64,000 bases of DNA from Kordia jejudonensis (lineage in GTDB: Bacteria > Bacteroidota > Bacteroidia > Flavobacteriales > Flavobacteriaceae), in the NCBI RefSeq assembly GCF_001005315.1, contig NZ_LBMG01000016.1:1-64000 (forward strand). The letters run 5' to 3'. Position 1 is the stretch's first letter. Each line of letters begins with the position of its first letter. The translations under genes were made by a program, and so were the position numbers. The notes below the pieces were generated by a model. It saw only the letters and a list, made by a program, of their open reading frames with translations, was not told where the DNA came from and made no database searches. This document shows, piece by piece, positions 1-64,000 of the stretch.

Positions 1-2881
1 TGTTTCCACATGTATACGCTTGAGCATCAATTACAGCATGCCACAGGAAGCTGGGCGAGCCTATTAGGTTTTGCAGCTTAATTTCATGTGTTGTTTCAGT
101 AGCAACAAAACTAAACCACACATCTGTAAAGTTAGCATTGTTTCCAAAACATTGCAACGAGTTAGAATTTGTTGCATTTACCATTGTTGCAGAAACTACA
201 TTGTTACACGTACCGTCACATACAGGAACGTTGATTGCGTTTACACATGTATCATTTTCAAGAAATCCGCAGTCTGTACTAAAATTAATTCCTGTATCAA
301 CATTAGTCCAATTGGCAGTACTGTATGCAACATCATCCACTTGTACACAGGCTAAATTTGGTGTATTTGTAGCGAGAAAGAAAGAAAGGTTAGAGTTATT
401 ACCATTTTGCATATTTACACTTGTTAATAAAGAACTGTCTTGGCATAAAAAGCTTATAAGATTTGTATTATTGGATGCATCTAAAGTTGTGAGTTGACTT
501 CCAGCAATATTCAATCTTTCTAGTGCTAAATTAATCGACAAATTAATGGTTGTTATGGGACAATTTACAATACTTAAATTATCTAGCATTAGGTTATTTG
601 ACAAATCGATACTTGATATTTGCGTAAAACCAACATTTAATGTTTCTAAGTTTGTGTTAGCAGTCACATCGACACTTGATACTTGATTATTATTATTAAT
701 TTCCAATTCTCTTAACATCAAATTTTGACTCACATCTATAGAAGTGAGTTGATTATTCCAAGCTTCTATATCTTCTAAAGCGGCATTTTGTGTGAGGTCT
801 AAACTCGTTATTTGATTGTAGTATATATCTAATTTTCTAATAAGTACATTTTGAGTAATATTTAAAGTTGATATGTTATTATTATTTATTCTAAAATCCT
901 CTAATGCTACGTTTTGCGTAATATCTATACTTGTTAATTGATTGTTTGAAGCATATAGCGTTCTTAATGCAGTAAAATCTTCTATTCCAGTTAAGTCAGC
1001 AATGTTATCATTTGACACATCAATTCCAGTAATTGAATTGATATTTGCGGTGGTTACGTAATTATCCAATATTGTATCATATCCTTGATTAATTAGGTAT
1101 TGTTCAAAATTATCATCTGGCACGAAGGTTTGCCCAGGAATTGTTATTTGGTGTTCCTTTAAACAAAACGAAATATCTCTGTACGAATCTTCTACATTAC
1201 CAGCCGCCGTACCAGAGTTAATTATAAATACCCAATCATAAATTTGAATAATCAATTCATCTCCTACGTCCCATCCTGATAAGATGGTATTGTCTGGTGC
1301 AATTGTATCTGCACAGGTAATTTCATTTCCTGCGGTATCTCTAATAATAATTCCTGGATTTTCTGTGAGTCCCGTCCATGACAAAGCATTTGTTGTTGCT
1401 GTCCATGTAAAAAACTGATCATATCCTGTATTTGCGCCATTACACGTTCCGTCTAGTCCGCTATCTGTCGTTCCATCCGAGCTAAAAAACAGTGTGGTTT
1501 CAGTACAGTCGTCTGCAAGAGCCGTAGGTGTTATAGGAGTTGCTCCTGAGAGTATATTATTTGTTGGTGTTTCGTATTCTCTCAAGCAAAATGTAAGTGC
1601 ATCATAGTGATAATTCTCATAGTTAAATAGTTGAATAATTAAGTCTTCTCCTATTTCCCAACCACTAAGTTTCACAGGATCTCCTTGATTTGTTACAATG
1701 CATCCATACTCTACACCTGTCGTGCTGCGAACTGAAATCCCTATGTTGTCTGGATTTTGTCCCCAAAGTAAACCTCCAGAAGTTGCTGTCCATGTAAAAA
1801 ATTGGTCTACACCAGTATCGTTACCAACACAAGTATCCATTCCACTGTCTGTTGTAGTGTATGTATTTGTATTTAGAAATAGAGTTTGATTGTTTGTAGT
1901 TATGGTACAATCGCTTCCTGCCAAACCTGGTACGATTGGAATTGCGCCTGCAGGTAAATCATTATTTGGAGTTGAGAATGATTTTTCTTCTAAACAGAAT
2001 CGTGCATCTGCAATTCCTGAAAAACCTTCTGATTTATATATTTGAATAATTAGATTATCTCCTACATTCCATCCAGTAAATATTCCATCATTGTTATCTA
2101 ATGCTTTAGAACAATCTATAATTTCATAAGGCGCAGTTGCGTTTCTAATAATCATTCCTGCTCGTCCCACAAAAGAAGGCGTGCTGTATTTTAAACCGTT
2201 GGTTGTTGCTGTCCATGTAAAGAATTGATCTATTCCTTCAAAATCACCATTTAGACATCCGCCCAAACCGCTATCTGTAGTTCCCGAATTTGTAAAATCG
2301 AGATCAAATGTATATCCACTACTTGGACAACCTGTTCCTGCTACCGAAGGAACTATTGGAACAGCTAAAGCAATGGTATTTGGAGTTGCTACATTTGGCA
2401 CACAAGAAACATTCATATCTACCGTACCTGTATCCGTAGAGTTGTATCCTGTAATGGTAATATAATATGTTGTTGTTCCGTCAGATTCAAAGGTTCCGTA
2501 GGAGCGAAATCCTGGTCCGCATACAGCATCATTAAAATCATTAGCCGCTACTAATGTCAAGTTTCCTGATGTTCCTGTATATACTAAATATGAAGTATCA
2601 TATCCTGATGCACATAAATCTAAAGTTACAGTTTCTGGAGTTCCTGAACCTGTGTACGAATACCAAATGTTTGGAGCATCTAAATCTACCGCTTGCGGAG
2701 TAGTAGCATCTGGTGCGTTGTCTTCATCAATGGTTGCTGTAATTGTAGTAGCGGTGTAATTGTTTCCGCAAGTTACTGAAATGGCATTTGCAAAATTATC
2801 ATTTACAGGTTGCGCTACTGTTTTGTGTATCCAAAAGATGTTTGTAAAAATTAGAAATGTAAGTAGTAATTTTAATCTCAT
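1..2881 (-). CDS. Large secreted protein with three repeated modules and leucine-rich repeats (C-terminus cut by window edge)
   Basis: The reading frame is open from an ATG at 2881 to the left edge, about 960 residues, with no stop in the window. It begins with a signal peptide (MRLKLLLTFLIFTNIFWIHKTVAQ region, about 24 residues). A beta-sandwich-like domain with a PVNDNFANAISVTCG start follows (to about residue 155). Next come three tandem modules of about 130 residues (about 164-294, 303-436, 444-578). Each carries TDSGL, a QFFTWTAT core, a WxxGxxLIIQI strand and a closing FCL(R/K)E. Residues about 588-815 form irregular leucine-rich repeats (LTSID(I/V)(T/S)QN type), introduced by VPDDNFEQYLINQGYDT as in many flavobacterial LRR surface proteins. 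After the LRRs a second sandwich domain (CVNAINVPVCDGTC, WFSFVATE) begins. I expect export by the Sec system and probably a T9SS sorting domain beyond the edge, which cannot be seen. Function is likely adhesion or surface binding; the substrate is unknown. Confidence 0.85.
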   Translation of the reverse strand, partial: MRLKLLLTFLIFTNIFWIHKTVAQPVNDNFANAISVTCGNNYTATTITATIDEDNAPDATTPQAVDLDAPNIWYSYTGSGTPETVTLDLCASGYDTSYLVYTGTSGNLTLVAANDFNDAVCGPGFRSYGTFESDGTTTYYITITGYNSTDTGTVDMNVSCVPNVATPNTIALAVPIVPSVAGTGCPSSGYTFDLDFTNSGTTDSGLGGCLNGDFEGIDQFFTWTATTNGLKYSTPSFVGRAGMIIRNATAPYEIIDCSKALDNNDGIFTGWNVGDNLIIQIYKSEGFSGIADARFCLEEKSFSTPNNDLPAGAIPIVPGLAGSDCTITTNNQTLFLNTNTYTTTDSGMDTCVGNDTGVDQFFTWTATSGGLLWGQNPDNIGISVRSTTGVEYGCIVTNQGDPVKLSGWEIGEDLIIQLFNYENYHYDALTFCLREYETPTNNILSGATPITPTALADDCTETTLFFSSDGTTDSGLDGTCNGANTGYDQFFTWTATTNALSWTGLTENPGIIIRDTAGNEITCADTIAPDNTILSGWDVGDELIIQIYDWVFIINSGTAAGNVEDSYRDISFCLKEHQITIPGQTFVPDDNFEQYLINQGYDTILDNYVTTANINSITGIDVSNDNIADLTGIEDFTALRTLYASNNQLTSIDITQNVALEDFRINNNNISTLNITQNVLIRKLDIYYNQITSLDLTQNAALEDIEAWNNQLTSIDVSQNLMLRELEINNNNQVSSVDVTANTNLETLNVGFTQISSIDLSNNLMLDNLSIVNCPITTINLSINLALERLNIAGSQLTTLDASNNTNLISFLCQDSSLLTSVNMQNGNNSNLSFFLATNTPNLACVQVDDVAYSTANWTNVDTGINFSTDCGFLENDTCVNAINVPVCDGTCNNVVSATMVNATNSNSLQCFGNNANFTDVWFSFVATETTHEIKLQNLIGSPSFLWHAVIDAQAYTCGN

Positions 2882-3112
2882 TTAAAATGATTTAATTGGT
2901 TCGTTACAATGCATATAAAATCTTATCTGCTAAAGTAAATTAGAAGTTAGCATACATTGAGTTCATAATTTTTCATAGTGTAAAATGGCGTATTGAACAA
3001 ATGTGCTCAGGGGAGAGATTTGCTGTTGCGAAAATACCTAAACTTCATTAGTTTTTATGTATTACAGCGATTAATTTACTCGTAATTTACAAATATCGAT
3101 TGCTTATTTCAT

Positions 3113-3150
3113 AGAAGAGTCGTTTCATACGTACATGAAACGACTCTTCT
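3113..3150 (-). terminator. Perfect 16-bp-arm hairpin after the GH9 gene
   Basis: Arms at 3113-3128 and 3135-3150 are perfectly complementary around a 6-nt loop. The hairpin lies 22 bp beyond the stop of the glycosidase gene transcribed toward it. No long U-tract follows, so termination is inferred from the stem and its position. Confidence 0.6.
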
Positions 3151-3172
3151 ACTAAACAAATTGGCACGAACT

Positions 3173-5803
3173 TTACCGAATGTTTACTTCTTTTGTGATA
3201 ATATCATTGTCTAAGTTTACTTTTAGAATATAAATACCTTCACTTAAAAATTCTGTAGCTATTTGAATACTATTTTTATTAAATGTTGTGTCCATCGCGA
3301 TGTTAATTCTTCTTCCATTGATGTCATATAACAATGCTTCATTAAAGTTTTTCCCTTGATTCCACTTGATGGTAAAGATTCCTTCATTCGGATTTGGAAA
3401 GACTGCAATATTTGCAACGTCATCAACTTGATTTTCTGGAACACTTAATGTCAATTCAGGATTGAATAGTGTGTTTAAGTATCCATAAATCATCATAGTT
3501 TGCACCGTATTTTGATGAATGGTAAATTCTGATTGCAAGAAGTATACACGCGCGTCTAAGTTCATTTCCATATATGGCCAATCGTCAATTGGTGGCGACA
3601 TGATGAAGTCTTCTTTTTTGTCTAAACTGTGTGTATATAATGGAATTCCTGGAATGGCATTTCCAGCGTTATTAATTGCCGCATCATGTAATGTTTCTCG
3701 CGAATAACGTTCGGCGCCAAATACATCCGCTCTTGTAATGTATACTTTGTTTTCAGGATTTCCGCCCAACATCATATCATTGCTTGATAGTATTTTGTTT
3801 AATAAGGTTTGATCTCCTGTATGATGATACGACATAATTTGCGGAATGACTTGCGGTGTTGAACCCGTAGTACCAAGAATTGGCGGTTGATATTGTGATT
3901 TGATGAATCGGATTGGTTTCATGGTAATATCATTTGTTCCCCAAACATCGCTCCAGTAATGAATTGCTTGAATTTGTGTGTTTTTTAGATTGATGGCATC
4001 ATTGTCAAAGTTGTTCCATTTATCATTCGGAATTAAGCTGAAAATCCAATTTGCTAATGCTTCATCATGTATTTGATATTCGTATAGAAAAGTTGTAGCC
4101 GTTGTGACAACTGTATTGTTTTTGTAATAGTCTAAATATTCTTGTCCGCCCGTAACACTGTACAAAGCAGAAGCTGCCATTAGTTTTAAGTCTTTTACTT
4201 TTCCTGCATATCCAATTCCTTGAAAAAGCTGTTCCAAGTCTGTTGCTGTAGCGTTGTTATTTGCCCAAACATATGCAGCGATAGCTTCACTTTTGTATAA
4301 ATCTGCCTGATTGTTTGGATCGCCAGCAATGTCTAACGCAGCTGAAAATAATGCTGCTGCGGTAGCATATGTATAGGAAGCCGCAGGATCTTCTTTGTAG
4401 ACATACCACATTTGTTCCGATGAAGAATTGCCAGAACCATCATTGTACGAAGGTCCGTAATATCCGTTTGTTTCTTTTCCGCCACAGATGCCACCAGTTG
4501 GCCCTTTTGTTCGTTTGAAAAAGTCTAACGTCCATTGCACTTCATCCAACACATCTGGAACTCCATTATTACTTTCTGGAATGTTCAGTTGTCCGTCTAA
4601 AAATCCGCCAGGTGCCAATTGATAGAAAAGCGATGCATAAATTGGTAAGTTAAGATGTTGAATATACACATCAAAGTCGCCCGCGTCAAAATGTCCGCCA
4701 CTTCCCCAAGGCATTCCGTCAGGTGAAGTCATCCACGCTGGTTGATTTGTTGGGTTTATGAATGAAGTTGCCTGCGCTGGTAATTGTACAAAGCTTTCTT
4801 GATCGCCATTTATATTGTCCATGCGTCTGTAATTGGAATAGGTAATTTGAAAATTATCAACTCCTGGTGTGTGATCTACAGGTTTTAGAAATGGCGCATA
4901 TTCATTGCCACGATCAAATCCGCTACGTTGGTATAATAAACTATTGGCAACTGATTTGTAAATTTGGTCATAGGCTTTGTTTGATATTTTGAATGGAAAT
5001 GAACTTCCAATACCTTCAATTACAATTTTGTATTCTTCATTTTCATCTACAGGAATTGTGTTTCCTACTGCTGAGAATTCAAATTGCCACATGGGCGAAT
5101 TGTACCAATATTTAGTCGCAAAGTTTTCTGAATAATCCGCTAATGTGTTTGGCGCTTTGAATTGTAAACCATCAGTTCCTGTTCCGGTGTATATAATTTG
5201 ATTGTCTGAAACCCGCACTACATGACCTGTTGCGCCTTCAAAACTTGAAAAGTCTTCAAAGTGACTGTTGCTAAAATTATTTTTTCCTAACCATTGTGAA
5301 ATGTATGCAAATTTTTCTGTCGCACTCGGAATCATTCCAACTTGATTGACATGAATACTTTCAGAAAAGTTAGCGAATGCATCAAAAGTTAAGGTGTACG
5401 AACTTTGTTGTGTATTGATATTGGACACATTTACGGTGTATGTTTTGCCGTTTTCCATCGGATTTGGCAATCGGACATATACATAATAGTCTTGCAACGC
5501 TACTTGTTCTTTTGCTTTAAAGAATGTTGCCGTAGCTTGTTGCGCTGTGTTGTAAAATGTATCATCGGTACTTGTAATGCTGAAATTGGCAGGCAGTAAC
5601 GCTTGCGCTTCGTCAATTTGACCGTAATAGACAGCATTTGGCGCACTGTAAAAGTAGAATTCATCAAAGTTTGTGAAATCTTTTTCGCCTTCATCAAATC
5701 GTAATAAAATGGTGTTATTACTAACAGGCGTTATGGACGTAAGTTGCTGTGAAAATATTAAGATGGGAAATAAGCAACTTATTAGATATGTAATATTTTT
5801 CAT
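3173..5803 (-). CDS. Secreted glycoside hydrolase family 9 with T9SS sorting domain
   Basis: The 876-residue protein is a predicted cellulase-type (GH9) glycosidase hydrolysing beta-1,4-glucans or related polysaccharides outside the cell. Visible layout: signal peptide 1-19; an extra N-terminal beta domain to about 140; a cellulase N-terminal Ig-like domain about 145-280 (HVNQVGM start); an (alpha/alpha)6 catalytic domain about 285-785; and a T9SS type A sorting domain 799-876 (VFPNPNEGIF ... GIYILKV). Catalytic features are GGHFDAGDFD at 369-378 (the family's Asp pair and base), NGVPDVLDEVQW at 413-424, and SEFTIHQN at 758-765, where Glu759 fits the general acid. The GH9 pattern near LGGNP is also present (679-683). 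It stands alone, with no SusCD or other polysaccharide genes adjacent. Exact substrate specificity cannot be read from the sequence. Confidence 0.9.
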   Translation of the reverse strand: MKNITYLISCLFPILIFSQQLTSITPVSNNTILLRFDEGEKDFTNFDEFYFYSAPNAVYYGQIDEAQALLPANFSITSTDDTFYNTAQQATATFFKAKEQVALQDYYVYVRLPNPMENGKTYTVNVSNINTQQSSYTLTFDAFANFSESIHVNQVGMIPSATEKFAYISQWLGKNNFSNSHFEDFSSFEGATGHVVRVSDNQIIYTGTGTDGLQFKAPNTLADYSENFATKYWYNSPMWQFEFSAVGNTIPVDENEEYKIVIEGIGSSFPFKISNKAYDQIYKSVANSLLYQRSGFDRGNEYAPFLKPVDHTPGVDNFQITYSNYRRMDNINGDQESFVQLPAQATSFINPTNQPAWMTSPDGMPWGSGGHFDAGDFDVYIQHLNLPIYASLFYQLAPGGFLDGQLNIPESNNGVPDVLDEVQWTLDFFKRTKGPTGGICGGKETNGYYGPSYNDGSGNSSSEQMWYVYKEDPAASYTYATAAALFSAALDIAGDPNNQADLYKSEAIAAYVWANNNATATDLEQLFQGIGYAGKVKDLKLMAASALYSVTGGQEYLDYYKNNTVVTTATTFLYEYQIHDEALANWIFSLIPNDKWNNFDNDAINLKNTQIQAIHYWSDVWGTNDITMKPIRFIKSQYQPPILGTTGSTPQVIPQIMSYHHTGDQTLLNKILSSNDMMLGGNPENKVYITRADVFGAERYSRETLHDAAINNAGNAIPGIPLYTHSLDKKEDFIMSPPIDDWPYMEMNLDARVYFLQSEFTIHQNTVQTMMIYGYLNTLFNPELTLSVPENQVDDVANIAVFPNPNEGIFTIKWNQGKNFNEALLYDINGRRINIAMDTTFNKNSIQIATEFLSEGIYILKVNLDNDIITKEVNIR

Positions 5804-5906
5804 AGGCTTCCTTTTTCTATTAAAGATACGAATTGTTTAAATCCGCAAGAATAGAATTGGGAATTTTTTAACCAAAGTATTTGATTATCAAACCTATAAA
5901 TAAAAT

Positions 5907-6428
5907 TTATGATGTATATTCTAAAACGGTTGGTTGTGGTAAAAACAACTCTATTAAGAATACCAAACTGTCTCTGGATATGATTGTAATGGAGATTAAA
6001 ATGGTACTGAGTAGTATTGCGACAGCTAAGTTATTTTTTTTCAACTCGCCTACTTCATCTACATGTTTTGTGAGCGATTTTGCCAACATGAACGAACTGA
6101 AATGAATTAATCCTGCTAATAAGAATCCTACAAATAATGATAAGGAAGAGTATTTTAAGATTTCTACAAATAGGTTTTCTTTGGCATGAATTTTCAACAT
6201 TTCTATCGCACTGATTATTGACGGAATGATGCCACTTAGCAAATATCCTGTACTGAATATAATTCCTGAAAAGAAGATACTTAGTGCCAAGTTGGAATCG
6301 TTTAGGTTTTCTTCTTTTAGTTTGAAAATTTTGATCAATACTTTGTATGAGATAAAGAATATGATGATGGCAAGCACAATGGACAATACCAATTGACTAA
6401 GAGCAAGATAAAGTAGTTCTGTATTCAT
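5907..6428 (-). CDS. DUF350-like integral membrane protein
   Basis: The protein has 173 residues with about five hydrophobic segments (about 8-30, 48-70, 88-112 and two near 130-160). Two related patches, DSNLALSIFFSG and KKNNLAVAILLS, resemble the internal duplication typical of DUF350 membrane proteins. Those often accompany transglutaminase-like or glutathionylspermidine-synthase-like genes. Here the gene follows a membrane-anchored transglutaminase-fold gene by 13 bp, so the two are probably co-transcribed. The biochemical role of DUF350 proteins is not established. No signal peptide or catalytic motif is seen. Confidence 0.7.
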   Translation of the reverse strand: MNTELLYLALSQLVLSIVLAIIIFFISYKVLIKIFKLKEENLNDSNLALSIFFSGIIFSTGYLLSGIIPSIISAIEMLKIHAKENLFVEILKYSSLSLFVGFLLAGLIHFSSFMLAKSLTKHVDEVGELKKNNLAVAILLSTILISITIISRDSLVFLIELFLPQPTVLEYTS

Positions 6429-6441
6429 GAGATTTCTTTTT

Positions 6442-7488
6442 TTAATTGACTAACACAAAGTCCCAATAACGCAAGCTTGATACGTCTTTAGGTAGATATC
6501 CTATTGGACAACCTTTGGCAGTAGTTTCTACGAAATAATATTTTTTTCTGTTGTATGTTTTGTATTTTCCTCGTGCAGGCACATTGATTCCTAATACCGA
6601 ATGTTTGTATTCATCACTGTTTAGAATGGCAACGTCATAATTAAATTTTGATAGCAATACGAAAAGTAAAACCGTCCGCGAATCGCAATCGCCTTTAAGG
6701 TTTGAGCCAAATTCTACAGGCGCAAATATTCCTAAACGCACATTTCCCACACATGGATAGTCTTCATTTCCATTGCATGGCACCGTTTTTATGTAATTGT
6801 ATTGAATGTTTTGAATGCTGGTAATGATGAATTCGGCAAATTTTTTCCTGTTCATCCTTTTTTCTTGCTGAATTTTACTGAAGGATGTGTACAAATGTTC
6901 TAATAATGGCGCATCATGAGTTGCCATATGTTTGTAAAATTCTCCCCAATTGAAGTTACGCGTTATTGTGTATGCCAATCGATTTCGTTTTGATTTGGGC
7001 ACATTGTCTTTTTCAATTTTGAAATTCATCCGATACCGATCGCCGTCGAAGTCTTTCCAATTCATTTTATTGATAATGTATTCCACTGTTTTTTCTCCTT
7101 CCGTAGTTGTGACAACTTCCGTTTTTTGAGTGTCATCTTCTACTTTAGTGGAATCGTCTTCAATGACATATCCTGCATTTTTCATCAGAATTGTCATGAT
7201 GACTGAAAATAGGATGATAACACCTACTGTTCGTAAGAGATTGTAAAGAATACTTTTGAAAGCACCTGCATTTGATACTGAATTTTGCATTGCTTTTTTC
7301 CAGAGATATCGCACTATAAAGAAGCCGCAGATTGTAATTACTAATAAAGACATGCCTTCTATTTTGACTTCAGTTGCCAAAAAGAATATCACAATTCCCA
7401 AAAAACCTGTAACTATCAACGCCAAACAACCCGAAAAGAGTTTTTGTATGGCTTTGACGCATCCGTGCGGTTTTTTTTGTTCTGTCAT
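6442..7488 (-). CDS. Membrane-anchored transglutaminase-like superfamily protein
   Basis: The protein has 348 residues. Three transmembrane segments (about 20-39, 45-61, 84-103) are followed by a soluble domain. A papain-like transglutaminase triad is visible: Cys268 in KGDCDSRT, His296 in EYKHSVLG, and an acidic third residue at Glu321 in YFVETT. In this superfamily such domains act as cysteine proteases, amidases or peptide cross-linkers. The topology suggests a domain facing the cytoplasm or periplasm next to the inner membrane. The gene forms a likely two-gene operon with the downstream DUF350 protein. The substrate is unknown. Confidence 0.75.
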   Translation of the reverse strand: MTEQKKPHGCVKAIQKLFSGCLALIVTGFLGIVIFFLATEVKIEGMSLLVITICGFFIVRYLWKKAMQNSVSNAGAFKSILYNLLRTVGVIILFSVIMTILMKNAGYVIEDDSTKVEDDTQKTEVVTTTEGEKTVEYIINKMNWKDFDGDRYRMNFKIEKDNVPKSKRNRLAYTITRNFNWGEFYKHMATHDAPLLEHLYTSFSKIQQEKRMNRKKFAEFIITSIQNIQYNYIKTVPCNGNEDYPCVGNVRLGIFAPVEFGSNLKGDCDSRTVLLFVLLSKFNYDVAILNSDEYKHSVLGINVPARGKYKTYNRKKYYFVETTAKGCPIGYLPKDVSSLRYWDFVLVN

Positions 7489-7613
7489 AATGTGTTAAAG
7501 ATACTATCTTTTTTGAGTTTTGAAAATACAATGAATTACTGATTTTTGGACTGGAAAATTTACAGCTAGAATTGTATGAATTTGTATTCCAATTAATTAC
7601 GGTAAAACCATAA

Positions 7614-7642
7614 TTGAGCTATTAAATTTTTTTATAACTTTC
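7614..7642 (+). promoter_or_regulatory. Candidate sigma-A-type promoter for the lanthipeptide-like precursor
   Basis: TTGA at 7614-7617 (-33-like) is followed about 17 bp later by TAACTTTC at 7635-7642, one mismatch from the Bacteroidota -7 consensus TAnnTTTG. It lies 24 bp ahead of the start codon in an A+T-rich divergent spacer. This is a weak, position-supported call. Confidence 0.3.
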
Positions 7643-7665
7643 TGTAAACCAATACATTCAGAATT

Positions 7666-7923
7666 ATGAAAAAAAAGAATTTAAAAAATTTAGTGTTACG
7701 CAAGCAGTCGGTTAGTAATTTAAACCATGTTTCTGGTGGAACTGATGTGGCACAAACTGTTGTAGATATTATTACAACATTGACCAAAATTACACGTGAG
7801 TTTTCGTATTGTCCGCATGTAAGTTGTGGCTGTCCAGATCCGACAATACCAGCATTAACCGAAGGTATTTTGACCTGCAGACGAACTGCTTGTGACGAAT
7901 TGACCTGTGTTACTTGCGCATAA
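7666..7923 (+). CDS. Lanthipeptide-like (RiPP) precursor peptide with Bacteroidota GG leader
   Basis: The gene encodes 85 residues. The leader (1-25) is Lys-rich with the pattern LxLRKQSVSNLNHVSGG, matching the class of Bacteroidota natural-product precursors whose leaders carry KKLxLxKxxVxxL and end in a double glycine. Leader cleavage after Gly25 would give a 60-residue core. The core has seven Cys, all in its last 38 residues (SYC, SCGC, LTC, TAC, LTC, VTC), and many Ser/Thr, which suits thioether rings. No dehydratase (LanB), cyclase (LanC) or peptidase-ABC transporter lies in the window, so the modifying enzymes must act from elsewhere if the peptide is processed. It ends in a strong palindromic terminator. 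The class is assigned from the leader alone; lanthionine formation is inferred. Confidence 0.75.
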   Translation: MKKKNLKNLVLRKQSVSNLNHVSGGTDVAQTVVDIITTLTKITREFSYCPHVSCGCPDPTIPALTEGILTCRRTACDELTCVTCA

Positions 7924-7928
7924 ATACA

Positions 7929-7962
7929 AAAAAACCGCTTACGAATTCGTAAGCGGTTTTTT
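7929..7962. terminator. Bidirectional palindromic terminator shared by RiPP precursor and enolase
   Basis: A 34-bp perfect palindrome centred on GAATTC (between 7945 and 7946) starts with an A-run and ends with a T-run. It sits 6 bp after the precursor stop and 19 bp after the convergent enolase stop, so it can end both transcripts. Confidence 0.9.
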
Positions 7963-7980
7963 GATATATAACTTAATGTG

Positions 7981-9303
<1,323 letters not shown>

Positions 9304-9515
9304 TTACGAAACTAACGCTAGTTTTTTATGGTTGTGCATCGCTTTTATGGATATGTTAGCAATGCTGTATTTTTGGTTCTTTTTTTAAAATGCGAAAACG
9401 TTTTCCCTGAGAAATACCGCAACTACTTTTTGCTCAATAATTGAGATTCATAGCGTTTTAAGGCTTGACTCCCTATTTTATTTTGAATTTCTTGCCTACA
9501 CTTCATGAACTTATG

Positions 9516-10127
9516 TTACCGTGATTTGCTAAACAGTATAATATTTTCTGTGGATTTGAATGCATACGCTAACGATTTGTTCATGAACGATTTGGACGCA
9601 TCATAGTTTACCAAAGCCGTTGTATTCGGAACTTTTAGTTTCCATGAACCAGAATTTGTCAGTTTTCCTGGTGTAATCATCGCCACTTGTCCGTACAATT
9701 CTGACACATCTATTGCAATCGTTGCGTTTCCATTGTTTGCGGCTTCTTGTGCTTTGTTTAATGCTTCTTGATCATTTGCATTTCCAAGTTGTATCCAGTT
9801 TTCGGATCTTCTTACGATAGACTGAATACTGTCATATAGTATATAATCGCCATTTGTATTTTTAAAATCATCAATAGTATAGAATTCAGAAATCATTTTT
9901 GTAATACTGTTTCGACAATCGTTTCTGTCTGTTGCATTTGCTTTACAGTTTTTGAAATAGGCAATTGTGGTAGCCAAGAATTGTTCTTTGTCAACCGAAA
10001 GTTTTGCATTTGCAGTTTCTGTAGTTGTAGCCTTTTCTGTTTTCGTAGTTGACTTTTCAGGTTTTGTATCATTTTTACATGATACTACACATATGAATGT
10101 CAATATTAGAATAATGATTCTGTTCAT
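9516..10127 (-). CDS. Lipoprotein, possibly a degenerate amidase/peptidase-fold protein
   Basis: The 203-residue protein has a lipobox VVSC (Cys17) and a Thr/Lys-rich linker to about residue 45. The globular part has a weak layout similar to CHAP/NlpC-like peptidoglycan amidases. There is a Cys in NDCRNSI, then a W(I)xLG and AQEAANNGNATIAI stretch, then YGQVAMITPG where active members have Gly-His-Val. Here the expected His is Gln, so it may be inactive or the resemblance may be chance. It sits between carA and eno on the same strand, which interrupts their usual adjacency. I do not recognise a named family. Confidence 0.5.
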   Translation of the reverse strand: MNRIIILILTFICVVSCKNDTKPEKSTTKTEKATTTETANAKLSVDKEQFLATTIAYFKNCKANATDRNDCRNSITKMISEFYTIDDFKNTNGDYILYDSIQSIVRRSENWIQLGNANDQEALNKAQEAANNGNATIAIDVSELYGQVAMITPGKLTNSGSWKLKVPNTTALVNYDASKSFMNKSLAYAFKSTENIILFSKSR

Positions 10128-10170
10128 CCTTATATAGTTTATATTATAAGATTCTCTAAAAATTTTAAAA

Positions 10171-10254
10171 ACGTCATTCTGAATTTAATTCAGAATCTCA
10201 TCATACTGATTTTCAAAGCTTATGTGAAACTGAATCAAGTTCAGTTTGACGAAA
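10171..10254. repeat. REP-like intergenic element with two hairpins
   Basis: Two inverted repeats lie side by side: ATTCTGAATTT/AATTCAGAAT (10177-10196) and AAACTGAA/TTCAGTTT (10228-10247). They are bracketed by outward CGTCA at 10172 and TGACG at 10247. The wording (GTCATTCTGAATTT...) is the kind of dispersed intergenic repeat common in flavobacterial chromosomes. Confidence 0.6.
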
Positions 10255-10277
10255 ATTATACTTTTTAGATAGCCGTA

Positions 10278-11390
10278 TTAAACCGTTTTTACTTTTTTAA
10301 TGTTTTCAATGAATTGATCAAATAAGTATTCTCCATCGTGCGGTCCAGGACTTGCTTCTGGATGGTATTGTACTGAGAAACAGTTTTTATCTTTCACACG
10401 AATTCCTGCAACCGTATTATCATTTAGATGTACATGTGTTATTTCTACATTTGCATTGGCTTCCGTTTCTTCTCTGTTGATGGCAAAACCATGATTTTGA
10501 GAGGTAATTTCTCCTTTTCCTGTCAACATATTTTTTACAGGATGATTGATTCCTCTGTGTCCATTGTGCATTTTATACGTTGAGATTCCGTTAGCAAGTG
10601 CAATGATTTGATGTCCTAAACAGATTCCGAATAATGGTAAATCGCGTTTGATGACTTCTTTTGCGAATGTAATTGCGTCGCTTAATGGTTCTGGATCTCC
10701 TGGTCCATTAGATATGAAGTATCCATCAGGATTCCATGCGCTCATTTCTTCAAAGGTTGCATTGTATGGAAATACTTTGATGCAAGCATCACGCTTTGCA
10801 AGATTTCTAAGAATGTTCTTTTTACAACCAATATCTAACGCTGCAATTTTTACGGAAGCATTTTCATCTCCATATATGTATGGCTCTTTTGTAGATACTT
10901 TTGAAGCTAGTTCTAATCCTGCCATACTTGGTACCTTCGCAAGTTTTGCTTTGAGTTCGTCAATGTTATCAACATCTGTCGAGATGACTGCATTCATAGC
11001 TCCATTGTCTCTGATGTAGCTTACCAATGCTCTGGTATCAACATCTGATATTGCGAAAAGGTCATTTTGATCTAAGAATTCTTTTAGTGAACTATCAGCC
11101 GCATCACGTGAGTAATCGTAACTAAAGTTTTTACAAATGAGTCCAGCAATTTTAACGCCATCCGATTCCATTTCGGCAGTAGCCGTACCATAGTTACCGA
11201 TGTGTACATTTGCCGTGACCATGAGTTGTCCGTAGTATGAAGGATCGGTAAAGATTTCTTGATATCCTGTCATTCCAGTGTTGAAACATACTTCTCCATA
11301 TGCAGTTCCAGAATTTCCGATTGCTTTACCGTAAAAGATAGTTCCATCTTCAAGTAATACTATTGCTTTTTGTCGAGTTTGGTATTTCAT
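10278..11390 (-). CDS. carA: Carbamoyl-phosphate synthase, glutamine-hydrolysing small subunit
   Basis: The protein has 370 residues. The N-terminal CPSase small-chain domain is at about 8-140. The class I glutamine amidotransferase domain is at about 180-365, with nucleophile Cys257 in GICLGHQ and His343/Glu345 in QYHPEAS. It releases ammonia from glutamine for the large subunit (CarB, not in the window) to make carbamoyl phosphate for pyrimidine and arginine synthesis. The oxyanion motif NGPGDPE is present. In flavobacteria carA commonly follows rplQ; here an FkbM methyltransferase gene sits between them. Confidence 0.97.
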   Translation of the reverse strand: MKYQTRQKAIVLLEDGTIFYGKAIGNSGTAYGEVCFNTGMTGYQEIFTDPSYYGQLMVTANVHIGNYGTATAEMESDGVKIAGLICKNFSYDYSRDAADSSLKEFLDQNDLFAISDVDTRALVSYIRDNGAMNAVISTDVDNIDELKAKLAKVPSMAGLELASKVSTKEPYIYGDENASVKIAALDIGCKKNILRNLAKRDACIKVFPYNATFEEMSAWNPDGYFISNGPGDPEPLSDAITFAKEVIKRDLPLFGICLGHQIIALANGISTYKMHNGHRGINHPVKNMLTGKGEITSQNHGFAINREETEANANVEITHVHLNDNTVAGIRVKDKNCFSVQYHPEASPGPHDGEYLFDQFIENIKKVKTV

Positions 11391-11430
11391 ATCTAGCTAT
11401 ACAATTTAGTTGTGTTGTGTTTTATATGAA

Positions 11431-12249
11431 TTAATTGTTGTGTTGTATTGTTACTATAGTGTTGTTGTGTACTTTTCCAGTGATTTTATATCCTAGTGAA
11501 AGTATATTATTTTTGAACCAATCGTTTGATACTATGTCGTTGTGTGATAATATTTCGAGAATTAGAATTGGTTTGCATCGCTTGATGGTATTGATTGCAC
11601 CTTTGAGCGCAGGAATTTCAAATCCTTCTAAATCGAGTTGAAGTATTGAAATATTTCTGTCTTCGGGAATCATACTGTCTAATGTTTCTATTTTGATTGG
11701 TACAAATTTACCATTTTCTGAATCAATTATTCTACTTGCGCCGCCTAATCGTCTTCCGTCTGCGGTTTCTATTTGTAATTTTACTTCAGATTTGACTTCT
11801 CCGAGTCCGACTTGCTGAAGATGTACATTGTTTAGATTGTTGAGTAGGATGGTAATTTGCGCGCATCGGAAGTATTCTAAGCTTGGTTCAAATGTCCAAA
11901 CTTTAGCAGTTTCGGAAATGTTTTTTGCGATACCTGGAAGAAAGTCGCCAAAGTATGCACCTGCCTGAATAACATCTCCATTTCCGCAGTGATCTACAAT
12001 GTACTGAATGGTTTCAGGTTCGTATACTTTTCCTTTTAGGATTTCTTGCACGACTGATTCTTGCTGTGCTGAGAAAGGTGTGCAATAACCGCCATATTTG
12101 TTGTAGGCAATTGTTGCATCTAATGTAAATTCATCTTTACTTAAAGAAGCTGCATGAACTGGTTTGTTAACGTATCCTTTTTTTAGGATTTTCCGTTTTA
12201 CAAACTTTTTCAGCTTTTTAGGAATTAATGATTTTACGAGTTTGATCAT
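11431..12249 (-). CDS. FkbM family methyltransferase
   Basis: From the ATG at 12249 the protein has 272 residues. The frame stays open to 12417, but that extension would cross the rplQ terminator and the end of rplQ, so the shorter start (MIKLVKSLIPKKLKK) is chosen. The FkbM-type SAM-dependent fold is visible: GDVIQAGAYFGDF (motif I region), VWTFEPSLEYF, and ISILQLDLEGFEIPALKG, the hallmark DxEGxE segment. Members O-methylate sugars or polyketides; the substrate cannot be told. The basic N-terminus could bind membrane or polysaccharide. It lies between the ribosomal supercluster and carA, in the same direction. Confidence 0.85.
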   Translation of the reverse strand: MIKLVKSLIPKKLKKFVKRKILKKGYVNKPVHAASLSKDEFTLDATIAYNKYGGYCTPFSAQQESVVQEILKGKVYEPETIQYIVDHCGNGDVIQAGAYFGDFLPGIAKNISETAKVWTFEPSLEYFRCAQITILLNNLNNVHLQQVGLGEVKSEVKLQIETADGRRLGGASRIIDSENGKFVPIKIETLDSMIPEDRNISILQLDLEGFEIPALKGAINTIKRCKPILILEILSHNDIVSNDWFKNNILSLGYKITGKVHNNTIVTIQHNN

Positions 12250-12296
12250 TTTTTTGTAATTCGTTTTTAGGCTTTTAGAATTGAGTTTCTTTACTA

Positions 12297-12333
12297 CAAA
12301 AAAAAGGATAAACTCAGAAAGTTTATCCTTTTT
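12297..12333 (-). terminator. Rho-independent terminator of the ribosomal protein/rpoA/rplQ operon
   Basis: Arms 12301-12314 and 12320-12333 (AAAAAGGATAAACT and its complement) enclose a 5-nt loop. On the transcribed strand they are followed by an unbroken U-run of about 8. It starts 23 bp after the rplQ stop, marking the end of the long supercluster transcript. Confidence 0.9.
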
Positions 12334-12355
12334 ATATGTAATGAATTGAAAATCA

Positions 12356-12826
12356 TTATTCTTCTTCGTTAGAAGCTTTAGTTTCAACTGGAGCAGGAGT
12401 TGCAGCTTTTTTACCACCTCTTCTACTACGTCTAGTTGTTTTCGCTTTTTTCTCAGTGTTGTACGTTTCGTTGTAGTCCACTAATTCGATTAATGCCATT
12501 TGCGCATTATCTCCAAGACGATTTCCTAACTTGATTATTCTTGTGTAACCACCTGGTCTATCAGCAACTTTAACAGCAACATCTCTGAATAATTCAGTTA
12601 CTGCATATTTGTTTCTTAGTTTACTAAATACTAAACGACGATTGTGTGTAGTATCTTCTTTCGACTTAGTTACTAATGGCTCAACAAATTGCTTTAATGC
12701 TTTTGCTTTTGCTACTGTAGTGTTAATACGCTTGTGTTCGATTAATGAACAAGCCATATTTGCTAACATCGCTTTTCTGTGCGCTGTTTTTCTACCTAAG
12801 TGATTTACTTTTTTTCCGTGTCTCAT
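12356..12826 (-). CDS. rplQ: 50S ribosomal protein L17
   Basis: The 156-residue protein starts with [20 protein letters not shown], the L17 signature. The core ends near residue 117. A Lys/Arg/Ala-rich and acidic tail of about 35 residues follows, as often seen in Bacteroidota L17. It binds 23S rRNA near the exit tunnel. It is the last gene of the alpha operon, 67 bp after rpoA, and is closed by a strong terminator. Confidence 0.97.
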
Positions 12827-12893
12827 GACATTTGTTTTTGACCGCTATCTTGCTACGACTCGTTTGAGGAGCAAATTATAGTGGAATTTTGAA

Positions 12894-13886
12894 TTAATCT
12901 TTGTCTAATTTGTATTTTGATAAGTCCATTCCGAAACTTAATCCTTTAACATTTACTAGTTCTTCTAGTTCAGTTAATGATTTTTTACCGAAGTTTCTGA
13001 ATTTCATTAAATCATTTTTGTTGTAAGATACTAAGTCTCCTAATGTATCTACTTCTGCAGCTTTTAAACAGTTTAATGCTCTTACAGAAAGGTCCATATC
13101 TACTAATTTTGTTTTTAGTAGTTGACGCATGTGTAATGATTCTTCATCATACGTTTCTGTTTGTGCAATTTCATCCGCTTCTAGAGTGATACGCTCATCA
13201 GAGAATAACATAAAGTGGTGGATAAGTGTTTTTGCTGCTTCAGTTAAAGCTTCTTTAGGATGAATAGATCCATCAGTAATGATTTCAAAAACTAATTTTT
13301 CATAATCAGTTTTTTGCTCAACACGATAGTTTTCTATGCTGTACTTAACATTCTTTACAGGTGTGTAAATAGAGTCTGTAAAGATCGTTCCTAATGGAGC
13401 GTTTGATTTTTTGTTTTCTTCGGCTGGAACATATCCTCTACCTTTTTCGATAGTGATTTCCATGTTTAGGTTTACTGAAGCATCCATGTTACAGATAACT
13501 AGATCTGGATTTAACACTTGGAAACCTGAGATAAACTTTTGGAAGTCACCTGCGGTAAGTTGTTCTTTACCTGAAACAGAAATTGATACAGATTCGTTAT
13601 CGATATCGTCTATTTGTCTTTTAAAACGTACTTGTTTTAAGTTTAAAATAATTTCTGTTACATCTTCTACAACACCAGAAATCGTTGAAAATTCGTGATC
13701 AACTTTGTCCATACGAACAGAAGTAATCGCAAAACCTTCCAATGATGATAGAAGTACTCTTCTTAATGCGTTCCCGATTGTTAGCCCATAACCAGGTTCT
13801 AAAGGACGAAATTCAAATTTGCCATCGAACTCAGATGAGTCAATCATGATAACTTTATCGGGCTTTTGGAAGTTTAATAATGCCAT
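12894..13886 (-). CDS. rpoA: DNA-directed RNA polymerase alpha subunit
   Basis: The protein has 330 residues. The N-terminal assembly domain (about 1-230) includes [17 protein letters not shown], the conserved dimer/beta-contact segment. The C-terminal domain (about 255-325) has [21 protein letters not shown] and a helix-hairpin-helix-like [12 protein letters not shown] used for UP-element and activator contact. It scaffolds RNA polymerase assembly. It lies between rpsD and rplQ, the standard alpha-operon position. Confidence 0.98.
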
Positions 13887-13911
13887 ATTAAGAATACTTT
13901 CTGATTATTTA

Positions 13912-14517
13912 TTATTTAGAATATAATTCTACTATTAACTGCTCTTTAATATTTTCAGGAATTTGAAGTCTTTCTGGAGCAGTAACAAACGTACCTTCCA
14001 TTTTTTCTCCGTTCCATGTAATCCACTCGTATACGTGGCTAGCGTTAGCTAAAGATCTTGAAACAATTTCTAAGGATTTAGATTTTTCTCTAACTCCTAC
14101 AACATCACCAGGTTTTAAGCTGTATGAAGGAATATTTACTTTCTCTCCATTTACTGTGATGTGACGGTGCGATACTAATTGACGCGCTCCGCTTCTTGTT
14201 GGTGCGATTCCCATTCTGAAAACTACGTTATCTAAACGAGATTCACATAATTGTAATAATACTTCACCCGTAATTCCTTTGCTTCTATTTGCTCTATCGA
14301 ACAAGTTTCTGAACTGACGTTCAAGGATTCCGTATGTGTATTTTGCTTTTTGTTTTTCCATCAACTGAACAGCGTATTCAGATTTTTTTCCTCTACGTCT
14401 GTTATTTCCGTGTTGACCTGGAGGATAATTTCTTTTATCAAAAGATTTATCATCTCCAAAAATTGCTTCTCCGAATTTACGAGCAATTTTAGTTTTTGGA
14501 CCAGTATATCTTGCCAT
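13912..14517 (-). CDS. rpsD: 30S ribosomal protein S4
   Basis: The 201-residue protein has the N-terminal domain [17 protein letters not shown] and an S4 RNA-binding domain with [13 protein letters not shown] (about 90-102). The four-Cys zinc knuckle found at the N-terminus of some S4 proteins is absent, so this is the zinc-free type. It is a primary 16S rRNA binder and assembly nucleator. In enterobacteria S4 represses its own alpha operon; whether that holds here is unknown. It follows rpsK by 83 bp. Confidence 0.97.
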
Positions 14518-14600
14518 TTCTAATAGTTATTATGAGAGTGATTATGAATTAAGGCTTTCTCCTTCGATAATCGTTAATCTCTCAATGAAAATTAAATTAA

Positions 14601-14990
14601 TTATACTCTTCTTCTTTTTGGAGGTCTACATCCATTGTGTGGTAATGGAGTAACGTCGATAATTTCTGTTACTTCAATTCCTGAATTATGGATTGTTCTG
14701 ATAGCAGATTCTCTACCATTTCCTGGACCTTTAACGTAAACTTTTACTTTACGTAATCCTGCTTCGTGTGCAACTTTAGATGCTTCTTCTGCTGCAGTTT
14801 GCGCAGCATATGGAGTGTTCTTTTTAGAACCTCTAAAGCCCATTTTACCAGCAGATGACCAAGAAATCACATCTCCTTTTTTGTTTGTAAGTGATATAAT
14901 AATGTTGTTGAAGGATGCAGTTACATGTGCTGCTCCAACTGACTCAACGATTACTTTACGTTTTTTTGTACTCTTGCTAGACTTTGCCAT
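14601..14990 (-). CDS. rpsK: 30S ribosomal protein S11
   Basis: The 129-residue protein has [15 protein letters not shown] near the N-terminus and ends in [17 protein letters not shown], the diagnostic S11 C-terminus contacting the platform of 16S rRNA. The Asn-Gly pair before the Cys is a known site of isoaspartate formation in this family. It lies between rpsM and rpsD. Confidence 0.98.
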
Positions 14991-15090
14991 ACTTTTTTAG
15001 TATTAAGATTTTAGTAGTTAGTAGTTAGATTCTTTATAATTAAATAAATAGTTCTCACTACTCAATACTAATTACCAACATCTATTTTAA

Positions 15091-15465
15091 TTATTTAGTT
15101 GCTTTCTTCTTGTTAGCAACAGTTTTTCTTCTACCTTTTCTTGTTCTAGAGTTGTTCTTCGTTCTTTGACCTCTTAATGGAAGTCCAGATCTATGACGAA
15201 TTCCTCTGTAACAACCGATATCCATTAAACGTTTGATGTTTAATTGAACTTCGGAACGTAATTCACCTTCAATTGTGTATGTTCCTACAGCTTCACGGAT
15301 ACGACCAATTTCATCATCGTTCCAGTCTGAAACTTTAGTGTCTTCACTTACTTTTGCGTTAGCTAAAACTTCTTTAGCTCTGCTTCTTCCGACTCCAAAG
15401 ATGTAAGTTAATGCGATAACTCCTCTCTTATGCTTTGGAATGTCTACTCCTGCGATTCTTGCCAT
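15091..15465 (-). CDS. rpsM: 30S ribosomal protein S13
   Basis: The 124-residue protein begins [19 protein letters not shown], with the helix-turn IFGVGRSRA. The basic C-terminal tail, [20 protein letters not shown], reaches the P-site tRNA. It follows rpmJ by 2 bp and precedes rpsK by 100 bp. Confidence 0.98.
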
Positions 15466-15467
15466 AA

Positions 15468-15584
15468 CTATCCTTGTCTTTGTTTAAATCTAGGATTCTT
15501 TTTATTGATTACGTATAATCTCCCCTTACGACGCACAATTTTGCACTCGGGACTTCTCTTTTTTATTGATGCTCTTACTTTCAT
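15468..15584 (-). CDS. rpmJ: 50S ribosomal protein L36
   Basis: This is a 38-residue gene, easily missed because of its size. It runs from an ATG at 15584 to TAG at 15468-15470. The sequence starts [20 protein letters not shown] and ends NPRFKQRQG, diagnostic of L36. Only one Cys remains of the zinc-binding set, so this is the zinc-independent (C-minus) form. Position between infA and rpsM is canonical. Confidence 0.96.
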
Positions 15585-15598
15585 TAGTTTATTTATTT

Positions 15599-15670
15599 AA
15601 TGATTGAAAATTAAAAGATTAAAAGATTTTTTCTCAACGAGTTATTCAATCTTTCAATTCTTGAATCATT
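15599..15670 (-). other. Imperfect long stem-loop in the infA-rpmJ spacer
   Basis: Segment 15599-15620 (AATGATTGAAAATTAAAAGATT) is largely complementary to 15648-15670, enclosing about 27 nt. It fills the 93-bp spacer between infA and rpmJ. It may be a transcript-processing or attenuating structure, or only A+T-rich spacer. Confidence 0.4.
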
Positions 15671-15677
15671 TAATAGA

Positions 15678-15893
15678 TTAATATCTATAAGTAATTCTTG
15701 CTTTTGTTAAATCGTATGGGCTCATTTCAAGTTTCACTTTATCACCAGGTAATAATTTGATATAATGCATACGCATTTTTCCTGAAATGTGAGCTGTTAC
15801 GATATGCTCGTTTTCTAATTCTACACGGAACATTGCATTTGATAATGCTTCTATAATTGTTCCGTCTTGTTCTATTGCAGCTTGTTTAGCCAT
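15678..15893 (-). CDS. infA: Translation initiation factor IF-1
   Basis: The 71-residue OB-fold protein has [21 protein letters not shown] and [26 protein letters not shown], diagnostic of IF-1. It occupies the ribosomal A site during initiation. It starts 2 bp after secY, indicating tight coupling. Confidence 0.98.
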
Positions 15894-15895
15894 AA

Positions 15896-17239
15896 TTATG
15901 CAACTACTTTACGGTTTTTACCAGTTTTCATTAAACCATCATAATGTCTGTTCAACAAGTATGAGTTTATTTGTTGCATAGTATCGATGGCAACTCCTAC
16001 CATAATTAGCAACGATGTTCCACCAAAGAATAATGCCCAGCTTTGTTGTATACCTAATATATTACCAACGATTGATGGAAATATAGCGATCAATGCTAAA
16101 AAGATTGATCCTGGTAATGTAATTTGTGACATTATCTTATCTAAATATTCTCCTGTTTCTCCTCCTGGACGAATTCCAGGGATAAATCCACCACTTCTTT
16201 TTAAGTCATCTGCCATTTTGTTCGTAGGAACTGTAATTGCAGTATAGAAGTAAGTGAAAATTATAATTAAGAAAGCGAACAATACATTATACCATAATCC
16301 AAATACATCTTGGAAGTTAGCCTGCATCCATTGTCCTACAGTAGAATCGGTTCCTAAACCTTTTCCTATTGCAGAAGGTACAAACATTAATGCTTGTGCA
16401 AAGATGATTGGCATTACACCAGATGCGTTTAATTTTAATGGGATAAATTGTCTTGCTCCGAAGATATTTTTCTCGTATCCACCACTAGCAGTTCTTCTAG
16501 CATATTGTACTGGTATTTGACGAACCGCCATTACCAATAATACACTTGCCATGATAATTGCTAACCAGATTACAATTTCTATAAGAATAAGCATTGGCTT
16601 ACTTGCATTTGAAGCAAGTTCTTGAACAAACGCTTGTGGCATGTACGCTATAATTCCTACCATGATTAATAGTGAGATACCGTTACCAATACCTTTGTCT
16701 GTAATTTTTTCTCCTAGCCACATCGCGAAGATGGTACCAGTTACAAGAATGATTACAGAAGGAATGATAAAGTCAAGTCCTTTACCCATTAAGAAAGCTT
16801 CATCAGGAACTCCTAATGCGCCTAATCCCCATAGGTAGAAAGGTGCTTGTACCAAACATATTACAATTGTTAACCATCTAGTGATTTGCGTAATTTTTTT
16901 ACGACCACTTTCTCCTTCTTTTTGGAGTTTTTGTAGATAAGGAATTGCAATTCCCATCAATTGAACTACAATTGAAGCAGAGATGTATGGCATAATTCCT
17001 AAAGCGAATACAGATGCTTTAGCGAAAGCTCCACCTGTAAACATGTTTAGGAGGTTTCCGATTCCACCACCTTGAAAGTTACCGGCGAAATCTGCGCCAA
17101 GTTTTGTATAGTCCATACCTGGAAGACTTACTTGCGCACCGAAACGATACACGAGTAAAAGTCCTAGAGTTATTAAGATTTTATTCTTAAGTTCCTCTAT
17201 GTTCCAAATATTTTTTATTGTGTCAATAAAATTTTTCAT
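15896..17239 (-). CDS. secY: Protein translocase channel subunit SecY
   Basis: The 447-residue inner-membrane protein has about ten hydrophobic helices. Family motifs seen are [15 protein letters not shown], the [14 protein letters not shown] segment, and the cytoplasmic loop QIPVQYARR before the plug/pore helices. It forms the Sec channel that exports the many signal-peptide and lipoprotein genes in this window. It follows rplO by 15 bp. Confidence 0.98.
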
Positions 17240-17254
17240 GCTTCTTTGTAGAAA

Positions 17255-17707
17255 TTATAAAGTTACTGCTTCTCCTCCTGCTGCTTCGATAGCTGCTTTA
17301 GCTGAAGCTGTAAATTTGTGAGCGGTAACTTTTAATTTTGCTTTTAGTTCACCTCTTCCAAGGATTTTTACTAAATCAGTTTTTCTAGCTACTCTATTAG
17401 CTACTAATGTTTGTAAATCAACAGTATCTGTGATTTTACCTTCGTCTACTAGTTCCTGTAATCTATCAAGATTTACACCTTGATATTCTTTACGGTTAAT
17501 GTTTGTAAATCCAAACTTAGGAACACGTCTTTGTAAAGGCATTTGACCACCTTCGAATCCAATTTTCTTTGAATAACCTGAGCGAGACTTAGCTCCTTTG
17601 TGACCACGTGTTGCCGTACCACCTTTTCCAGAACCTTGTCCTCTACCTACTCTTTTGTTATTACTTTGAACTGAACCGTCAGCTGGTTTTAAGTTACTTA
17701 AATCCAT
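17255..17707 (-). CDS. rplO: 50S ribosomal protein L15
   Basis: The 150-residue protein has a Gly/Arg/Lys-rich N-terminal extension (RVGRGQGSGKGGTATRGHKG) and the FEGGQMPLQRRVPKFGF segment typical of L15. It binds 23S rRNA late in assembly. It lies between rpmD and secY as in the spc operon. Confidence 0.97.
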   Translation of the reverse strand: MDLSNLKPADGSVQSNNKRVGRGQGSGKGGTATRGHKGAKSRSGYSKKIGFEGGQMPLQRRVPKFGFTNINRKEYQGVNLDRLQELVDEGKITDTVDLQTLVANRVARKTDLVKILGRGELKAKLKVTAHKFTASAKAAIEAAGGEAVTL

Positions 17708-17722
17708 AACTAGTTGTTATTT

Positions 17723-17902
17723 TTAAGCTTCTTCAACAGAAACTAAATGTTTAACTTTATTTACCATTCCAAGGATGTTTGGTGTAGCATCGTGTTCTAC
17801 AACCTGACCGATCTTTTTAAGACCTAGCGCTTCTAGTGTTCTCTTTTGATTTTGAGGACGACTAATTTTGCTTCTTACTTGTGTTACTTTAATTTTTGCC
17901 AT
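17723..17902 (-). CDS. rpmD: 50S ribosomal protein L30
   Basis: The 59-residue gene runs from an ATG at 17902 to TAA at 17723-17725. The protein begins MAKIKVTQVRSKISRP and contains LEALGLKKIGQVVEH and ILGMVNKVKHLV, the complete small L30 fold. It starts 12 bp after the rpsE stop, canonical between rpsE and rplO. Confidence 0.96.
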   Translation of the reverse strand: MAKIKVTQVRSKISRPQNQKRTLEALGLKKIGQVVEHDATPNILGMVNKVKHLVSVEEA

Positions 17903-17914
17903 TTTATCCTTGAT

Positions 17915-18439
17915 TTATCCTTTAAATACTTTTTCTAAAGAAATTCCTCTTTGTTTTGCAACAATACCTGCGTCTCTTAATTGTAATAAAGCATCAAATG
18001 TTGCTTTTACTACGTTATGAGGGTTAGATGATCCTTGAGATTTAGATAATACATTGTGAACTCCGACAGCTTCTAATACTGCACGTACTGCTCCACCTGC
18101 AATAACTCCTGTACCTGAAGATGCTGGCTGAATGTATACTCTTGCTCCACCATATTTACCTTTTTGCTCATGTGGTAATGTTCCGTTTTGTAAAGGAATA
18201 CGAACTAAGTTTTTCTTAGCGTCTTCAATTGCCTTTGCAATTGCTGTAGCAACGTCTTTTGATTTTCCTAAACCGTGTCCTACAACACCGTTTTCATCTC
18301 CAACAACTACGATAGCTGAGAAACCGAAGGCTCTACCACCTTTAGTTACTTTGGTTACACGTTGTACTCCTACCAAACGATCTTTTAATTCTAATCCACC
18401 TGGCTTTACTAATTCTGCGTTTTTGTATTTCTGATACAT
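17915..18439 (-). CDS. rpsE: 30S ribosomal protein S5
   Basis: The 174-residue protein has an N-terminal double-stranded-RNA-binding-like domain with [20 protein letters not shown]. The C-terminal half carries [18 protein letters not shown]. It contributes to decoding accuracy and the mRNA entry site. It follows rplR by 6 bp. Confidence 0.98.
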
Positions 18440-18445
18440 AGTTTC

Positions 18446-18799
18446 TTAGAATTTAAGTCCTCCTTCTCTAGCACCTTCTGCTAATGATTTTACTCTTCCG
18501 TGGTATAAGTATCCACCTCTATCAAATGCGATTGTTTCGACACCAGCTTTGAGCGCTTTTTCAGCAAGTGACTTCCCTACTAAGGCAGCAACTTCCGTTT
18601 TTGTTCCTTCAGCTTTGATATCTTTATCACGTGATGAAGCAGCAGCAATTGTTTTACCGTCTACATCATTAATGATCTGAGCATAAATTTCTTTATTACT
18701 TCTAAAAACAGCTAATCTTGGTCGTGCTTCTGTACCGCCAACGATTTTTCTTATTCTGTTTTTAATTCTTTGTCTTCTTTCAGTCTTTGATAATCCCAT
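18446..18799 (-). CDS. rplR: 50S ribosomal protein L18
   Basis: The 117-residue protein has [16 protein letters not shown] and [20 protein letters not shown] with the closing AREGGLKF, diagnostic of L18. It anchors 5S rRNA to the large subunit with L5. It follows rplF by 9 bp. Confidence 0.98.
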
Positions 18800-18808
18800 A
18801 GTTAATTA

Positions 18809-19351
18809 TTAAGCTGATTTACCTGCTTTTCTTCTTAATACTTCTCCAACAAATTTAACTCCTTTTCCTTTGTAAGGTTCTGGCTTACGGAAAGCACGGA
18901 TTTTAGCAGCAACTTGTCCTACTAATTGTTTGTCGTAAGAAGTTAATTTTATAATTGGGTTCTTTCCTTTCTCAGATATTGTTTCAACTTTCACTTCAGG
19001 AGCTAAGTTCATTACAATATTGTGAGAGAATCCTAAGGCTAATTCTAGTCTTTGTCCTTGATTACTTGCTCTGTAACCAACTCCAACTAATTCTAACTCT
19101 TTTGTGAACCCATTAGATACACCTTCAACCATATTGTTGAGTAATGCTCTATATAGACCATGTTTTGCTTTATGATCTTTGCTTTCAGATGGACGTTCTA
19201 GTACTAATTGACCTTCTTCTTGTTTGACAGTGATACCGTCTATTTGTTGTGTCAATTCTCCTAATTTACCTTTTACGGTTACCTGACCTTCTTTTATATC
19301 TACAGTAACTCCTGCTGGGATGCTTACTGGGTTTTTACCTATTCTTGACAT
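18809..19351 (-). CDS. rplF: 50S ribosomal protein L6
   Basis: The 180-residue protein has two related domains. It begins MSRIGKNPVSIPAGV and ends with the signature KPEPYKGKGVKFVGEVLRRK. It lies near the elongation-factor binding site. It follows rpsH by 18 bp. Confidence 0.98.
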   Translation of the reverse strand: MSRIGKNPVSIPAGVTVDIKEGQVTVKGKLGELTQQIDGITVKQEEGQLVLERPSESKDHKAKHGLYRALLNNMVEGVSNGFTKELELVGVGYRASNQGQRLELALGFSHNIVMNLAPEVKVETISEKGKNPIIKLTSYDKQLVGQVAAKIRAFRKPEPYKGKGVKFVGEVLRRKAGKSA

Positions 19352-19369
19352 TTTCGTAAGTCTTTTTTA

Positions 19370-19768
19370 TTAGTAAACGTAACATAAAACTTCTCCACCA
19401 ACATTTTCACGTTTAGCTTGCTTTCCTGTCATTACTCCGTGAGAAGTAGATACGATTGCAATTCCTAATCCGTTTAATACTCTTGGAAGTTCGTTAGCAC
19501 CAGCATACTGACGTAAACCTGGTGTACTGATTCTCTGAATTTTCTTAATTACAGGCTCTTTCGTCATCTTATCGTATTTTAAAGCGATTTTGATGCTTCC
19601 TTGAACTGAGTTATCTTCAAACTTGTAGCTTAAGATGAAACCTTGATCAAATAAGATCTTAGTGATTTCTTTCTTTAGCTTCGAAGCTGGAATTTCCACA
19701 ACTCTGTGTCCTGCTCTACTAGCGTTTCTAACTCTAGTTAAGTAATCCGCTATTGGATCTGTATACAT
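19370..19768 (-). CDS. rpsH: 30S ribosomal protein S8
   Basis: The 132-residue protein begins [20 protein letters not shown] and ends with [20 protein letters not shown], the S8 signature. It binds helix 21 of 16S rRNA. In enterobacteria S8 is the spc-operon repressor; no such site was tested here. The 61-bp gap after rpsN is slightly longer than its neighbours. Confidence 0.98.
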
Positions 19769-19829
19769 ATTTATGAATTTGCGGTTTTGGTTTTCGAATT
19801 GTTATCGAACCTGAAACCAATTTATAATT

Positions 19830-20099
19830 TTACCAACTTGCCTTTTTAACTCCAGGAATTAACCCTTTGTTAGCCATTTCTCTGAACATTACACGAGAAA
19901 TACCGAATTGACGCATATACCCTTTTGGTCTTCCTGTAAGTTTGCAACGATTGTGCATACGAACTGGAGAAGCATTTTTTGGTAACTTTTGTAATGCTTC
20001 GTAATCTCCAGCTTCTTTTAAAGCTTTTCTTTTCTCAGCATATTTAGCAACCGTTTTTGCTCTTTTTACCTCACGGGCTTTCATTGATTCTTTAGCCAT
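19830..20099 (-). CDS. rpsN: 30S ribosomal protein S14 (zinc-free type)
   Basis: The 89-residue protein ends [21 protein letters not shown] then VKKASW, diagnostic of S14. Length and the lack of paired CxxC motifs (a single Cys in NRCKLTGRP) identify the zinc-independent form. It follows rplE by 2 bp. Confidence 0.97.
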
Positions 20100-20101
20100 A
20101 A

Positions 20102-20653
20102 TTAATTCTTTTTAAAAGGTAATCCTAATTGAGTTAATAATGATTTAGCTTCTTTATCGGTTGAAGCAGAAGTTACAAATGTAATATCCATTCCTGCAAT
20201 TCTGTTCACTTTATCGATATTTATTTCTGGGAAGATAATTTGCTCAGTAATTCCTAAGTTATAATTACCTCTTCCATCGAATCCATTAGCTTTGATTCCT
20301 CCAAAATCTCTTACACGTGGTAAGGCTGAAGTAGTCAATCTATCTAAAAATTCGTACATCTTCTCTCCTCGTAACGTAACTTTTGCACCAATTGGCATTC
20401 CTTTACGTAATTTGAAAGAAGCAACATCTTTTTTAGATATTGTAGCAACTGCTTTTTGTCCAGTGATTTTTGCTAACTCGTCTGTAGCATGATCAATTAA
20501 TTTCTTATCAGCTACAGCGCCACCAACACCTCTACTTAAAACTATTTTTTCAAGTTTTGGTACTTGCATTACGTTATTGTAACTGAATTCTTCTGTAAGA
20601 GCTTGGATAATTCTATCCTTGTACTCTTGTTTTAATCTTGGAACATACCCCAT
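20102..20653 (-). CDS. rplE: 50S ribosomal protein L5
   Basis: The 183-residue protein has [15 protein letters not shown], the segment [18 protein letters not shown] and [12 protein letters not shown], all L5 landmarks. It binds 5S rRNA and contacts P-site tRNA. It follows rplX by 2 bp. Confidence 0.98.
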
Positions 20654-20655
20654 AG

Positions 20656-20967
20656 CTATATTACTTCATTAGATTTTTTAGAAAATCTCACTTTCTTGTC
20701 ACCTTCCATTCTGTATCCAACTCTTGTTGTTTCTCCTTTTGAAGTTAACAAAGATAAGTTAGAAACATGAATAGGCGCTTCTTTTTCAACTATACCACCT
20801 TGAGGATTTTGAGCACTTGGTTTCGTGTGTTTCTTAACCATATTCACTCCCTCAACGATAGCTTTATTCTTTTCACGAAGTACAGTAAGCACTTTACCTT
20901 CAGATCCTTTGTGATCTCCAGCAATTACTCGTACTGTATCTCCTGATTTTATCTTTAGTTTTGTCAT
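20656..20967 (-). CDS. rplX: 50S ribosomal protein L24
   Basis: The 103-residue KOW-domain protein has [20 protein letters not shown] at its start and [13 protein letters not shown] in the middle. It initiates large-subunit assembly and lies near the tunnel exit. It follows rplN by 12 bp. Confidence 0.97.
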
Positions 20968-20979
20968 CTTAATAATGTA

Positions 20980-21348
20980 TTAAAGTACCTCTGGTGCTAG
21001 TGATACTATTTTCATGAATTGTTTATCACGAAGTTCTCTTGCAACTGGTCCGAAAACACGTGTACCTCTCATTTCCCCAGTAGGGTTTAAAAGAACACAA
21101 GCATTATCATCAAATCTGATATAAGATCCATCTGGTCTTCTTACTTCTTTCTTAGTACGTACAACAACTGCTGTAGAAACTTGTCCTTTTTTTACACTTC
21201 CGTTAGGAGTTGCATCTTTTACAGTCACAACAATTTTGTCTCCAACTGAAGCATAACGTCTTTTTGTTCCACCTAGAACACGAATAGTTAATACTTCTTT
21301 AGCTCCTGTGTTGTCTGCTACTTTTAATCTTGATTCTTGTTGTACCAT
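20980..21348 (-). CDS. rplN: 50S ribosomal protein L14
   Basis: The 122-residue protein starts [20 protein letters not shown] and ends with [20 protein letters not shown], diagnostic of L14. It forms intersubunit bridges. It follows rpsQ by 2 bp. Confidence 0.98.
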
Positions 21349-21350
21349 AA

Positions 21351-21608
21351 TTACTTAGCTCTTTCAATGATTTCAACTAATCTCCAACATTTGGTTTTAC
21401 TCAATGGACGTGTTTCCATTATTTTTACTGTATCACCAATGTTACAATCGTTCTGTTCGTCGTGCGCAACATATTTTTTTGTTTTTAACACGAACTTTCC
21501 GTACATAGGATGCTTTACTCGTTTTACTTCAGAAACCACGATTGATTTCGTCATTTTATTGCTAGTAACAACACCTATTCTCTCTTTTCTTAAATTTCTT
21601 TTTTCCAT
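21351..21608 (-). CDS. rpsQ: 30S ribosomal protein S17
   Basis: The 85-residue OB-fold protein has [19 protein letters not shown] and [20 protein letters not shown], the S17 signature. It binds the 5' domain of 16S rRNA. It follows rpmC by 18 bp. Confidence 0.98.
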
Positions 21609-21626
21609 CTGTCAGTAGAATTCAAT

Positions 21627-21818
21627 TTATTGCAATTCTCTTTTAGTTAGTTCAGTAGCTATTCTAGCAACTGTTCTTCTCGCAAATCGCAACTGAATTG
21701 GATTTTCTAGAGGAGAAATTGAGTTAGCGAATTTTAATTCAGCGTAGCTCTTTTTAGACTCCTTCAATTTCTCTTGTAACTCAGCTACAGATAATTCTTT
21801 AATTTCTGATTGTTTCAT
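21627..21818 (-). CDS. rpmC: 50S ribosomal protein L29
   Basis: The 63-residue helical protein contains KELSVAELQEKLKESKK and the closing ARRTVARIATELTKRE, typical of L29 at the tunnel exit, where trigger factor and SRP dock. It follows rplP by 11 bp. Confidence 0.97.
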   Translation of the reverse strand: MKQSEIKELSVAELQEKLKESKKSYAELKFANSISPLENPIQLRFARRTVARIATELTKRELQ

Positions 21819-21829
21819 AACTTATTAAA

Positions 21830-22249
21830 TTAAGCTTCGAAATCTCGAGCTACAATAAACTTAGTTTTAACTGGTAATTTTTGAGCTGCCAAGCGTAATG
21901 CTTCTTTAGCAACGTGCATAGGAACTCCTCCTACTTCAAAAATTATTCTTCCAGGCTTTACAACAGCTGCCCAGTATTCTGGAGCACCTTTACCTTTACC
22001 CATACGTACTTCTAATGGCTTCTTTGTAATTGGTTTGTCTGGAAAAACCTTGATCCATAATTGACCTTCTCTTTTCATGAAACGAGTTGCCGCTACACGG
22101 GCTGCTTCAATTTGACGAGATGTCAAAAAATTTGCATCTAATGATTTGATACCAAACATACCGTTAGAAAGTAAGTGACCTCTTCCAGAGTTCCCTTTCA
22201 TACGCCCTTTCTGTACTTTACGATATTTTGTTCTTTTTGGCTGTAACAT
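21830..22249 (-). CDS. rplP: 50S ribosomal protein L16
   Basis: The 139-residue protein starts [19 protein letters not shown] and has [20 protein letters not shown], diagnostic of L16. It organises the A-site tRNA region of the large subunit. It follows rpsC by 20 bp. Confidence 0.98.
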
Positions 22250-22269
22250 TTTTCTTTTACTTTAAAAAA

Positions 22270-22992
22270 TTACTTTCTACGACGAGATTTTCCTTTTCCA
22301 CCTGAATTGTTTCCACCTTTTCCTGACTGTTTTTTAGTCATTCCAACTAATGGAGATAATTCTCTTTTTCCGTAAACCTCACCTTTCATTATCCATACTT
22401 TAACTCCTAATCTACCGTAAGTAGTGTGAGCTTCATGTAATGCATAATCGATATCTGCTCTGAAAGTTGATAAAGGAATACGACCATCTTTATAAGATTC
22501 TGAACGTGCCATTTCAGCACCATTCAAACGACCAGAAATCTGAATTTTGATTCCTTCAGCATTCATACGCATTGCAGCCGCAATTGCCATTTTAATAGCT
22601 CTTCTGTATGAAATTCTGTTTTCAATTTGACGTGCAACGCTAGCTGCTACCAAATTTGCATCAAGTTCAGGTCTCTTGATCTCAAAAATATTGATCTGTA
22701 CCTCTTTACCAGTAATCTTCTTAAGCTCTTCTTTTAACTTGTCTACCTCTTGACCACCCTTACCAATAATGATACCTGGGCGAGCCGTCGTGATAGTAAC
22801 GGTTACAAGTTTAAGCGTACGCTCGATGATTACTCTAGAAACACTAGCTTTAGATAAACGAGCATGGATATACTTTCTGATTTTATCGTCCTCAGCAAGT
22901 TTATCTCCATAGTCATTACCTCCGTACCAGTTAGATTCCCATCCTCTGATGATACCAAGGCGATTTCCGATTGGATTTGTCTTTTGTCCCAT
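22270..22992 (-). CDS. rpsC: 30S ribosomal protein S3
   Basis: The 240-residue protein begins [20 protein letters not shown]. The KH domain holds [14 protein letters not shown]. The C-terminal domain includes [18 protein letters not shown] Lys/Gly-rich tail closes it. It shapes the mRNA entry channel. It follows rplV by 10 bp. Confidence 0.98.
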
Positions 22993-23002
22993 ACTTCCTA
23001 TC

Positions 23003-23410
23003 TTAACTTTGTGTGTTATTATTAGCTCCTAACACCAATGTAACATGGTTGGAACGTTTTCTAATTCTATGTGCACGACCTTGAGGTGCTGGACGAAGTC
23101 TTTTTAACATACTTCCACCATCTACTCTGATCTCTTTTACAAATAATTCAGCTTCTTCAACGCTTGCATCTTCGTTTTTAGCTTGCCAGTTTGCGATTGC
23201 AGACAGTAACAATTTTTCTAAACGACGTGATGCTTCTTTTTGGCTGAATTTTAATATATGAAGCGCTATTTCTACTTTCTTACCTCTTACTAAATCCGCT
23301 ACTAAGCGCATTTTTCTTGGCGAAGTAGGGCAGTTATTCAACTTTGCAAAGGCTATGCTTTTCTTAGCCTCTTTGATTTGCTCTGCTCTTTCTCTTTTAC
23401 GAACTCCCAT
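23003..23410 (-). CDS. rplV: 50S ribosomal protein L22
   Basis: The 135-residue protein has [20 protein letters not shown] and the tunnel-lining hairpin region [18 protein letters not shown] with SNHVTLVL. Its loop lines the exit tunnel and is the usual macrolide-affecting site; the hairpin looks wild type. It follows rpsS by 9 bp. Confidence 0.98.
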
Positions 23411-23419
23411 AGCTTCTTA

Positions 23420-23698
23420 TTATTTTTTTCCTTTATTTTTCGCACCAGCGTGACCTCTAAATGATCGTGTTGGTGAAAATTCTCCTAATTTATGTCCTAC
23501 CATGTTTTCTGTAACATAGACAGGAACGAACTGACGACCGTTATGCACAGCAATAGTTTGCCCAACGAAATCTGGAGTAATCATAGATGCTCTTGACCAT
23601 GTTTTGATCACAGCTTTCTTTCCTGACTCAATATTTTGTTGAACTTTTTTATCTAAACTATAGTGAACGTAAGGTCCTTTTTTTAATGATCTTGCCAT
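23420..23698 (-). CDS. rpsS: 30S ribosomal protein S19
   Basis: The 92-residue protein begins [19 protein letters not shown] and contains [20 protein letters not shown] and [12 protein letters not shown], diagnostic of S19 in the small-subunit head. It starts 3 bp after rplB. Confidence 0.98.
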
Positions 23699-23701
23699 GT
23701 C

Positions 23702-24526
23702 TTATTTCTTTCTACGTTCTATGATATACTTATTACTTGCTTTCGTCTTAGATCTTGTACGGTATCCTTTAGCTGGAATTCCGTTTCTTGATCTTGGGTG
23801 TCCTCCAGAAGATTTACCTTCTCCACCACCCATTGGGTGATCAACAGGGTTCATTACTACTGGTCTAGTTCTTGGTCTTCTACCTAACCATCTTCCTCTA
23901 CCTGCTTTACCAGATACTAATAACTGGTGGTCTGAGTTAGAGATAGCTCCGATTGTCGCTAAACAGTTAGCCATTACCATTCTAGTTTCACCTGAAGGCA
24001 ATTTGATTGTAGCGTATTTTCCATCACGTGCCATTAATTGAGCAAAAGCTCCTGCGCTACGAGCCATTACAGCTCCTTGCCCTGGACGTAATTCAACACA
24101 AGAAATAATAGTTCCTAAAGGAATGCTACTTAAAGGCATTGTATTTCCGATTTCTGGAGCAACTTGTTCTCCTGAAACAACAGTCTGACCTACTTTTAAA
24201 CCATTTTGAGCGATGATGTAACGTTTTTCCCCATCAGTATACTGAACTAATGCGATGAAAGCCGTTCTATTTGGATCATACTCAATTGATTTAACTTCAG
24301 CTGAAACTTCTTTTTTGTTTCTTTTGAAATCGATGATACGATATCTTTTCTTATGACCACCTCCGATGTAACGCATGGTCATTTTTCCTGAATTGTTTCT
24401 ACCACCAGACCTCTTTTTCGGTGCAAGTAAACTCTTTTCCGGCTTATCAGTAGTGATGGCATCGAATCCATTGACTACTCTAAAACGCTGAGCTGGTGTA
24501 ATTGGTTTTAATTTTCTTACTGACAT
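23702..24526 (-). CDS. rplB: 50S ribosomal protein L2
   Basis: The 274-residue protein carries the peptidyl-transferase-proximal signature [17 protein letters not shown] with the conserved His. The N-terminus is [16 protein letters not shown]. It is one of the most conserved ribosomal proteins, needed for subunit association. It follows rplW by 13 bp. Confidence 0.98.
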
Positions 24527-24539
24527 TTTTTGTCTTTAC

Positions 24540-24830
24540 TTATATATTGCTATAAAAATCAATAATATCTCCTTCCGCTACATCAACTATCGCCTTTTTC
24601 GTTGCGTTAGTTTTTCCATGCTGGATTCCAGTTTTGGTGTAACGTACTTTTCTATCAGGTCCGTAATTCATAGTACGAACTTTCTCTACAGAAACCCCAT
24701 AAGTAGCCTCTATAGTTTTCTTAATCTCAACTTTGTTAGCATTTACATTTACCAAGAAAGTATAACGATTATTTAACTCACTATCAGCGGTAGCTTTTTC
24801 AGTTACAACTGGCTTAATTAAGATGCTCAT
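24540..24830 (-). CDS. rplW: 50S ribosomal protein L23
   Basis: The 96-residue protein begins MSILIKPVVTEKATADSELN and has VNANKVEIKKTIEATYGVSV, the L23 signature. It forms the docking site for trigger factor and SRP at the tunnel exit. It follows rplD by 8 bp. Confidence 0.98.
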   Translation of the reverse strand: MSILIKPVVTEKATADSELNNRYTFLVNVNANKVEIKKTIEATYGVSVEKVRTMNYGPDRKVRYTKTGIQHGKTNATKKAIVDVAEGDIIDFYSNI

Positions 24831-24838
24831 TTGGTTCC

Positions 24839-25468
24839 TTATTTACTTAAATTTGACTCAATTCCTTCTAATGCACCTTCAAAGACAACAACGCTGTTTG
24901 CATTGACAATTTTGTAAGTGCTTAATTCTGAGCTAGTTAAAACCTCAGAGGTTTTCAAATTACGTGACGACAAATATACATTATTATTTGAATCACCCAA
25001 CACAAATAGCGATTTTTTACTATCTAACCCTAAAGCTTTCAATACATTGATGAAATTTTTAGTCTTAGGAGCGTCAAAATTAAAGTCTTCAATTACAATG
25101 ATAGACTCGCTTTTTGCCTTTAATGTAAGTGCTGATTTTCTAGCTAATCTCTTTACATTTTTGTTTAACTTCTGAGCATAACTTCTTGGTCTTGGACCAA
25201 AAACTCTACCTCCACCTTTGAAGAGTGGATTTTTTATACTACCTGCTCTCGCGGTACCAGTACCTTTTTGTTTTTTAATCTTACGAGTACTACCAACGAT
25301 TTCAGCTCTTTCTTTAGCCTTATGCGTTCCTTGTCTTTGATTTGCAAGATATTGCTTCACGTCTAAGTAAACTGCATGATCATTTGGCTCAATAGCGAAA
25401 ACAGCATCAGAAAGGTTTACCTTTCTACCTGTTTCTTTTCCGTTTATATCTAAAACTGCTACTTCCAT
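24839..25468 (-). CDS. rplD: 50S ribosomal protein L4
   Basis: From the ATG at 25468 the protein has 209 residues ([17 protein letters not shown]). A longer open frame upstream overlaps rplC and is rejected because the L4 homology begins here. The start overlaps the rplC stop by one base (TAATG), a coupled start. The tunnel loop KGTGTARAGSIKNPLFKGGG and the segment GPRPRSYAQKLNKNVKRLAR are typical. In enterobacteria L4 also represses the S10 operon; the attenuator-like structure just upstream of rplC makes a related control worth considering here. Confidence 0.97.
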   Translation of the reverse strand: MEVAVLDINGKETGRKVNLSDAVFAIEPNDHAVYLDVKQYLANQRQGTHKAKERAEIVGSTRKIKKQKGTGTARAGSIKNPLFKGGGRVFGPRPRSYAQKLNKNVKRLARKSALTLKAKSESIIVIEDFNFDAPKTKNFINVLKALGLDSKKSLFVLGDSNNNVYLSSRNLKTSEVLTSSELSTYKIVNANSVVVFEGALEGIESNLSK

Positions 25469-26085
25469 TACTTCTGAATGATTACATAAGCGTTTTTGTG
25501 TCCAGGAACACATCCTTTGACAACTATTAAGTTCTTCTCAGGAACAACTTTTAAAACTCTTAAATTTTGAACTTTCACTTTATCTCCACCCATTCTTCCT
25601 GCCATGCGCATTCCTTTGAATACACGTGCTGGATACGATGCAGCTCCAATAGATCCTGGTGCTCTAAGACGGTTGTGCTGACCATGTGTTGCTTGTCCAA
25701 CTCCAGCAAATCCGTGACGTTTTACAACACCTTGGAATCCTTTACCTTTAGAAGTTCCAGCTACATCCACAAATTCACCTTCTTCAAAGTGATCTACAGT
25801 GATACTGTCTCCTAATTTGTACTCTTCTTCAAATCCTTGGAATTCAACAACTTTATATTTAGGCGAAGTACCTGCTTTTTTAAAGTGACCGTTAGCCGCT
25901 TTAGAAGCACGTTTCTCTGCCTTGTCATCGAAACCAAGTTGAAGAGCTTCATACCCGTCAACCTCATTGGTTCTGACTTGGGTAACGACACAAGGACCTG
26001 CTTCGATAACTGTACATGGAATGTTTTTTCCATTTTCGTCAAAGATGCTAGTCATGCCGATTTTTTTTCCGATTAACCCAGACAT
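25468..26085 (-). CDS. rplC: 50S ribosomal protein L3
   Basis: The 205-residue protein begins [20 protein letters not shown]. It carries [19 protein letters not shown] with the conserved Gln that is methylated in some bacteria, and [13 protein letters not shown]. It helps shape the peptidyl-transferase centre. It is separated from rpsJ by an unusual 441-bp spacer. Confidence 0.98.
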
Positions 26086-26145
26086 AATTTGATTTTAGAT
26101 TTTGGATTCAAGATTTTACTCTTTAGTCCGTTAGTATTAATTACT

Positions 26146-26187
26146 ATTAAAAAAATTCAGGGCAAAAATACCTTTCAACCCTGAATT
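26146..26187 (-). terminator. Terminator/attenuator-like hairpin upstream of rplC
   Basis: Perfect 9-bp arms AATTCAGGG (26154-26162) and CCCTGAATT (26179-26187) flank a 16-nt loop. On the transcribed strand a run of seven U follows. The U-run ends about 60 bp before the rplC start, inside the S10 cluster. It could end most rpsJ transcripts or act as a regulated attenuator. Confidence 0.6.
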
Positions 26188-26291
26188 GCATTTTTTCCGT
26201 TTTTCCTTCGCACGCAGCTCGGGACATGTTTACTTTCCTCGGAAGAGGAAATAAAATTCTTTTCTAACTTTTAGCTTCAAAGCGATTCCAA

Positions 26292-26523
26292 CCTTCGCGG
26301 GAATGTGATATTTCTAACCTTTTTCTTCGCTTCGTTTTAAAAAGCTAAGAAACTCGATTCTCACATTGAGATTCCCGCCTTCGCGGGAATGTGATATTTC
26401 TAACCTTTTTATTCGCTTCGCTTTAAAAAGCTAAGAAACTCGATTCTTACATTGAGATTCCCGCCTTCGCGGGAATGTGATATTTCTAACCTTTTTATTC
26501 GCTTCGCTTTAAAAAGCTAAGAA
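26292..26523. repeat. 86-bp tandem repeat, 2.7 copies, in the rpsJ-rplC spacer
   Basis: Units start at 26292, 26378 and 26464, each with CCTTCGCGGGAATGTGATAT. Units 1 and 2 differ at three positions, and unit 3 matches unit 2 until it is cut off at the rpsJ stop. Each junction forms a stable hairpin ATTCCCGC-CTTC-GCGGGAAT. A second stem CTTTTTA/TAAAAAG lies inside each unit. The remainder of the 441-bp spacer (26188-26291) holds a small TTTCCTC/GAGGAAA hairpin near 26234-26252 and no open frame of note. Confidence 0.9.
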
Positions 26524-26526
26524 CTA

Positions 26527-26832
26527 TCACACCTTAATCTCTACTTCAACACCACTTGGTAATTCAAGTTTCATAAGTGCATCAATTGTCTTAGAAGAAG
26601 AACTATAGATATCTAATAATCTCTTGTAAGAACTTAACTGAAATTGCTCTCTTGATTTCTTGTTTACGTGTGGAGAACGTAATACAGTAAAGATTTTTTT
26701 GTGTGTTGGTAATGGAATTGGTCCAGTTACAACAGCCCCAGTAGTTTTTACTGTTTTTACGATTTTCTCAGCCGACTTGTCAACTAAGTTATGATCGTAT
26801 GATTTTAATTTTATTCTAATTTTTTGACTCAT
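26527..26832 (-). CDS. rpsJ: 30S ribosomal protein S10
   Basis: The 101-residue protein begins [20 protein letters not shown] and includes [20 protein letters not shown], diagnostic of S10 (also NusE in antitermination). It follows fusA by 10 bp, so the str and S10 operons are fused here. Downstream the cluster is interrupted by a repeat-filled spacer. Confidence 0.98.
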
Positions 26833-26842
26833 TTTCTTAGTT

Positions 26843-28975
26843 TTAAGCAGTTACACCTTTTGATTTAGCAATTACTTCTTCAGAAATGTTAGAAGGAGTT
26901 TCTGCATAATGAGAGAATTCCATCGTTGAAGTTGCTCTACCAGATGACAATGTTCTTAATGAAGTAACATAACCAAACATTTCCGATAATGGAACTGTAG
27001 CTTTTACTACTTTAGAACCAGCTCTATCAGACATATCAGATACTTGTCCACGACGACGGTTAAGGTCACCTACAATATCTCCCATGTTTTCTTCTGGAGT
27101 TAATACTTCTAATTTCATGATTGGCTCAAGGATTTTAGCTCCTGCTGCTTTCGCTGCTGCTTTGTAACCCATTTTAGCTGCCAATTCGAATGATAATGCA
27201 TCAGAATCTACAGGGTGGAAAGATCCATCCTTTAAAACAATCTTCATTGAATCCATTTCGAATCCTGCTAAAGGACCATTCAACATTGCTGCTGCAAAAC
27301 CTTTTTCTACAGAAGGAATAAATTCTTTAGGAATACGACCACCTTTAATTTGATCAACAAATTGCAAACCAGTACCTTCGAAATCTTCATCCACTGGACT
27401 CATTTCAAAAACAATGTCTCCAAATTTACCACGTCCACCAGATTGCTTCTTATAAGTTTCTCTATGTTCAGCTAATTTTGTTAACGCTTCTTTGTATTCA
27501 ACCTGAGGCTCACCTTGATTCACTTCAACCTTGAACTCACGTCTTAAACGATCTACAATAATATCTAAGTGAAGTTCTCCCATTCCTGAGATAATAGTTT
27601 GACCTGAAGCTTCATCAGTTTTAACTGTAAATGTAGGATCTTCTTCAGCTAATTTACCTAAAGCAATTCCTAATTTATCAACATCAGCTTTCGTTTTAGG
27701 CTCAACCGCGATACCAATTACTGGATCAGGGAAGTCCATAGATTCCAAAATAATTGGATTCTTTTCATCAGAAAGTGTATCTCCAGTTTTAATACTCTTA
27801 AAACCTACAGCTGCACCAATATCTCCTGCCTCGATATAATCGATTGCATTTTGCTTATTAGAGTGCATTTGATAGATACGCGAAATACGTTCTTTTTTAC
27901 CTGAACGATTGTTCAATACGTAAGAACCTGCATCTAATCTTCCTGAATATGCACGGAAAAATGCTAAACGACCTACGAAAGGGTCTGTAGCAATTTTAAA
28001 TGCTAATGCAGCGAAAGGATCTTTCACATCTGGCTTACGTGTGATTACATTTCCTGTATCAGGATCTGTACCTTTAATATCTTCTTTATCTAAAGGAGAA
28101 GGTAAGTAACGACAAACAGCATCTAACAAGAATTGAACCCCTTTGTTTTTAAACGCAGAACCACAAATCATTGGAATGATTGCCATATCCATTACAGCAG
28201 CTCTTAATGCAGCGTGAACTTCTTCTTCAGTGATAGAGTTTTCATCTTCCATGAATTTCTCTAACAAGTTCTCGTCATACGTCGCAACCTCTTCAATTAA
28301 TAAAGCACGTGCTTCAGCAGCTTCTTCTTTTAATTCTTCTGGAATATCAATTACATCAAAAGTAGCTCCTTGCGTATTATCATGCCAAACAATAGCACGG
28401 TTTTTCACCAAGTCAACAATACCTTTAAAGTCCATCTCTTCTCCAATCGGTAATACAATTTGCACAGCGTTAGAACCTAACATCTCTTTCACTTGCTTAC
28501 AAACCATAGAAAAGTTTGAACCTTGACGATCCATTTTGTTTACAAATCCAATTCTTGGAACTTTGTAGTTATCAGCTAGTCTCCAGTTCGTTTCAGATTG
28601 TGGCTCAACACCATCAACTGCACTGAATAAGAAAACTAAACCATCTAGTACACGTAATGAACGGTTTACTTCCACCGTAAAATCAACGTGACCAGGAGTA
28701 TCAATAATATTAAAATGGTATCCTTTAGCATCTGCTGTTGGTTTTCCATTTTCTGTTGGAAACTGCCATGTACATGTTGTTGCAGCAGACGTAATTGTAA
28801 TACCACGCTCTTGCTCTTGCTCCATCCAGTCCATTGTAGCAGCACCATCATGCACTTCTCCAATTTTATGACTTACACCTGTATAATATAATACACGTTC
28901 AGTCGTAGTGGTTTTACCTGCATCAATGTGCGCAGCAATACCAATATTTCTAGTATATTTTAAATCTCTAGCCAT
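26843..28975 (-). CDS. fusA: Elongation factor G
   Basis: The 710-residue GTPase drives ribosomal translocation. The G domain shows [12 protein letters not shown] (15-26), [12 protein letters not shown] and NKMDR. Domain II, the III/IV region with the [14 protein letters not shown] segment, and the C-terminal [15 protein letters not shown] follow. Length fits EF-G1. It lies between rpsG (21 bp upstream) and rpsJ, the usual str-operon place; tuf is not in the window. Confidence 0.98.
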
Positions 28976-28996
28976 TTTTATAATAGTTGTGTATGA

Positions 28997-29473
28997 TTAA
29001 AATCTAAAATGAGAGAATGCTTTGTTTGCTTCTGCCATCTTGTGCGTATCTACTCTTTTCTTAACTGCTGCACCTTCTTCTTTTGCTGCTGCTAATACTT
29101 CTGAAGCTAATTTTAACGCCATTGATTTCTCGTTTCTTTTACGAGAGTAGCTAATTAACCACTTCATTGCCATAGATACTTTTCTATCTGGCCTAATTTG
29201 CATTGGAATTTGGAATGTAGCTCCACCAACTCTACGTGAGCGAACTTCAACGTGAGGCATTACATTAGATAATGCATCTTTCCATAATTCTAAAGCTGTT
29301 TTTTCTTCGTCTGTTTTCTTTGAATCTACAATATCCATTGCGTCATAGAAAATCTTGAATGCTACAGACTTCTTACCATCCCACATTAAGTTGTTCACAA
29401 AACGTGTTACTAATTGATCATTAAATCTTGGATCTGGTAAAAGAGGTCTCTTTTTCGCCTTTCTTTTTCTCAT
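28997..29473 (-). CDS. rpsG: 30S ribosomal protein S7
   Basis: The 158-residue protein begins [19 protein letters not shown] and has [20 protein letters not shown], diagnostic of S7. It nucleates head assembly of the small subunit. It follows rpsL by 23 bp. Confidence 0.98.
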
Positions 29474-29496
29474 GTCTTTACATTAAAAGTTTTTAA

Positions 29497-29871
29497 TTAC
29501 TTCTTTGGGCGTTTTGCACCGTACTTAGATCTACGTTGTGTTCTACCTTCAACACCTGCGGTGTCTAAAGCTCCACGAACGATGTGATATCTAACTCCTG
29601 GTAAATCTTTTACCCTTCCACCTCTAACTAATACTATCGAGTGCTCTTGTAGATTGTGCCCTTCTCCTGGAATGTATGCATTCACTTCATTACCATTTGT
29701 CAAACGAACCCTTGCAACTTTACGCATTGCTGAATTCGGTTTTTTTGGTGTTGTCGTGTAAACACGCGTACAAACTCCACGTCGCTGAGGACAAGAATCT
29801 AAAGCAGCCGATTTACTCTTCTTAGTTATTTTGGCTCTTCCTTTTCTTACTAATTGTGAAATTGTTGGCAT
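29497..29871 (-). CDS. rpsL: 30S ribosomal protein S12
   Basis: The 124-residue protein begins [20 protein letters not shown]. The decoding-site loops [16 protein letters not shown] and [13 protein letters not shown] hold the lysines whose changes give streptomycin resistance elsewhere; both look wild type. It is the first gene of the str-S10-spc-alpha supercluster and lies about 48 bp after a consensus promoter. Confidence 0.98.
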
Positions 29872-29918
29872 CTATTATTAAATATATTTTGATGTTAAAA
29901 ACCCTCTTTAGAGGGCGG

Positions 29919-29949
29919 CAAAGGTAAGTATTATTTCCAATTATTCAAA
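29919..29949 (-). promoter_or_regulatory. Consensus Bacteroidota promoter for the rpsL-led supercluster
   Basis: On the minus strand, TTTG (29949-29946) is followed after exactly 19 bp by TACCTTTG (29926-29919), a full match to the Bacteroidota -33/-7 consensus. Transcription would start near 29912, giving a leader of about 40 nt that begins with a short hairpin CCCTC-TTTA-GAGGG (29902-29915). Confidence 0.85.
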
Positions 29950-30056
29950 TCTTAACGACTTAATTTTCAATAAGATTAATTTTTTAAAGCATTCTCACAT
30001 AGTATTTCCTGTTTTTTTACGTTACTTTGACAACGTTTGCATTCACTTTTTTAAGC

Positions 30057-31742
30057 TTGAAAAAATCATTATTACATATCTTTAATACATTCTTTTTACT
30101 TTTTTGTTTTTCGTTTATGAACAGTCAAACATTAAATGTAAAAGGCAGCAATGCTGATGAACAAGTTATTATTGATGGTACGAATTATAAAAAATCGCAC
30201 AAAAATATAAAATCTATTGTAGACGAACTCAAATCGCTTCAAAATGTGTTTTTTACTATTGGTTATTTTGACGCTTCATACTCTGAGCTACTAAAACTAA
30301 ATGATTCTACTTATCAGAGTACTTTCAACCTGAATTCAAAATATACTTCTTTAAAGATTCACTACGATAAGGAAAAGATGAATTCGGCTATTCTTAAGGC
30401 CTTTAGTTTGGACTTTACCGATTCGCACTTAAATATTGCACCAGAAAACCTCACTCCTTTTTTAGAAGCTTTGGTTGCCGATTTTCAAAATACAGGGAAT
30501 CCTTTTGCAGAAGTACAACTTAAGAACATCAAAAAACAAGAAGATATTATTGTTGCAGACTTAGATATCAAGGTCATTAAAAAAAGACGGTTGGATAAAA
30601 TTATTGTTAAAGGATATGAAAAATTCCCAAAATCGTATGTCAAGAATTATTTGAGACTTACTTCAAAAGTGTTTAATAAAGAAGAAATTACTACACAGAC
30701 AAAAAGAATAGATCAGCTACGTTTTGCTCGACAGTTAAAAGACCCTGAATTATTGTTTACCAAAGATTCAACAACCTTATATATATATGTAGAAAAAGTG
30801 AAGAGCAACTTTTTTGATGGATTTATAGGATTTAATTCAGATGAAGATACTGGAAATTTGAAACTGAATGGATATCTAGACTTGAAATTGATTAATAATC
30901 TGAATTCTGGAGAAGAGTTCAATATATTATGGAAGAACGACGGAAACAAGCAAACTAAGTTTTTGGCAGATTTAAAAATTCCATATGTTTTTAATTCTCC
31001 AATTGGTATTAATGCCGCGTTGGATATTTTTAAACGCGATTCCTTGTTTACTATTATCAATACTACGTTTAAAACTTTTTATCAAATTAACCAAAACAAT
31101 CAAGTTCATTTAGGAATACAACAAACAGAATCTAACAATCTTTTAGACGACAATTCGAATACCGCCATTGACGATTATAAAAGTTTTTTTACGACAGCTG
31201 GTTACACATATAATGTGCGAAATAATAATTACAGCATATTCCCTAATAAAACGACTGTACAACTTGAAGGTTTGCTTGGAAATAGAAAAAACAATGCTGA
31301 GAAAAACGAACAGAGTAAAGTTTCATTTGTTGCAAATCATCTTTGGGAATTAAATGCTCGAAACTTCATTTATGTAAACAACACTTCCGAAGCTTTATTT
31401 TCTGACACTTATCTTACCAATGAAAAATTACGTTTTGGAGGAATTCAATCTATCCGAGGATTTAATGAAAATAGTTTAGAAGCTACCTTATATAGTACAA
31501 TAAACACAGAATACAGATATATTTTGTCTCGCAATTCGTATGTCCATTCTATCATAGACTTTACGTATTTTCAAGATGATCTTACCAATACAACTGCAAA
31601 ATTATATGGTTTTGGCTTTGGACTTGGGATACGTTCAAAATCTGGATTATTGAAAATTAATTATGCTGTTGGAAAAACTGACAATACCAGCATTAAACTA
31701 TCTGAATCTAAGGTTCATATAAGCTTATCCACTTCCTTTTAA
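30057..31742 (+). CDS. Omp85/BamA-superfamily outer-membrane protein
   Basis: About 561 residues are encoded from a TTG at 30057. The frame opens at another TTG (30027), but that one overlaps a -7-like TTACTTTG (30022-30029). The signal peptide (LKKSLLHIFNTFFLLFCFSF, then MNSQ) starts cleanly at 30057, and the first ATG lies inside the signal peptide. The N-terminal 230 residues include a POTRA-like segment (IIVKGYEKFPKSYVKNYLRL). The C-terminal barrel has LRFGGIQSIRGFNENS with the hallmark RGF loop, and ends in alternating strands (FGFGLGIRSKSGLLKINY). Shorter than BamA, it may be a TamA-like or patatin-less Omp85 member. Cargo or substrate is unknown. It is divergent from rpsL and closed by its own terminator. 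Confidence 0.8.
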   Translation: MKKSLLHIFNTFFLLFCFSFMNSQTLNVKGSNADEQVIIDGTNYKKSHKNIKSIVDELKSLQNVFFTIGYFDASYSELLKLNDSTYQSTFNLNSKYTSLKIHYDKEKMNSAILKAFSLDFTDSHLNIAPENLTPFLEALVADFQNTGNPFAEVQLKNIKKQEDIIVADLDIKVIKKRRLDKIIVKGYEKFPKSYVKNYLRLTSKVFNKEEITTQTKRIDQLRFARQLKDPELLFTKDSTTLYIYVEKVKSNFFDGFIGFNSDEDTGNLKLNGYLDLKLINNLNSGEEFNILWKNDGNKQTKFLADLKIPYVFNSPIGINAALDIFKRDSLFTIINTTFKTFYQINQNNQVHLGIQQTESNNLLDDNSNTAIDDYKSFFTTAGYTYNVRNNNYSIFPNKTTVQLEGLLGNRKNNAEKNEQSKVSFVANHLWELNARNFIYVNNTSEALFSDTYLTNEKLRFGGIQSIRGFNENSLEATLYSTINTEYRYILSRNSYVHSIIDFTYFQDDLTNTTAKLYGFGFGLGIRSKSGLLKINYAVGKTDNTSIKLSESKVHISLSTSF

Positions 31743-31746
31743 CAAA

Positions 31747-31787
31747 GACTTAAACATATTTTTTATTGTTTTTAAGTCACTTTTTTC
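31747..31787 (+). terminator. Terminator after the Omp85-like gene
   Basis: Arms GACTTAAA (31747-31754) and TTTAAGTC (31771-31778) with a 16-nt loop are followed by a T-rich run, 4 bp after the stop codon. Confidence 0.6.
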
Positions 31788-31803
31788 TTCAAAAAAATAG
31801 GAA

Positions 31804-31855
31804 TATTAACATATTATTAGGATTTTTGGAATAGCTAATTCAAATAATTAACACA
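31804..31855 (+). promoter_or_regulatory. SusC leader/promoter region, copy A
   Basis: This 52-bp block (TATTAACATATTATTAGG, then ATTTTTGG, then ATAGCTAATTCAAATAA) recurs almost base for base ahead of the second susC at 39780-39833. Neither copy has a perfect TAnnTTTG -7 box, so the promoter type is uncertain, but the shared sequence suggests common control. Confidence 0.6.
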
Positions 31856-34800
31856 ATGAGAACAAAGTTTAATGGAATATTGACGCTACTTTTAGCGTTA
31901 ATGGTGCAGCTAGCGCTTGCACAAGAACAAACAGTCTCTGGTACTGTTTCCGACGAATCTGGCCTTCCGCTTCCGGGAGCTAGCGTTGTAATCAAAGGAA
32001 CGAATACAGGAGTCTCTACTAATTTTGATGGAGTTTACAACATTAAAGCTAGTAAAGGACAGACTTTAGTATATAGTTATATTGGTTATGGCAAAAAAGA
32101 AGTTGTTGTCGGAGCTTCAAACAAAATTGATGTTTCTTTAGATCCGTCAGATAATCAGCTTGAAGAAGTGATTATTACTGCACAGGGTATTAAGAAAGAG
32201 AAAAAAGCCTTAGGATATTCAGTAGCAACTGTAGAAAGTAAAGACCTAGAGCAAAAAGCAGATACGGATATCGGTAAGATATTACGTGGTAAAGCTTCTG
32301 GGGTACGTATTACTGGTTCTGGAGGTGTTTCTGGTAGTGGTTCTAACATTATTATTAGAGGGCAATCTTCTATTACTGGTGGAAACCAACCTTTATTTAT
32401 CGTAGATGGTGTTCCTTTTGACGGATCATCTGGAGGTGCAAACCAATCGGCAAGTTCAGCTAGTTTCCAATCTGGTAACGTAAGTAGTAGATTTGCGGAT
32501 ATTGATCCTAACAACATTGAGAGCGTAAGTATCTTAAAAGGATTAAGTGCAACTGCTCTTTATGGTGGTGAAGGACGAAATGGAGTAATTTTAATTACTA
32601 CAAAAACAGGAAAAGACGCTAACAAAAAAATGGAAGTTACTGTAAATCAGTCTGTTTTCTTTAACAGTATTGTATTACCAGACTACCAAGATACTTGGGG
32701 TAACGGTTTCCAAAATGTTTATGGAGCATTCTTCAGTAACTGGGGAGCACGTTTTGATAGTCAAGCGACTATTGACAACGCATTTAGAACTTCAATCTTA
32801 AACAACTTTGGTGTTGAGCCATCTGTGCTATTCCCAAATAGACCTGAACTTGACTCACCAACTGTTGCTTACAGACCTTATGATAGTCAGGAAGATTTCT
32901 TCAAAACAGGAACAATTGTTAGTACATCTGTAAATGTTGCTGGAGCGTTTTCTGATAAAGGTAGTTTCAATGCATCTTATGCACATGTTGACGACCAATC
33001 ATTTATTCCAAACAACGGATTACGAAGAGATAATTTCTCTGTTGGTGGAAACTTTAAAATGTCGAATAAATTAACTGTTTCTGGTAAAATTAGTTTAGCA
33101 AAAACAGACATTAGAAGTCCATTTACTGATGCTTCAACAGGTAGTGATGTAACTTCATCTACTGCTGGTACTGGAGGTATTGCTTCTATCTGGAACATTC
33201 TTTATTTACCACGAAGTGTAGATATCAACTTACCATCACAACATCCAATTACTGGAGAAAGTGTTTGGTATAGAGGTGGAAACGACCGTACAAATCCAGC
33301 TTGGGTATTAAACAATACACAAGATAAAAACAGTACTGACCGTGTATTCTCTAACTTTGTTGCTTCATACGAAGCTTCTGACTGGTTAACATTAGCTTAC
33401 AGACTTGGTATTGATAGTCAAAATACAAGATCAAGACGTGTTATCAACAAAGGTTCTAACGATGGCCTTCATCCAAATGGATACTTACAAACAACTTCTG
33501 AAAGATTTACAATTTGGGATCACTCTTTATTAGTTTCGATCGACAAAGAAATCTCTGAAGATTTTGGAATTCAAGCAACGCTAGGTACTACAACGAAGCG
33601 TCAAATATTTGAAAGAGATGGTTCTGAAAGTAGAGATCAAATCGTATTTGGTTTATGGAATCACTTAAACTTTAGTAACTCTAGTACTATTATTGAAGGT
33701 ACTGTATTTGCAGACAACAATCAAACATACCAAACATTCAGCGAACAAAACAACGTTGCTGCTTATGTTTCTGCAACACTTTCTTATAAGAACTTCTTAT
33801 ACTTAAACACATCATTACGTAACGAATGGAACTCTACATTAGAGCAAGAAAACAGATCTCAGTTTTCTCCTGGTGTAAGTATGTCTTTCATTCCTACATC
33901 TGCTTTCCCAGAAATCAGATCAGATGGCGGCTTAAACTTCTTAAAGTTAAGAGCTGGTTACGGTACTTCTCCAGGTTTCCCTGGACCATACAACACAAGA
34001 AGTGTTATTTCGTTAGTACCTAACATTTTCCAAACTGCTGGAGGAAACGGAACTGTAACAACAGGTATTCCTAACTTCTTACCAAATCTTGATTTAAAAC
34101 CTGAATTATCAAAAGAATTCGAAGTTGGTTTAGAAGCAAGATTCTTAAACAACAGAGTTGGAATTGACTTTACTTACTATAGCAGAGATACTGAAAATCA
34201 AATTATTCAAAGACCATTGGCTCCTGAAACAGGATACACAAGTACATTTACAAACATTGGTAATGTAATCAACAAAGGTTTTGAAATTGGATTTGATTTA
34301 ACTCCTGTAAAAACAGAAGATTTCGAATTTAAGTTAACAGGTAGCTTTACACAAAATGATAGTGAAGTTAAAGGACTTGATGAAGGAGAACAAATTCAAT
34401 ACGGAGGTATTTTCTCTACAACACAAAATGCGGCAATTAACGGACAGCAATTAGGTGTAATTGTAGGTGGAAGAGTTTTAAGAGACGAAGACGGAAACCG
34501 TTTAGTTGATGAAAACGGATACTGGATACAAGATCCTACAAACGGTGTTATTGGAGATCCAAACCCAGATTGGTTTAGTACTGTAAACACAGGTTTTACA
34601 TGGAAAAACTTATCGGTTAACATGCAATGGGAATATCAACAAGGTGGAGACATCTATGCGACTACAGTAGGAGCACTTGTTGGTAGAGGACTTGTTGAAG
34701 ACACTGATTTTGACAGAACACAAAGTATTGTATTACCAGGTGTACGTCAATCTACAGGACAACCAAACGATATTCAAATAACTTCTACGGAAGCTTACTT

Positions 34801-35098
34801 TAACAATATTGGTTTTGGTATTGATGAACTATTAATCTATGATGCTTCACACATAAGACTAAGAGAAGCTTCTATAAGCTACAGATTGCCAAAGAAATGG
34901 TTAGACAACACTCCTTTCGGGAATGTATCATTTACGGTTTCTGGTCAAAACTTATGGGTTAAGGCATTTAACACTCCTGATAGTGTAAACTATGACCCTG
35001 AACTTAACAGTTTAGGAGTTGGTAACTCTCAAGGATTCGATTACTTAACTTCTTGGAATTCTAGAAGATACGGTATGAGTATAAAAGTAACATTCTAA
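31856..35098 (+). CDS. SusC/RagA-type TonB-dependent outer-membrane transporter (copy A)
   Basis: The protein has 1080 residues. A signal peptide covers 1-23 (MRTKFNGILTLLLALMVQLA region). A carboxypeptidase-regulatory-like beta domain is at about 26-105 (VSGTVSDESGLPLPGASVVI; FDGVYNIKASKG; YSYIGY). The TonB-box-like EEVIITAQG and plug domain follow (IIIRGQSSITGGNQPLFIVD; VSILKGLSATALYGGEGRNG; ILITTKTGK), then the 22-strand barrel ending SWNSRRYGMSIKVTF. With its SusD partner 5 bp downstream it imports an oligomeric nutrient across the outer membrane, driven by TonB. No glycosidase lies in the operon, so the ligand may be a glycan or peptide. Plain, highly biased codon use (AAC, GGT, TTA) suggests strong expression. 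Confidence 0.95.
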   Translation: MRTKFNGILTLLLALMVQLALAQEQTVSGTVSDESGLPLPGASVVIKGTNTGVSTNFDGVYNIKASKGQTLVYSYIGYGKKEVVVGASNKIDVSLDPSDNQLEEVIITAQGIKKEKKALGYSVATVESKDLEQKADTDIGKILRGKASGVRITGSGGVSGSGSNIIIRGQSSITGGNQPLFIVDGVPFDGSSGGANQSASSASFQSGNVSSRFADIDPNNIESVSILKGLSATALYGGEGRNGVILITTKTGKDANKKMEVTVNQSVFFNSIVLPDYQDTWGNGFQNVYGAFFSNWGARFDSQATIDNAFRTSILNNFGVEPSVLFPNRPELDSPTVAYRPYDSQEDFFKTGTIVSTSVNVAGAFSDKGSFNASYAHVDDQSFIPNNGLRRDNFSVGGNFKMSNKLTVSGKISLAKTDIRSPFTDASTGSDVTSSTAGTGGIASIWNILYLPRSVDINLPSQHPITGESVWYRGGNDRTNPAWVLNNTQDKNSTDRVFSNFVASYEASDWLTLAYRLGIDSQNTRSRRVINKGSNDGLHPNGYLQTTSERFTIWDHSLLVSIDKEISEDFGIQATLGTTTKRQIFERDGSESRDQIVFGLWNHLNFSNSSTIIEGTVFADNNQTYQTFSEQNNVAAYVSATLSYKNFLYLNTSLRNEWNSTLEQENRSQFSPGVSMSFIPTSAFPEIRSDGGLNFLKLRAGYGTSPGFPGPYNTRSVISLVPNIFQTAGGNGTVTTGIPNFLPNLDLKPELSKEFEVGLEARFLNNRVGIDFTYYSRDTENQIIQRPLAPETGYTSTFTNIGNVINKGFEIGFDLTPVKTEDFEFKLTGSFTQNDSEVKGLDEGEQIQYGGIFSTTQNAAINGQQLGVIVGGRVLRDEDGNRLVDENGYWIQDPTNGVIGDPNPDWFSTVNTGFTWKNLSVNMQWEYQQGGDIYATTVGALVGRGLVEDTDFDRTQSIVLPGVRQSTGQPNDIQITSTEAYFNNIGFGIDELLIYDASHIRLREASISYRLPKKWLDNTPFGNVSFTVSGQNLWVKAFNTPDSVNYDPELNSLGVGNSQGFDYLTSWNSRRYGMSIKVTF

Positions 35099-35103
35099 AA
35101 AAA

Positions 35104-36795
35104 ATGACAATGAAAATAAAAAATAACAAATTATTTTGGTTGCTAGCGCTAATACTTGTATTCTCTTGTGAAACAACAGAATTAGACATACTAGTTGACC
35201 CAAATTCACCAGCACCAGATAGCTTGAATGAAGACGGAAGTTTGAACCTCATTCAATTCAATTTATCTGCATTCTTCGCGGAAGCGACAGAGGCCGGTGG
35301 AGAAGCTGTACGATTAGAGTACATGTTTGACACTTACGAAGTAAACTTTAACAACGCAAATGCTAACACTGGAGGCATGTGGCGTATTGGTTATGCTGAC
35401 ATATTAAATGAAGTTCAGGCTTTAATTCCAATTGCTACAAATAGTGGAAGACACCGTCATATTGGTGTTGCTAGAATTATCAAAGCATACACAATGATGA
35501 CCTTAGTAGATTACTTTGGTGATATCCCTTATACGGAAGCACTACAAGGTGACATTGGAACAGTATTTCCAAGCGCTGATCCTGGATCAGATGTTTACGA
35601 TGCTGCTTTCGCTGAATTGGACTTAGCATTAGCTGATTTTGCTAATATTGATGATCTTACACCTGCTTTCAATGATTTATTTTACGGGGAAGACGATAGC
35701 GATGACATGCCTAAATGGACTAAGTTTTTAAATACACTTAAACTTAAGTACTATTTAAACAGAAGACTAATCGATCCTGCTGGTGCAACTGCTGGAATCA
35801 CTTCAATATTATCAGCTGGAAATATCATTACATCTAGTGATGATGACTTCAAGTGGGTTTCTGGAACTTCATTAAATCCACAAAGTAAGCATCCTTACTA
35901 TGTTGAAGAATATGAAGCTGCCAATACTGGTGAGTACATTCCTAACTACTTAATGTGGGCATTAACACTTGAAAAAGGTGCTGACGATCCTCGTTTAAGA
36001 TATTACGTGTACAGACAAGTAAATGCATTCCCAACAGATCCAGCTACGTTAGACAACGAAATTGACTGCTGGAATGATCCAAGACCTGCTACATACGCAC
36101 CAATTGATGCAATGCAAGCTGTTCCATTACCTTTCTGTTCTTTATTTGGACGTGGCGATGGATACTGGGGAAGAGATCACGCAGAAAACGACGGTATTCC
36201 ACCTGATAACACAAAAAGAACTACATTTGGTGTGTATCCTGTTGGTGGTCGTTATGATGACAATGACGCTACAAGAATTAGAAGTGGACAAGGACTTGCT
36301 GGTGCAGGAATATGGCCAATTATGATGGATTCTTTCGTATATTTCATGAGAGCTGAAGCTGCTTTATATTTAGGAACTTCTGATGACGCTGGTGCAATGC
36401 TAGAGCAAGGAGTTAGAGCTTCTATGAATACAGTAATCGGATTTTTACCAAACCCAGGAGATTTCAATAACACTTCAGATGCTACAGATATCGACGATTA
36501 CGTAAATGGCGTAATGGCTTCATACATGGCTGCAACTAGTGATGATGAAAGAATGGCTATTATTGGAAAAGAATACTGGTTAGCAATGTACGGAAATGGA
36601 GTTGAAGGATATAACCTATACAGAAGAACTGGAGCACCTACCAACTTACAACCTACATTATTGGGTACTGGTGGTTTCCCAAGATCTTTCTTATATCCTA
36701 ACAACACAGTGGATAGAAATATAAATATCACTCAAAAACCTGGATTATCAGTTCAAGTTTTTTGGGATAACAATCCAGCAGGATTTATTCAATAA
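35104..36795 (+). CDS. SusD/RagB-type surface lipoprotein (copy A)
   Basis: The protein has 563 residues. An N-terminal lipobox LVFSC (Cys22) is followed by an acidic stretch, then TPR-like helices typical of SusD. Features include VARIIKAYTMMTLVDYFGDIPYTEAL, the conserved helix that packs on SusC, and IMMDSFVYFMRAEAALYLG. It acts as the lid and ligand-binding partner of the upstream SusC. It starts 5 bp after the susC stop; an alternative ATG two codons in (35110) is equally possible. The fold matches the SusD-like_2 branch rather than the glycan-classic branch, and the substrate is unknown. Confidence 0.93.
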   Translation: MTMKIKNNKLFWLLALILVFSCETTELDILVDPNSPAPDSLNEDGSLNLIQFNLSAFFAEATEAGGEAVRLEYMFDTYEVNFNNANANTGGMWRIGYADILNEVQALIPIATNSGRHRHIGVARIIKAYTMMTLVDYFGDIPYTEALQGDIGTVFPSADPGSDVYDAAFAELDLALADFANIDDLTPAFNDLFYGEDDSDDMPKWTKFLNTLKLKYYLNRRLIDPAGATAGITSILSAGNIITSSDDDFKWVSGTSLNPQSKHPYYVEEYEAANTGEYIPNYLMWALTLEKGADDPRLRYYVYRQVNAFPTDPATLDNEIDCWNDPRPATYAPIDAMQAVPLPFCSLFGRGDGYWGRDHAENDGIPPDNTKRTTFGVYPVGGRYDDNDATRIRSGQGLAGAGIWPIMMDSFVYFMRAEAALYLGTSDDAGAMLEQGVRASMNTVIGFLPNPGDFNNTSDATDIDDYVNGVMASYMAATSDDERMAIIGKEYWLAMYGNGVEGYNLYRRTGAPTNLQPTLLGTGGFPRSFLYPNNTVDRNINITQKPGLSVQVFWDNNPAGFIQ

Positions 36796-36806
36796 AAAAG
36801 TAAATT

Positions 36807-37706
36807 ATGAAAAATAAATTATTAAAATCGTTTTTAGTACTTGGTGCTATGACTTTAGCGTTTAGTAGCTGTAAGGATGACGAGACATTTCCTGTCAAGT
36901 TTGACGAACTGATCAATTCTGGAGTGCCTTTCGCTTCAGAAATAACGACCAACGGATCTACAAATGTAAATAAGCTAGATCCTGCAAGTTCAAGCTTCTC
37001 TAAAGACTATCAACTAGTTTCTCCTGCTGGAGGAACAGACATTACTAAAGTTGAAGTTTTTGTTAGCCTGACTGGAGAAAACATTAGTGCTTCTGAAGCG
37101 TTATTATACACTACAGAAGCTTCAAGCTTTACTTCTGCTGCAGATGCACAATACCCAGAAGTAAACATAGCTTTTTCTGGATCTGACATTATTTCTGCTT
37201 TAGGAATTAATGCTTCAAGTTTAGAAGGTGGAGATACATTTAATTACAGATTAGCAATTTCAAATGCACAAGGTACATTTTCGGATGTAAGTGCAAACTT
37301 TGACAATCAGTCTGCTGATCACACATTCTCTTCAACAGTTGTTTGTATTGCACCACCACCTCCAGGTGTTTGGACAATAGACATGCATGATTCTTATGGA
37401 GATGGATGGCAAACTATCGGAAATAGCTCTGCTCCTATTACTATTACATTAGATGACGGAACTGTTTTTGAAGTTGGATTATGTACTCCATACGAGCCAA
37501 ACACATTTGACTGTATCAACGAATCAAATGATGGAACTGACACTATTACAATTCCAGTAGGAACTGAAAGTGCAGATTGGTTCTTCCCAGGAGATAACTA
37601 CGGAGAAATTTCTTTTGAAATTTATGCTCCAAGTGGAAACCTAGTTGCTGCATACACAGCTGGATCTGCTGCTGGACCAATTGCATTAAACTTATGTAAT
37701 GAATAA
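36807..37706 (+). CDS. SusE-like position lipoprotein, third gene of SusCD operon A
   Basis: The 299-residue lipoprotein (AFSSC, Cys22) has an N-terminal beta-sandwich region and a C-terminal domain (about 185-299). The C-terminal domain contains WTIDMHDSYGDGWQT and four Cys (VCIAP, GLCTP, FDCINE, NLCNE), which may pair as disulfides. The DSYGDGW motif recurs in flavobacterial secreted proteins as a calcium- or sugar-binding-like loop. By position it would be an accessory surface binding protein for the SusCD pair, but no known family is recognised with certainty. It starts 11 bp after susD and is followed by a terminator. Confidence 0.8.
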   Translation: MKNKLLKSFLVLGAMTLAFSSCKDDETFPVKFDELINSGVPFASEITTNGSTNVNKLDPASSSFSKDYQLVSPAGGTDITKVEVFVSLTGENISASEALLYTTEASSFTSAADAQYPEVNIAFSGSDIISALGINASSLEGGDTFNYRLAISNAQGTFSDVSANFDNQSADHTFSSTVVCIAPPPPGVWTIDMHDSYGDGWQTIGNSSAPITITLDDGTVFEVGLCTPYEPNTFDCINESNDGTDTITIPVGTESADWFFPGDNYGEISFEIYAPSGNLVAAYTAGSAAGPIALNLCNE

Positions 37707-37743
37707 ATAGATTTTACCTATATAAAATCAATTATAAAGCAAG

Positions 37744-37779
37744 CTGCCTGTGAATTTTATTCATGGGCAGTTTTTTTTT
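37744..37779 (+). terminator. Terminator of SusCD operon A
   Basis: Stem CTGCCTGTGAAT (37744-37755) with ATTCATGGGCAG (37759-37770), two G-T wobbles, 3-nt loop, followed by nine T. Confidence 0.9.
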
Positions 37780-37796
37780 AGTCCAATATTCTTTAC

Positions 37797-37815
37797 TTTT
37801 CGACCATAAAATCAA
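37797..37815 (+). repeat. 19-bp direct repeat, left copy, flanking the arylsulfotransferase-like gene
   Basis: TTTTCGACCATAAAATCAA is present here and, identical, at 39538-39556, on either side of one gene. Confidence 0.85.
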
Positions 37816-37828
37816 TTATGGTTTTTTA
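37803..37828 (+). terminator. Second terminator-like hairpin in the leader of the arylsulfotransferase-like gene
   Basis: ACCATAA (37803-37809) pairs with TTATGGT (37816-37822) and a T-run follows. It lies 15 bp before the next start codon. It may back up the terminator at 37744-37779 or attenuate the downstream gene. Confidence 0.5.
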
Positions 37829-37843
37829 AGATTACAAAATACT

Positions 37844-39469
37844 ATGAGAAAATACCTTTTACTAAACCTCTTATTGTTGGTTTCATTATGTGTAAAATCA
37901 CAAAACACAGTAGGAATCATCACTAATAATCCAGGCACTTTCGATGGATATACACTATATGCACCTGCTGGACATACGGAAACGTATTTAATAAATAATT
38001 GTGGCGAAATCGTAAATCAATGGACTAGTACTGTTGCCCCAGGAAATGCAGTATATCTTTTAGAAAACGGAAATTTGCTTCGAGCTGGAAGAATTGCAAA
38101 TGCCGATGTGAACTTCGGAGGTGTTGGTGGAAAAGTAGAATTATATGATTGGGATAGCAATTTACTTTGGGAATACACATACTCATCTACGCTAGTTTCA
38201 CAACATCATGACGTATTTCCCATGCCCAACGGAAATGTTCTTATGTTAGCTGTAAATACAATGACACAAGCTGAAGCTATTCAAGCAGGAAGAAACCCAG
38301 CTGATTTAGCGCAAGGAAAACTTTTCAATGAACAAATACTAGAACTACAACCTGTCGGAGCTAACGGTGCAAACATTGTGTGGGAATGGAATGTAAAAGA
38401 TCATCTCATTCAAGATATTGATCCTTCAAAAGATAATTTTGGCACAGTTGAAGATAATCCACAATTGCTCGATATAAACTTTTTAGGCAACTCTGCTGGA
38501 AATGCAAATTGGCTACATTTCAATTCTATTCAATACGATGAAAGATTAGATCAAATTGTAATAAGCTCAAGACTTTTAAGCGAAATATACATCATAGACC
38601 ACAGCACAACTACAGCTGAAGCAGCCACAAATTCTGGCGGAATTAGAAACAAAGGAGGCGACTTTTTGTATCGTTGGGGAAATCCGCAAGCTTACAAAAG
38701 AGGAACTCCAAGTGACCAGAAATTATTTGGTCAACATTATCCACATTTTATTGCTGATGGACTTGATGACGCTCGAAAAATCATAGTATTTAACAATGGA
38801 TTTACGCGTGTTCCAAGTGTTTCTCAAATAGATATCATCACACCTCCAGAAGATAGCGAAGGTGTTTACACATATGTTTCAGGCACTGCATATGGTCCTT
38901 CCAACACAGATTACACCTACAAAGATCCTGTAGAAACAGATTTTTATTCCAGAATACTATCAAGTGCGCAACGCCTTCCGAACGGTAATACACTTATTTG
39001 CGATGGGGATGATGGATACTTTTTTGAAATTACACCTAACGAAGAAATCGTTTGGGAATATGTAAATCCTGTAACACCAACGGGAATTCTATCACAAGGA
39101 GATGATCCAACCGCTTCTCCTAATTTAACTTTTAGAGTTTTGCGCTATGCAAGCGATTACCCAGCATTTACAAACAGAACGTTAACACCTGGTGCACCTG
39201 TAGAACAAAATCCAGATTTAATGGGATGCACAATTTTAGGTACAGAGGAAGTTACAGAAGAAATTTTTTCTTTCGCTCCTAATCCAGTAAAAAACACCTT
39301 CACAATACATGGAACAATTGATAAAGTAGAAATCTACAATATCATGGGCAAACTAATTAGCACTTCTTATGAAAACACGGTTGATTTAAGTAACCAAAAA
39401 TCAGGAATGTACATTATGAAGGTTTTTGCTAACAAAAAAGTAACAACTGCCAAAATAGTAAAAGAATAA
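37844..39469 (+). CDS. Arylsulfotransferase-like beta-propeller protein with T9SS sorting domain
   Basis: The protein has 541 residues from the ATG at 37844. An in-frame ATG at 37763 lies inside a terminator and before the signal peptide, so it is rejected. The signal peptide is MRKYLLLNLLLLVSLCVKSQ. The propeller has repeated WEY/WEW blades and His-rich loops SQHHDVFPMPNGNVLM, NWLHFNSIQYD and GQHYPHFI. These match the arylsulfotransferase (ASST-like) family, whose catalytic His carries sulfate. Residues about 470-541 form a T9SS type A sorting domain (FSFAPNPVKNTF ... SGMYIMKVF). Exported by T9SS. Whether it transfers sulfate is not shown. It lies between two SusCD operons and is flanked by a direct repeat. 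Confidence 0.85.
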   Translation: MRKYLLLNLLLLVSLCVKSQNTVGIITNNPGTFDGYTLYAPAGHTETYLINNCGEIVNQWTSTVAPGNAVYLLENGNLLRAGRIANADVNFGGVGGKVELYDWDSNLLWEYTYSSTLVSQHHDVFPMPNGNVLMLAVNTMTQAEAIQAGRNPADLAQGKLFNEQILELQPVGANGANIVWEWNVKDHLIQDIDPSKDNFGTVEDNPQLLDINFLGNSAGNANWLHFNSIQYDERLDQIVISSRLLSEIYIIDHSTTTAEAATNSGGIRNKGGDFLYRWGNPQAYKRGTPSDQKLFGQHYPHFIADGLDDARKIIVFNNGFTRVPSVSQIDIITPPEDSEGVYTYVSGTAYGPSNTDYTYKDPVETDFYSRILSSAQRLPNGNTLICDGDDGYFFEITPNEEIVWEYVNPVTPTGILSQGDDPTASPNLTFRVLRYASDYPAFTNRTLTPGAPVEQNPDLMGCTILGTEEVTEEIFSFAPNPVKNTFTIHGTIDKVEIYNIMGKLISTSYENTVDLSNQKSGMYIMKVFANKKVTTAKIVKE

Positions 39470-39779
39470 AAAGCTGTAATTATTGTGTTTTAAGTAGCTA
39501 TTGGTTTTCAGACACCAATACAGACGATTATTTTGGATTTTCGACCATAAAATCAACGTCTTATAAAATCCAAAAACACAAAACATTTGCTTAATACAGA
39601 GTATTTTATCAAATCATTAAGATTTTTAACAAATCTATATAATTATGATAATAAACTACATTTTACGAGCGCAGCACCTTCATTTTTAAGACTGTAACAG
39701 TTTATTTCACACCAAAAGAAGTCTTCTTTTTCAAAAAAACTTAGGATTTAAAATGATTTTTAAGAAAAAAAAATTGGAT
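39470..39779. other. Non-coding spacer between the arylsulfotransferase-like gene and SusCD operon B
   Basis: No credible gene is seen. It holds a small hairpin TATTGGT/ACCAATA (39499-39520), an inverted repeat TTTTGGATTTT/AAAATCCAAAA (39531-39541 and 39565-39575), and the right copy of the 19-bp direct repeat inside the latter. The rest is A+T-rich. Confidence 0.6.
39538..39556 (+). repeat. 19-bp direct repeat, right copy
   Basis: Identical to 37797-37815. The two copies are 1741 bp apart and bracket a single gene. Confidence 0.85.
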
Positions 39780-39833
39780 TATTAACATAAAATTAGGATT
39801 TTTGGCGATAGCTAATTCAAATAAATTAAAAAA
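39780..39833 (+). promoter_or_regulatory. SusC leader/promoter region, copy B
   Basis: TATTAACATAAAATTAGG, then ATTTTTGG, then ATAGCTAATTCAAATAA aligns with copy A at 31804-31855. Identity continues into the first codons of susC. Confidence 0.6.
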
Positions 39834-42800
39834 ATGAGAACAAAGTTTAGTGGAATTCTAACGCTATTCCTAGCGTTATTTGTGCAAATTCTGTTTGCAC
39901 AACAACAGACTGTCTCTGGAACAGTAACCGATGATACCGGCTTACCATTACCAGGAGCAACTGTTTCAATCAAAGGGACATCTAAAGGTATAACTACTGA
40001 TTTTGATGGTAAATTTTCTATTAAAGCTGATAACGGACAAGTACTTGTCTTCAGCTATATAGGATATAAAGCTAAAGAAATGACAGTATCTGGGACTACC
40101 GTTAATGTACAATTAGAATCAGACAACACATTAGGAGAAGTAGTAGTCGTTGCGTACGGTACTGAAAAGAAATCCAATGTGGCATCTGCCGTTTCTGTTG
40201 TACAATCTGAGTCGATTGAACAGGTACCAAATGCCTCTATTGACCAAATATTACAAGGACAAGCAGCAGGTTTGAACATCCAAACAAGTTCTGGTCAGCC
40301 AGGAGCGAGTGGTACTATCTTATTAAGAGGTAGAAACTCGATCAACGGTAATCAAGAGCCATTATTCATTATTGATGGTGTACCAGTAGATGAGGATAAC
40401 TTTAGAAGTTTAAACGCGAATGACATCGAAAATGTATCTATTTTAAAAGATGCATCTGCTTCTGCTCTTTATGGAAACAGAGGGGCGAATGGTGTGATTA
40501 TCGTTACAACTAAAACTGGTAAGAAAAATGGTGGAACTAAAATCCAGTACAGAACTCTTTACGGTTTATCTACTAACATTAACCCAAATTTTGAGCTAAT
40601 GAATTCTAGACAATACCTAACTTACCAAAGACAAAGAGGTTTAAACAACTTCTCTGACACACAGATTAATGCACTATCTACACAGACAAATACGAACTGG
40701 ACAGATCTTTTATTAAGAACTGGTACTACTTTATCACACGAGGTTAACGTAACTACAGGTGGAGAAAATGCAAGAAGTTATTCTTCTTTAGGATACTTTG
40801 AGCAAGAAGGTATTACTCTACGTAGTAACTTAAAGCGTTTCACTTTTAGAAATAACACAAACGTTTCTTCTTCAAATGATAAATTTAATTTAAGTACAAA
40901 CTTAACAATTGGTTATAGTGTGAATGATACTGCTGCCAACCCTGGAAGTGGATCATTAAACAACCCGTTCATTAACGCGTACATTGGTAACCCTGCTTTA
41001 AATCCTTTCAACCCTGATGGATCATTAGACTTAACAGGAGACGGAACAACAGGATTCCAAAACTCACCAATCGTAGCATTGAACCAAGCAACATTAAACA
41101 CGTTTGTTGAAGACGAATTAAAAATTGTAGGTAGAATTGCATCTTCATTAGAAGTAGCGAAGAACTTAACAGTTGGAAATTCAATTGGTATGGACTACCA
41201 ACAATTCAATCAGTTAATTATTACTGATCCAAACAGTTTACGTGGTTTAAACAATGATACAAACAACCCTCCAGCTGCACTTATTAAAGGTTCGCAAGCT
41301 GAGGCATTTAGTAGAGACGTATTATTCAACGTTAACACATACTTAACGTATAAGAATACTTTCAACGATGTTCACAATGTAGAAGCTTCTGCATTCGTAG
41401 AATATGTAAAAGGACATTCTGATACATATGGTTTTGAAGCTTTCGGTTTAAATTCTAAATTACCTGGTTCAGGTGCTGGTTTTACTTCTGGTAACACAAC
41501 TGAAGGACCTAACAATGACTTATACAACTATATCCCAACAGCTTTTTCTACTACAGAAGACAGAGGTTTATTCTCTTACTTTGCAGTAGCTAAGTACAAC
41601 TATGATGATAAATTTGGAGTGCAAGCTAACATCAGACGTGATGCTTCTTCTCAGTTTAGCAAAACAAACAGATGGGGTACATTCTGGGCAGCAGCTGCTT
41701 TTTGGAATCTTCATAGAGAAAAGTTCATGGAAGATGTTGAATTCATCAACAACTTAAAGATAAGAGCTAGTTATGGTAAATCAGGTAACGATAGAATTGG
41801 TAACGCATTTAGCGCATTCGATTTAATTGGTACTACAAACAACCCAGGAAACTACAATGGATCTGGACAAGGATACCAAGGTACTAACGGATTCTGGACT
41901 ACTCAGTTAGGAAACCCTGATTTAAAATGGGAGACTACTGTAAAAGCAAACATCGGTATTGATTTTGCAATGTTCGAAAACAGATTAAGTGGTAACCTTG
42001 ATTTCTACCAAACAACTACAGAAGATTTATTCTTGAACAGACCTATTTCTACAATCTCTGCATTTAACAACATTAGTGCAAACGTTGGTGAAATACAAAA
42101 CAAAGGTATTGAATTAGCGTTAAGCTATGATATCATTAGAAGCAATGACAGAAAAGGATTAAACTGGTCTGTTAATGGAAATATTGCATACAACAAAAAC
42201 GAAATTACAAAACTTGTTGGTGATGGTTTAATTGAAACAACTCGTACTGCTCTAGCAGAAGGAAATCCATTTGGTACTTTCTACGCAGTTCGTTGGGCTG
42301 GTGTGAATCCTGCTAACGGTTCGCCATTGTACTTTGATGCTGATGGAAACATTACTGATCAATACAATGCAGACGATCGTGTACTTCTTGATGAAAACCA
42401 AGATCCAAAATTTGTTGGTGGTTTCGGAACAAACATCTCTTACAAAGGTTTTGCATTAAATGCATTATTTACATATGCTATGGATCAATATAGATACAAC
42501 GGTAGTTTAGCAGTAGTTGAGGATCCTACTTTAGTAGGTATCTCTAACCAATCTACTTCTATCTTAAGAGAATGGCAACAAGCCGGAGATATCACTGATA
42601 TCCCATCTTCTGCTTTTGGTTCAACAAGACTTTTATTAACTGATCGTTACATTGAAGATGCATCTTTCTTACGTTTAAGAAATGTAACATTATCGTATAC
42701 ATTGGACAAAGACATGTTAGGAAATACAAAATTATTTTCAAGCATAAGAATGTATGTTCAAGGACAAAACCTTTTAACTTGGACGAAGTGGAGAGGATTT

Positions 42801-42884
42801 GATCCAGAATCAAATGTAAACTCAACTTTCTTTGAATTCCCAACACCTAAGACATGGACATTAGGATTAGATGTTAATTTTTAA
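39834..42884 (+). CDS. SusC/RagA-type TonB-dependent outer-membrane transporter (copy B)
   Basis: The protein has 1016 residues. The signal peptide (MRTKFSGILTLFLALFVQIL region) is almost the same as in copy A. The carboxypeptidase-regulatory-like domain is at about 25-100 (VSGTVTDDTGLPLPGATVSI; YIGYKAKEM), followed by GEVVVVAYGT. The plug has ILLRGRNSINGNQEPLFIID, VSILKDASASALYGNRGANG and IIVTTKTGK. The barrel ends PTPKTWTLGLDVNF. The plug and barrel differ clearly from copy A, so the ligand probably differs. It is paired with a SusD 11 bp downstream. Confidence 0.95.
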   Translation: MRTKFSGILTLFLALFVQILFAQQQTVSGTVTDDTGLPLPGATVSIKGTSKGITTDFDGKFSIKADNGQVLVFSYIGYKAKEMTVSGTTVNVQLESDNTLGEVVVVAYGTEKKSNVASAVSVVQSESIEQVPNASIDQILQGQAAGLNIQTSSGQPGASGTILLRGRNSINGNQEPLFIIDGVPVDEDNFRSLNANDIENVSILKDASASALYGNRGANGVIIVTTKTGKKNGGTKIQYRTLYGLSTNINPNFELMNSRQYLTYQRQRGLNNFSDTQINALSTQTNTNWTDLLLRTGTTLSHEVNVTTGGENARSYSSLGYFEQEGITLRSNLKRFTFRNNTNVSSSNDKFNLSTNLTIGYSVNDTAANPGSGSLNNPFINAYIGNPALNPFNPDGSLDLTGDGTTGFQNSPIVALNQATLNTFVEDELKIVGRIASSLEVAKNLTVGNSIGMDYQQFNQLIITDPNSLRGLNNDTNNPPAALIKGSQAEAFSRDVLFNVNTYLTYKNTFNDVHNVEASAFVEYVKGHSDTYGFEAFGLNSKLPGSGAGFTSGNTTEGPNNDLYNYIPTAFSTTEDRGLFSYFAVAKYNYDDKFGVQANIRRDASSQFSKTNRWGTFWAAAAFWNLHREKFMEDVEFINNLKIRASYGKSGNDRIGNAFSAFDLIGTTNNPGNYNGSGQGYQGTNGFWTTQLGNPDLKWETTVKANIGIDFAMFENRLSGNLDFYQTTTEDLFLNRPISTISAFNNISANVGEIQNKGIELALSYDIIRSNDRKGLNWSVNGNIAYNKNEITKLVGDGLIETTRTALAEGNPFGTFYAVRWAGVNPANGSPLYFDADGNITDQYNADDRVLLDENQDPKFVGGFGTNISYKGFALNALFTYAMDQYRYNGSLAVVEDPTLVGISNQSTSILREWQQAGDITDIPSSAFGSTRLLLTDRYIEDASFLRLRNVTLSYTLDKDMLGNTKLFSSIRMYVQGQNLLTWTKWRGFDPESNVNSTFFEFPTPKTWTLGLDVNF

Positions 42885-42895
42885 AAAAAAAGAAA

Positions 42896-44320
42896 ATGAA
42901 AAAAATAAATTTATCAATTTTAGTATTATTAATGTTAGTCGGGACATATTCATGTAACGATGCATTAGACATTTTTCCTGAGGATGATATCCCAGAAGAA
43001 AATGCTTACACCAGTGTTCCTGACCTAGTTCTTGGTATGAATGCGGTATTTGCAAATTACTCACCAGAAGCTAATATTGACTTCTCTTCAATCTTAACAG
43101 ATGATACGAAAGTAGGAGAAGATAATGGTGGACAACGTATTAATGAGCATAACTTTCTTATTACAGCGAACACTTTTAGAGCTACGCAAATATGGACTGG
43201 AAACTATGCGTTAATTAATAGTATTAACCGTGTAATTGCAGCTGCAGGATCTATTACTCCTCAAAATGCTGCTGAGCAAGCTACTTACGATAACATCTTA
43301 GGAGAGTGCTATGCATTGAGAGCTATTGCTCACTTTGACTTATTATCATTCTACTCGCAAGATTACAATTCGGCTACTGAATCAGTACCTTACATTGATT
43401 ATGTTGTTGTATTAGAACAACCTGCTAGAAATACTGTAGGTGAAGTTTTAACTGGTATTCAGGCTGACATTACAACTGCTCAAGGACTTATTGATCCTTC
43501 TATTAGTGATGTAACTAGAATTACTCAAGATTTCTTCACAGCATTAAGAGCTAGAATCGCTCTTTATACAGGTGACAATGGAACAGCTATTACATTATCT
43601 CAACAATTAATGAATAACTATCCAATTGCAAACCAAGCACAGTACATTTCTATGTTTGATGATGAGGATAACACTGAAGTAATTTTCAAAGCTGACCGAG
43701 TTGTTGGAGATCCTTTAGCTGGTGGAATTTGGATGTTTAGTAACAATGGTGGTTCTTTTATTGAAGTATCTAATGAATTAGTAAGCATTATACCTCCAGG
43801 AGATGTTCGTAATACAACTATCTGGACTAACTTGGATGCTACTTTTAATGCAGATACTCAAGAACGTGTAAACAAATATCCAGGATCTGGAGGTAACAGA
43901 TACCTTAACGATATCAAAGTTTTCCGTTCAGGAGAAATGCTTTTAATCAATGCTGAAGCTAAAGCTAGAACTACTGATTTCGGTGGTGCAGCAACTATGA
44001 TTCAAACATTAAGAACTGCAAGAACTGGAAGTCCAGCTGCTCTTCCTTCTTATGCTAACTTAAATGAAGCTATGGAAGACATCTTATTCGAAAGAAGATT
44101 AGAATTAGCTTTCGAAGGACACCGTTTCTTAGATATCAAAAGAACTCGTGATATTACAGGTACTGGGATCGTAAGATCTCAAACTCTTGAAGACTGTGGT
44201 GGTGCTAGTGGAACATTTAACTGTGATCTTGCAGCTAATGACCATAGATTTACACTTCCTGTACCAGCTGCTGAATTAGATGGTAATGCTAGTATGACTC
44301 AAACTCCAGGATATAACTAA
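42896..44320 (+). CDS. SusD/RagB-type surface lipoprotein (copy B)
   Basis: The 474-residue protein has a lipobox TYSC (Cys20) followed by NDALDIFPEDDIPEENAY, the classic SusD N-terminus. The N-terminal SusD helices are present (LGECYALRAIAHFDLLSFY). The C-terminal RagB/SusD domain includes EDILFERRLELAFEGHRFLD and IKRTRD near the end, standard family hallmarks. It binds ligand at the cell surface for the upstream SusC. Confidence 0.95.
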   Translation: MKKINLSILVLLMLVGTYSCNDALDIFPEDDIPEENAYTSVPDLVLGMNAVFANYSPEANIDFSSILTDDTKVGEDNGGQRINEHNFLITANTFRATQIWTGNYALINSINRVIAAAGSITPQNAAEQATYDNILGECYALRAIAHFDLLSFYSQDYNSATESVPYIDYVVVLEQPARNTVGEVLTGIQADITTAQGLIDPSISDVTRITQDFFTALRARIALYTGDNGTAITLSQQLMNNYPIANQAQYISMFDDEDNTEVIFKADRVVGDPLAGGIWMFSNNGGSFIEVSNELVSIIPPGDVRNTTIWTNLDATFNADTQERVNKYPGSGGNRYLNDIKVFRSGEMLLINAEAKARTTDFGGAATMIQTLRTARTGSPAALPSYANLNEAMEDILFERRLELAFEGHRFLDIKRTRDITGTGIVRSQTLEDCGGASGTFNCDLAANDHRFTLPVPAAELDGNASMTQTPGYN

Positions 44321-44333
44321 ATAATAAAAAAAA

Positions 44334-45173
44334 ATGAAAAATTTTATAAAATTATTTATCGCATGTGCATTCTTGGTGTCATGTGGTGATTTCGAAGAAG
44401 TAATATATGACGGTGTCAATGGACAAACGTTGTCTTTCTTTGATGCTTCTTCTTCTGCATTAGAAGTTGAAATTAATCAAACAAACACTGTTAACGTAAA
44501 AATAGGTGTAAGTACATTATCTACATCTGACAGAACTGTATCTGTATCTGCTGACGCTGCGTCAACTGCTGATCCAGCTATGTATTCTTTTAGCTCTACT
44601 GTTACTATTCCTGCAAATGAGTATTTTGCAGAATTAGCAGTAACTGGTATTGATGAAGGATTAACAACAACAGCTAAAACATTAATTCTTAATCTTGAAG
44701 ATTCAGCTGACATTACTGGAAGCTCAGCTTCTCACACTGTTTCTATCGTAGAAATTTGCCCAATCCCTGCTACATTTGCAGCTGGAGCTTATACATTAGA
44801 TTTCGTATCTGGTGGTATCGGAGCTGCTGGTTTTGCACCTGCATTAGGTACTGGAATTCCTGTTGATTTAGTTGTCGGAGGTTCATCTACTGAAAGAACA
44901 TTTAATGTAAAGTGTTACCCAAGTTTTGGATTTGCAAATCCTCCAGTTGATTTTTCTTTCAACTTAGTATGTGGTACAACTGTATCTAACGGATTACTTG
45001 ATGGTCAAGCTTCAGGTGTTGGTTGTGGTGGATCTATTGCTTTCGGACCTGCTCCATCTAATGGAACTTACACGGTTGGTGATGATACAAATATGACAAT
45101 TATATTTGCAGAGGATACAGAAGAAATCTGTGGTTCTGTAGCTACAACTACTTACACATTAACTAAAATATAA
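44334..45173 (+). CDS. Surface lipoprotein of SusCD operon B (Calx-beta-like domain)
   Basis: The 279-residue lipoprotein has a short signal ending LVSC (Cys17). Residues about 28-140 resemble a Calx-beta/DUF1735-type beta-sandwich (VKIGVSTLSTSDRTVSVSAD ... LILNLEDSADITG). The C-terminal half (about 145-279) is a Cys-containing beta domain (EICPIP, VKCYPS, LVCGTT, GVGCGG, EEICGS). It probably helps bind the cargo of the adjacent SusCD. It starts 13 bp after susD and is not a classical SusE/SusF by eye. Confidence 0.75.
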   Translation: MKNFIKLFIACAFLVSCGDFEEVIYDGVNGQTLSFFDASSSALEVEINQTNTVNVKIGVSTLSTSDRTVSVSADAASTADPAMYSFSSTVTIPANEYFAELAVTGIDEGLTTTAKTLILNLEDSADITGSSASHTVSIVEICPIPATFAAGAYTLDFVSGGIGAAGFAPALGTGIPVDLVVGGSSTERTFNVKCYPSFGFANPPVDFSFNLVCGTTVSNGLLDGQASGVGCGGSIAFGPAPSNGTYTVGDDTNMTIIFAEDTEEICGSVATTTYTLTKI

Positions 45174-45183
45174 ATAACTTGTT

Positions 45184-46026
45184 ATGAAAAAAATATTAAA
45201 AACTTTCATCTTACCACTAATTTTAGTGTTTGCATATAGCTGTGCATCAGATGATGATGGAAGATTTACTTCCGATCCAGAATTTGGATGGATTGAATTC
45301 CCAAGTGCATCAACTACACAGTCAGTAAATAACGAATTAACGCTTATTACTGTACCTTTTGTAACGACTGCTCCTATCAACAAATCTGATATTACAGTTT
45401 CGTATACAATTACTGATGTAGTAGGATCAGCTAGTGATGCTGTTTCTGCTAGTGGTTCTGCAAAAATTCTTGCGAACACAAACACAGGATTAATTGAATT
45501 AAATGTTTTACCAACTGCAGCAACTGCTTTAGTAGCTTCAGATATTACATTTGATATCGAAATTACTTCTGCTGGTGGTACTGATGTTGGATTACCTGAT
45601 GGTTCTTCAACAACTACACATACTGTAAACTTAGTATGTGACCTTACATTAGACTTAGGTGGAATGTATAGCGTTACTACTAACTACGGATTCCATGATT
45701 TCTTACCTAGCTTCAACCCTCATACTGAAGTTACTGAAATCATTGATAACGGTGACGGTACTTTCTTCATCCAAGATTTCTCAGGAGGTCTTTACAATGG
45801 AGGTCCTTACACAACTGCTTATGGAACTGGAGCAACAAGTTTTGATGTAACATTCAGCAACTCTTGTAACAAAATCCAGTGGACTGATCAAGGTGATCCA
45901 TGGGGAGCTGTTATTCCTTTAAATGGTGGAGTTAATGAAGTAGACGTAGCAACTGGTGTTGTAACTATTTCTTGGTTCTGCGAAGGATACGGAGAAAATG
46001 GTGTATCTGTGTATACGCCACTATAG
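45184..46026 (+). CDS. Surface lipoprotein of SusCD operon B, second copy-like protein
   Basis: The 280-residue lipoprotein has a lipobox AYSC (Cys20) followed by acidic residues (ASDDDGRF), as expected for surface export of lipoproteins in this phylum. The N-terminal half is a beta-sandwich of the same general type as the preceding protein. The C-terminal half has aromatic-rich YSVTTNYGFHDFLPSFNP and a Cys pair (SNSCNK, WFCEGY). It ends operon B just before a strong terminator. Likely an accessory binding protein; the ligand is unknown. Confidence 0.75.
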   Translation: MKKILKTFILPLILVFAYSCASDDDGRFTSDPEFGWIEFPSASTTQSVNNELTLITVPFVTTAPINKSDITVSYTITDVVGSASDAVSASGSAKILANTNTGLIELNVLPTAATALVASDITFDIEITSAGGTDVGLPDGSSTTTHTVNLVCDLTLDLGGMYSVTTNYGFHDFLPSFNPHTEVTEIIDNGDGTFFIQDFSGGLYNGGPYTTAYGTGATSFDVTFSNSCNKIQWTDQGDPWGAVIPLNGGVNEVDVATGVVTISWFCEGYGENGVSVYTPL

Positions 46027-46054
46027 TAATAAAAATTTATTACCATACATATAC

Positions 46055-46084
46055 AAAAAACCACCCATTTGGGTGGTTTTTTAT
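46055..46084 (+). terminator. Terminator of SusCD operon B
   Basis: AAAAAACCACCC (46055-46066) and GGGTGGTTTTTT (46071-46082) form a 12-bp stem with a 4-nt loop and T-run, 28 bp after the stop. Confidence 0.92.
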
Positions 46085-46098
46085 TTTATATTTGTCCC

Positions 46099-46836
46099 AT
46101 GCAAAATAATAACACACAAATATTTGGCATTAGAGCCATTATAGAAGCGATAAACTCAGGAAGCACTATCGATAAGGTTTTTATTCAAAAAGGTCTTAGA
46201 GGAGATCTATTTAGTGAATTAGACCAACTTCTAAGAGCAAATGCTATCAGTACTTCATTTGTTCCACCAGAAAAGTTAAATAGACTTACTAAAAAAAATC
46301 ATCAAGGTGTTATTGCGCTAGTTTCTCCTATAGAATTTCATGATCTAGATACATTAGTATTAAATGTAATTGAATCAGGAAAAATACCAACGTTTTTAAT
46401 CTTAGATCAACTAAGCGACGTACGTAATTTTGGTGCTATTATTAGAACTGCCGAATGTACAGGTGTTGACGGAATCATCATTCAGAAAAAAGGTGGCGCG
46501 CCCGTAAATGCAGATGCCGTAAAAACATCCGCCGGTGCTATTTTTAAAATGCCAATCTGTAAAGTAGATCATGTAAAAGATGCAATTTATCACTTACAAA
46601 GCTCAGGAGTTCAAATTGTGGCTGCAACAGAAAAAGCGCAACATACGTTGTACGATGTCGATTTTACAGTTCCAACCGCTATCGTAATGGGATCCGAAGG
46701 AAAAGGTGTTTCTCCTTCTATCTTAAAAATTGTAGATGAACAAGCAAAGTTACCAATGCTTGGCGAAATTGCTTCTCTAAATGTCTCTGTGGCGTGTGGT
46801 GCATTTTTATATGAAATTGTAAGGCAACGACAATAG
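46099..46836 (+). CDS. rlmB: TrmH-family 23S rRNA (guanosine-2'-O-)-methyltransferase
   Basis: The protein has 245 residues from the ATG at 46099. An in-frame ATG at 46069 lies in the preceding terminator and is rejected. It has an N-terminal L30e-like substrate-binding domain (IFGIRAIIEAINSG) and a C-terminal SPOUT knot with LDQLSDVRNFGAIIRTAEC, MGSEGKGVSPSIL and IASLNVSVACGAFLYE, the three TrmH/SpoU motifs. By similarity it methylates G2251 of 23S rRNA; the exact target of this copy is inferred. Confidence 0.9.
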   Translation: MQNNNTQIFGIRAIIEAINSGSTIDKVFIQKGLRGDLFSELDQLLRANAISTSFVPPEKLNRLTKKNHQGVIALVSPIEFHDLDTLVLNVIESGKIPTFLILDQLSDVRNFGAIIRTAECTGVDGIIIQKKGGAPVNADAVKTSAGAIFKMPICKVDHVKDAIYHLQSSGVQIVAATEKAQHTLYDVDFTVPTAIVMGSEGKGVSPSILKIVDEQAKLPMLGEIASLNVSVACGAFLYEIVRQRQ

Positions 46837-46840
46837 AATT

Positions 46841-47590
46841 TTATTCTTCTTCGTTTGTCTTTGGACTTTCAACATATATATAGTTTACCTTTATTGGAGG
46901 TAACGATTCTTCTATTTCATCTGGCAATGTTTCTATAAAGTTTCCGTTTTCATCAAAATGTCGCATAAATGGATCTTCTTCTGGAACGAATTCCTCCTTT
47001 TCCCATTCGTATACATTTTTGGTATATATAACTGGAAGAAAAACAGCTAGCAGAAAACCTGTGATAAAACCTCCTAAATGTCCTTCCCAAGAAATCTTCT
47101 CTTCTATCGGAAACAAATACCACAACATTCCACCATATAAAAACATAATGACTAACGAAAGTGCCACAAAGCGGTAGTATTTGGTAATGATTCCTTTAAA
47201 AAATATAAAACTCATCAAAACATATATAAAACCGCTGGCTCCAATATGATTTGCTTGTCTACCAATTACCCAAGTTATCAAGCCTGATCCTAGCAACCCT
47301 ATTAAAAAAATTGTCCAACGTTGCGATCTGTAAAAATAAATTACAGCAGCACTCAATAAAAACAACGGAATGGTATTATTCCATAAATGTCGCATACTTC
47401 CATGGATAAAAGGGCTAAATAAAACACCACGAAGTCCTATAACACTTCTTGGATACACTCCATAATCGTTAAATCGGAAACCAAATCTGACTTCTGCCCA
47501 AAATACAAACCAAATTAAAAGTACAAACAGAAAAGGTAGTAAAACTACTTCTGGCGTAAATACAAAAGGATGTTGTTTTTTGGATTGCAT
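46841..47590 (-). CDS. Rhomboid-family intramembrane serine protease
   Basis: The 249-residue protein has six to seven hydrophobic segments. The catalytic dyad is visible as Ser119 in IGASGFIY and His171 in WEGHLGGF. A HxxxN-type oxyanion pair lies in GSMRHLWNN (His68, Asn72). An acidic Pro/Glu-rich tail of about 55 residues follows the last helix. It cleaves transmembrane substrates within the inner membrane; the substrates are unknown. It is convergent with the rRNA methyltransferase gene, 4 bp between stops. Confidence 0.92.
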   Translation of the reverse strand: MQSKKQHPFVFTPEVVLLPFLFVLLIWFVFWAEVRFGFRFNDYGVYPRSVIGLRGVLFSPFIHGSMRHLWNNTIPLFLLSAAVIYFYRSQRWTIFLIGLLGSGLITWVIGRQANHIGASGFIYVLMSFIFFKGIITKYYRFVALSLVIMFLYGGMLWYLFPIEEKISWEGHLGGFITGFLLAVFLPVIYTKNVYEWEKEEFVPEEDPFMRHFDENGNFIETLPDEIEESLPPIKVNYIYVESPKTNEEE

Positions 47591-47681
47591 ATAAAATTTT
47601 AAATCAAGTAGTCAAAAAATTAGCCAAGATGAATTCGCCTGAAAAATTGTCACTTCATTACGAATATCTTACTTTTATACT

Positions 47682-48959
47682 ATGAATGAACCATTAGCAG
47701 AACGCATTCGACCAAAAACGTTGGAAGACTATATAAGTCAGGAACATCTCGTGGGAGAAACTGGCGTATTAACACGTCAAATACAAAAAGGAATTATTCC
47801 TTCACTCCTACTTTGGGGACCACCAGGAACTGGAAAAACAACGTTAGCAAACATCATTGCGTCTACTTCTGATCGTCCATTTTACACACTAAGCGCAATA
47901 AGTTCAGGCGTAAAAGATGTGCGTGAAGTAATTCAACGTGCGAAACAAGATGGTGGTTTGTTTACAACAAAAAATCCGATTTTATTTATTGATGAAATTC
48001 ATCGCTTTAGCAAGTCACAACAAGATTCTTTACTCGGTGCTGTAGAGAAAGGTTGGGTAACGCTTATTGGTGCAACTACTGAAAATCCTAGTTTTGAAGT
48101 TATTCCTGCATTATTGTCGCGTTGTCAAGTATATATTTTAAATCCCTTTGGAAAAGAAGATTTAGAACGGTTGCTAAAACGTGCCATTGCGGAAGACACA
48201 GAACTTTCGAAAAAGAAAATTACGCTAAAAGAAACCGAAGCTTTACTAAAACTTTCTGGCGGCGATGGACGCAAATTGTTAAACATCTTTGAACTTATCA
48301 TCAATTCGGAAGGTAGTGAAGAAGTTACCATAACAAATGAACTTGTATTGAGTCGTGTGCAAAAAAACACAGTTTTATATGACAAAACTGGAGAACAACA
48401 CTACGACATTATTTCCGCTTTTATCAAATCGATTCGTGGAAGTGATCCTAATGGCGCTGTATATTGGTTGGCCAGAATGATTGAAGGTGGCGAAGATGTA
48501 AAGTTTATTGCTAGAAGAATGCTCATTTCGGCAAGTGAAGATATCGGAATTGCCAATCCGACAGCATTGGTTATTGCTACAAATACGTTTCAAGCTGTTT
48601 CTATTATCGGATACCCTGAAGCACGTATTATTTTAAGTCAATGTGCCGTATATTTAGCCACATCTGCAAAAAGTAATGCTTCGTATATGGCCATAAAAAA
48701 AGCGCAAGCTGTTGTAAAAGAAACAGGCGATTTATCTGTTCCATTACATTTGCGAAATGCGCCAACTAAGCTGATGAAAGATTTAGGATATGGCGAAGAT
48801 TACAAATATTCTCACGATTTCAATAACAACTTTGTAGCACAAGAATATTTACCCGACGAAATTACAAACACTAAAATCTACGATCCAGGAAGCAATCCGC
48901 GTGAAAAAAGCCTCCGTGATTTTTTAAAAAATCGTTGGAAAGATAAGTATGAGTATTAA
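47682..48959 (+). CDS. rarA: Replication-associated recombination protein A (AAA+ ATPase)
   Basis: The 425-residue protein has Walker A GPPGTGKT (46-53), Walker [10 protein letters not shown] (101-109), sensor 1 [13 protein letters not shown] and the arginine-finger LLSRCQVY. These are followed by the MgsA/RarA tetramerisation region ([20 protein letters not shown]) with the diagnostic [10 protein letters not shown]. It acts on stalled replication forks, interacting with SSB. It is a lone gene divergent from the rhomboid gene. Confidence 0.96.
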
Positions 48960-49102
48960 TTTTGTGTTTTGTATAGAATAGAAAGCATATGTTACTTTGC
49001 ATGAAATTTCTACCTTCCTAAATCGAGTTCAGAAAATTTATCGATAACACAAATTGTAACTTTTAGCACTACGTTTTCAAAACATAATCCTATCTGCCAA
49101 TA

Positions 49103-49918
49103 TTAAAATTTTACATTTAATACAGAAACTTGATTTCCAGTTCTAGATACATTAGACAACATCCATGTTCCATTTTTTTTGTACACAACAGCGTCTTTTC
49201 CTTGCACAAGATATACATCGTTAACGCCCGTTTTTAATAACACCATAATCACTTTTGGTGTACTATCAACCAATTGGTATCCGTTTTCCAAAGGTTGTGC
49301 ATACAATACAGCACTTTTTACGTTTGTTGCTGGTGCAGTATCGACAGTTAGTACTTCTTTAATCGTAACCGTTTCTTGTACATCAGACACAACTTCTTTT
49401 TCCACCTCTTTTACAGGTGCCGTAACTACTTTTGTCACTGTTCGTTCTACAACAGCTTTAGGTTTTGTTACCGCAACTTCCTGTTTTTCTGGCTTGTATG
49501 AATATCGTTGTGATGTTACATCTTTAAATGCGTTGCGGATACTTTCATTATGTGCTTTTTCGTACGCCTTTATTCGAGATGTTCCAAATTTGGTTTCAAA
49601 TATAATCTTGTTTGCACAATTCTTTAATAGAAGCTTTGTTTTGGTGGTAAACATGTTGGAATCTTCATCAATATCAACATATAACGCCATACATCTGTTC
49701 TCGCCTAAATCTTCTGGAAATTCTTCGGAATCATACAATACTTCAAATCCTTCTTTTTTAAATAGAAAACGTACTAACGAGTTCACTCGATATTGATCGT
49801 GTTTTTTCAAAAAACTAAACTCATAAGGAATTACTACATATTTGTAACCGTCTAATTTTTGCGAAAAAGAAGCGGTTGTAATGAATAGTACTATAATCGT
49901 TGCCAAGAAACGTTTCAT
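49103..49918 (-). CDS. Secreted protein of unknown function
   Basis: The 271-residue protein has a signal peptide MKRFLATIIVLFITTASFSQ. The first domain (about 22-140) has YKYVVIPYEFSFLKKHDQYR and a Cys pair (RCMALYVD, LLKNCANK). A Val/Lys/Thr-rich linker (150-200) is low complexity. The C-terminal region (about 205-271) ends VSRTGNQVSVLNVKF. I recognise it only as a conserved flavobacterial periplasmic or outer-membrane-associated type. It is the third gene of a likely operon with the DUF5723 barrel and a lipoprotein. Confidence 0.7.
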   Translation of the reverse strand: MKRFLATIIVLFITTASFSQKLDGYKYVVIPYEFSFLKKHDQYRVNSLVRFLFKKEGFEVLYDSEEFPEDLGENRCMALYVDIDEDSNMFTTKTKLLLKNCANKIIFETKFGTSRIKAYEKAHNESIRNAFKDVTSQRYSYKPEKQEVAVTKPKAVVERTVTKVVTAPVKEVEKEVVSDVQETVTIKEVLTVDTAPATNVKSAVLYAQPLENGYQLVDSTPKVIMVLLKTGVNDVYLVQGKDAVVYKKNGTWMLSNVSRTGNQVSVLNVKF

Positions 49919-49971
49919 AATAATCGTATTGTCTATTTAAGCTCCGAAAATAAGGATTTTCTAGGAATCCA

Positions 49972-51384
49972 TTACTTTTTAGCTTCAGGAAAAATATAAT
50001 TTAATCCCAGTTGTACAGATGCGGAGTTCGCTTTTGCTAAATTTTGATATTCTAGGAGATTGTCTGCCATGATATAAAAGTTGATATTGCCCAAATGCGA
50101 AGAAATTCCCAAACCTACATTTGTTTTCGAAAAAGAATCAACCGTGTACGTTACTTTTCCACTTAAAAAGTTAAAGATTCTTCGGTAATAAAAAGCGCTG
50201 AGTGCCAATTGTGGACTTCTAGGTCTTCCAATAGCATACATTTGCAAACCGACTTCATTTAAATAATCGCCATCATCAGCCGTACAATTGCATTCTTTCA
50301 ATACTTTTTTTCCGTATTTATACGAAACAGAACTGTTTAATTTAGGCGAACGCCACGAAACATATTTTTTAGAAATGGTATCTAATTCAAATAAATCTTC
50401 GAAAGTTTCTTCAATTTCCTGCCAATATTCTTCTGCAGTTTGTCCTGATCCGTCGTTTGGAAATAATGGATTAACACCATTAAAAGTATATTGACCGTTC
50501 AATTCATACGTTTCTACATCTTTGGTATGATGAATAAAGCCAAGATCTTGAATACTTCCCGTAATTGTCCACTGTTCTTTAGGATGATACGTAAAACCAG
50601 CGTCTAAACCCAATCCTAAATTGCCACCAAAAAGTACACGTTTACGAAGTTCTTTTACCGCTTCACTACTTGTGTTTAAGTCTGTAAGCGACGTGATTCC
50701 CGAAGTTTGAAAAGCCAAATCTACATCAAAAGTATGATCGTAAAAATTTTCCGTGCCTTCTCTCGTCACAAAGCTTCCGCGATTGTTTGTCGATTTAAAA
50801 TTTAAGAGACTAGAATATATTTTCCCGCGAAATCCATATGTCCATTTTTCGTTCAATTTTGTCATTAAACCTACGTGCAACACAGAAATCACCTCGCCTT
50901 TCGCATTCAAATCGCTTAAATCGAATACGCGACCAATGTTCGTTTGATTTCCTTCATAAGCCAAAACTGCATAATCTTTAGGAAAGTAAAAATGTATATC
51001 GGTTTCTTGATACAGTCCAAAAGAAAGGTATTTATTTTTTTTATAGGATGGACCAATGGCAAATCCGCCACTAAATATTTCTAATTGTTGATTTACCACA
51101 AAAAAATCATTTTTATCCATGCTGTACACAACACGTCTAAGTTTTTCATTAAAATCAATACCGTTATCGGCAAATAAATCATACACGCTTGTGCCAGAAG
51201 CGCCCGCATTTAGATGAATTTGTGATAGTAACGGAATTCCAATGTGCCACTGAAAATTGACTTCCGCACCTGGATTTAGTAATAATGATTGTGGAATATC
51301 AGTAAAATTATACAGCAGTTGTTTGTTCTGCGCCTGCACAAAACAACAAAAAACAAATACTATAATTATGCTGATTTTTTTCAC
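49972..51384 (-). CDS. DUF5723-type outer-membrane protein
   Basis: The 470-residue protein starts with GTG at 51384, supported by the signal peptide (M)KKISIIIVFVFCCFVQAQ directly after it. The mature part begins LLYNFTDIPQSLLLNPGA, the typical N-terminus of DUF5723 proteins, and continues as amphipathic strands (LGLGLDAGFTYHPKEQWTIT) predicted to form a beta-barrel. Two Cys in ECNCTADDG are unusual for a barrel loop. Function unknown. It starts 12 bp after a lipoprotein gene. Confidence 0.75.
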   Translation of the reverse strand: MKKISIIIVFVFCCFVQAQNKQLLYNFTDIPQSLLLNPGAEVNFQWHIGIPLLSQIHLNAGASGTSVYDLFADNGIDFNEKLRRVVYSMDKNDFFVVNQQLEIFSGGFAIGPSYKKNKYLSFGLYQETDIHFYFPKDYAVLAYEGNQTNIGRVFDLSDLNAKGEVISVLHVGLMTKLNEKWTYGFRGKIYSSLLNFKSTNNRGSFVTREGTENFYDHTFDVDLAFQTSGITSLTDLNTSSEAVKELRKRVLFGGNLGLGLDAGFTYHPKEQWTITGSIQDLGFIHHTKDVETYELNGQYTFNGVNPLFPNDGSGQTAEEYWQEIEETFEDLFELDTISKKYVSWRSPKLNSSVSYKYGKKVLKECNCTADDGDYLNEVGLQMYAIGRPRSPQLALSAFYYRRIFNFLSGKVTYTVDSFSKTNVGLGISSHLGNINFYIMADNLLEYQNLAKANSASVQLGLNYIFPEAKK

Positions 51385-51396
51385 TAAAATTATTGA

Positions 51397-51951
51397 TTAT
51401 TGTGTGTCTATTTCAAAAAAGAGAGTTGCTTTGGAGCGCATTTTTATAGTTCCAATACTCGTATCATCTAATGGAATCCCAGAAATACTTGGAAACATGG
51501 TTAAAATCAATTCCATACGTGTGGTATTTTTTAATTGATCAAGCAATGCATCTTCAAAAACTTCTGTATGTGTCTCTGTAACTTCACTGGTTGCACCAGC
51601 AGTGACCAAAATATCAAACATGTGCGTTACGTTTCCATTGACATCATACATAATAACATCTGCGCGAAATACGCGATCAATGGTATTGCGCACTTCAAAG
51701 AAAAATTCGGCTTTTACTAAGTTGTCTTGAATAAACTCTTCATTGAAAAAATCAAGTTCCAATTCGTCTTGTTCTACTACAAATGCTGTTCCTGTAGGTT
51801 CTTGAAATTGAGAAGCTGAAAAGTCGAAAAAGATCAAACTAGCTTCTAAAACTGGGGAAATTGACAAATCTTCCGCCTGTTCAAAATCGACATCTTCTAC
51901 ACAAGAAGTGGTCAGAATTAAAAGTAATAAAGGAAAAATTCGTTTCAACAT
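51397..51951 (-). CDS. Lipoprotein of unknown function
   Basis: The 184-residue lipoprotein has a lipobox TTSC (Cys17) followed by acidic VEDVDFEQAED, consistent with surface or outer-membrane export. The rest is predicted beta structure with no recognised domain. It is the first gene of the probable three-gene envelope operon (lipoprotein, DUF5723 barrel, secreted protein), which suggests they form one outer-membrane complex. Confidence 0.75.
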   Translation of the reverse strand: MLKRIFPLLLLILTTSCVEDVDFEQAEDLSISPVLEASLIFFDFSASQFQEPTGTAFVVEQDELELDFFNEEFIQDNLVKAEFFFEVRNTIDRVFRADVIMYDVNGNVTHMFDILVTAGATSEVTETHTEVFEDALLDQLKNTTRMELILTMFPSISGIPLDDTSIGTIKMRSKATLFFEIDTQ

Positions 51952-52070
51952 GAAAAGTTCAGTTTTAAGATGATGTATGAATACCCAACGTTTGTATACA
52001 AAGCAATGGAAAGTATATTCTGTTAATATAACAACCGACTTATTAAAAAAACGACGCTTTATTCCTTTTA

Positions 52071-52754
52071 TTACAGTATTTTTTCAATTTCAGTAAGATG
52101 TCGTACAATTGGACATAGCGAATGATCGTATTTTTTATCAAAATCTACATGAATCACGTTGATGTTTACTGCCAATGCACCTTTGACGTCTGCTTCAAAA
52201 CTATCGCCAATCATGAGCGCATTTTCAGGTGCTACATTTGCCAATTGTAATGCGTGATTGAATATTTTCGAATTGGGCTTTTTGACATGTACACTTTCCG
52301 AATCTATAATGTGTTCGAAATAATCATAAATACCAGACGCTTTTATTTTTCTGCGTTGTACATCTCGAAAACCGTTGGTTATGATATGGAGTTTGTAATT
52401 GGCTTGAAGTTTTTCGAGTAATTCTTCTGTGTAATCAAAAAGATGATTGAAAGTTGATAAGTGTTTGATATATTCTTCCGATAAGTGATTGATCAATTCG
52501 TCTGAAACCTCAACTTCTAACTGTCCAAATGTTTTTGCCAAACGCTCATATCGCAATGCGGTTTTGGAAATTTTCTCTTCACGAAATAAGCGCCAATATT
52601 CCAAATTGATGGGTACATATATTGCTATAAAACGATCAAAATCTACAGGAACGTTACTTTCTGCTAATATTTTTTTGAAGGTTAATGCGGAGTTTTTCTC
52701 AAAATCCCACAATGTGTGATCTAAATCAAAGAAAATATCTGTGATATTATTCAT
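52071..52754 (-). CDS. YjjG-type HAD nucleotidase
   Basis: The 227-residue protein has HAD motif I FFDLDHTLWDF (Asp10, Asp12), motif II IITNGF, motif III Lys in KKPNSKIF, and motif IV MIGDSFEADVKGA. The pattern is that of YjjG-family pyrimidine 5'-nucleotidases, which clear non-canonical pyrimidine nucleotides. Its start overlaps the stop of the upstream deacetylase-like gene by 8 bp, so they are co-transcribed. Confidence 0.88.
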   Translation of the reverse strand: MNNITDIFFDLDHTLWDFEKNSALTFKKILAESNVPVDFDRFIAIYVPINLEYWRLFREEKISKTALRYERLAKTFGQLEVEVSDELINHLSEEYIKHLSTFNHLFDYTEELLEKLQANYKLHIITNGFRDVQRRKIKASGIYDYFEHIIDSESVHVKKPNSKIFNHALQLANVAPENALMIGDSFEADVKGALAVNINVIHVDFDKKYDHSLCPIVRHLTEIEKIL

Positions 52755-54042
52755 TACTAAATTCTTTTAATAAATTGATATACAATTCTTTCCATGCGAT
52801 ATTGTTTTCAGATAAAACAACATTGTGAAATATTCCTATAAATGTACCATTTACTTTCTGAGTTTCCGAGAGCATTTCCATGATTTCATCGTTTGGTAAT
52901 GTTGTTTCTAGTTTACCTGAGTACAACATACAAAACGGATGTACTTTAAGTGGTGTTTGAATTTCCATGCTAATATCATAGAAGTAAAATGGACTACAGG
53001 TACCAGCTCTGAAACCAAGCGTATCATGATAGCCCATGGAATAATCTTCCGTAAACTCTAAATCGATTAAGTTTCTATAAAATTTTGGCAAACTCAACAT
53101 GTTATAATGCTGTCGCGCACGTTTCATAGGACGATTGATAATAGTGTTCAATCGCTTTTTTTCAATCTTTAATTTTTCGATATCTGAAAAAGAATCGTAG
53201 GACGCTAACAATCCAACTTTACTGTAATCGGATACATTTTTGATGAGTCGGATAAATTCATTTTTATATACTGAAATGTTATGATCATAGGTAGAATAAT
53301 CGCCTATTTGGAAAAAATACTGCGCATTAGTTTTGTATGTTTTGTGCAATGCAACAAATTCTTCAAAATTATCATATGGATCATCTCGCATTCCTAATAA
53401 TACTGCGGAACGATCTAAAAATCTTGAAAAGCGCAATCGGACGATATCAGTTAAGTAACCACCAAGCGTTCTAATGATTCCGCGTTTTTTGTAAGCATAT
53501 GCAATAGGAATATTGATGACTGGATTGTACGAAAATGAACGTTGCTTATAATCGCTAGCATTAAAAGTTTCAAATCTATTTTCTAAGACTTTTTTAAACT
53601 TCTGACACCAAATATCAACGACTGGAATTCGTAAAAAATCGTGCTTAAAAGCTAAACTTTCCGATGCGGTATAACGTCCGTGTTCATCTTTTACATACGG
53701 TAAATATTCTTCATATCTACTCAGCATGTAAAAACTTGCTGCAAAAATATCATACGGAATGGTACTTTTTTCTCCTGTAACAAAGAAGCAAGGAACTTCT
53801 TCCCATTTCAAAACTTTAAATTCGACTTCTCCAACACCTTGTTCAAATAGCAAATCGTGGCTTCGTACAAAAAACTCGTCACCAAGCGGCTGTTTTGCGT
53901 ACGACATTTTTACTTCATTGTGCGCAATAAACGTTTCAATTTTCGTGGTAAAATCGACAGGAATTCCAAGAATGCGCGTTATGAGATGCTTAAATGTATA
54001 GCGAAGTCTTGGTGTAATTTTTTGTGTGTATACTAGAAGCAT
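52747..54042 (-). CDS. Polysaccharide deacetylase-like family protein
   Basis: The 431-residue protein has no signal peptide. It matches the flavobacterial deacetylase-like family with an N-terminal DUF7033-type domain (LGIPVDFTTKIETF; SRYEEYL at about 131) and a NodB-like barrel. The barrel shows FFQIGDYSTYDHNISVYKNE, VGLLASYDSF, and MGYHDTLGFRAGTCSPFYFY near the C-terminus. The classic metal-binding triad of active deacetylases is not obvious, so catalysis is uncertain. It overlaps the downstream nucleotidase gene. Confidence 0.8.
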   Translation of the reverse strand: MLLVYTQKITPRLRYTFKHLITRILGIPVDFTTKIETFIAHNEVKMSYAKQPLGDEFFVRSHDLLFEQGVGEVEFKVLKWEEVPCFFVTGEKSTIPYDIFAASFYMLSRYEEYLPYVKDEHGRYTASESLAFKHDFLRIPVVDIWCQKFKKVLENRFETFNASDYKQRSFSYNPVINIPIAYAYKKRGIIRTLGGYLTDIVRLRFSRFLDRSAVLLGMRDDPYDNFEEFVALHKTYKTNAQYFFQIGDYSTYDHNISVYKNEFIRLIKNVSDYSKVGLLASYDSFSDIEKLKIEKKRLNTIINRPMKRARQHYNMLSLPKFYRNLIDLEFTEDYSMGYHDTLGFRAGTCSPFYFYDISMEIQTPLKVHPFCMLYSGKLETTLPNDEIMEMLSETQKVNGTFIGIFHNVVLSENNIAWKELYINLLKEFSNE

Positions 54043-54120
54043 GTAGAACTCATTTAAACTTTTATAATCAGTCTGAAATTTTCTAATATTCGCTCAAATT
54101 GCAATACGTATAACGCGTTC

Positions 54121-54816
54121 TTAGAGTAAGTTTTCATCTGCGAAACTAAAATACTCTTTTTCTGTGATAATTAAATGATCTAGTACTTTTATATCAATAT
54201 TTTCTGCACCTGAACACAGTTTTTTAGTGATTGCTTTGTCTGCCGAACTCGGTTTTAAAGTTCCTGATGGATGATTGTGCACTAAAATAATTGCTACGGC
54301 ACTCACTTCTAATGCGGTTTTTAGCACCAACCGTACATCAACCAAAGTTCCTGTAATACCACCTTTACTCAGGCATAGTTTTTTGAGTACTTTGTTTGAA
54401 TTGTTCAAATAGATAATCCAGAATTCTTCATGCGGCAATTCGCCAATAAGCGGTTGCATCATTTCAAATACCATACGGCTTGATGTAATCTTTTTTAAGG
54501 TAATTTTTGCTTCTATTTGCCTTCGCTTGCCAAGCTCTAACGCAGCGATGATTGTGATTGCTTTTACCAAACCTACACCTTTGAACTTTTTGAGTTGATC
54601 TTCGGATAGCTTTGCCAGTTCATTCAAGTTTCCATTTACAGAAGCTAATATACGTTTGGAAAGCGATACGGCACTTTCATCTTTATTGCCCAATCGAATC
54701 AAAATTGCTAACAATTCGGCATCACTTAAAGCCGTTTTTCCTTTGTTTGCCAACTTCTCGCGAGGTCGATCGTCTTCTGACCAATATTTGATAGATTGTA
54801 GCTGCATATCTTCCAT
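54121..54816 (-). CDS. radC: RadC-family JAMM/MPN protein
   Basis: The protein has 231 residues. An N-terminal helix-hairpin-helix region (KFKGVGLVKAITIIAALELG) is followed by the RadC metalloprotease-like domain with HNHPSGTLKPSSAD (His180, His182, Asp193) and an upstream Glu in LPHEEFW. Full length for the family. Despite its name a repair role is not established. It may be expressed alone, divergent from the next gene. Confidence 0.93.
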   Translation of the reverse strand: MEDMQLQSIKYWSEDDRPREKLANKGKTALSDAELLAILIRLGNKDESAVSLSKRILASVNGNLNELAKLSEDQLKKFKGVGLVKAITIIAALELGKRRQIEAKITLKKITSSRMVFEMMQPLIGELPHEEFWIIYLNNSNKVLKKLCLSKGGITGTLVDVRLVLKTALEVSAVAIILVHNHPSGTLKPSSADKAITKKLCSGAENIDIKVLDHLIITEKEYFSFADENLL

Positions 54817-54974
54817 GTTGAATTACTTTTTTTAAAACTACTTGATTTTTTTCAACAAAACCGTTCATTTTTTGTAAGCGTTGCAAGAATTATATAAACG
54901 TTAATTTTCAGTAAATAAAATTCGTTTTTTACAAGGATTGCTGTACTTTTAGTTGCACTTAATTTTATTGTATT

Positions 54975-55433
54975 ATGAAATCACTTTTTGATGAAACTAC
55001 ACTTTCGGAAATTCAAGGGAGAATTGAATCACTAACCGAAACTTCTGCGCCTTTATGGGGAAAAATGACCGTAGGTCAAATGTGTACACATTGCCAAATG
55101 CCATTGGAACTTGCCATGGAAAAACGGATGCTAGGAAGTGGAAAGAAACCTGGATTTATGAAGCGAATGCTATTTAAACTCTACAAACCGTTAATGTATA
55201 ATGACAAACCTTGGAGTAAAAATTTGCCAACAGTCCGAGATTTTATCGTGAGCGAAACGAAAGATGTTACCGCCGAAAAAGCGAAGCTATCTAGTTTGGT
55301 TTCAGAATTTCATCAATATAAAGATAAGACTGAGTTTCCAACGCATCCTATGTTTGGAAAATTTACGCAAGAACAATGGGGAAAAATGCAGTACAAACAT
55401 TTAGATCATCATTTAAAACAATTTGATGTTTAA
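54975..55433 (+). CDS. DUF1569 (DinB-like) protein
   Basis: The 152-residue helical protein has PLWGKMTVGQMCTHCQMPLE, with His in MCTHC, and LDHHLKQFDV at the end. These are the metal-binding His positions of the DinB-like four-helix fold. DUF1569 members are common in Bacteroidota; activity unknown. It lies 5 bp ahead of a PaiB-type gene, a likely operon. Confidence 0.85.
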   Translation: MKSLFDETTLSEIQGRIESLTETSAPLWGKMTVGQMCTHCQMPLELAMEKRMLGSGKKPGFMKRMLFKLYKPLMYNDKPWSKNLPTVRDFIVSETKDVTAEKAKLSSLVSEFHQYKDKTEFPTHPMFGKFTQEQWGKMQYKHLDHHLKQFDV

Positions 55434-55438
55434 AAATT

Positions 55439-56050
55439 ATGAGTTATCCTCCAAAACAACATCAAGAAACAAAGTTTAGTGCTATTCTTGAAACCATCAA
55501 ACACTATCCATTAGCGACATTAATTTCTGCTAAAGACAGTGAAATTTTTACAACACATGTCCCTTTAATTCATGATGCATCCGAAGGTAAATTTGGCGCG
55601 TTGATAGGACATATTGACAAGTTGAATCCGCATGTTGAATTGTTGCAAAATAACATTCCCTCGCAAGTAATATTTCACGGACCTGATTGCTATATTTCGC
55701 CACATGTATACAGTACAACACAATTGCCTACTTGGAATTATGTGAAAGTGCATATTTCGGCGAAAGCCACACGAATTCAAAAAAATGATGCTGTAATAGC
55801 TTCTATTGCGCATATGACTTCTGTTTTAGAAACTTCACAAGAGCCATATGTGTTGGACCAAGAAGATCCGAGAGTCCAATCATTGGCCAATTATATTGTT
55901 GGATTTAAGTTAGAAATTACCGCTTGGGAAGGAAAATTTAAACTTTCGCAAAATAGAATAGCTAAAGATAAAAACTTGGCAAAAGAAGCGCTGATACAAA
56001 AAAGCCGCAATGATATTACGGCTTTTCTTAATGGCATTTTAGATACGTAG
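55439..56050 (+). CDS. PaiB-type FMN-binding protein
   Basis: The 203-residue split-barrel flavoprotein begins MSYPPKQHQE. It has PLATLISAKD, TTHVPLIHD, GALIGHIDKLNPHVELL and the FHGPDCYISPHVY plus TWNYVKVHISAKA segments of the PaiB family. The family is named after a Bacillus negative regulator of sporulation and protease genes, but direct DNA binding is not evident. The last 20 codons overlap a terminator-like hairpin. Confidence 0.88.
   Translation: MSYPPKQHQETKFSAILETIKHYPLATLISAKDSEIFTTHVPLIHDASEGKFGALIGHIDKLNPHVELLQNNIPSQVIFHGPDCYISPHVYSTTQLPTWNYVKVHISAKATRIQKNDAVIASIAHMTSVLETSQEPYVLDQEDPRVQSLANYIVGFKLEITAWEGKFKLSQNRIAKDKNLAKEALIQKSRNDITAFLNGILDT
56000..56026. terminator. Terminator-like hairpin inside the 3' end of the PaiB gene
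   Basis: AAAAGCCG (56000-56007) pairs with CGGCTTTT (56019-56026) within the last codons, preceded by A-run and followed by TTCTT. Likely terminator embedded in coding sequence. Confidence 0.5.
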
Positions 56051-56068
56051 TATTGGCACATACTACGT
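56045..56068. terminator. Hairpin between convergent paiB-type and lipoprotein genes
   Basis: ACGTAGTA (56045-56052) and TACTACGT (56061-56068) pair perfectly and overlap the paiB-type stop codon. A 12-bp palindrome GTGTAATTACAC follows at 56067-56078. Together they fill the short convergent spacer. Confidence 0.5.
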
Positions 56069-56087
56069 GTAATTACACTAAACTAAA

Positions 56088-56729
56088 CTATTGCACATTA
56101 TATGATACTAAACGTCTTTCCATTCTGTGTATGTCTTCAGTTGCAAAAGAGCATGTATTAAATACTTTTCCAATTCCGGGAGCATAATAATGTTTGTCTA
56201 GCCCAGGAAATAATGCTAAGGTCGGAACTTCTTTTGCATAAAGTTTCATCCATTCGCAATCAAAAGTACCTGCGGCTGTGGAAATCATTTCATTGCCTTC
56301 GCCGCGAGCTGTATATAGCTCAAAGAAGTTATCTGCTGTTAATAGAAACTCTTGATTATCGTATCGAGAGAATTCAACTTTACCTTCATCAGTAATAAGA
56401 TATCCTAGAGAGTCACGAAAATAGAAAAATCTTTCTCCATTTGTAGCGCACAAAGCAGCATTGGTTTCGTTTCCTGAAGTACGAACTCTAAATTTAAAAA
56501 AGGTATTTCCATTGATCGATTCTGTATTTACAATTTTTACAGAATCAATAACACCTGTATCATTAAACACTTCCGACATTATATTTTCCCTTCGGTAATG
56601 TTCATATACCCAAGTATTTCCAACGGTTAAGGCAAAAAAGTTTTCTTCTGGTTCAGGAATTGTATTGTCGTCATTAGCACAAGACACACATACGAGGACT
56701 AGAAAAACTAGTAGTAATGGTTTTTTCAT
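56088..56729 (-). CDS. Lipoprotein of unknown function
   Basis: The 213-residue lipoprotein has a lipobox CVSC (Cys17) and the segment FFALTVGNTWVYEHY, typical of Bacteroidota lipoproteins with an all-beta fold. No known domain beyond that. Its upstream region is a diverged copy of the region after mpl, and a signal-peptide stub of a sister gene lies 158 bp upstream; see the pseudogene entry. Confidence 0.75.
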   Translation of the reverse strand: MKKPLLLVFLVLVCVSCANDDNTIPEPEENFFALTVGNTWVYEHYRRENIMSEVFNDTGVIDSVKIVNTESINGNTFFKFRVRTSGNETNAALCATNGERFFYFRDSLGYLITDEGKVEFSRYDNQEFLLTADNFFELYTARGEGNEMISTAAGTFDCEWMKLYAKEVPTLALFPGLDKHYYAPGIGKVFNTCSFATEDIHRMERRLVSYNVQ

Positions 56730-56857
56730 AATTAGTTGATATATTCGGTTTTAAAAAAAGTAATTATGAAGCTATAGTTTTTCGGTTTTATGGGTTAGTA
56801 CAGTACCCAAAACGCAGCTTTTTAGGTTTTAGTGTATGCGTTGTAAAAATGCTTCCT
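56730..56857 (-). repeat. Diverged duplicate of the mpl 3' end plus downstream spacer
   Basis: This segment aligns along its length with 56965-57087. It includes eight would-be C-terminal mpl codons (EAFLQRIH then stop, 56829-56855, against EAFTQHIH in mpl). It is the leader of the intact lipoprotein gene. Confidence 0.75.
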
Positions 56858-56886
56858 TAGTTATCTTTAAAATCCCCGAAACAGAG

Positions 56887-56964
56887 CTAAGGTTTTCGAT
56901 CTTTATCAACATAACAGGAAATGCAAAATAGGGCAACGCAGACTAATAAAAAGGATTTTCTCAT
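56887..56964 (-). pseudogene. Lipoprotein gene stub (signal peptide only)
   Basis: A 25-codon frame (MRKSFLLVCVALFCISCYVD then KDRKP, stop at 56887-56889) keeps a perfect lipobox CISC but nothing after it. Its leader (56965-57060) is homologous to the leader of the intact lipoprotein at 56729. It is best read as the remnant of a tandem duplicate whose body was deleted. A functional 25-residue lipopeptide is less likely. Confidence 0.6.
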
Positions 56965-57059
56965 AACTATTTTTAAATTGATTGTTGAAAAAGTAATGAT
57001 GAGATATAGTGCGTTCGTTTTTGTGGGTTCTTACATTGGTAACGTACGTTTTTGCAATT

Positions 57060-58415
57060 TTAGTGTATGTGTTGTGTAAATGCTTCAAAATCTAATCCGC
57101 CATAATTCCCTGAACTCATAAGTAATAATGCGGTATTGTCTAAGGATTGACTGAATAGATATTTTTTGAATGCTGCCGGATCTGTGTAAATAATCAAATC
57201 GTCACGTTCAAAAGCGGTTGCAATTTGCTCTTTTGACACTTCATCCAATTGTTTTATCTCAACGGCATGTGGCGAATAGAACACAATAGCTTTATCTGCT
57301 GCATCTAACGCACCTTTGTATTCCTTTAAAAATTCTGCATTCAAACTGCTATACGTGTGCAATTCTAAACAAGCTAAAACCGTTCGGTCTGCATATTGTT
57401 CCTTTACCGCTTGTGTGGTTGCTTTTACTTTACTTGGCGAATGTGCAAAATCTTTGTACACTACCGTAGAATTGTGTTCGGCAATTTTTTCCAAACGTTT
57501 GCTTGCGCCCGTAAAGGTTGAAATAGCTTCGTAGAAATCTTCTTCGTCTACACCTATATGTTGGCAAATCCATTTGGCTCCAGCCAGATTATTCAAATTG
57601 TGTTTTCCAAATATTTCAATTGGCATAAAACCATCAGGAGTTTCTAATAAGGTTTCGCCATTTTCAATGGTATAATTTGGTGTTTTGTAGCTCAGTTTAC
57701 GAATTGGATTTTCAGAAGCTTCTACCACACGAACCACTTCTGCATCTTCTTCGTTGTAATTAATGCTTCCGCCTTTAGTGATAGAATCTACAAAAATTTG
57801 AAACTGCTCAACATAGTTTTCATAGGTTGGAAATACATTAATGTGATCCCAAGCAATTCCGCTTAACAAAGCAATATTTGGTTGATACAAATGAAATTTT
57901 GGTCTGCGATCAATTGGCGATGACAAATATTCGTCGCCTTCCAATACGATAAAATCGTTTTCTTCTGTTAAGTGTACCATTGTATCAAAACCTTCCAATT
58001 GTGCGCCAACCATATAATCAACAGCAATATCATGATAGTTTAATACATGAAGAATCATGGACGTAATCGTTGTTTTTCCATGACTTCCGCCAATGACCAC
58101 GCGGGTTTTGTATTTGGATTGTTCGTATAAAAATTCTGGATACGAATAAATAGTTACACCCAATTCTTGTGCTTTTAGCAACTCTGGATTGTCAGGTTTG
58201 GCGTGCATTCCTAAAATAATAGCATCTAAGTCTGTGGTAATTTTTTCAGGAAACCAACCAAACGCTTCAGGTAGCAATCCTTTGGCATCTAAGCGACTTT
58301 TTGATGGTTCAAAAATAACATCGTCACTTCCAGTAATTTGATATCCTTTTGCATGTAATGCTAATGCTAAGTTGTGCATGGCGCTTCCACCAATCGCTAT
58401 AAAATGTATTCGCAT
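57060..58415 (-). CDS. mpl: UDP-N-acetylmuramate:L-alanyl-gamma-D-glutamyl-meso-diaminopimelate ligase
   Basis: The 451-residue Mur-ligase-family enzyme recycles murein tripeptide onto UDP-MurNAc. The Mpl N-terminus is MRIHFIAIGGSAMHNLAL. The ATP-binding loop is GGSHGKTT (109-116). FIVLEGDEYLSSPID and the central HINVFPT and GKHNLNN motifs follow, with DFAHSPSKVKAT in the C-terminal domain. Length is normal. The 3' end has been tandemly duplicated downstream. Confidence 0.95.
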   Translation of the reverse strand: MRIHFIAIGGSAMHNLALALHAKGYQITGSDDVIFEPSKSRLDAKGLLPEAFGWFPEKITTDLDAIILGMHAKPDNPELLKAQELGVTIYSYPEFLYEQSKYKTRVVIGGSHGKTTITSMILHVLNYHDIAVDYMVGAQLEGFDTMVHLTEENDFIVLEGDEYLSSPIDRRPKFHLYQPNIALLSGIAWDHINVFPTYENYVEQFQIFVDSITKGGSINYNEEDAEVVRVVEASENPIRKLSYKTPNYTIENGETLLETPDGFMPIEIFGKHNLNNLAGAKWICQHIGVDEEDFYEAISTFTGASKRLEKIAEHNSTVVYKDFAHSPSKVKATTQAVKEQYADRTVLACLELHTYSSLNAEFLKEYKGALDAADKAIVFYSPHAVEIKQLDEVSKEQIATAFERDDLIIYTDPAAFKKYLFSQSLDNTALLLMSSGNYGGLDFEAFTQHIH

Positions 58416-58556
58416 GAGTTGTAGAATTCTAAAGTGTAAAGATAAAAGGGATTTTTGGTTTTTTTAGAAATGTATGAAAGATTTCAAGAAGAAAAACTAA
58501 CTTAGGCAGGTATAAGTCAACTAAAAATAATTACAGAAAAACTTTCATAACTCAAG

Positions 58557-58958
58557 ATGGATAAAAAAATCAACAACTGTATCGAATGTAAAAGTGAATA
58601 TTTCACTGATGCTTCAAAGATGAACGAATTTTGTCCCGATTGTGCACACAAGTTATACGACTATCCACGCTGTTTTCACAAATTTGAAAATGGCAGATGT
58701 ATCAAATGCTATTGGAATGGAAAGACTTCTGAATACATTCATGAAAAAAAGGAGAGAATTACCAAAAAACTTAAAAGTGCAAAAATGAATGTCACATTAG
58801 CGATTGTTATTCTAGTAATTGCTTCAATATTTATGCTGTTTGGCTTGCTAAGTGGCGGCATTTCATATTTCGGACTTTTCGGATTGATCGTTGGAGGACG
58901 CTATTTCATTCAAGCCAAAAAATATAAAAAAGAATTAATCGAAGGAAAAATCAGATGA
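58557..58958 (+). CDS. Small zinc-ribbon membrane protein
   Basis: The 133-residue protein has an N-terminal zinc-ribbon-like Cys set (CIEC, CPDC, then RCFHK and RCIKCYW), a charged linker, then two hydrophobic helices (about 77-98 and 103-118). No named family recognised. Its stop overlaps the next start (ATGA), so it is translationally coupled to an acetyltransferase. Confidence 0.75.
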   Translation: MDKKINNCIECKSEYFTDASKMNEFCPDCAHKLYDYPRCFHKFENGRCIKCYWNGKTSEYIHEKKERITKKLKSAKMNVTLAIVILVIASIFMLFGLLSGGISYFGLFGLIVGGRYFIQAKKYKKELIEGKIR

Positions 58959-59494
58959 TCAAAGTAAACGACACGATCACTTTAAAGAAACTGGAACATG
59001 CAGATGCTCCAGCTATTTTCAATATTATTGATAGTCAACGTAATTACTTAGGAAAATGGTTGCCGTTTGTAGCATTTACCAAAGAACTTTCCGATAGTGA
59101 ACAATTTGTAATAAATGTCCTAAACACGCCAATTCAAAAGTTAGAATTTACATATGCCATTCGAAAAAATGAGCAACTTATTGGCATCATCGGAAATAAA
59201 AATACAGACAAACTCAACAAGAAAACAGAAATTGGCTATTGGCTTTCCCAAGAATATCAAGGCCAAGGAATTATTACAAAATCGGTTGTAAAACTATGTG
59301 ATTTTATCTTTTTTACACTTCGGTTGAATCGAATTGAAATCAAATGTGCCGTTGGCAATACTCCAAGTAGCAACATTCCGAAACGACTCAACTTTACATT
59401 TGAAGGTATTGAACGTGAAGGCGAATGGATTACCGAAAATACTTTTTATGATATAGAAGTGTATAGTAGACTAAAATCAGAACACATTTCGTAG
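58955..59494 (+). CDS. GNAT-family N-acetyltransferase (RimL-like)
   Basis: The 179-residue protein has ITLKKLEHADAPAIFNIID at the start. The acetyl-CoA loop region is GYWLSQEYQGQGIITKSVV, with the family's Q-x-x-G-x-G type motif, and NRIEIKCAVGNTPSSNIPKR follows. It resembles ribosomal-protein serine acetyltransferases (RimJ/RimL group); the acceptor is unknown. It overlaps the preceding zinc-ribbon gene by 4 bp. Confidence 0.88.
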   Translation: MIKVNDTITLKKLEHADAPAIFNIIDSQRNYLGKWLPFVAFTKELSDSEQFVINVLNTPIQKLEFTYAIRKNEQLIGIIGNKNTDKLNKKTEIGYWLSQEYQGQGIITKSVVKLCDFIFFTLRLNRIEIKCAVGNTPSSNIPKRLNFTFEGIEREGEWITENTFYDIEVYSRLKSEHIS

Positions 59495-59600
59495 TTTTTA
59501 ACCAACAAAATAGAAGTCAACGTATCAGCTGTGATTCAAAAGAAGTCAATAATAAAGTCGTATTTTTATAGAAAAGAATGCTTTTTAAACTTCTCAGTCT

Positions 59601-61418
59601 ATGAAAAACACAAGCTGTTTTATTTTCTCCGCACTGCTACTCTACTTTTATTGCACGTTTGCACATGCACAAGTAAGAGTTGTAAAAAATGATTCCATTT
59701 GGACGCTTCAAGTTGACGGAAAACCGTTTGCTGTAAAAGGTGTTACGTTTGGATATGATGATGACATCCCAAATTATGATCGTTATTTTAAAGATTTAAA
59801 AGCAATTGGCGTCAATACCATTCGGACTTGGGCAACAGGAAGCAACATGCCACAACTTTTGGAAGCTGCTCAAAAATACGACATCAAAATCATGGTTGGC
59901 ATTTGGATGCGACACGGACGTCCAGGCATGGAAGATGACGATCGTTTTGATTATCTCTCCGATACCGAAGGCATGGAAGTCATGTATAAAAATGCCATAA
60001 ATGTAGTCAATACGTACAAAAATCATCCTGCGGTATTAACTTGGGGAATTGGTAATGAAGTTTACCTCAACATGGCAACGGACGCTGAAAAAGAAGTCTA
60101 TTCCAAACTTTTGGAGCGTATTTGTAGTAACATTAAGAAAATTGATAAAAACCATCCGATTACTTCTATCGAAGCATGGACGTTTGGACTCGATTGGTGG
60201 CAGAAACATGTGCCATCACTTGATATTTATGGTTTAAACTGTTATGGCGCTGGCGCAAATTTTCTAGCTGATGAACTCAACAAACGAAATATTAACAAAC
60301 CATACGTCATCACAGAATTCAATGTTACTGGCGAATGGGACATCGAACAACAACAAAACGGCGTAAAAGTTGAACCTTCTGATGAAGAAAAATATACTAC
60401 CATTGCCAACGGTTATCCTGATTGGATCAAAAGTAAACCAAATTGCTTAGGCGTATATGTATTTCATTATGCTGATGGTAACGATTATGGAAGTCCTTGG
60501 TTATTTACACATCACAGAGGTTTTTATCGTCCAACTTATTGGGCAATTCGGAAAGCATATACAGGACAAGAACCAATAAACGAAGTCCCAAAAATACATA
60601 CGTTTCAAATTTCAGATAATGTATTGCAAAGTGACACTTGGATTTCTGTGACGCTCAACGTATCCGATGCAGAAAAGGAAAATTTGGATATTCAATTTTA
60701 TTACAATCAACGTTTAGGAAGCAGAAAACGTAAAAATCAAGTAACCCAATTAAAACATAGAGGTTCACTTGCTGATGGTTTTGAAATTCAAATTCCCAAA
60801 GAACATGGCGCTGTAAAAGTATATGTAAATGTCCAAGATACATTCAATAATGTCGGAATTGCTTCTACAGGAATTACTACGTATGACGAACAAGCAAAAA
60901 ATAGAAAATACTTGGTGCCAACGATGAACGCGCCTTTTTATGTATACAAAGACGGAGAAGATTTACCGTATCTTCCAACAGGTTACATGGGAAACTACAA
61001 AGCCATGACGGTTGATACACAACACAGCCAAAACGTAAAAGCTGGCACACACGCTATCAAAATAAAATATAAAGAACGAAGTGGTTGGTATGGTGTTGCT
61101 TTTGTAGATCCAAAAAACGATTGGGGCAATACTTTAGGTGGTTATGCCATTGAAAATGCAAAAACATTTTCCTTTTGGGCGAAAGCAGATCGAAACGGTA
61201 TCAAAGCTAAAATTGGTTTCGGACTCATTGATACTGACAAACCATTTCCTGATACTGCGATACAATCGGAAGAACTAAAACTCACTGATGAATGGAAAAA
61301 ATACACCTTCAAACTAAAACGTGCAGACTTGAGTTGTATTCGTTCAGGATTGGTGCTTTTTTCGCAAAGCTATGGTTTTCCACAAACTATTTATATTGAT
61401 GAGGTTGTTTTTGAATAA
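59601..61418 (+). CDS. Secreted clan GH-A glycoside hydrolase with C-terminal carbohydrate-binding-like domain
   Basis: The 605-residue protein has a signal peptide 1-23 (cut after AHA). A TIM barrel (about 35-325) carries acid/base Glu153 in TWGIGNEVY and nucleophile Glu239 in PYVITEFNV, the two-Glu layout of clan GH-A (GH2/GH5-like barrels). A linker beta domain (about 330-430) is followed by a jelly-roll-like C-terminal domain (about 440-605; YKERSGWYGVAFVDPKNDWG ... TIYIDEVVFE) resembling carbohydrate-binding modules. Probably a periplasmic or exported beta-glycosidase; there is no T9SS tail. Family and substrate cannot be fixed by eye. Confidence 0.85.
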   Translation: MKNTSCFIFSALLLYFYCTFAHAQVRVVKNDSIWTLQVDGKPFAVKGVTFGYDDDIPNYDRYFKDLKAIGVNTIRTWATGSNMPQLLEAAQKYDIKIMVGIWMRHGRPGMEDDDRFDYLSDTEGMEVMYKNAINVVNTYKNHPAVLTWGIGNEVYLNMATDAEKEVYSKLLERICSNIKKIDKNHPITSIEAWTFGLDWWQKHVPSLDIYGLNCYGAGANFLADELNKRNINKPYVITEFNVTGEWDIEQQQNGVKVEPSDEEKYTTIANGYPDWIKSKPNCLGVYVFHYADGNDYGSPWLFTHHRGFYRPTYWAIRKAYTGQEPINEVPKIHTFQISDNVLQSDTWISVTLNVSDAEKENLDIQFYYNQRLGSRKRKNQVTQLKHRGSLADGFEIQIPKEHGAVKVYVNVQDTFNNVGIASTGITTYDEQAKNRKYLVPTMNAPFYVYKDGEDLPYLPTGYMGNYKAMTVDTQHSQNVKAGTHAIKIKYKERSGWYGVAFVDPKNDWGNTLGGYAIENAKTFSFWAKADRNGIKAKIGFGLIDTDKPFPDTAIQSEELKLTDEWKKYTFKLKRADLSCIRSGLVLFSQSYGFPQTIYIDEVVFE

Positions 61419-61576
61419 TATAAAGACAATGCATCTAAAAGAAAGTTTTCGTTGGTCGTTGATTACTAATGAAGGAATTTAAACTTTTTTGATCCGTAAT
61501 CAATCTTAAAAATTTGTATTTTGAATTAAAAAGTAATGCATCTAAAAAGTATGTATTTTAAAAGATAGAATTGGAA

Positions 61577-62443
61577 ATGGATTTTGAAATTAAAAATGGT
61601 TTAGGAAAGATAAAAATTGGCGTTAATGGAGATAGTTTTACCTTTATTCGTCCATTGACATTTTGTTGGTACGACAACCAAGGATCTATTGGTAAATTTC
61701 TTTGTTCATTGCCCTATTCAAAAGAATACAGAAACGAAATCCATACGGTGATAACTTCAAACTTGAATACAGACTTTTCACAAAATATTGAGGGACTACA
61801 TGAATTACTTCTTCCACTCTTCAAGTTATTCCCTAATGGAGAATATGTGCTATCATTTCATAATTCTGAAGATAAAGATCTGTTTAAATATAAGTCTTCA
61901 TATGATAATTTCACAAAAACGCATCTAAGTGATTGGGAATTGCATTTTGGAAATTTGACAGTTGCTAAGGACGAAAAGAAACGTATCAAAGAACATCAAG
62001 ATTTTTTAACAAAGAATGCCATTACAAAAGAATTCTATCCGTCAAATATTTTGGATTATTCAACTTATAATTTTTATTCAGGATCTGACACTTTCTTTTT
62101 GGCAACTCAACCGAAAGAAGAAATTGACATCGAAAGAGTAAAATATTTTGAAAACGAAATTTCTAACGGAGCTAGACCTTTTGTAATTACTTATAATTGT
62201 TTTTATCCTGACATCAGATTAAATGACGACGGCTCAAAAACAGACCATTCAATACATTCAGATTATTTTGTTTTGGATGGACATCATAAATTATTAGCAT
62301 ATAAAAATTTAAAAATATATCCGCCAATAGCGAGTTTAATATTTTTGCCAAAAAACAAATCAGAAATTTTATTTGATCTTGATGATTTGAAAAATTACGT
62401 ATATAGCTGGCAATTAAATCATATTAAAAAGTATTGTGAATAA
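61577..62443 (+). CDS. Hypothetical protein with ParB/sulfiredoxin-like DGHHKL motif
   Basis: About 288 residues from the ATG at 61577; a TTG two codons earlier is possible but unneeded. No signal peptide. The only recognisable feature is YFVLDGHHKLLAYKNLK at about 233-249, which resembles the xxDGHHRxxA element of ParB/Srx-fold nucleotide-binding proteins. The rest (an acidic N-terminal domain with WYDNQGSIGKFL) is unknown. It is A+T-rich and sits in a group of accessory-looking genes. Confidence 0.6.
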   Translation: MDFEIKNGLGKIKIGVNGDSFTFIRPLTFCWYDNQGSIGKFLCSLPYSKEYRNEIHTVITSNLNTDFSQNIEGLHELLLPLFKLFPNGEYVLSFHNSEDKDLFKYKSSYDNFTKTHLSDWELHFGNLTVAKDEKKRIKEHQDFLTKNAITKEFYPSNILDYSTYNFYSGSDTFFLATQPKEEIDIERVKYFENEISNGARPFVITYNCFYPDIRLNDDGSKTDHSIHSDYFVLDGHHKLLAYKNLKIYPPIASLIFLPKNKSEILFDLDDLKNYVYSWQLNHIKKYCE

Positions 62444-62499
62444 TAAAATCACATACAACAGCTTACATACTATCACGAATTAAAAAACATCAAAAAACC

Positions 62500-62958
62500 A
62501 TGAAAAAAATATTCCTCCTAGCTATAGCGATTATCAGTTTAGCATCTTGTAATCAAGATAAAATTCAAGACTTAAACCGTCAGATTGCTGCACTAGAAGC
62601 ATCAAATAAAAAATTGACAGATTCATTAAAAAATATACAAAGTGAAAACCTTATGCGAATGACAGCCGTCGGATTTCCGAGTGAGTATACCTCAAAACTG
62701 AATGAACCACACCAAATAAACTATGCCTTTTGCTATAGCATTGATATAGACTTCCCTGAATATAATGTCTATCGCGTAACAAATGCCGATAAAGATGAAA
62801 AAGAACTCATTTTAGCAAAGCAATACAAATCGGGTTTTCGTTATGATTTTATTCCGAAAACATTGGATGATGATACCATTGAACTTTTAATTGAATTTGA
62901 AGACATCAACGGATATCCTTTAAAAATGCAAAGTATCACGCATACTGTCGTTGAATAA
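62500..62958 (+). CDS. Lipoprotein with coiled-coil N-terminus
   Basis: The 152-residue lipoprotein has a lipobox LASC (Cys17), a coiled coil of about 30 residues (IQDLNRQIAALEASNKKL), then a small beta domain (AFCYSIDIDFPEYNVYRVTN). Unknown function. It is a separate unit between two hypothetical genes. Confidence 0.75.
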   Translation: MKKIFLLAIAIISLASCNQDKIQDLNRQIAALEASNKKLTDSLKNIQSENLMRMTAVGFPSEYTSKLNEPHQINYAFCYSIDIDFPEYNVYRVTNADKDEKELILAKQYKSGFRYDFIPKTLDDDTIELLIEFEDINGYPLKMQSITHTVVE

Positions 62959-63003
62959 TACTATAGTTTTGTTTAGCAAGAACGAATATAAATTTAATCT
63001 ATT

Positions 63004-63567
63004 TTGAATCTACGAAAGTATATTTTTGAACAATACAACAAATTCACTTTAGCTGAGTGCAAAGAAGAAAAGGATCAATTGCGTTCTGAAATAAAAGAAA
63101 TACTCGCTGAACATTCGAATTTAGACTCTAATTGCTATCAAATTCTCGGACTTATTGAGTACGAATCTGACGATTGGAAAAAAAATATTCAATGTTCGAT
63201 AAAGAATTTTAAAAAAGCGATCGAATTAGATGAAACTAATGTTTTAGCTCAATTATACTTAGCACATTGTTATCACGACTTACATCAATTGGAATTAGCG
63301 CTGGAAAATTATACGAAAGTTGACAAACAAAAACTAAAGAAATTTCAAGTCTGGAGATACACAAAACTGATTGAACAAATTGGCTATTGTAAATATAAGC
63401 TTGGAAATAAAAATATAGGAGAAAAACACTTTGAAGAAGTATTGGAATTGCACAAAAAACTTCCTGAAACTGAGAAAGCTTTTCCTTCAGAATTACTCGA
63501 ATGCTTACCTGAAAATCATTGGATTGCAATCGAAATGAAAAAGATAACACCTTATATAGAATCGTAA
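63004..63567 (+). CDS. TPR-repeat protein with non-ATG start
   Basis: About 187 residues. No ATG exists before the coding homology; the frame is bounded by a stop at 62995 and the first usable codon is TTG at 63004. Two to three tetratricopeptide repeats lie at about 38-120 (NCYQILGLIEYESD; AIELDETNVLAQLYLAHCYH; ALENYTKVD). The protein is cytoplasmic and likely a protein-interaction module. Partners unknown. Confidence 0.7.
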   Translation: MNLRKYIFEQYNKFTLAECKEEKDQLRSEIKEILAEHSNLDSNCYQILGLIEYESDDWKKNIQCSIKNFKKAIELDETNVLAQLYLAHCYHDLHQLELALENYTKVDKQKLKKFQVWRYTKLIEQIGYCKYKLGNKNIGEKHFEEVLELHKKLPETEKAFPSELLECLPENHWIAIEMKKITPYIES

Positions 63568-63654
63568 TCTTTACAAACTTTCAAAGCTCAACAACACAGT
63601 AACTTCCACATCACACGAAATTTCCCTACCTTTCTCCAACGTATGCGTAACACC

Positions 63655-64000
63655 ATGAAAAGACTTTTGTTGTTTTTATATCTTATTTCCACTATAGCTC
63701 TTCAAGCACAGGATTTGAATGCCATTTTTGAAAACTGCCTGATTTCAGATACGGAAAGTAATATTGCACGCGCAAATCCAATCTATGTAACGGAAATTGA
63801 CGAAGCAAACAATCGCATCAAAACCAATTACACACACTTGGAAAAGCTACTTGTAAAAGCTACAGGGAATCAATCGTGGTTTATCACTCAAAGTGAAGAA
63901 GCAGCTACGATTGTAGAAATCAAAAATGTCGATCTCAAAAGTGGTTGGATTACGCTTGGCGAAACCTACGCTGGTGTTTTTAATATGGACGAAGGCGAAA
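63655..64000 (+). CDS. Secreted protein, N-terminal part (cut by right window edge)
   Basis: The frame is open from the ATG at 63655 to the window end (115 codons); an ATG four codons upstream (63643) is also in frame. The signal peptide is MKRLLLFLYLISTIALQAQ. The mature part DLNAIFENCLISDTESNIAR shows no recognised domain yet. The length and identity lie beyond the window. Confidence 0.75.
   Translation, partial: MKRLLLFLYLISTIALQAQDLNAIFENCLISDTESNIARANPIYVTEIDEANNRIKTNYTHLEKLLVKATGNQSWFITQSEEAATIVEIKNVDLKSGWITLGETYAGVFNMDEGE

Follow-up and report, generated by a model that had tools for sequence, protein, structure and literature searches.

In this study, we have identified an 85-amino-acid open reading frame (ORF) at positions 7666 to 7923 of a 64,000-nucleotide stretch of Kordia jejudonensis DNA, here called the window, that is probably a class I lanthipeptide-type precursor matured in trans, one of at least 149 precursors dispersed through the genome. 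The ORF lies on the + strand, starts with ATG, and has the composition that had been predicted for it, since its translation confirmed a 25-amino-acid leader ending in VSGG, a 60-residue core, and seven Cys residues. The leader, MKKKNLKNLVLRKQSVSNLNHVSGG (7666 to 7740, + strand), carries both hallmarks of the Bacteroidetes LxLxKx5L...GG leader class, namely, the motif itself, as LVLRKQSVSNL, and the terminal double Gly in VSGG. A genus leader model of 58 rows, to which this leader itself contributes one, gave it 42 bits, and the NCBIfam model NF038153 (lant_leader_L1a) gave the ORF 16.2 bits, which is below the curated cutoff of 22 bits. No Nif11 leader was found; at an E value of ≤10, the searches returned NF038153 from NCBIfam and a weak IBR zinc finger match from Pfam (E value of 0.044, below the cutoff), which was rejected and taken to reflect composition.

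The core falls into two parts. The N-terminal part (7741 to 7803, + strand) is Thr rich and free of Cys, and the C-terminal part (7804 to 7920, + strand), in which rings are predicted to form, contains 8 Ser/Thr residues and all seven Cys residues (positions 49, 54, 56, 71, 76, 81, and 84). The expectation that the Cys residues would be confined to the end of the core was borne out, but they span the last 37 residues rather than the last 38. Ser or Thr occupies 14 positions of the core; at four of them (53-54, 70-71, 80-81, and 83-84), the residue directly precedes a Cys and would have to pair with another Cys, which speaks against the lanthipeptide reading. The gene converges on the enolase gene (7981 to 9270, − strand), from which it is separated by an inverted repeat (7929 to 7962; 15 pairs, with runs of A and T at its flanks). 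The hairpin, which one scan scored on the − strand, has a folding energy of −22 kcal/mol (z score, −8.3) and is likely a two-way terminator that could end transcripts of both genes. Upstream, a block that is largely kept in the orthologs (7626 to 7652, + strand) is a possible core promoter; a sigma-70 promoter scan of positions 7480 to 8020 returned a single site, on the wrong strand, which was fewer than in shuffled sequences.

The ORF is a real gene and not a product of chance. When 60 genomes were searched with its peptide, matches were obtained in all 11 Kordia genomes, K. jejudonensis included, and in none of the 49 remaining genomes. Orthologs with 73 to 74% identity are present in five of the ten relatives (G001, G002, G003, G005, and G008). 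In these five genomes and K. jejudonensis, the gene lies in the gap that separates enolase from its neighbor; three further precursors in G001 and a 170-amino-acid ORF in G005 come between enolase and the ortholog. No ortholog was present in the stretch of up to 1.5 kb examined beyond enolase in G004, G006, G007, G009, and G010, and elsewhere in these genomes there were only partial matches, with E values of 4.8e−7 or weaker. All seven Cys residues are kept in the six orthologs, even in the G008 copy, which has indels between them. The pN/pS ratio across the six sequences, calculated by dividing proportions averaged over 15 pairs and without a codon model, was 0.23 overall, with values of 0.13 for the leader, 0.46 for the Cys-free part of the core, which changes fastest, and 0.20 for the Cys-rich part. 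On a LanB tree in which half of the inner forks are weakly supported, the presence and absence of the ORF require about three gains or losses rather than a single gain, which implies that the gene has been lost or transferred at times. Such a patchy distribution, with the ORF in 6 of 11 genomes of the genus, is what a decaying copy or a chance frame could also leave behind; that explanation is very improbable, given the pN/pS ratio, the intact frame in all six genomes, the conserved palindrome and block upstream, and the strong terminator hairpin.

The prediction had also placed the modifying and export genes outside the window and had proposed a genome-wide search for them. When the whole genome was searched for LanB, LanC, and C39 peptidases (E value of ≤0.001), matches were obtained only on contigs other than C68, the contig of the window, and all three were found together on contig C143, where their presence supports a RiPP precursor of lanthipeptide type that is matured in trans. 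The case that would have refuted the prediction, a genome devoid of lanthipeptide enzymes, does not apply. C143 encodes a LanC protein (405 amino acids; PF05147, 4.3e−46), in which the AWCYG and CHG zinc-ligand motifs align with those of a solved LanC-like protein, and a split LanB, which comprises an N-terminal part of 751 amino acids and a separate C-terminal part of 305 amino acids on adjacent genes (PF04738, 1.6e−151, and PF14028, 4.1e−73, the latter being the second part). The same contig carries two precursors, an AraC-type regulator with TPRs, an ABC exporter with a C39 peptidase (PF03412, 7.5e−38), and an HlyD-like protein. The PF04738 match is the only one in the genome, and LanB is related to proteins of known structure (9g04, E value of 1.4e−50; NisB 4wd9, 1.1e−24).

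This arrangement is constant in the genus. Each of the 11 Kordia genomes has one LanB, split in every case into neighboring ORFs of 751 to 759 and 300 to 308 amino acids, with a mean column identity of 94% and the gene order LanC-LanB-LanB (C-terminal part); a C39-ABC/HlyD pair is nearby in all eight named Kordia loci. The K. jejudonensis LanB is 87 to 97% identical to those of the eight named Kordia records and 43 to 67% identical to five others, from Lacinutrix, Leptobacterium, two Aquimarina genomes, and Flavobacterium. The precursor itself does not lie beside LanB or LanC, a placement looked for when assigning it to a class I system; it is on C68 and LanB is on C143.

The genome contains four further LanC-like genes besides the one on C143; three of the five have zinc-ligand motifs, and those on C156 and C146 lack them. 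As side observations, the last two encode long LanC-like proteins (5344 to 7221 of locus L112 on C156 and 6732 to 8684 of locus L113 on C146), each next to a similar protein of 293 or 297 amino acids, and the one on C156 also adjoins a 1,733-amino-acid ORF. No LanM synthetase was found among the five LanC-like matches (open frames of 408 to 654 amino acids), all of which scored below the 304-bit LanM cutoff, the best being 279 bits (C2).

The description of the gene as an orphan was correct locally, as it is the sole precursor of its leader type in the window (the leader profile gave no good second precursor at 489 start positions; the next best E value was 2.5), but not for the genome as a whole, where the proposed search for sister leaders yielded over a hundred. 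In the examined stretches of the genome, 146 precursors, the ORF included, have a leader of this type. Membership required a score of at least 20 bits with a profile that had been seeded with 69 sequences, the ORF again among them, from those same stretches, and the set was reached by dropping 16 matches below 20 bits from 162 collapsed matches. The 146 genes are spread over 42 contigs in 78 clusters, of which 44 consist of one gene and 34 are small groups; two of the genes are beside LanB. Another 400 kb of the genome held three more precursors, so that 149 is a minimum. The leader motif is present in 109 of the 146 in its strict form and in 142 in a loose form, and 142 have the double Gly. 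With NF038153, for which 150 of 220 candidates were scored, at least 128 places were matched at an E value of ≤1; at least 27 of these pass the 22-bit cutoff, six of them only together with neighbors in frame, and the ORF at 7666 to 7923 is absent among the matches listed.

Similar numbers were obtained across the genus. A leader model made from an alignment of 58 K. jejudonensis leaders, with at most 150 candidates scored per genome, gave 77 to at least 150 matches per genome in the 11 Kordia genomes at an E value of ≤0.01, with at least 150 in G008; since the model was trained on K. jejudonensis, the other ten genomes are independent cases. Five non-Kordia genomes had 11, 7, 1, 5, and 0 matches at the same threshold. 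In G009, 400 kb of sequence taken at even steps contained 13 precursors, from which a rough extrapolation gives about 160 precursors per genome.

The leader type is linked to LanB in several ways. Precursors close to LanB have a profile-matched leader (E value of <1e−4) in all eight named Kordia loci, in Lacinutrix, in Leptobacterium, and in both Aquimarina loci, and all five LanB-proximal leaders that were checked for the motif fit LxLxKx5(L/I); in the Flavobacterium LanB locus, the leader profile found no match (best E value of 0.44). Among 295 genomes of the class, LanB is present in 14 of 16 leader-positive genomes compared with 31 of 295 overall (Fisher's exact test, 9e−14, uncorrected for relatedness, with the LanB and leader scans assumed to cover the same draw of genomes). 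The two leader-positive genomes without a LanB match are G110 (21 leader matches; 72% complete) and G113 (99% complete). Conversely, no leader match was obtained in 17 of the 31 genomes with LanB, which shows that LanB serves other leaders too.

Co-occurrence of the leader and LanB across the class also bears on whether another enzyme might modify a leader-guided peptide of this kind. The genome has a LanC with a nucleotidyltransferase on C160, a class V-like set of a kinase, a HopA1 protein, and a LanC on C2, and three SPASM matches, of which a radical SAM SPASM enzyme could make Cys thioethers; all of these candidate maturases are at hand, and the lack of a maturase gene beside the ORF makes proximity indecisive between them. 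Four leader-type precursors flank the C160 LanC, another lies about 5 kb from the SPASM match on C145, and both LanC with nucleotidyltransferase and radical SAM peptides are reported in Kordia in the accessible part of one survey (PMC11118758). The class V-like set, however, adjoins Cys-rich ORFs of its own that lack this leader type, and the leader travels with LanB; we consider modification of the peptide by one of these other enzymes unlikely, and LanB with LanC the preferred pair.

The cores themselves are consistent with lanthionine chemistry. The 134 nonredundant cores of the genome (146 minus four without GG and 8 near-copies) resemble LANTHIPEPTIDE cores, as Cys, Thr, and Ser make up 12.1%, 12.2%, and 7.2% of them, respectively, compared with 0.69% Cys and 6.95% Thr in the 36 window ORFs of at least 200 amino acids. 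Every one of the 134 cores has at least two Cys residues, whereas all 134 leaders together have one, and Ser/Thr residues are at least as numerous as Cys residues in 132 of the 134. Relative to Cys, Ser/Thr residues are in excess at −3, −4, −5, and −6 (z scores of 4.0, 3.4, 4.6, and 2.5) and scarce at −7 (−2.1), −2 (−3.2), and +1 (−5.5). The strongest spacing signal, however, is Ser/Thr two residues after Cys (+2; z score of 9.4), which lanthionine chemistry does not itself predict; we conjecture that CPT/CPS repeats account for part of it. These z scores, obtained with Cys held fixed and the other residues shuffled, are descriptive, as related cores are still in the set.

Many bacteriocins have a double-Gly leader that is cut off by the exporter and are otherwise unmodified. 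Since the double-Gly leader and a C39-ABC exporter are both present here, the peptide could likewise be cleaved at GG, exported as it is, and form disulfides or keep free thiols outside the cell. The number of Cys residues speaks against this, being odd (seven) in all six orthologs and odd in 66 and even in 68 of the 134 cores, a distribution that fits thioethers better than disulfides; the precursors next to LanB, moreover, have the same leader type. An unmodified peptide is thus improbable, and a thioether-bearing one is preferred.

The Thr-rich, Cys-free first part of the core had been regarded as an odd layout, a view that the wider comparison does not support: this part (GGTDxI...) recurs in precursors at seven loci (L008, L014, L015, L018, L019, L020, and L023) from seven other Kordia genomes. 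All seven also carry the palindrome described below; they were picked for similarity to the 7666-7923 peptide and are therefore relatives rather than independent cases. The Thr-rich part could serve as a spacer, form a membrane-active helix, or take part in recognition as a second element.

A second feature shared by a subset of the genes is an upstream palindrome. When the six orthologous upstream regions were aligned, TTACGG-N5-CCGTAA was found 68 to 70 bp before the ATG in diverged surroundings. In K. jejudonensis it occupies 7597 to 7613 (17 bp, 11 of 12 positions matched, 69 bp before the ATG), is a putative regulator-binding site, and is the only site with at most one mismatch in the window, where 0.07 would be expected. 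A site with at least 10 of 12 matches stands within 55 to 85 bp of the ATG in 13 of the other 145 precursors; together with the ORF, 14 of 146 precursors are so marked, compared with 0.03 in mononucleotide shuffles, and three such sites occur elsewhere in the 300-bp upstream regions. An exact search for ACGG..CCGT identified 6 of the 146, one of them with the match far upstream, and the only k-mers enriched upstream of the precursors were A/T-rich words. In 927 kb of examined sequence (overlaps included), 23 distinct sites had at least 11 of 12 matches, and 21 of them, six being the orthologs, are followed at 50 to 109 bp by an ORF whose start is leader-like, although the ORF at one locus (L154) scores only 6.7 bits; this sample is biased, because the loci were mostly chosen for holding precursors. 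The other two sites are 73 to 74 bp before small ORFs that start with MLxxILxxKGVxxLxK, one with and one without GG. Sites of this kind stand upstream of small peptide genes whose leader-like starts are of two types, as seen at 7597 to 7613 of the window, 270 to 286 of L128, and 6653 to 6669 of L143.

A control of 800 kb in 20-kb stretches, of which 400 kb came from even steps in G009 and 400 kb from 20 contigs of K. jejudonensis, gave three sites with at least 11 of 12 matches, all in K. jejudonensis and none in G009; this number does not clearly exceed that for shuffled half-sites, which gave a mean of 1.4 (range, 0 to 10; 29 shuffles, one drawn twice). The K. jejudonensis part was placed away from stretches examined earlier and is thus not a random draw. 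The only perfect control site is 68 bp before a previously unrecognized precursor, and the other two have no leader-like ORF within 150 bp. Sites with 10 of 12 matches showed no excess (24 sites, compared with a shuffled mean of 21.6), so that sites of this quality are meaningful only through their position. No site with at least 11 of 12 matches was found in the LanB loci examined, and a literature search on the half-sites returned no bacterial peptide regulon among the titles of the matches listed. We infer that the palindrome is an operator through which some of the leader-bearing peptide genes are controlled, and its presence upstream of the ORF and 13 sisters suggests that these form a coregulated subset.

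We postulate that the gene has a promoter of its own, from which it is transcribed by itself and under control through the palindrome, and that the leader of its product would be bound by the sole LanB, encoded on C143. LanB and its separate elimination subunit would then dehydrate Ser and Thr residues of the core, and LanC would add Cys thiols to form thioether rings in the C-terminal part, after which the C39-ABC exporter and its HlyD-like partner could cut behind the double Gly of VSGG and secrete the product. The library of cores would in this way become many different secreted cyclic peptides made by one set of enzymes. As to what such peptides do, competition or signaling is a guess.

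These features recall several known systems. The sections of PMC7268733 that deal with class I clusters of Bacteroidetes describe an LxLxKx5L leader motif, a terminal GG, and a C39 peptidase in precursors within seven genes of LanC, 62% of which are alone in their cluster. The Kordia gene resembles those precursors in its leader motif, its terminal GG, and its association with a C39 peptidase and LanB/LanC; unlike them, as they appear in that source, it has over a hundred sisters and lies on a contig other than that of LanB. The comparison with pinensins, which the prediction had recommended, holds for the split LanB, which is reported in part of the same survey for these peptides of Chitinophaga, a member of the same phylum. 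The prochlorosins of picocyanobacteria, as portrayed in the available text of PMC10783134, share a conserved leader, a double Gly, variable cores, scattered genes, and a single promiscuous synthetase, whose action on all of the precursors is inferred in Kordia. By that account, prochlorosins have Nif11 leaders and are made by a LanM of class II whose zinc motif is CCG, whereas Kordia combines a class I split LanB with a LanC in which the motif is CHG, and its leader is short and Lys rich. The Kordia system would work like that of the prochlorosins but lacks their defining LanM and Nif11 leader. Pinensins, for their part, have a clustered precursor and a short core, in contrast to the dispersed precursor and long core in Kordia.

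It is about an even chance, in our estimation, that Kordia is a class I counterpart of the prochlorosin producers, in which a split LanB, a LanC, and a C39 exporter serve some 80 to 190 precursors per genome (the upper figure being extrapolated), the precursors turn over fast between species, and a palindromic operator switches a sublibrary, the ORF included, independently of the enzymes.

Previous accounts of Kordia differ in emphasis. In the portion of PMC11118758 available, Kordia is rich in RiPPs, with lanthipeptide and radical SAM precursors, and up to 176 RiPP precursors are given for a Bacteroidota genome; the terms "LanB," "dispers," and "in trans" are absent from its main text. Parts of PMC10734526 likewise describe Kordia as rich in RiPPs, and the Kordia-specific cluster depicted there is proteusin-like; excerpts of PMC7477175 give nine clusters for K. 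antarctica, one of them for a lanthipeptide, whereas in a passage of PMC13101523 the main products of Kordia are said to be nonribosomal peptides. In the portions of the literature searched, supplements aside, we found no statement of a layout with one LanB and over 100 precursors or of the palindrome. Mining near LanB or LanC alone would miss most of these precursors, as 2 of the 146 are beside LanB and four beside the C160 LanC.

If the Kordia LanB accepts these cores, it would be a class I dehydratase of natural promiscuity, and its substrates would outnumber the prochlorosin precursors of the first description, of which there were 29 according to part of PMC12328550. Such an enzyme could be used for cyclic-peptide libraries and would address the question of how leader-guided enzymes tolerate almost any core, and the palindrome-marked subset would offer a switchable, measurable test case for the purpose of peptide libraries.

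Several other loci of the genome deserve mention. On C160, a LanC and a nucleotidyltransferase (2746 to 4966 of locus L064) stand without LanB amid four precursors. On C2, positions 2104 to 7522 of locus L111 include a 478-amino-acid ORF (2594 to 4030) with 48 Cys, 79 Thr, and no Lys residues and with repeats such as GPTGTQGCT and NAQAQ, which had no Pfam or NCBIfam match at an E value of ≤0.1. Its neighbors are a 134-amino-acid ORF ending in SICGCGQCGK, a HopA1-domain protein (PF17914), and LanC, and an LxmK-like kinase of the locus matched NF038156 with an E value of 1e−18, far under the cutoff. The locus resembles a class V-like lanthipeptide set whose substrate would be giant and repetitive, a likeness based on the class V parts described in the consulted portion of PMC9486802. 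Finally, short repeats occur within the cores of some precursors (1501 to 1761 of L043, L033, and L058; CPSDFCPSNGC..., CPTRFCPTKFNCPT..., and PILTPAC...), which are possible many-ring peptides.
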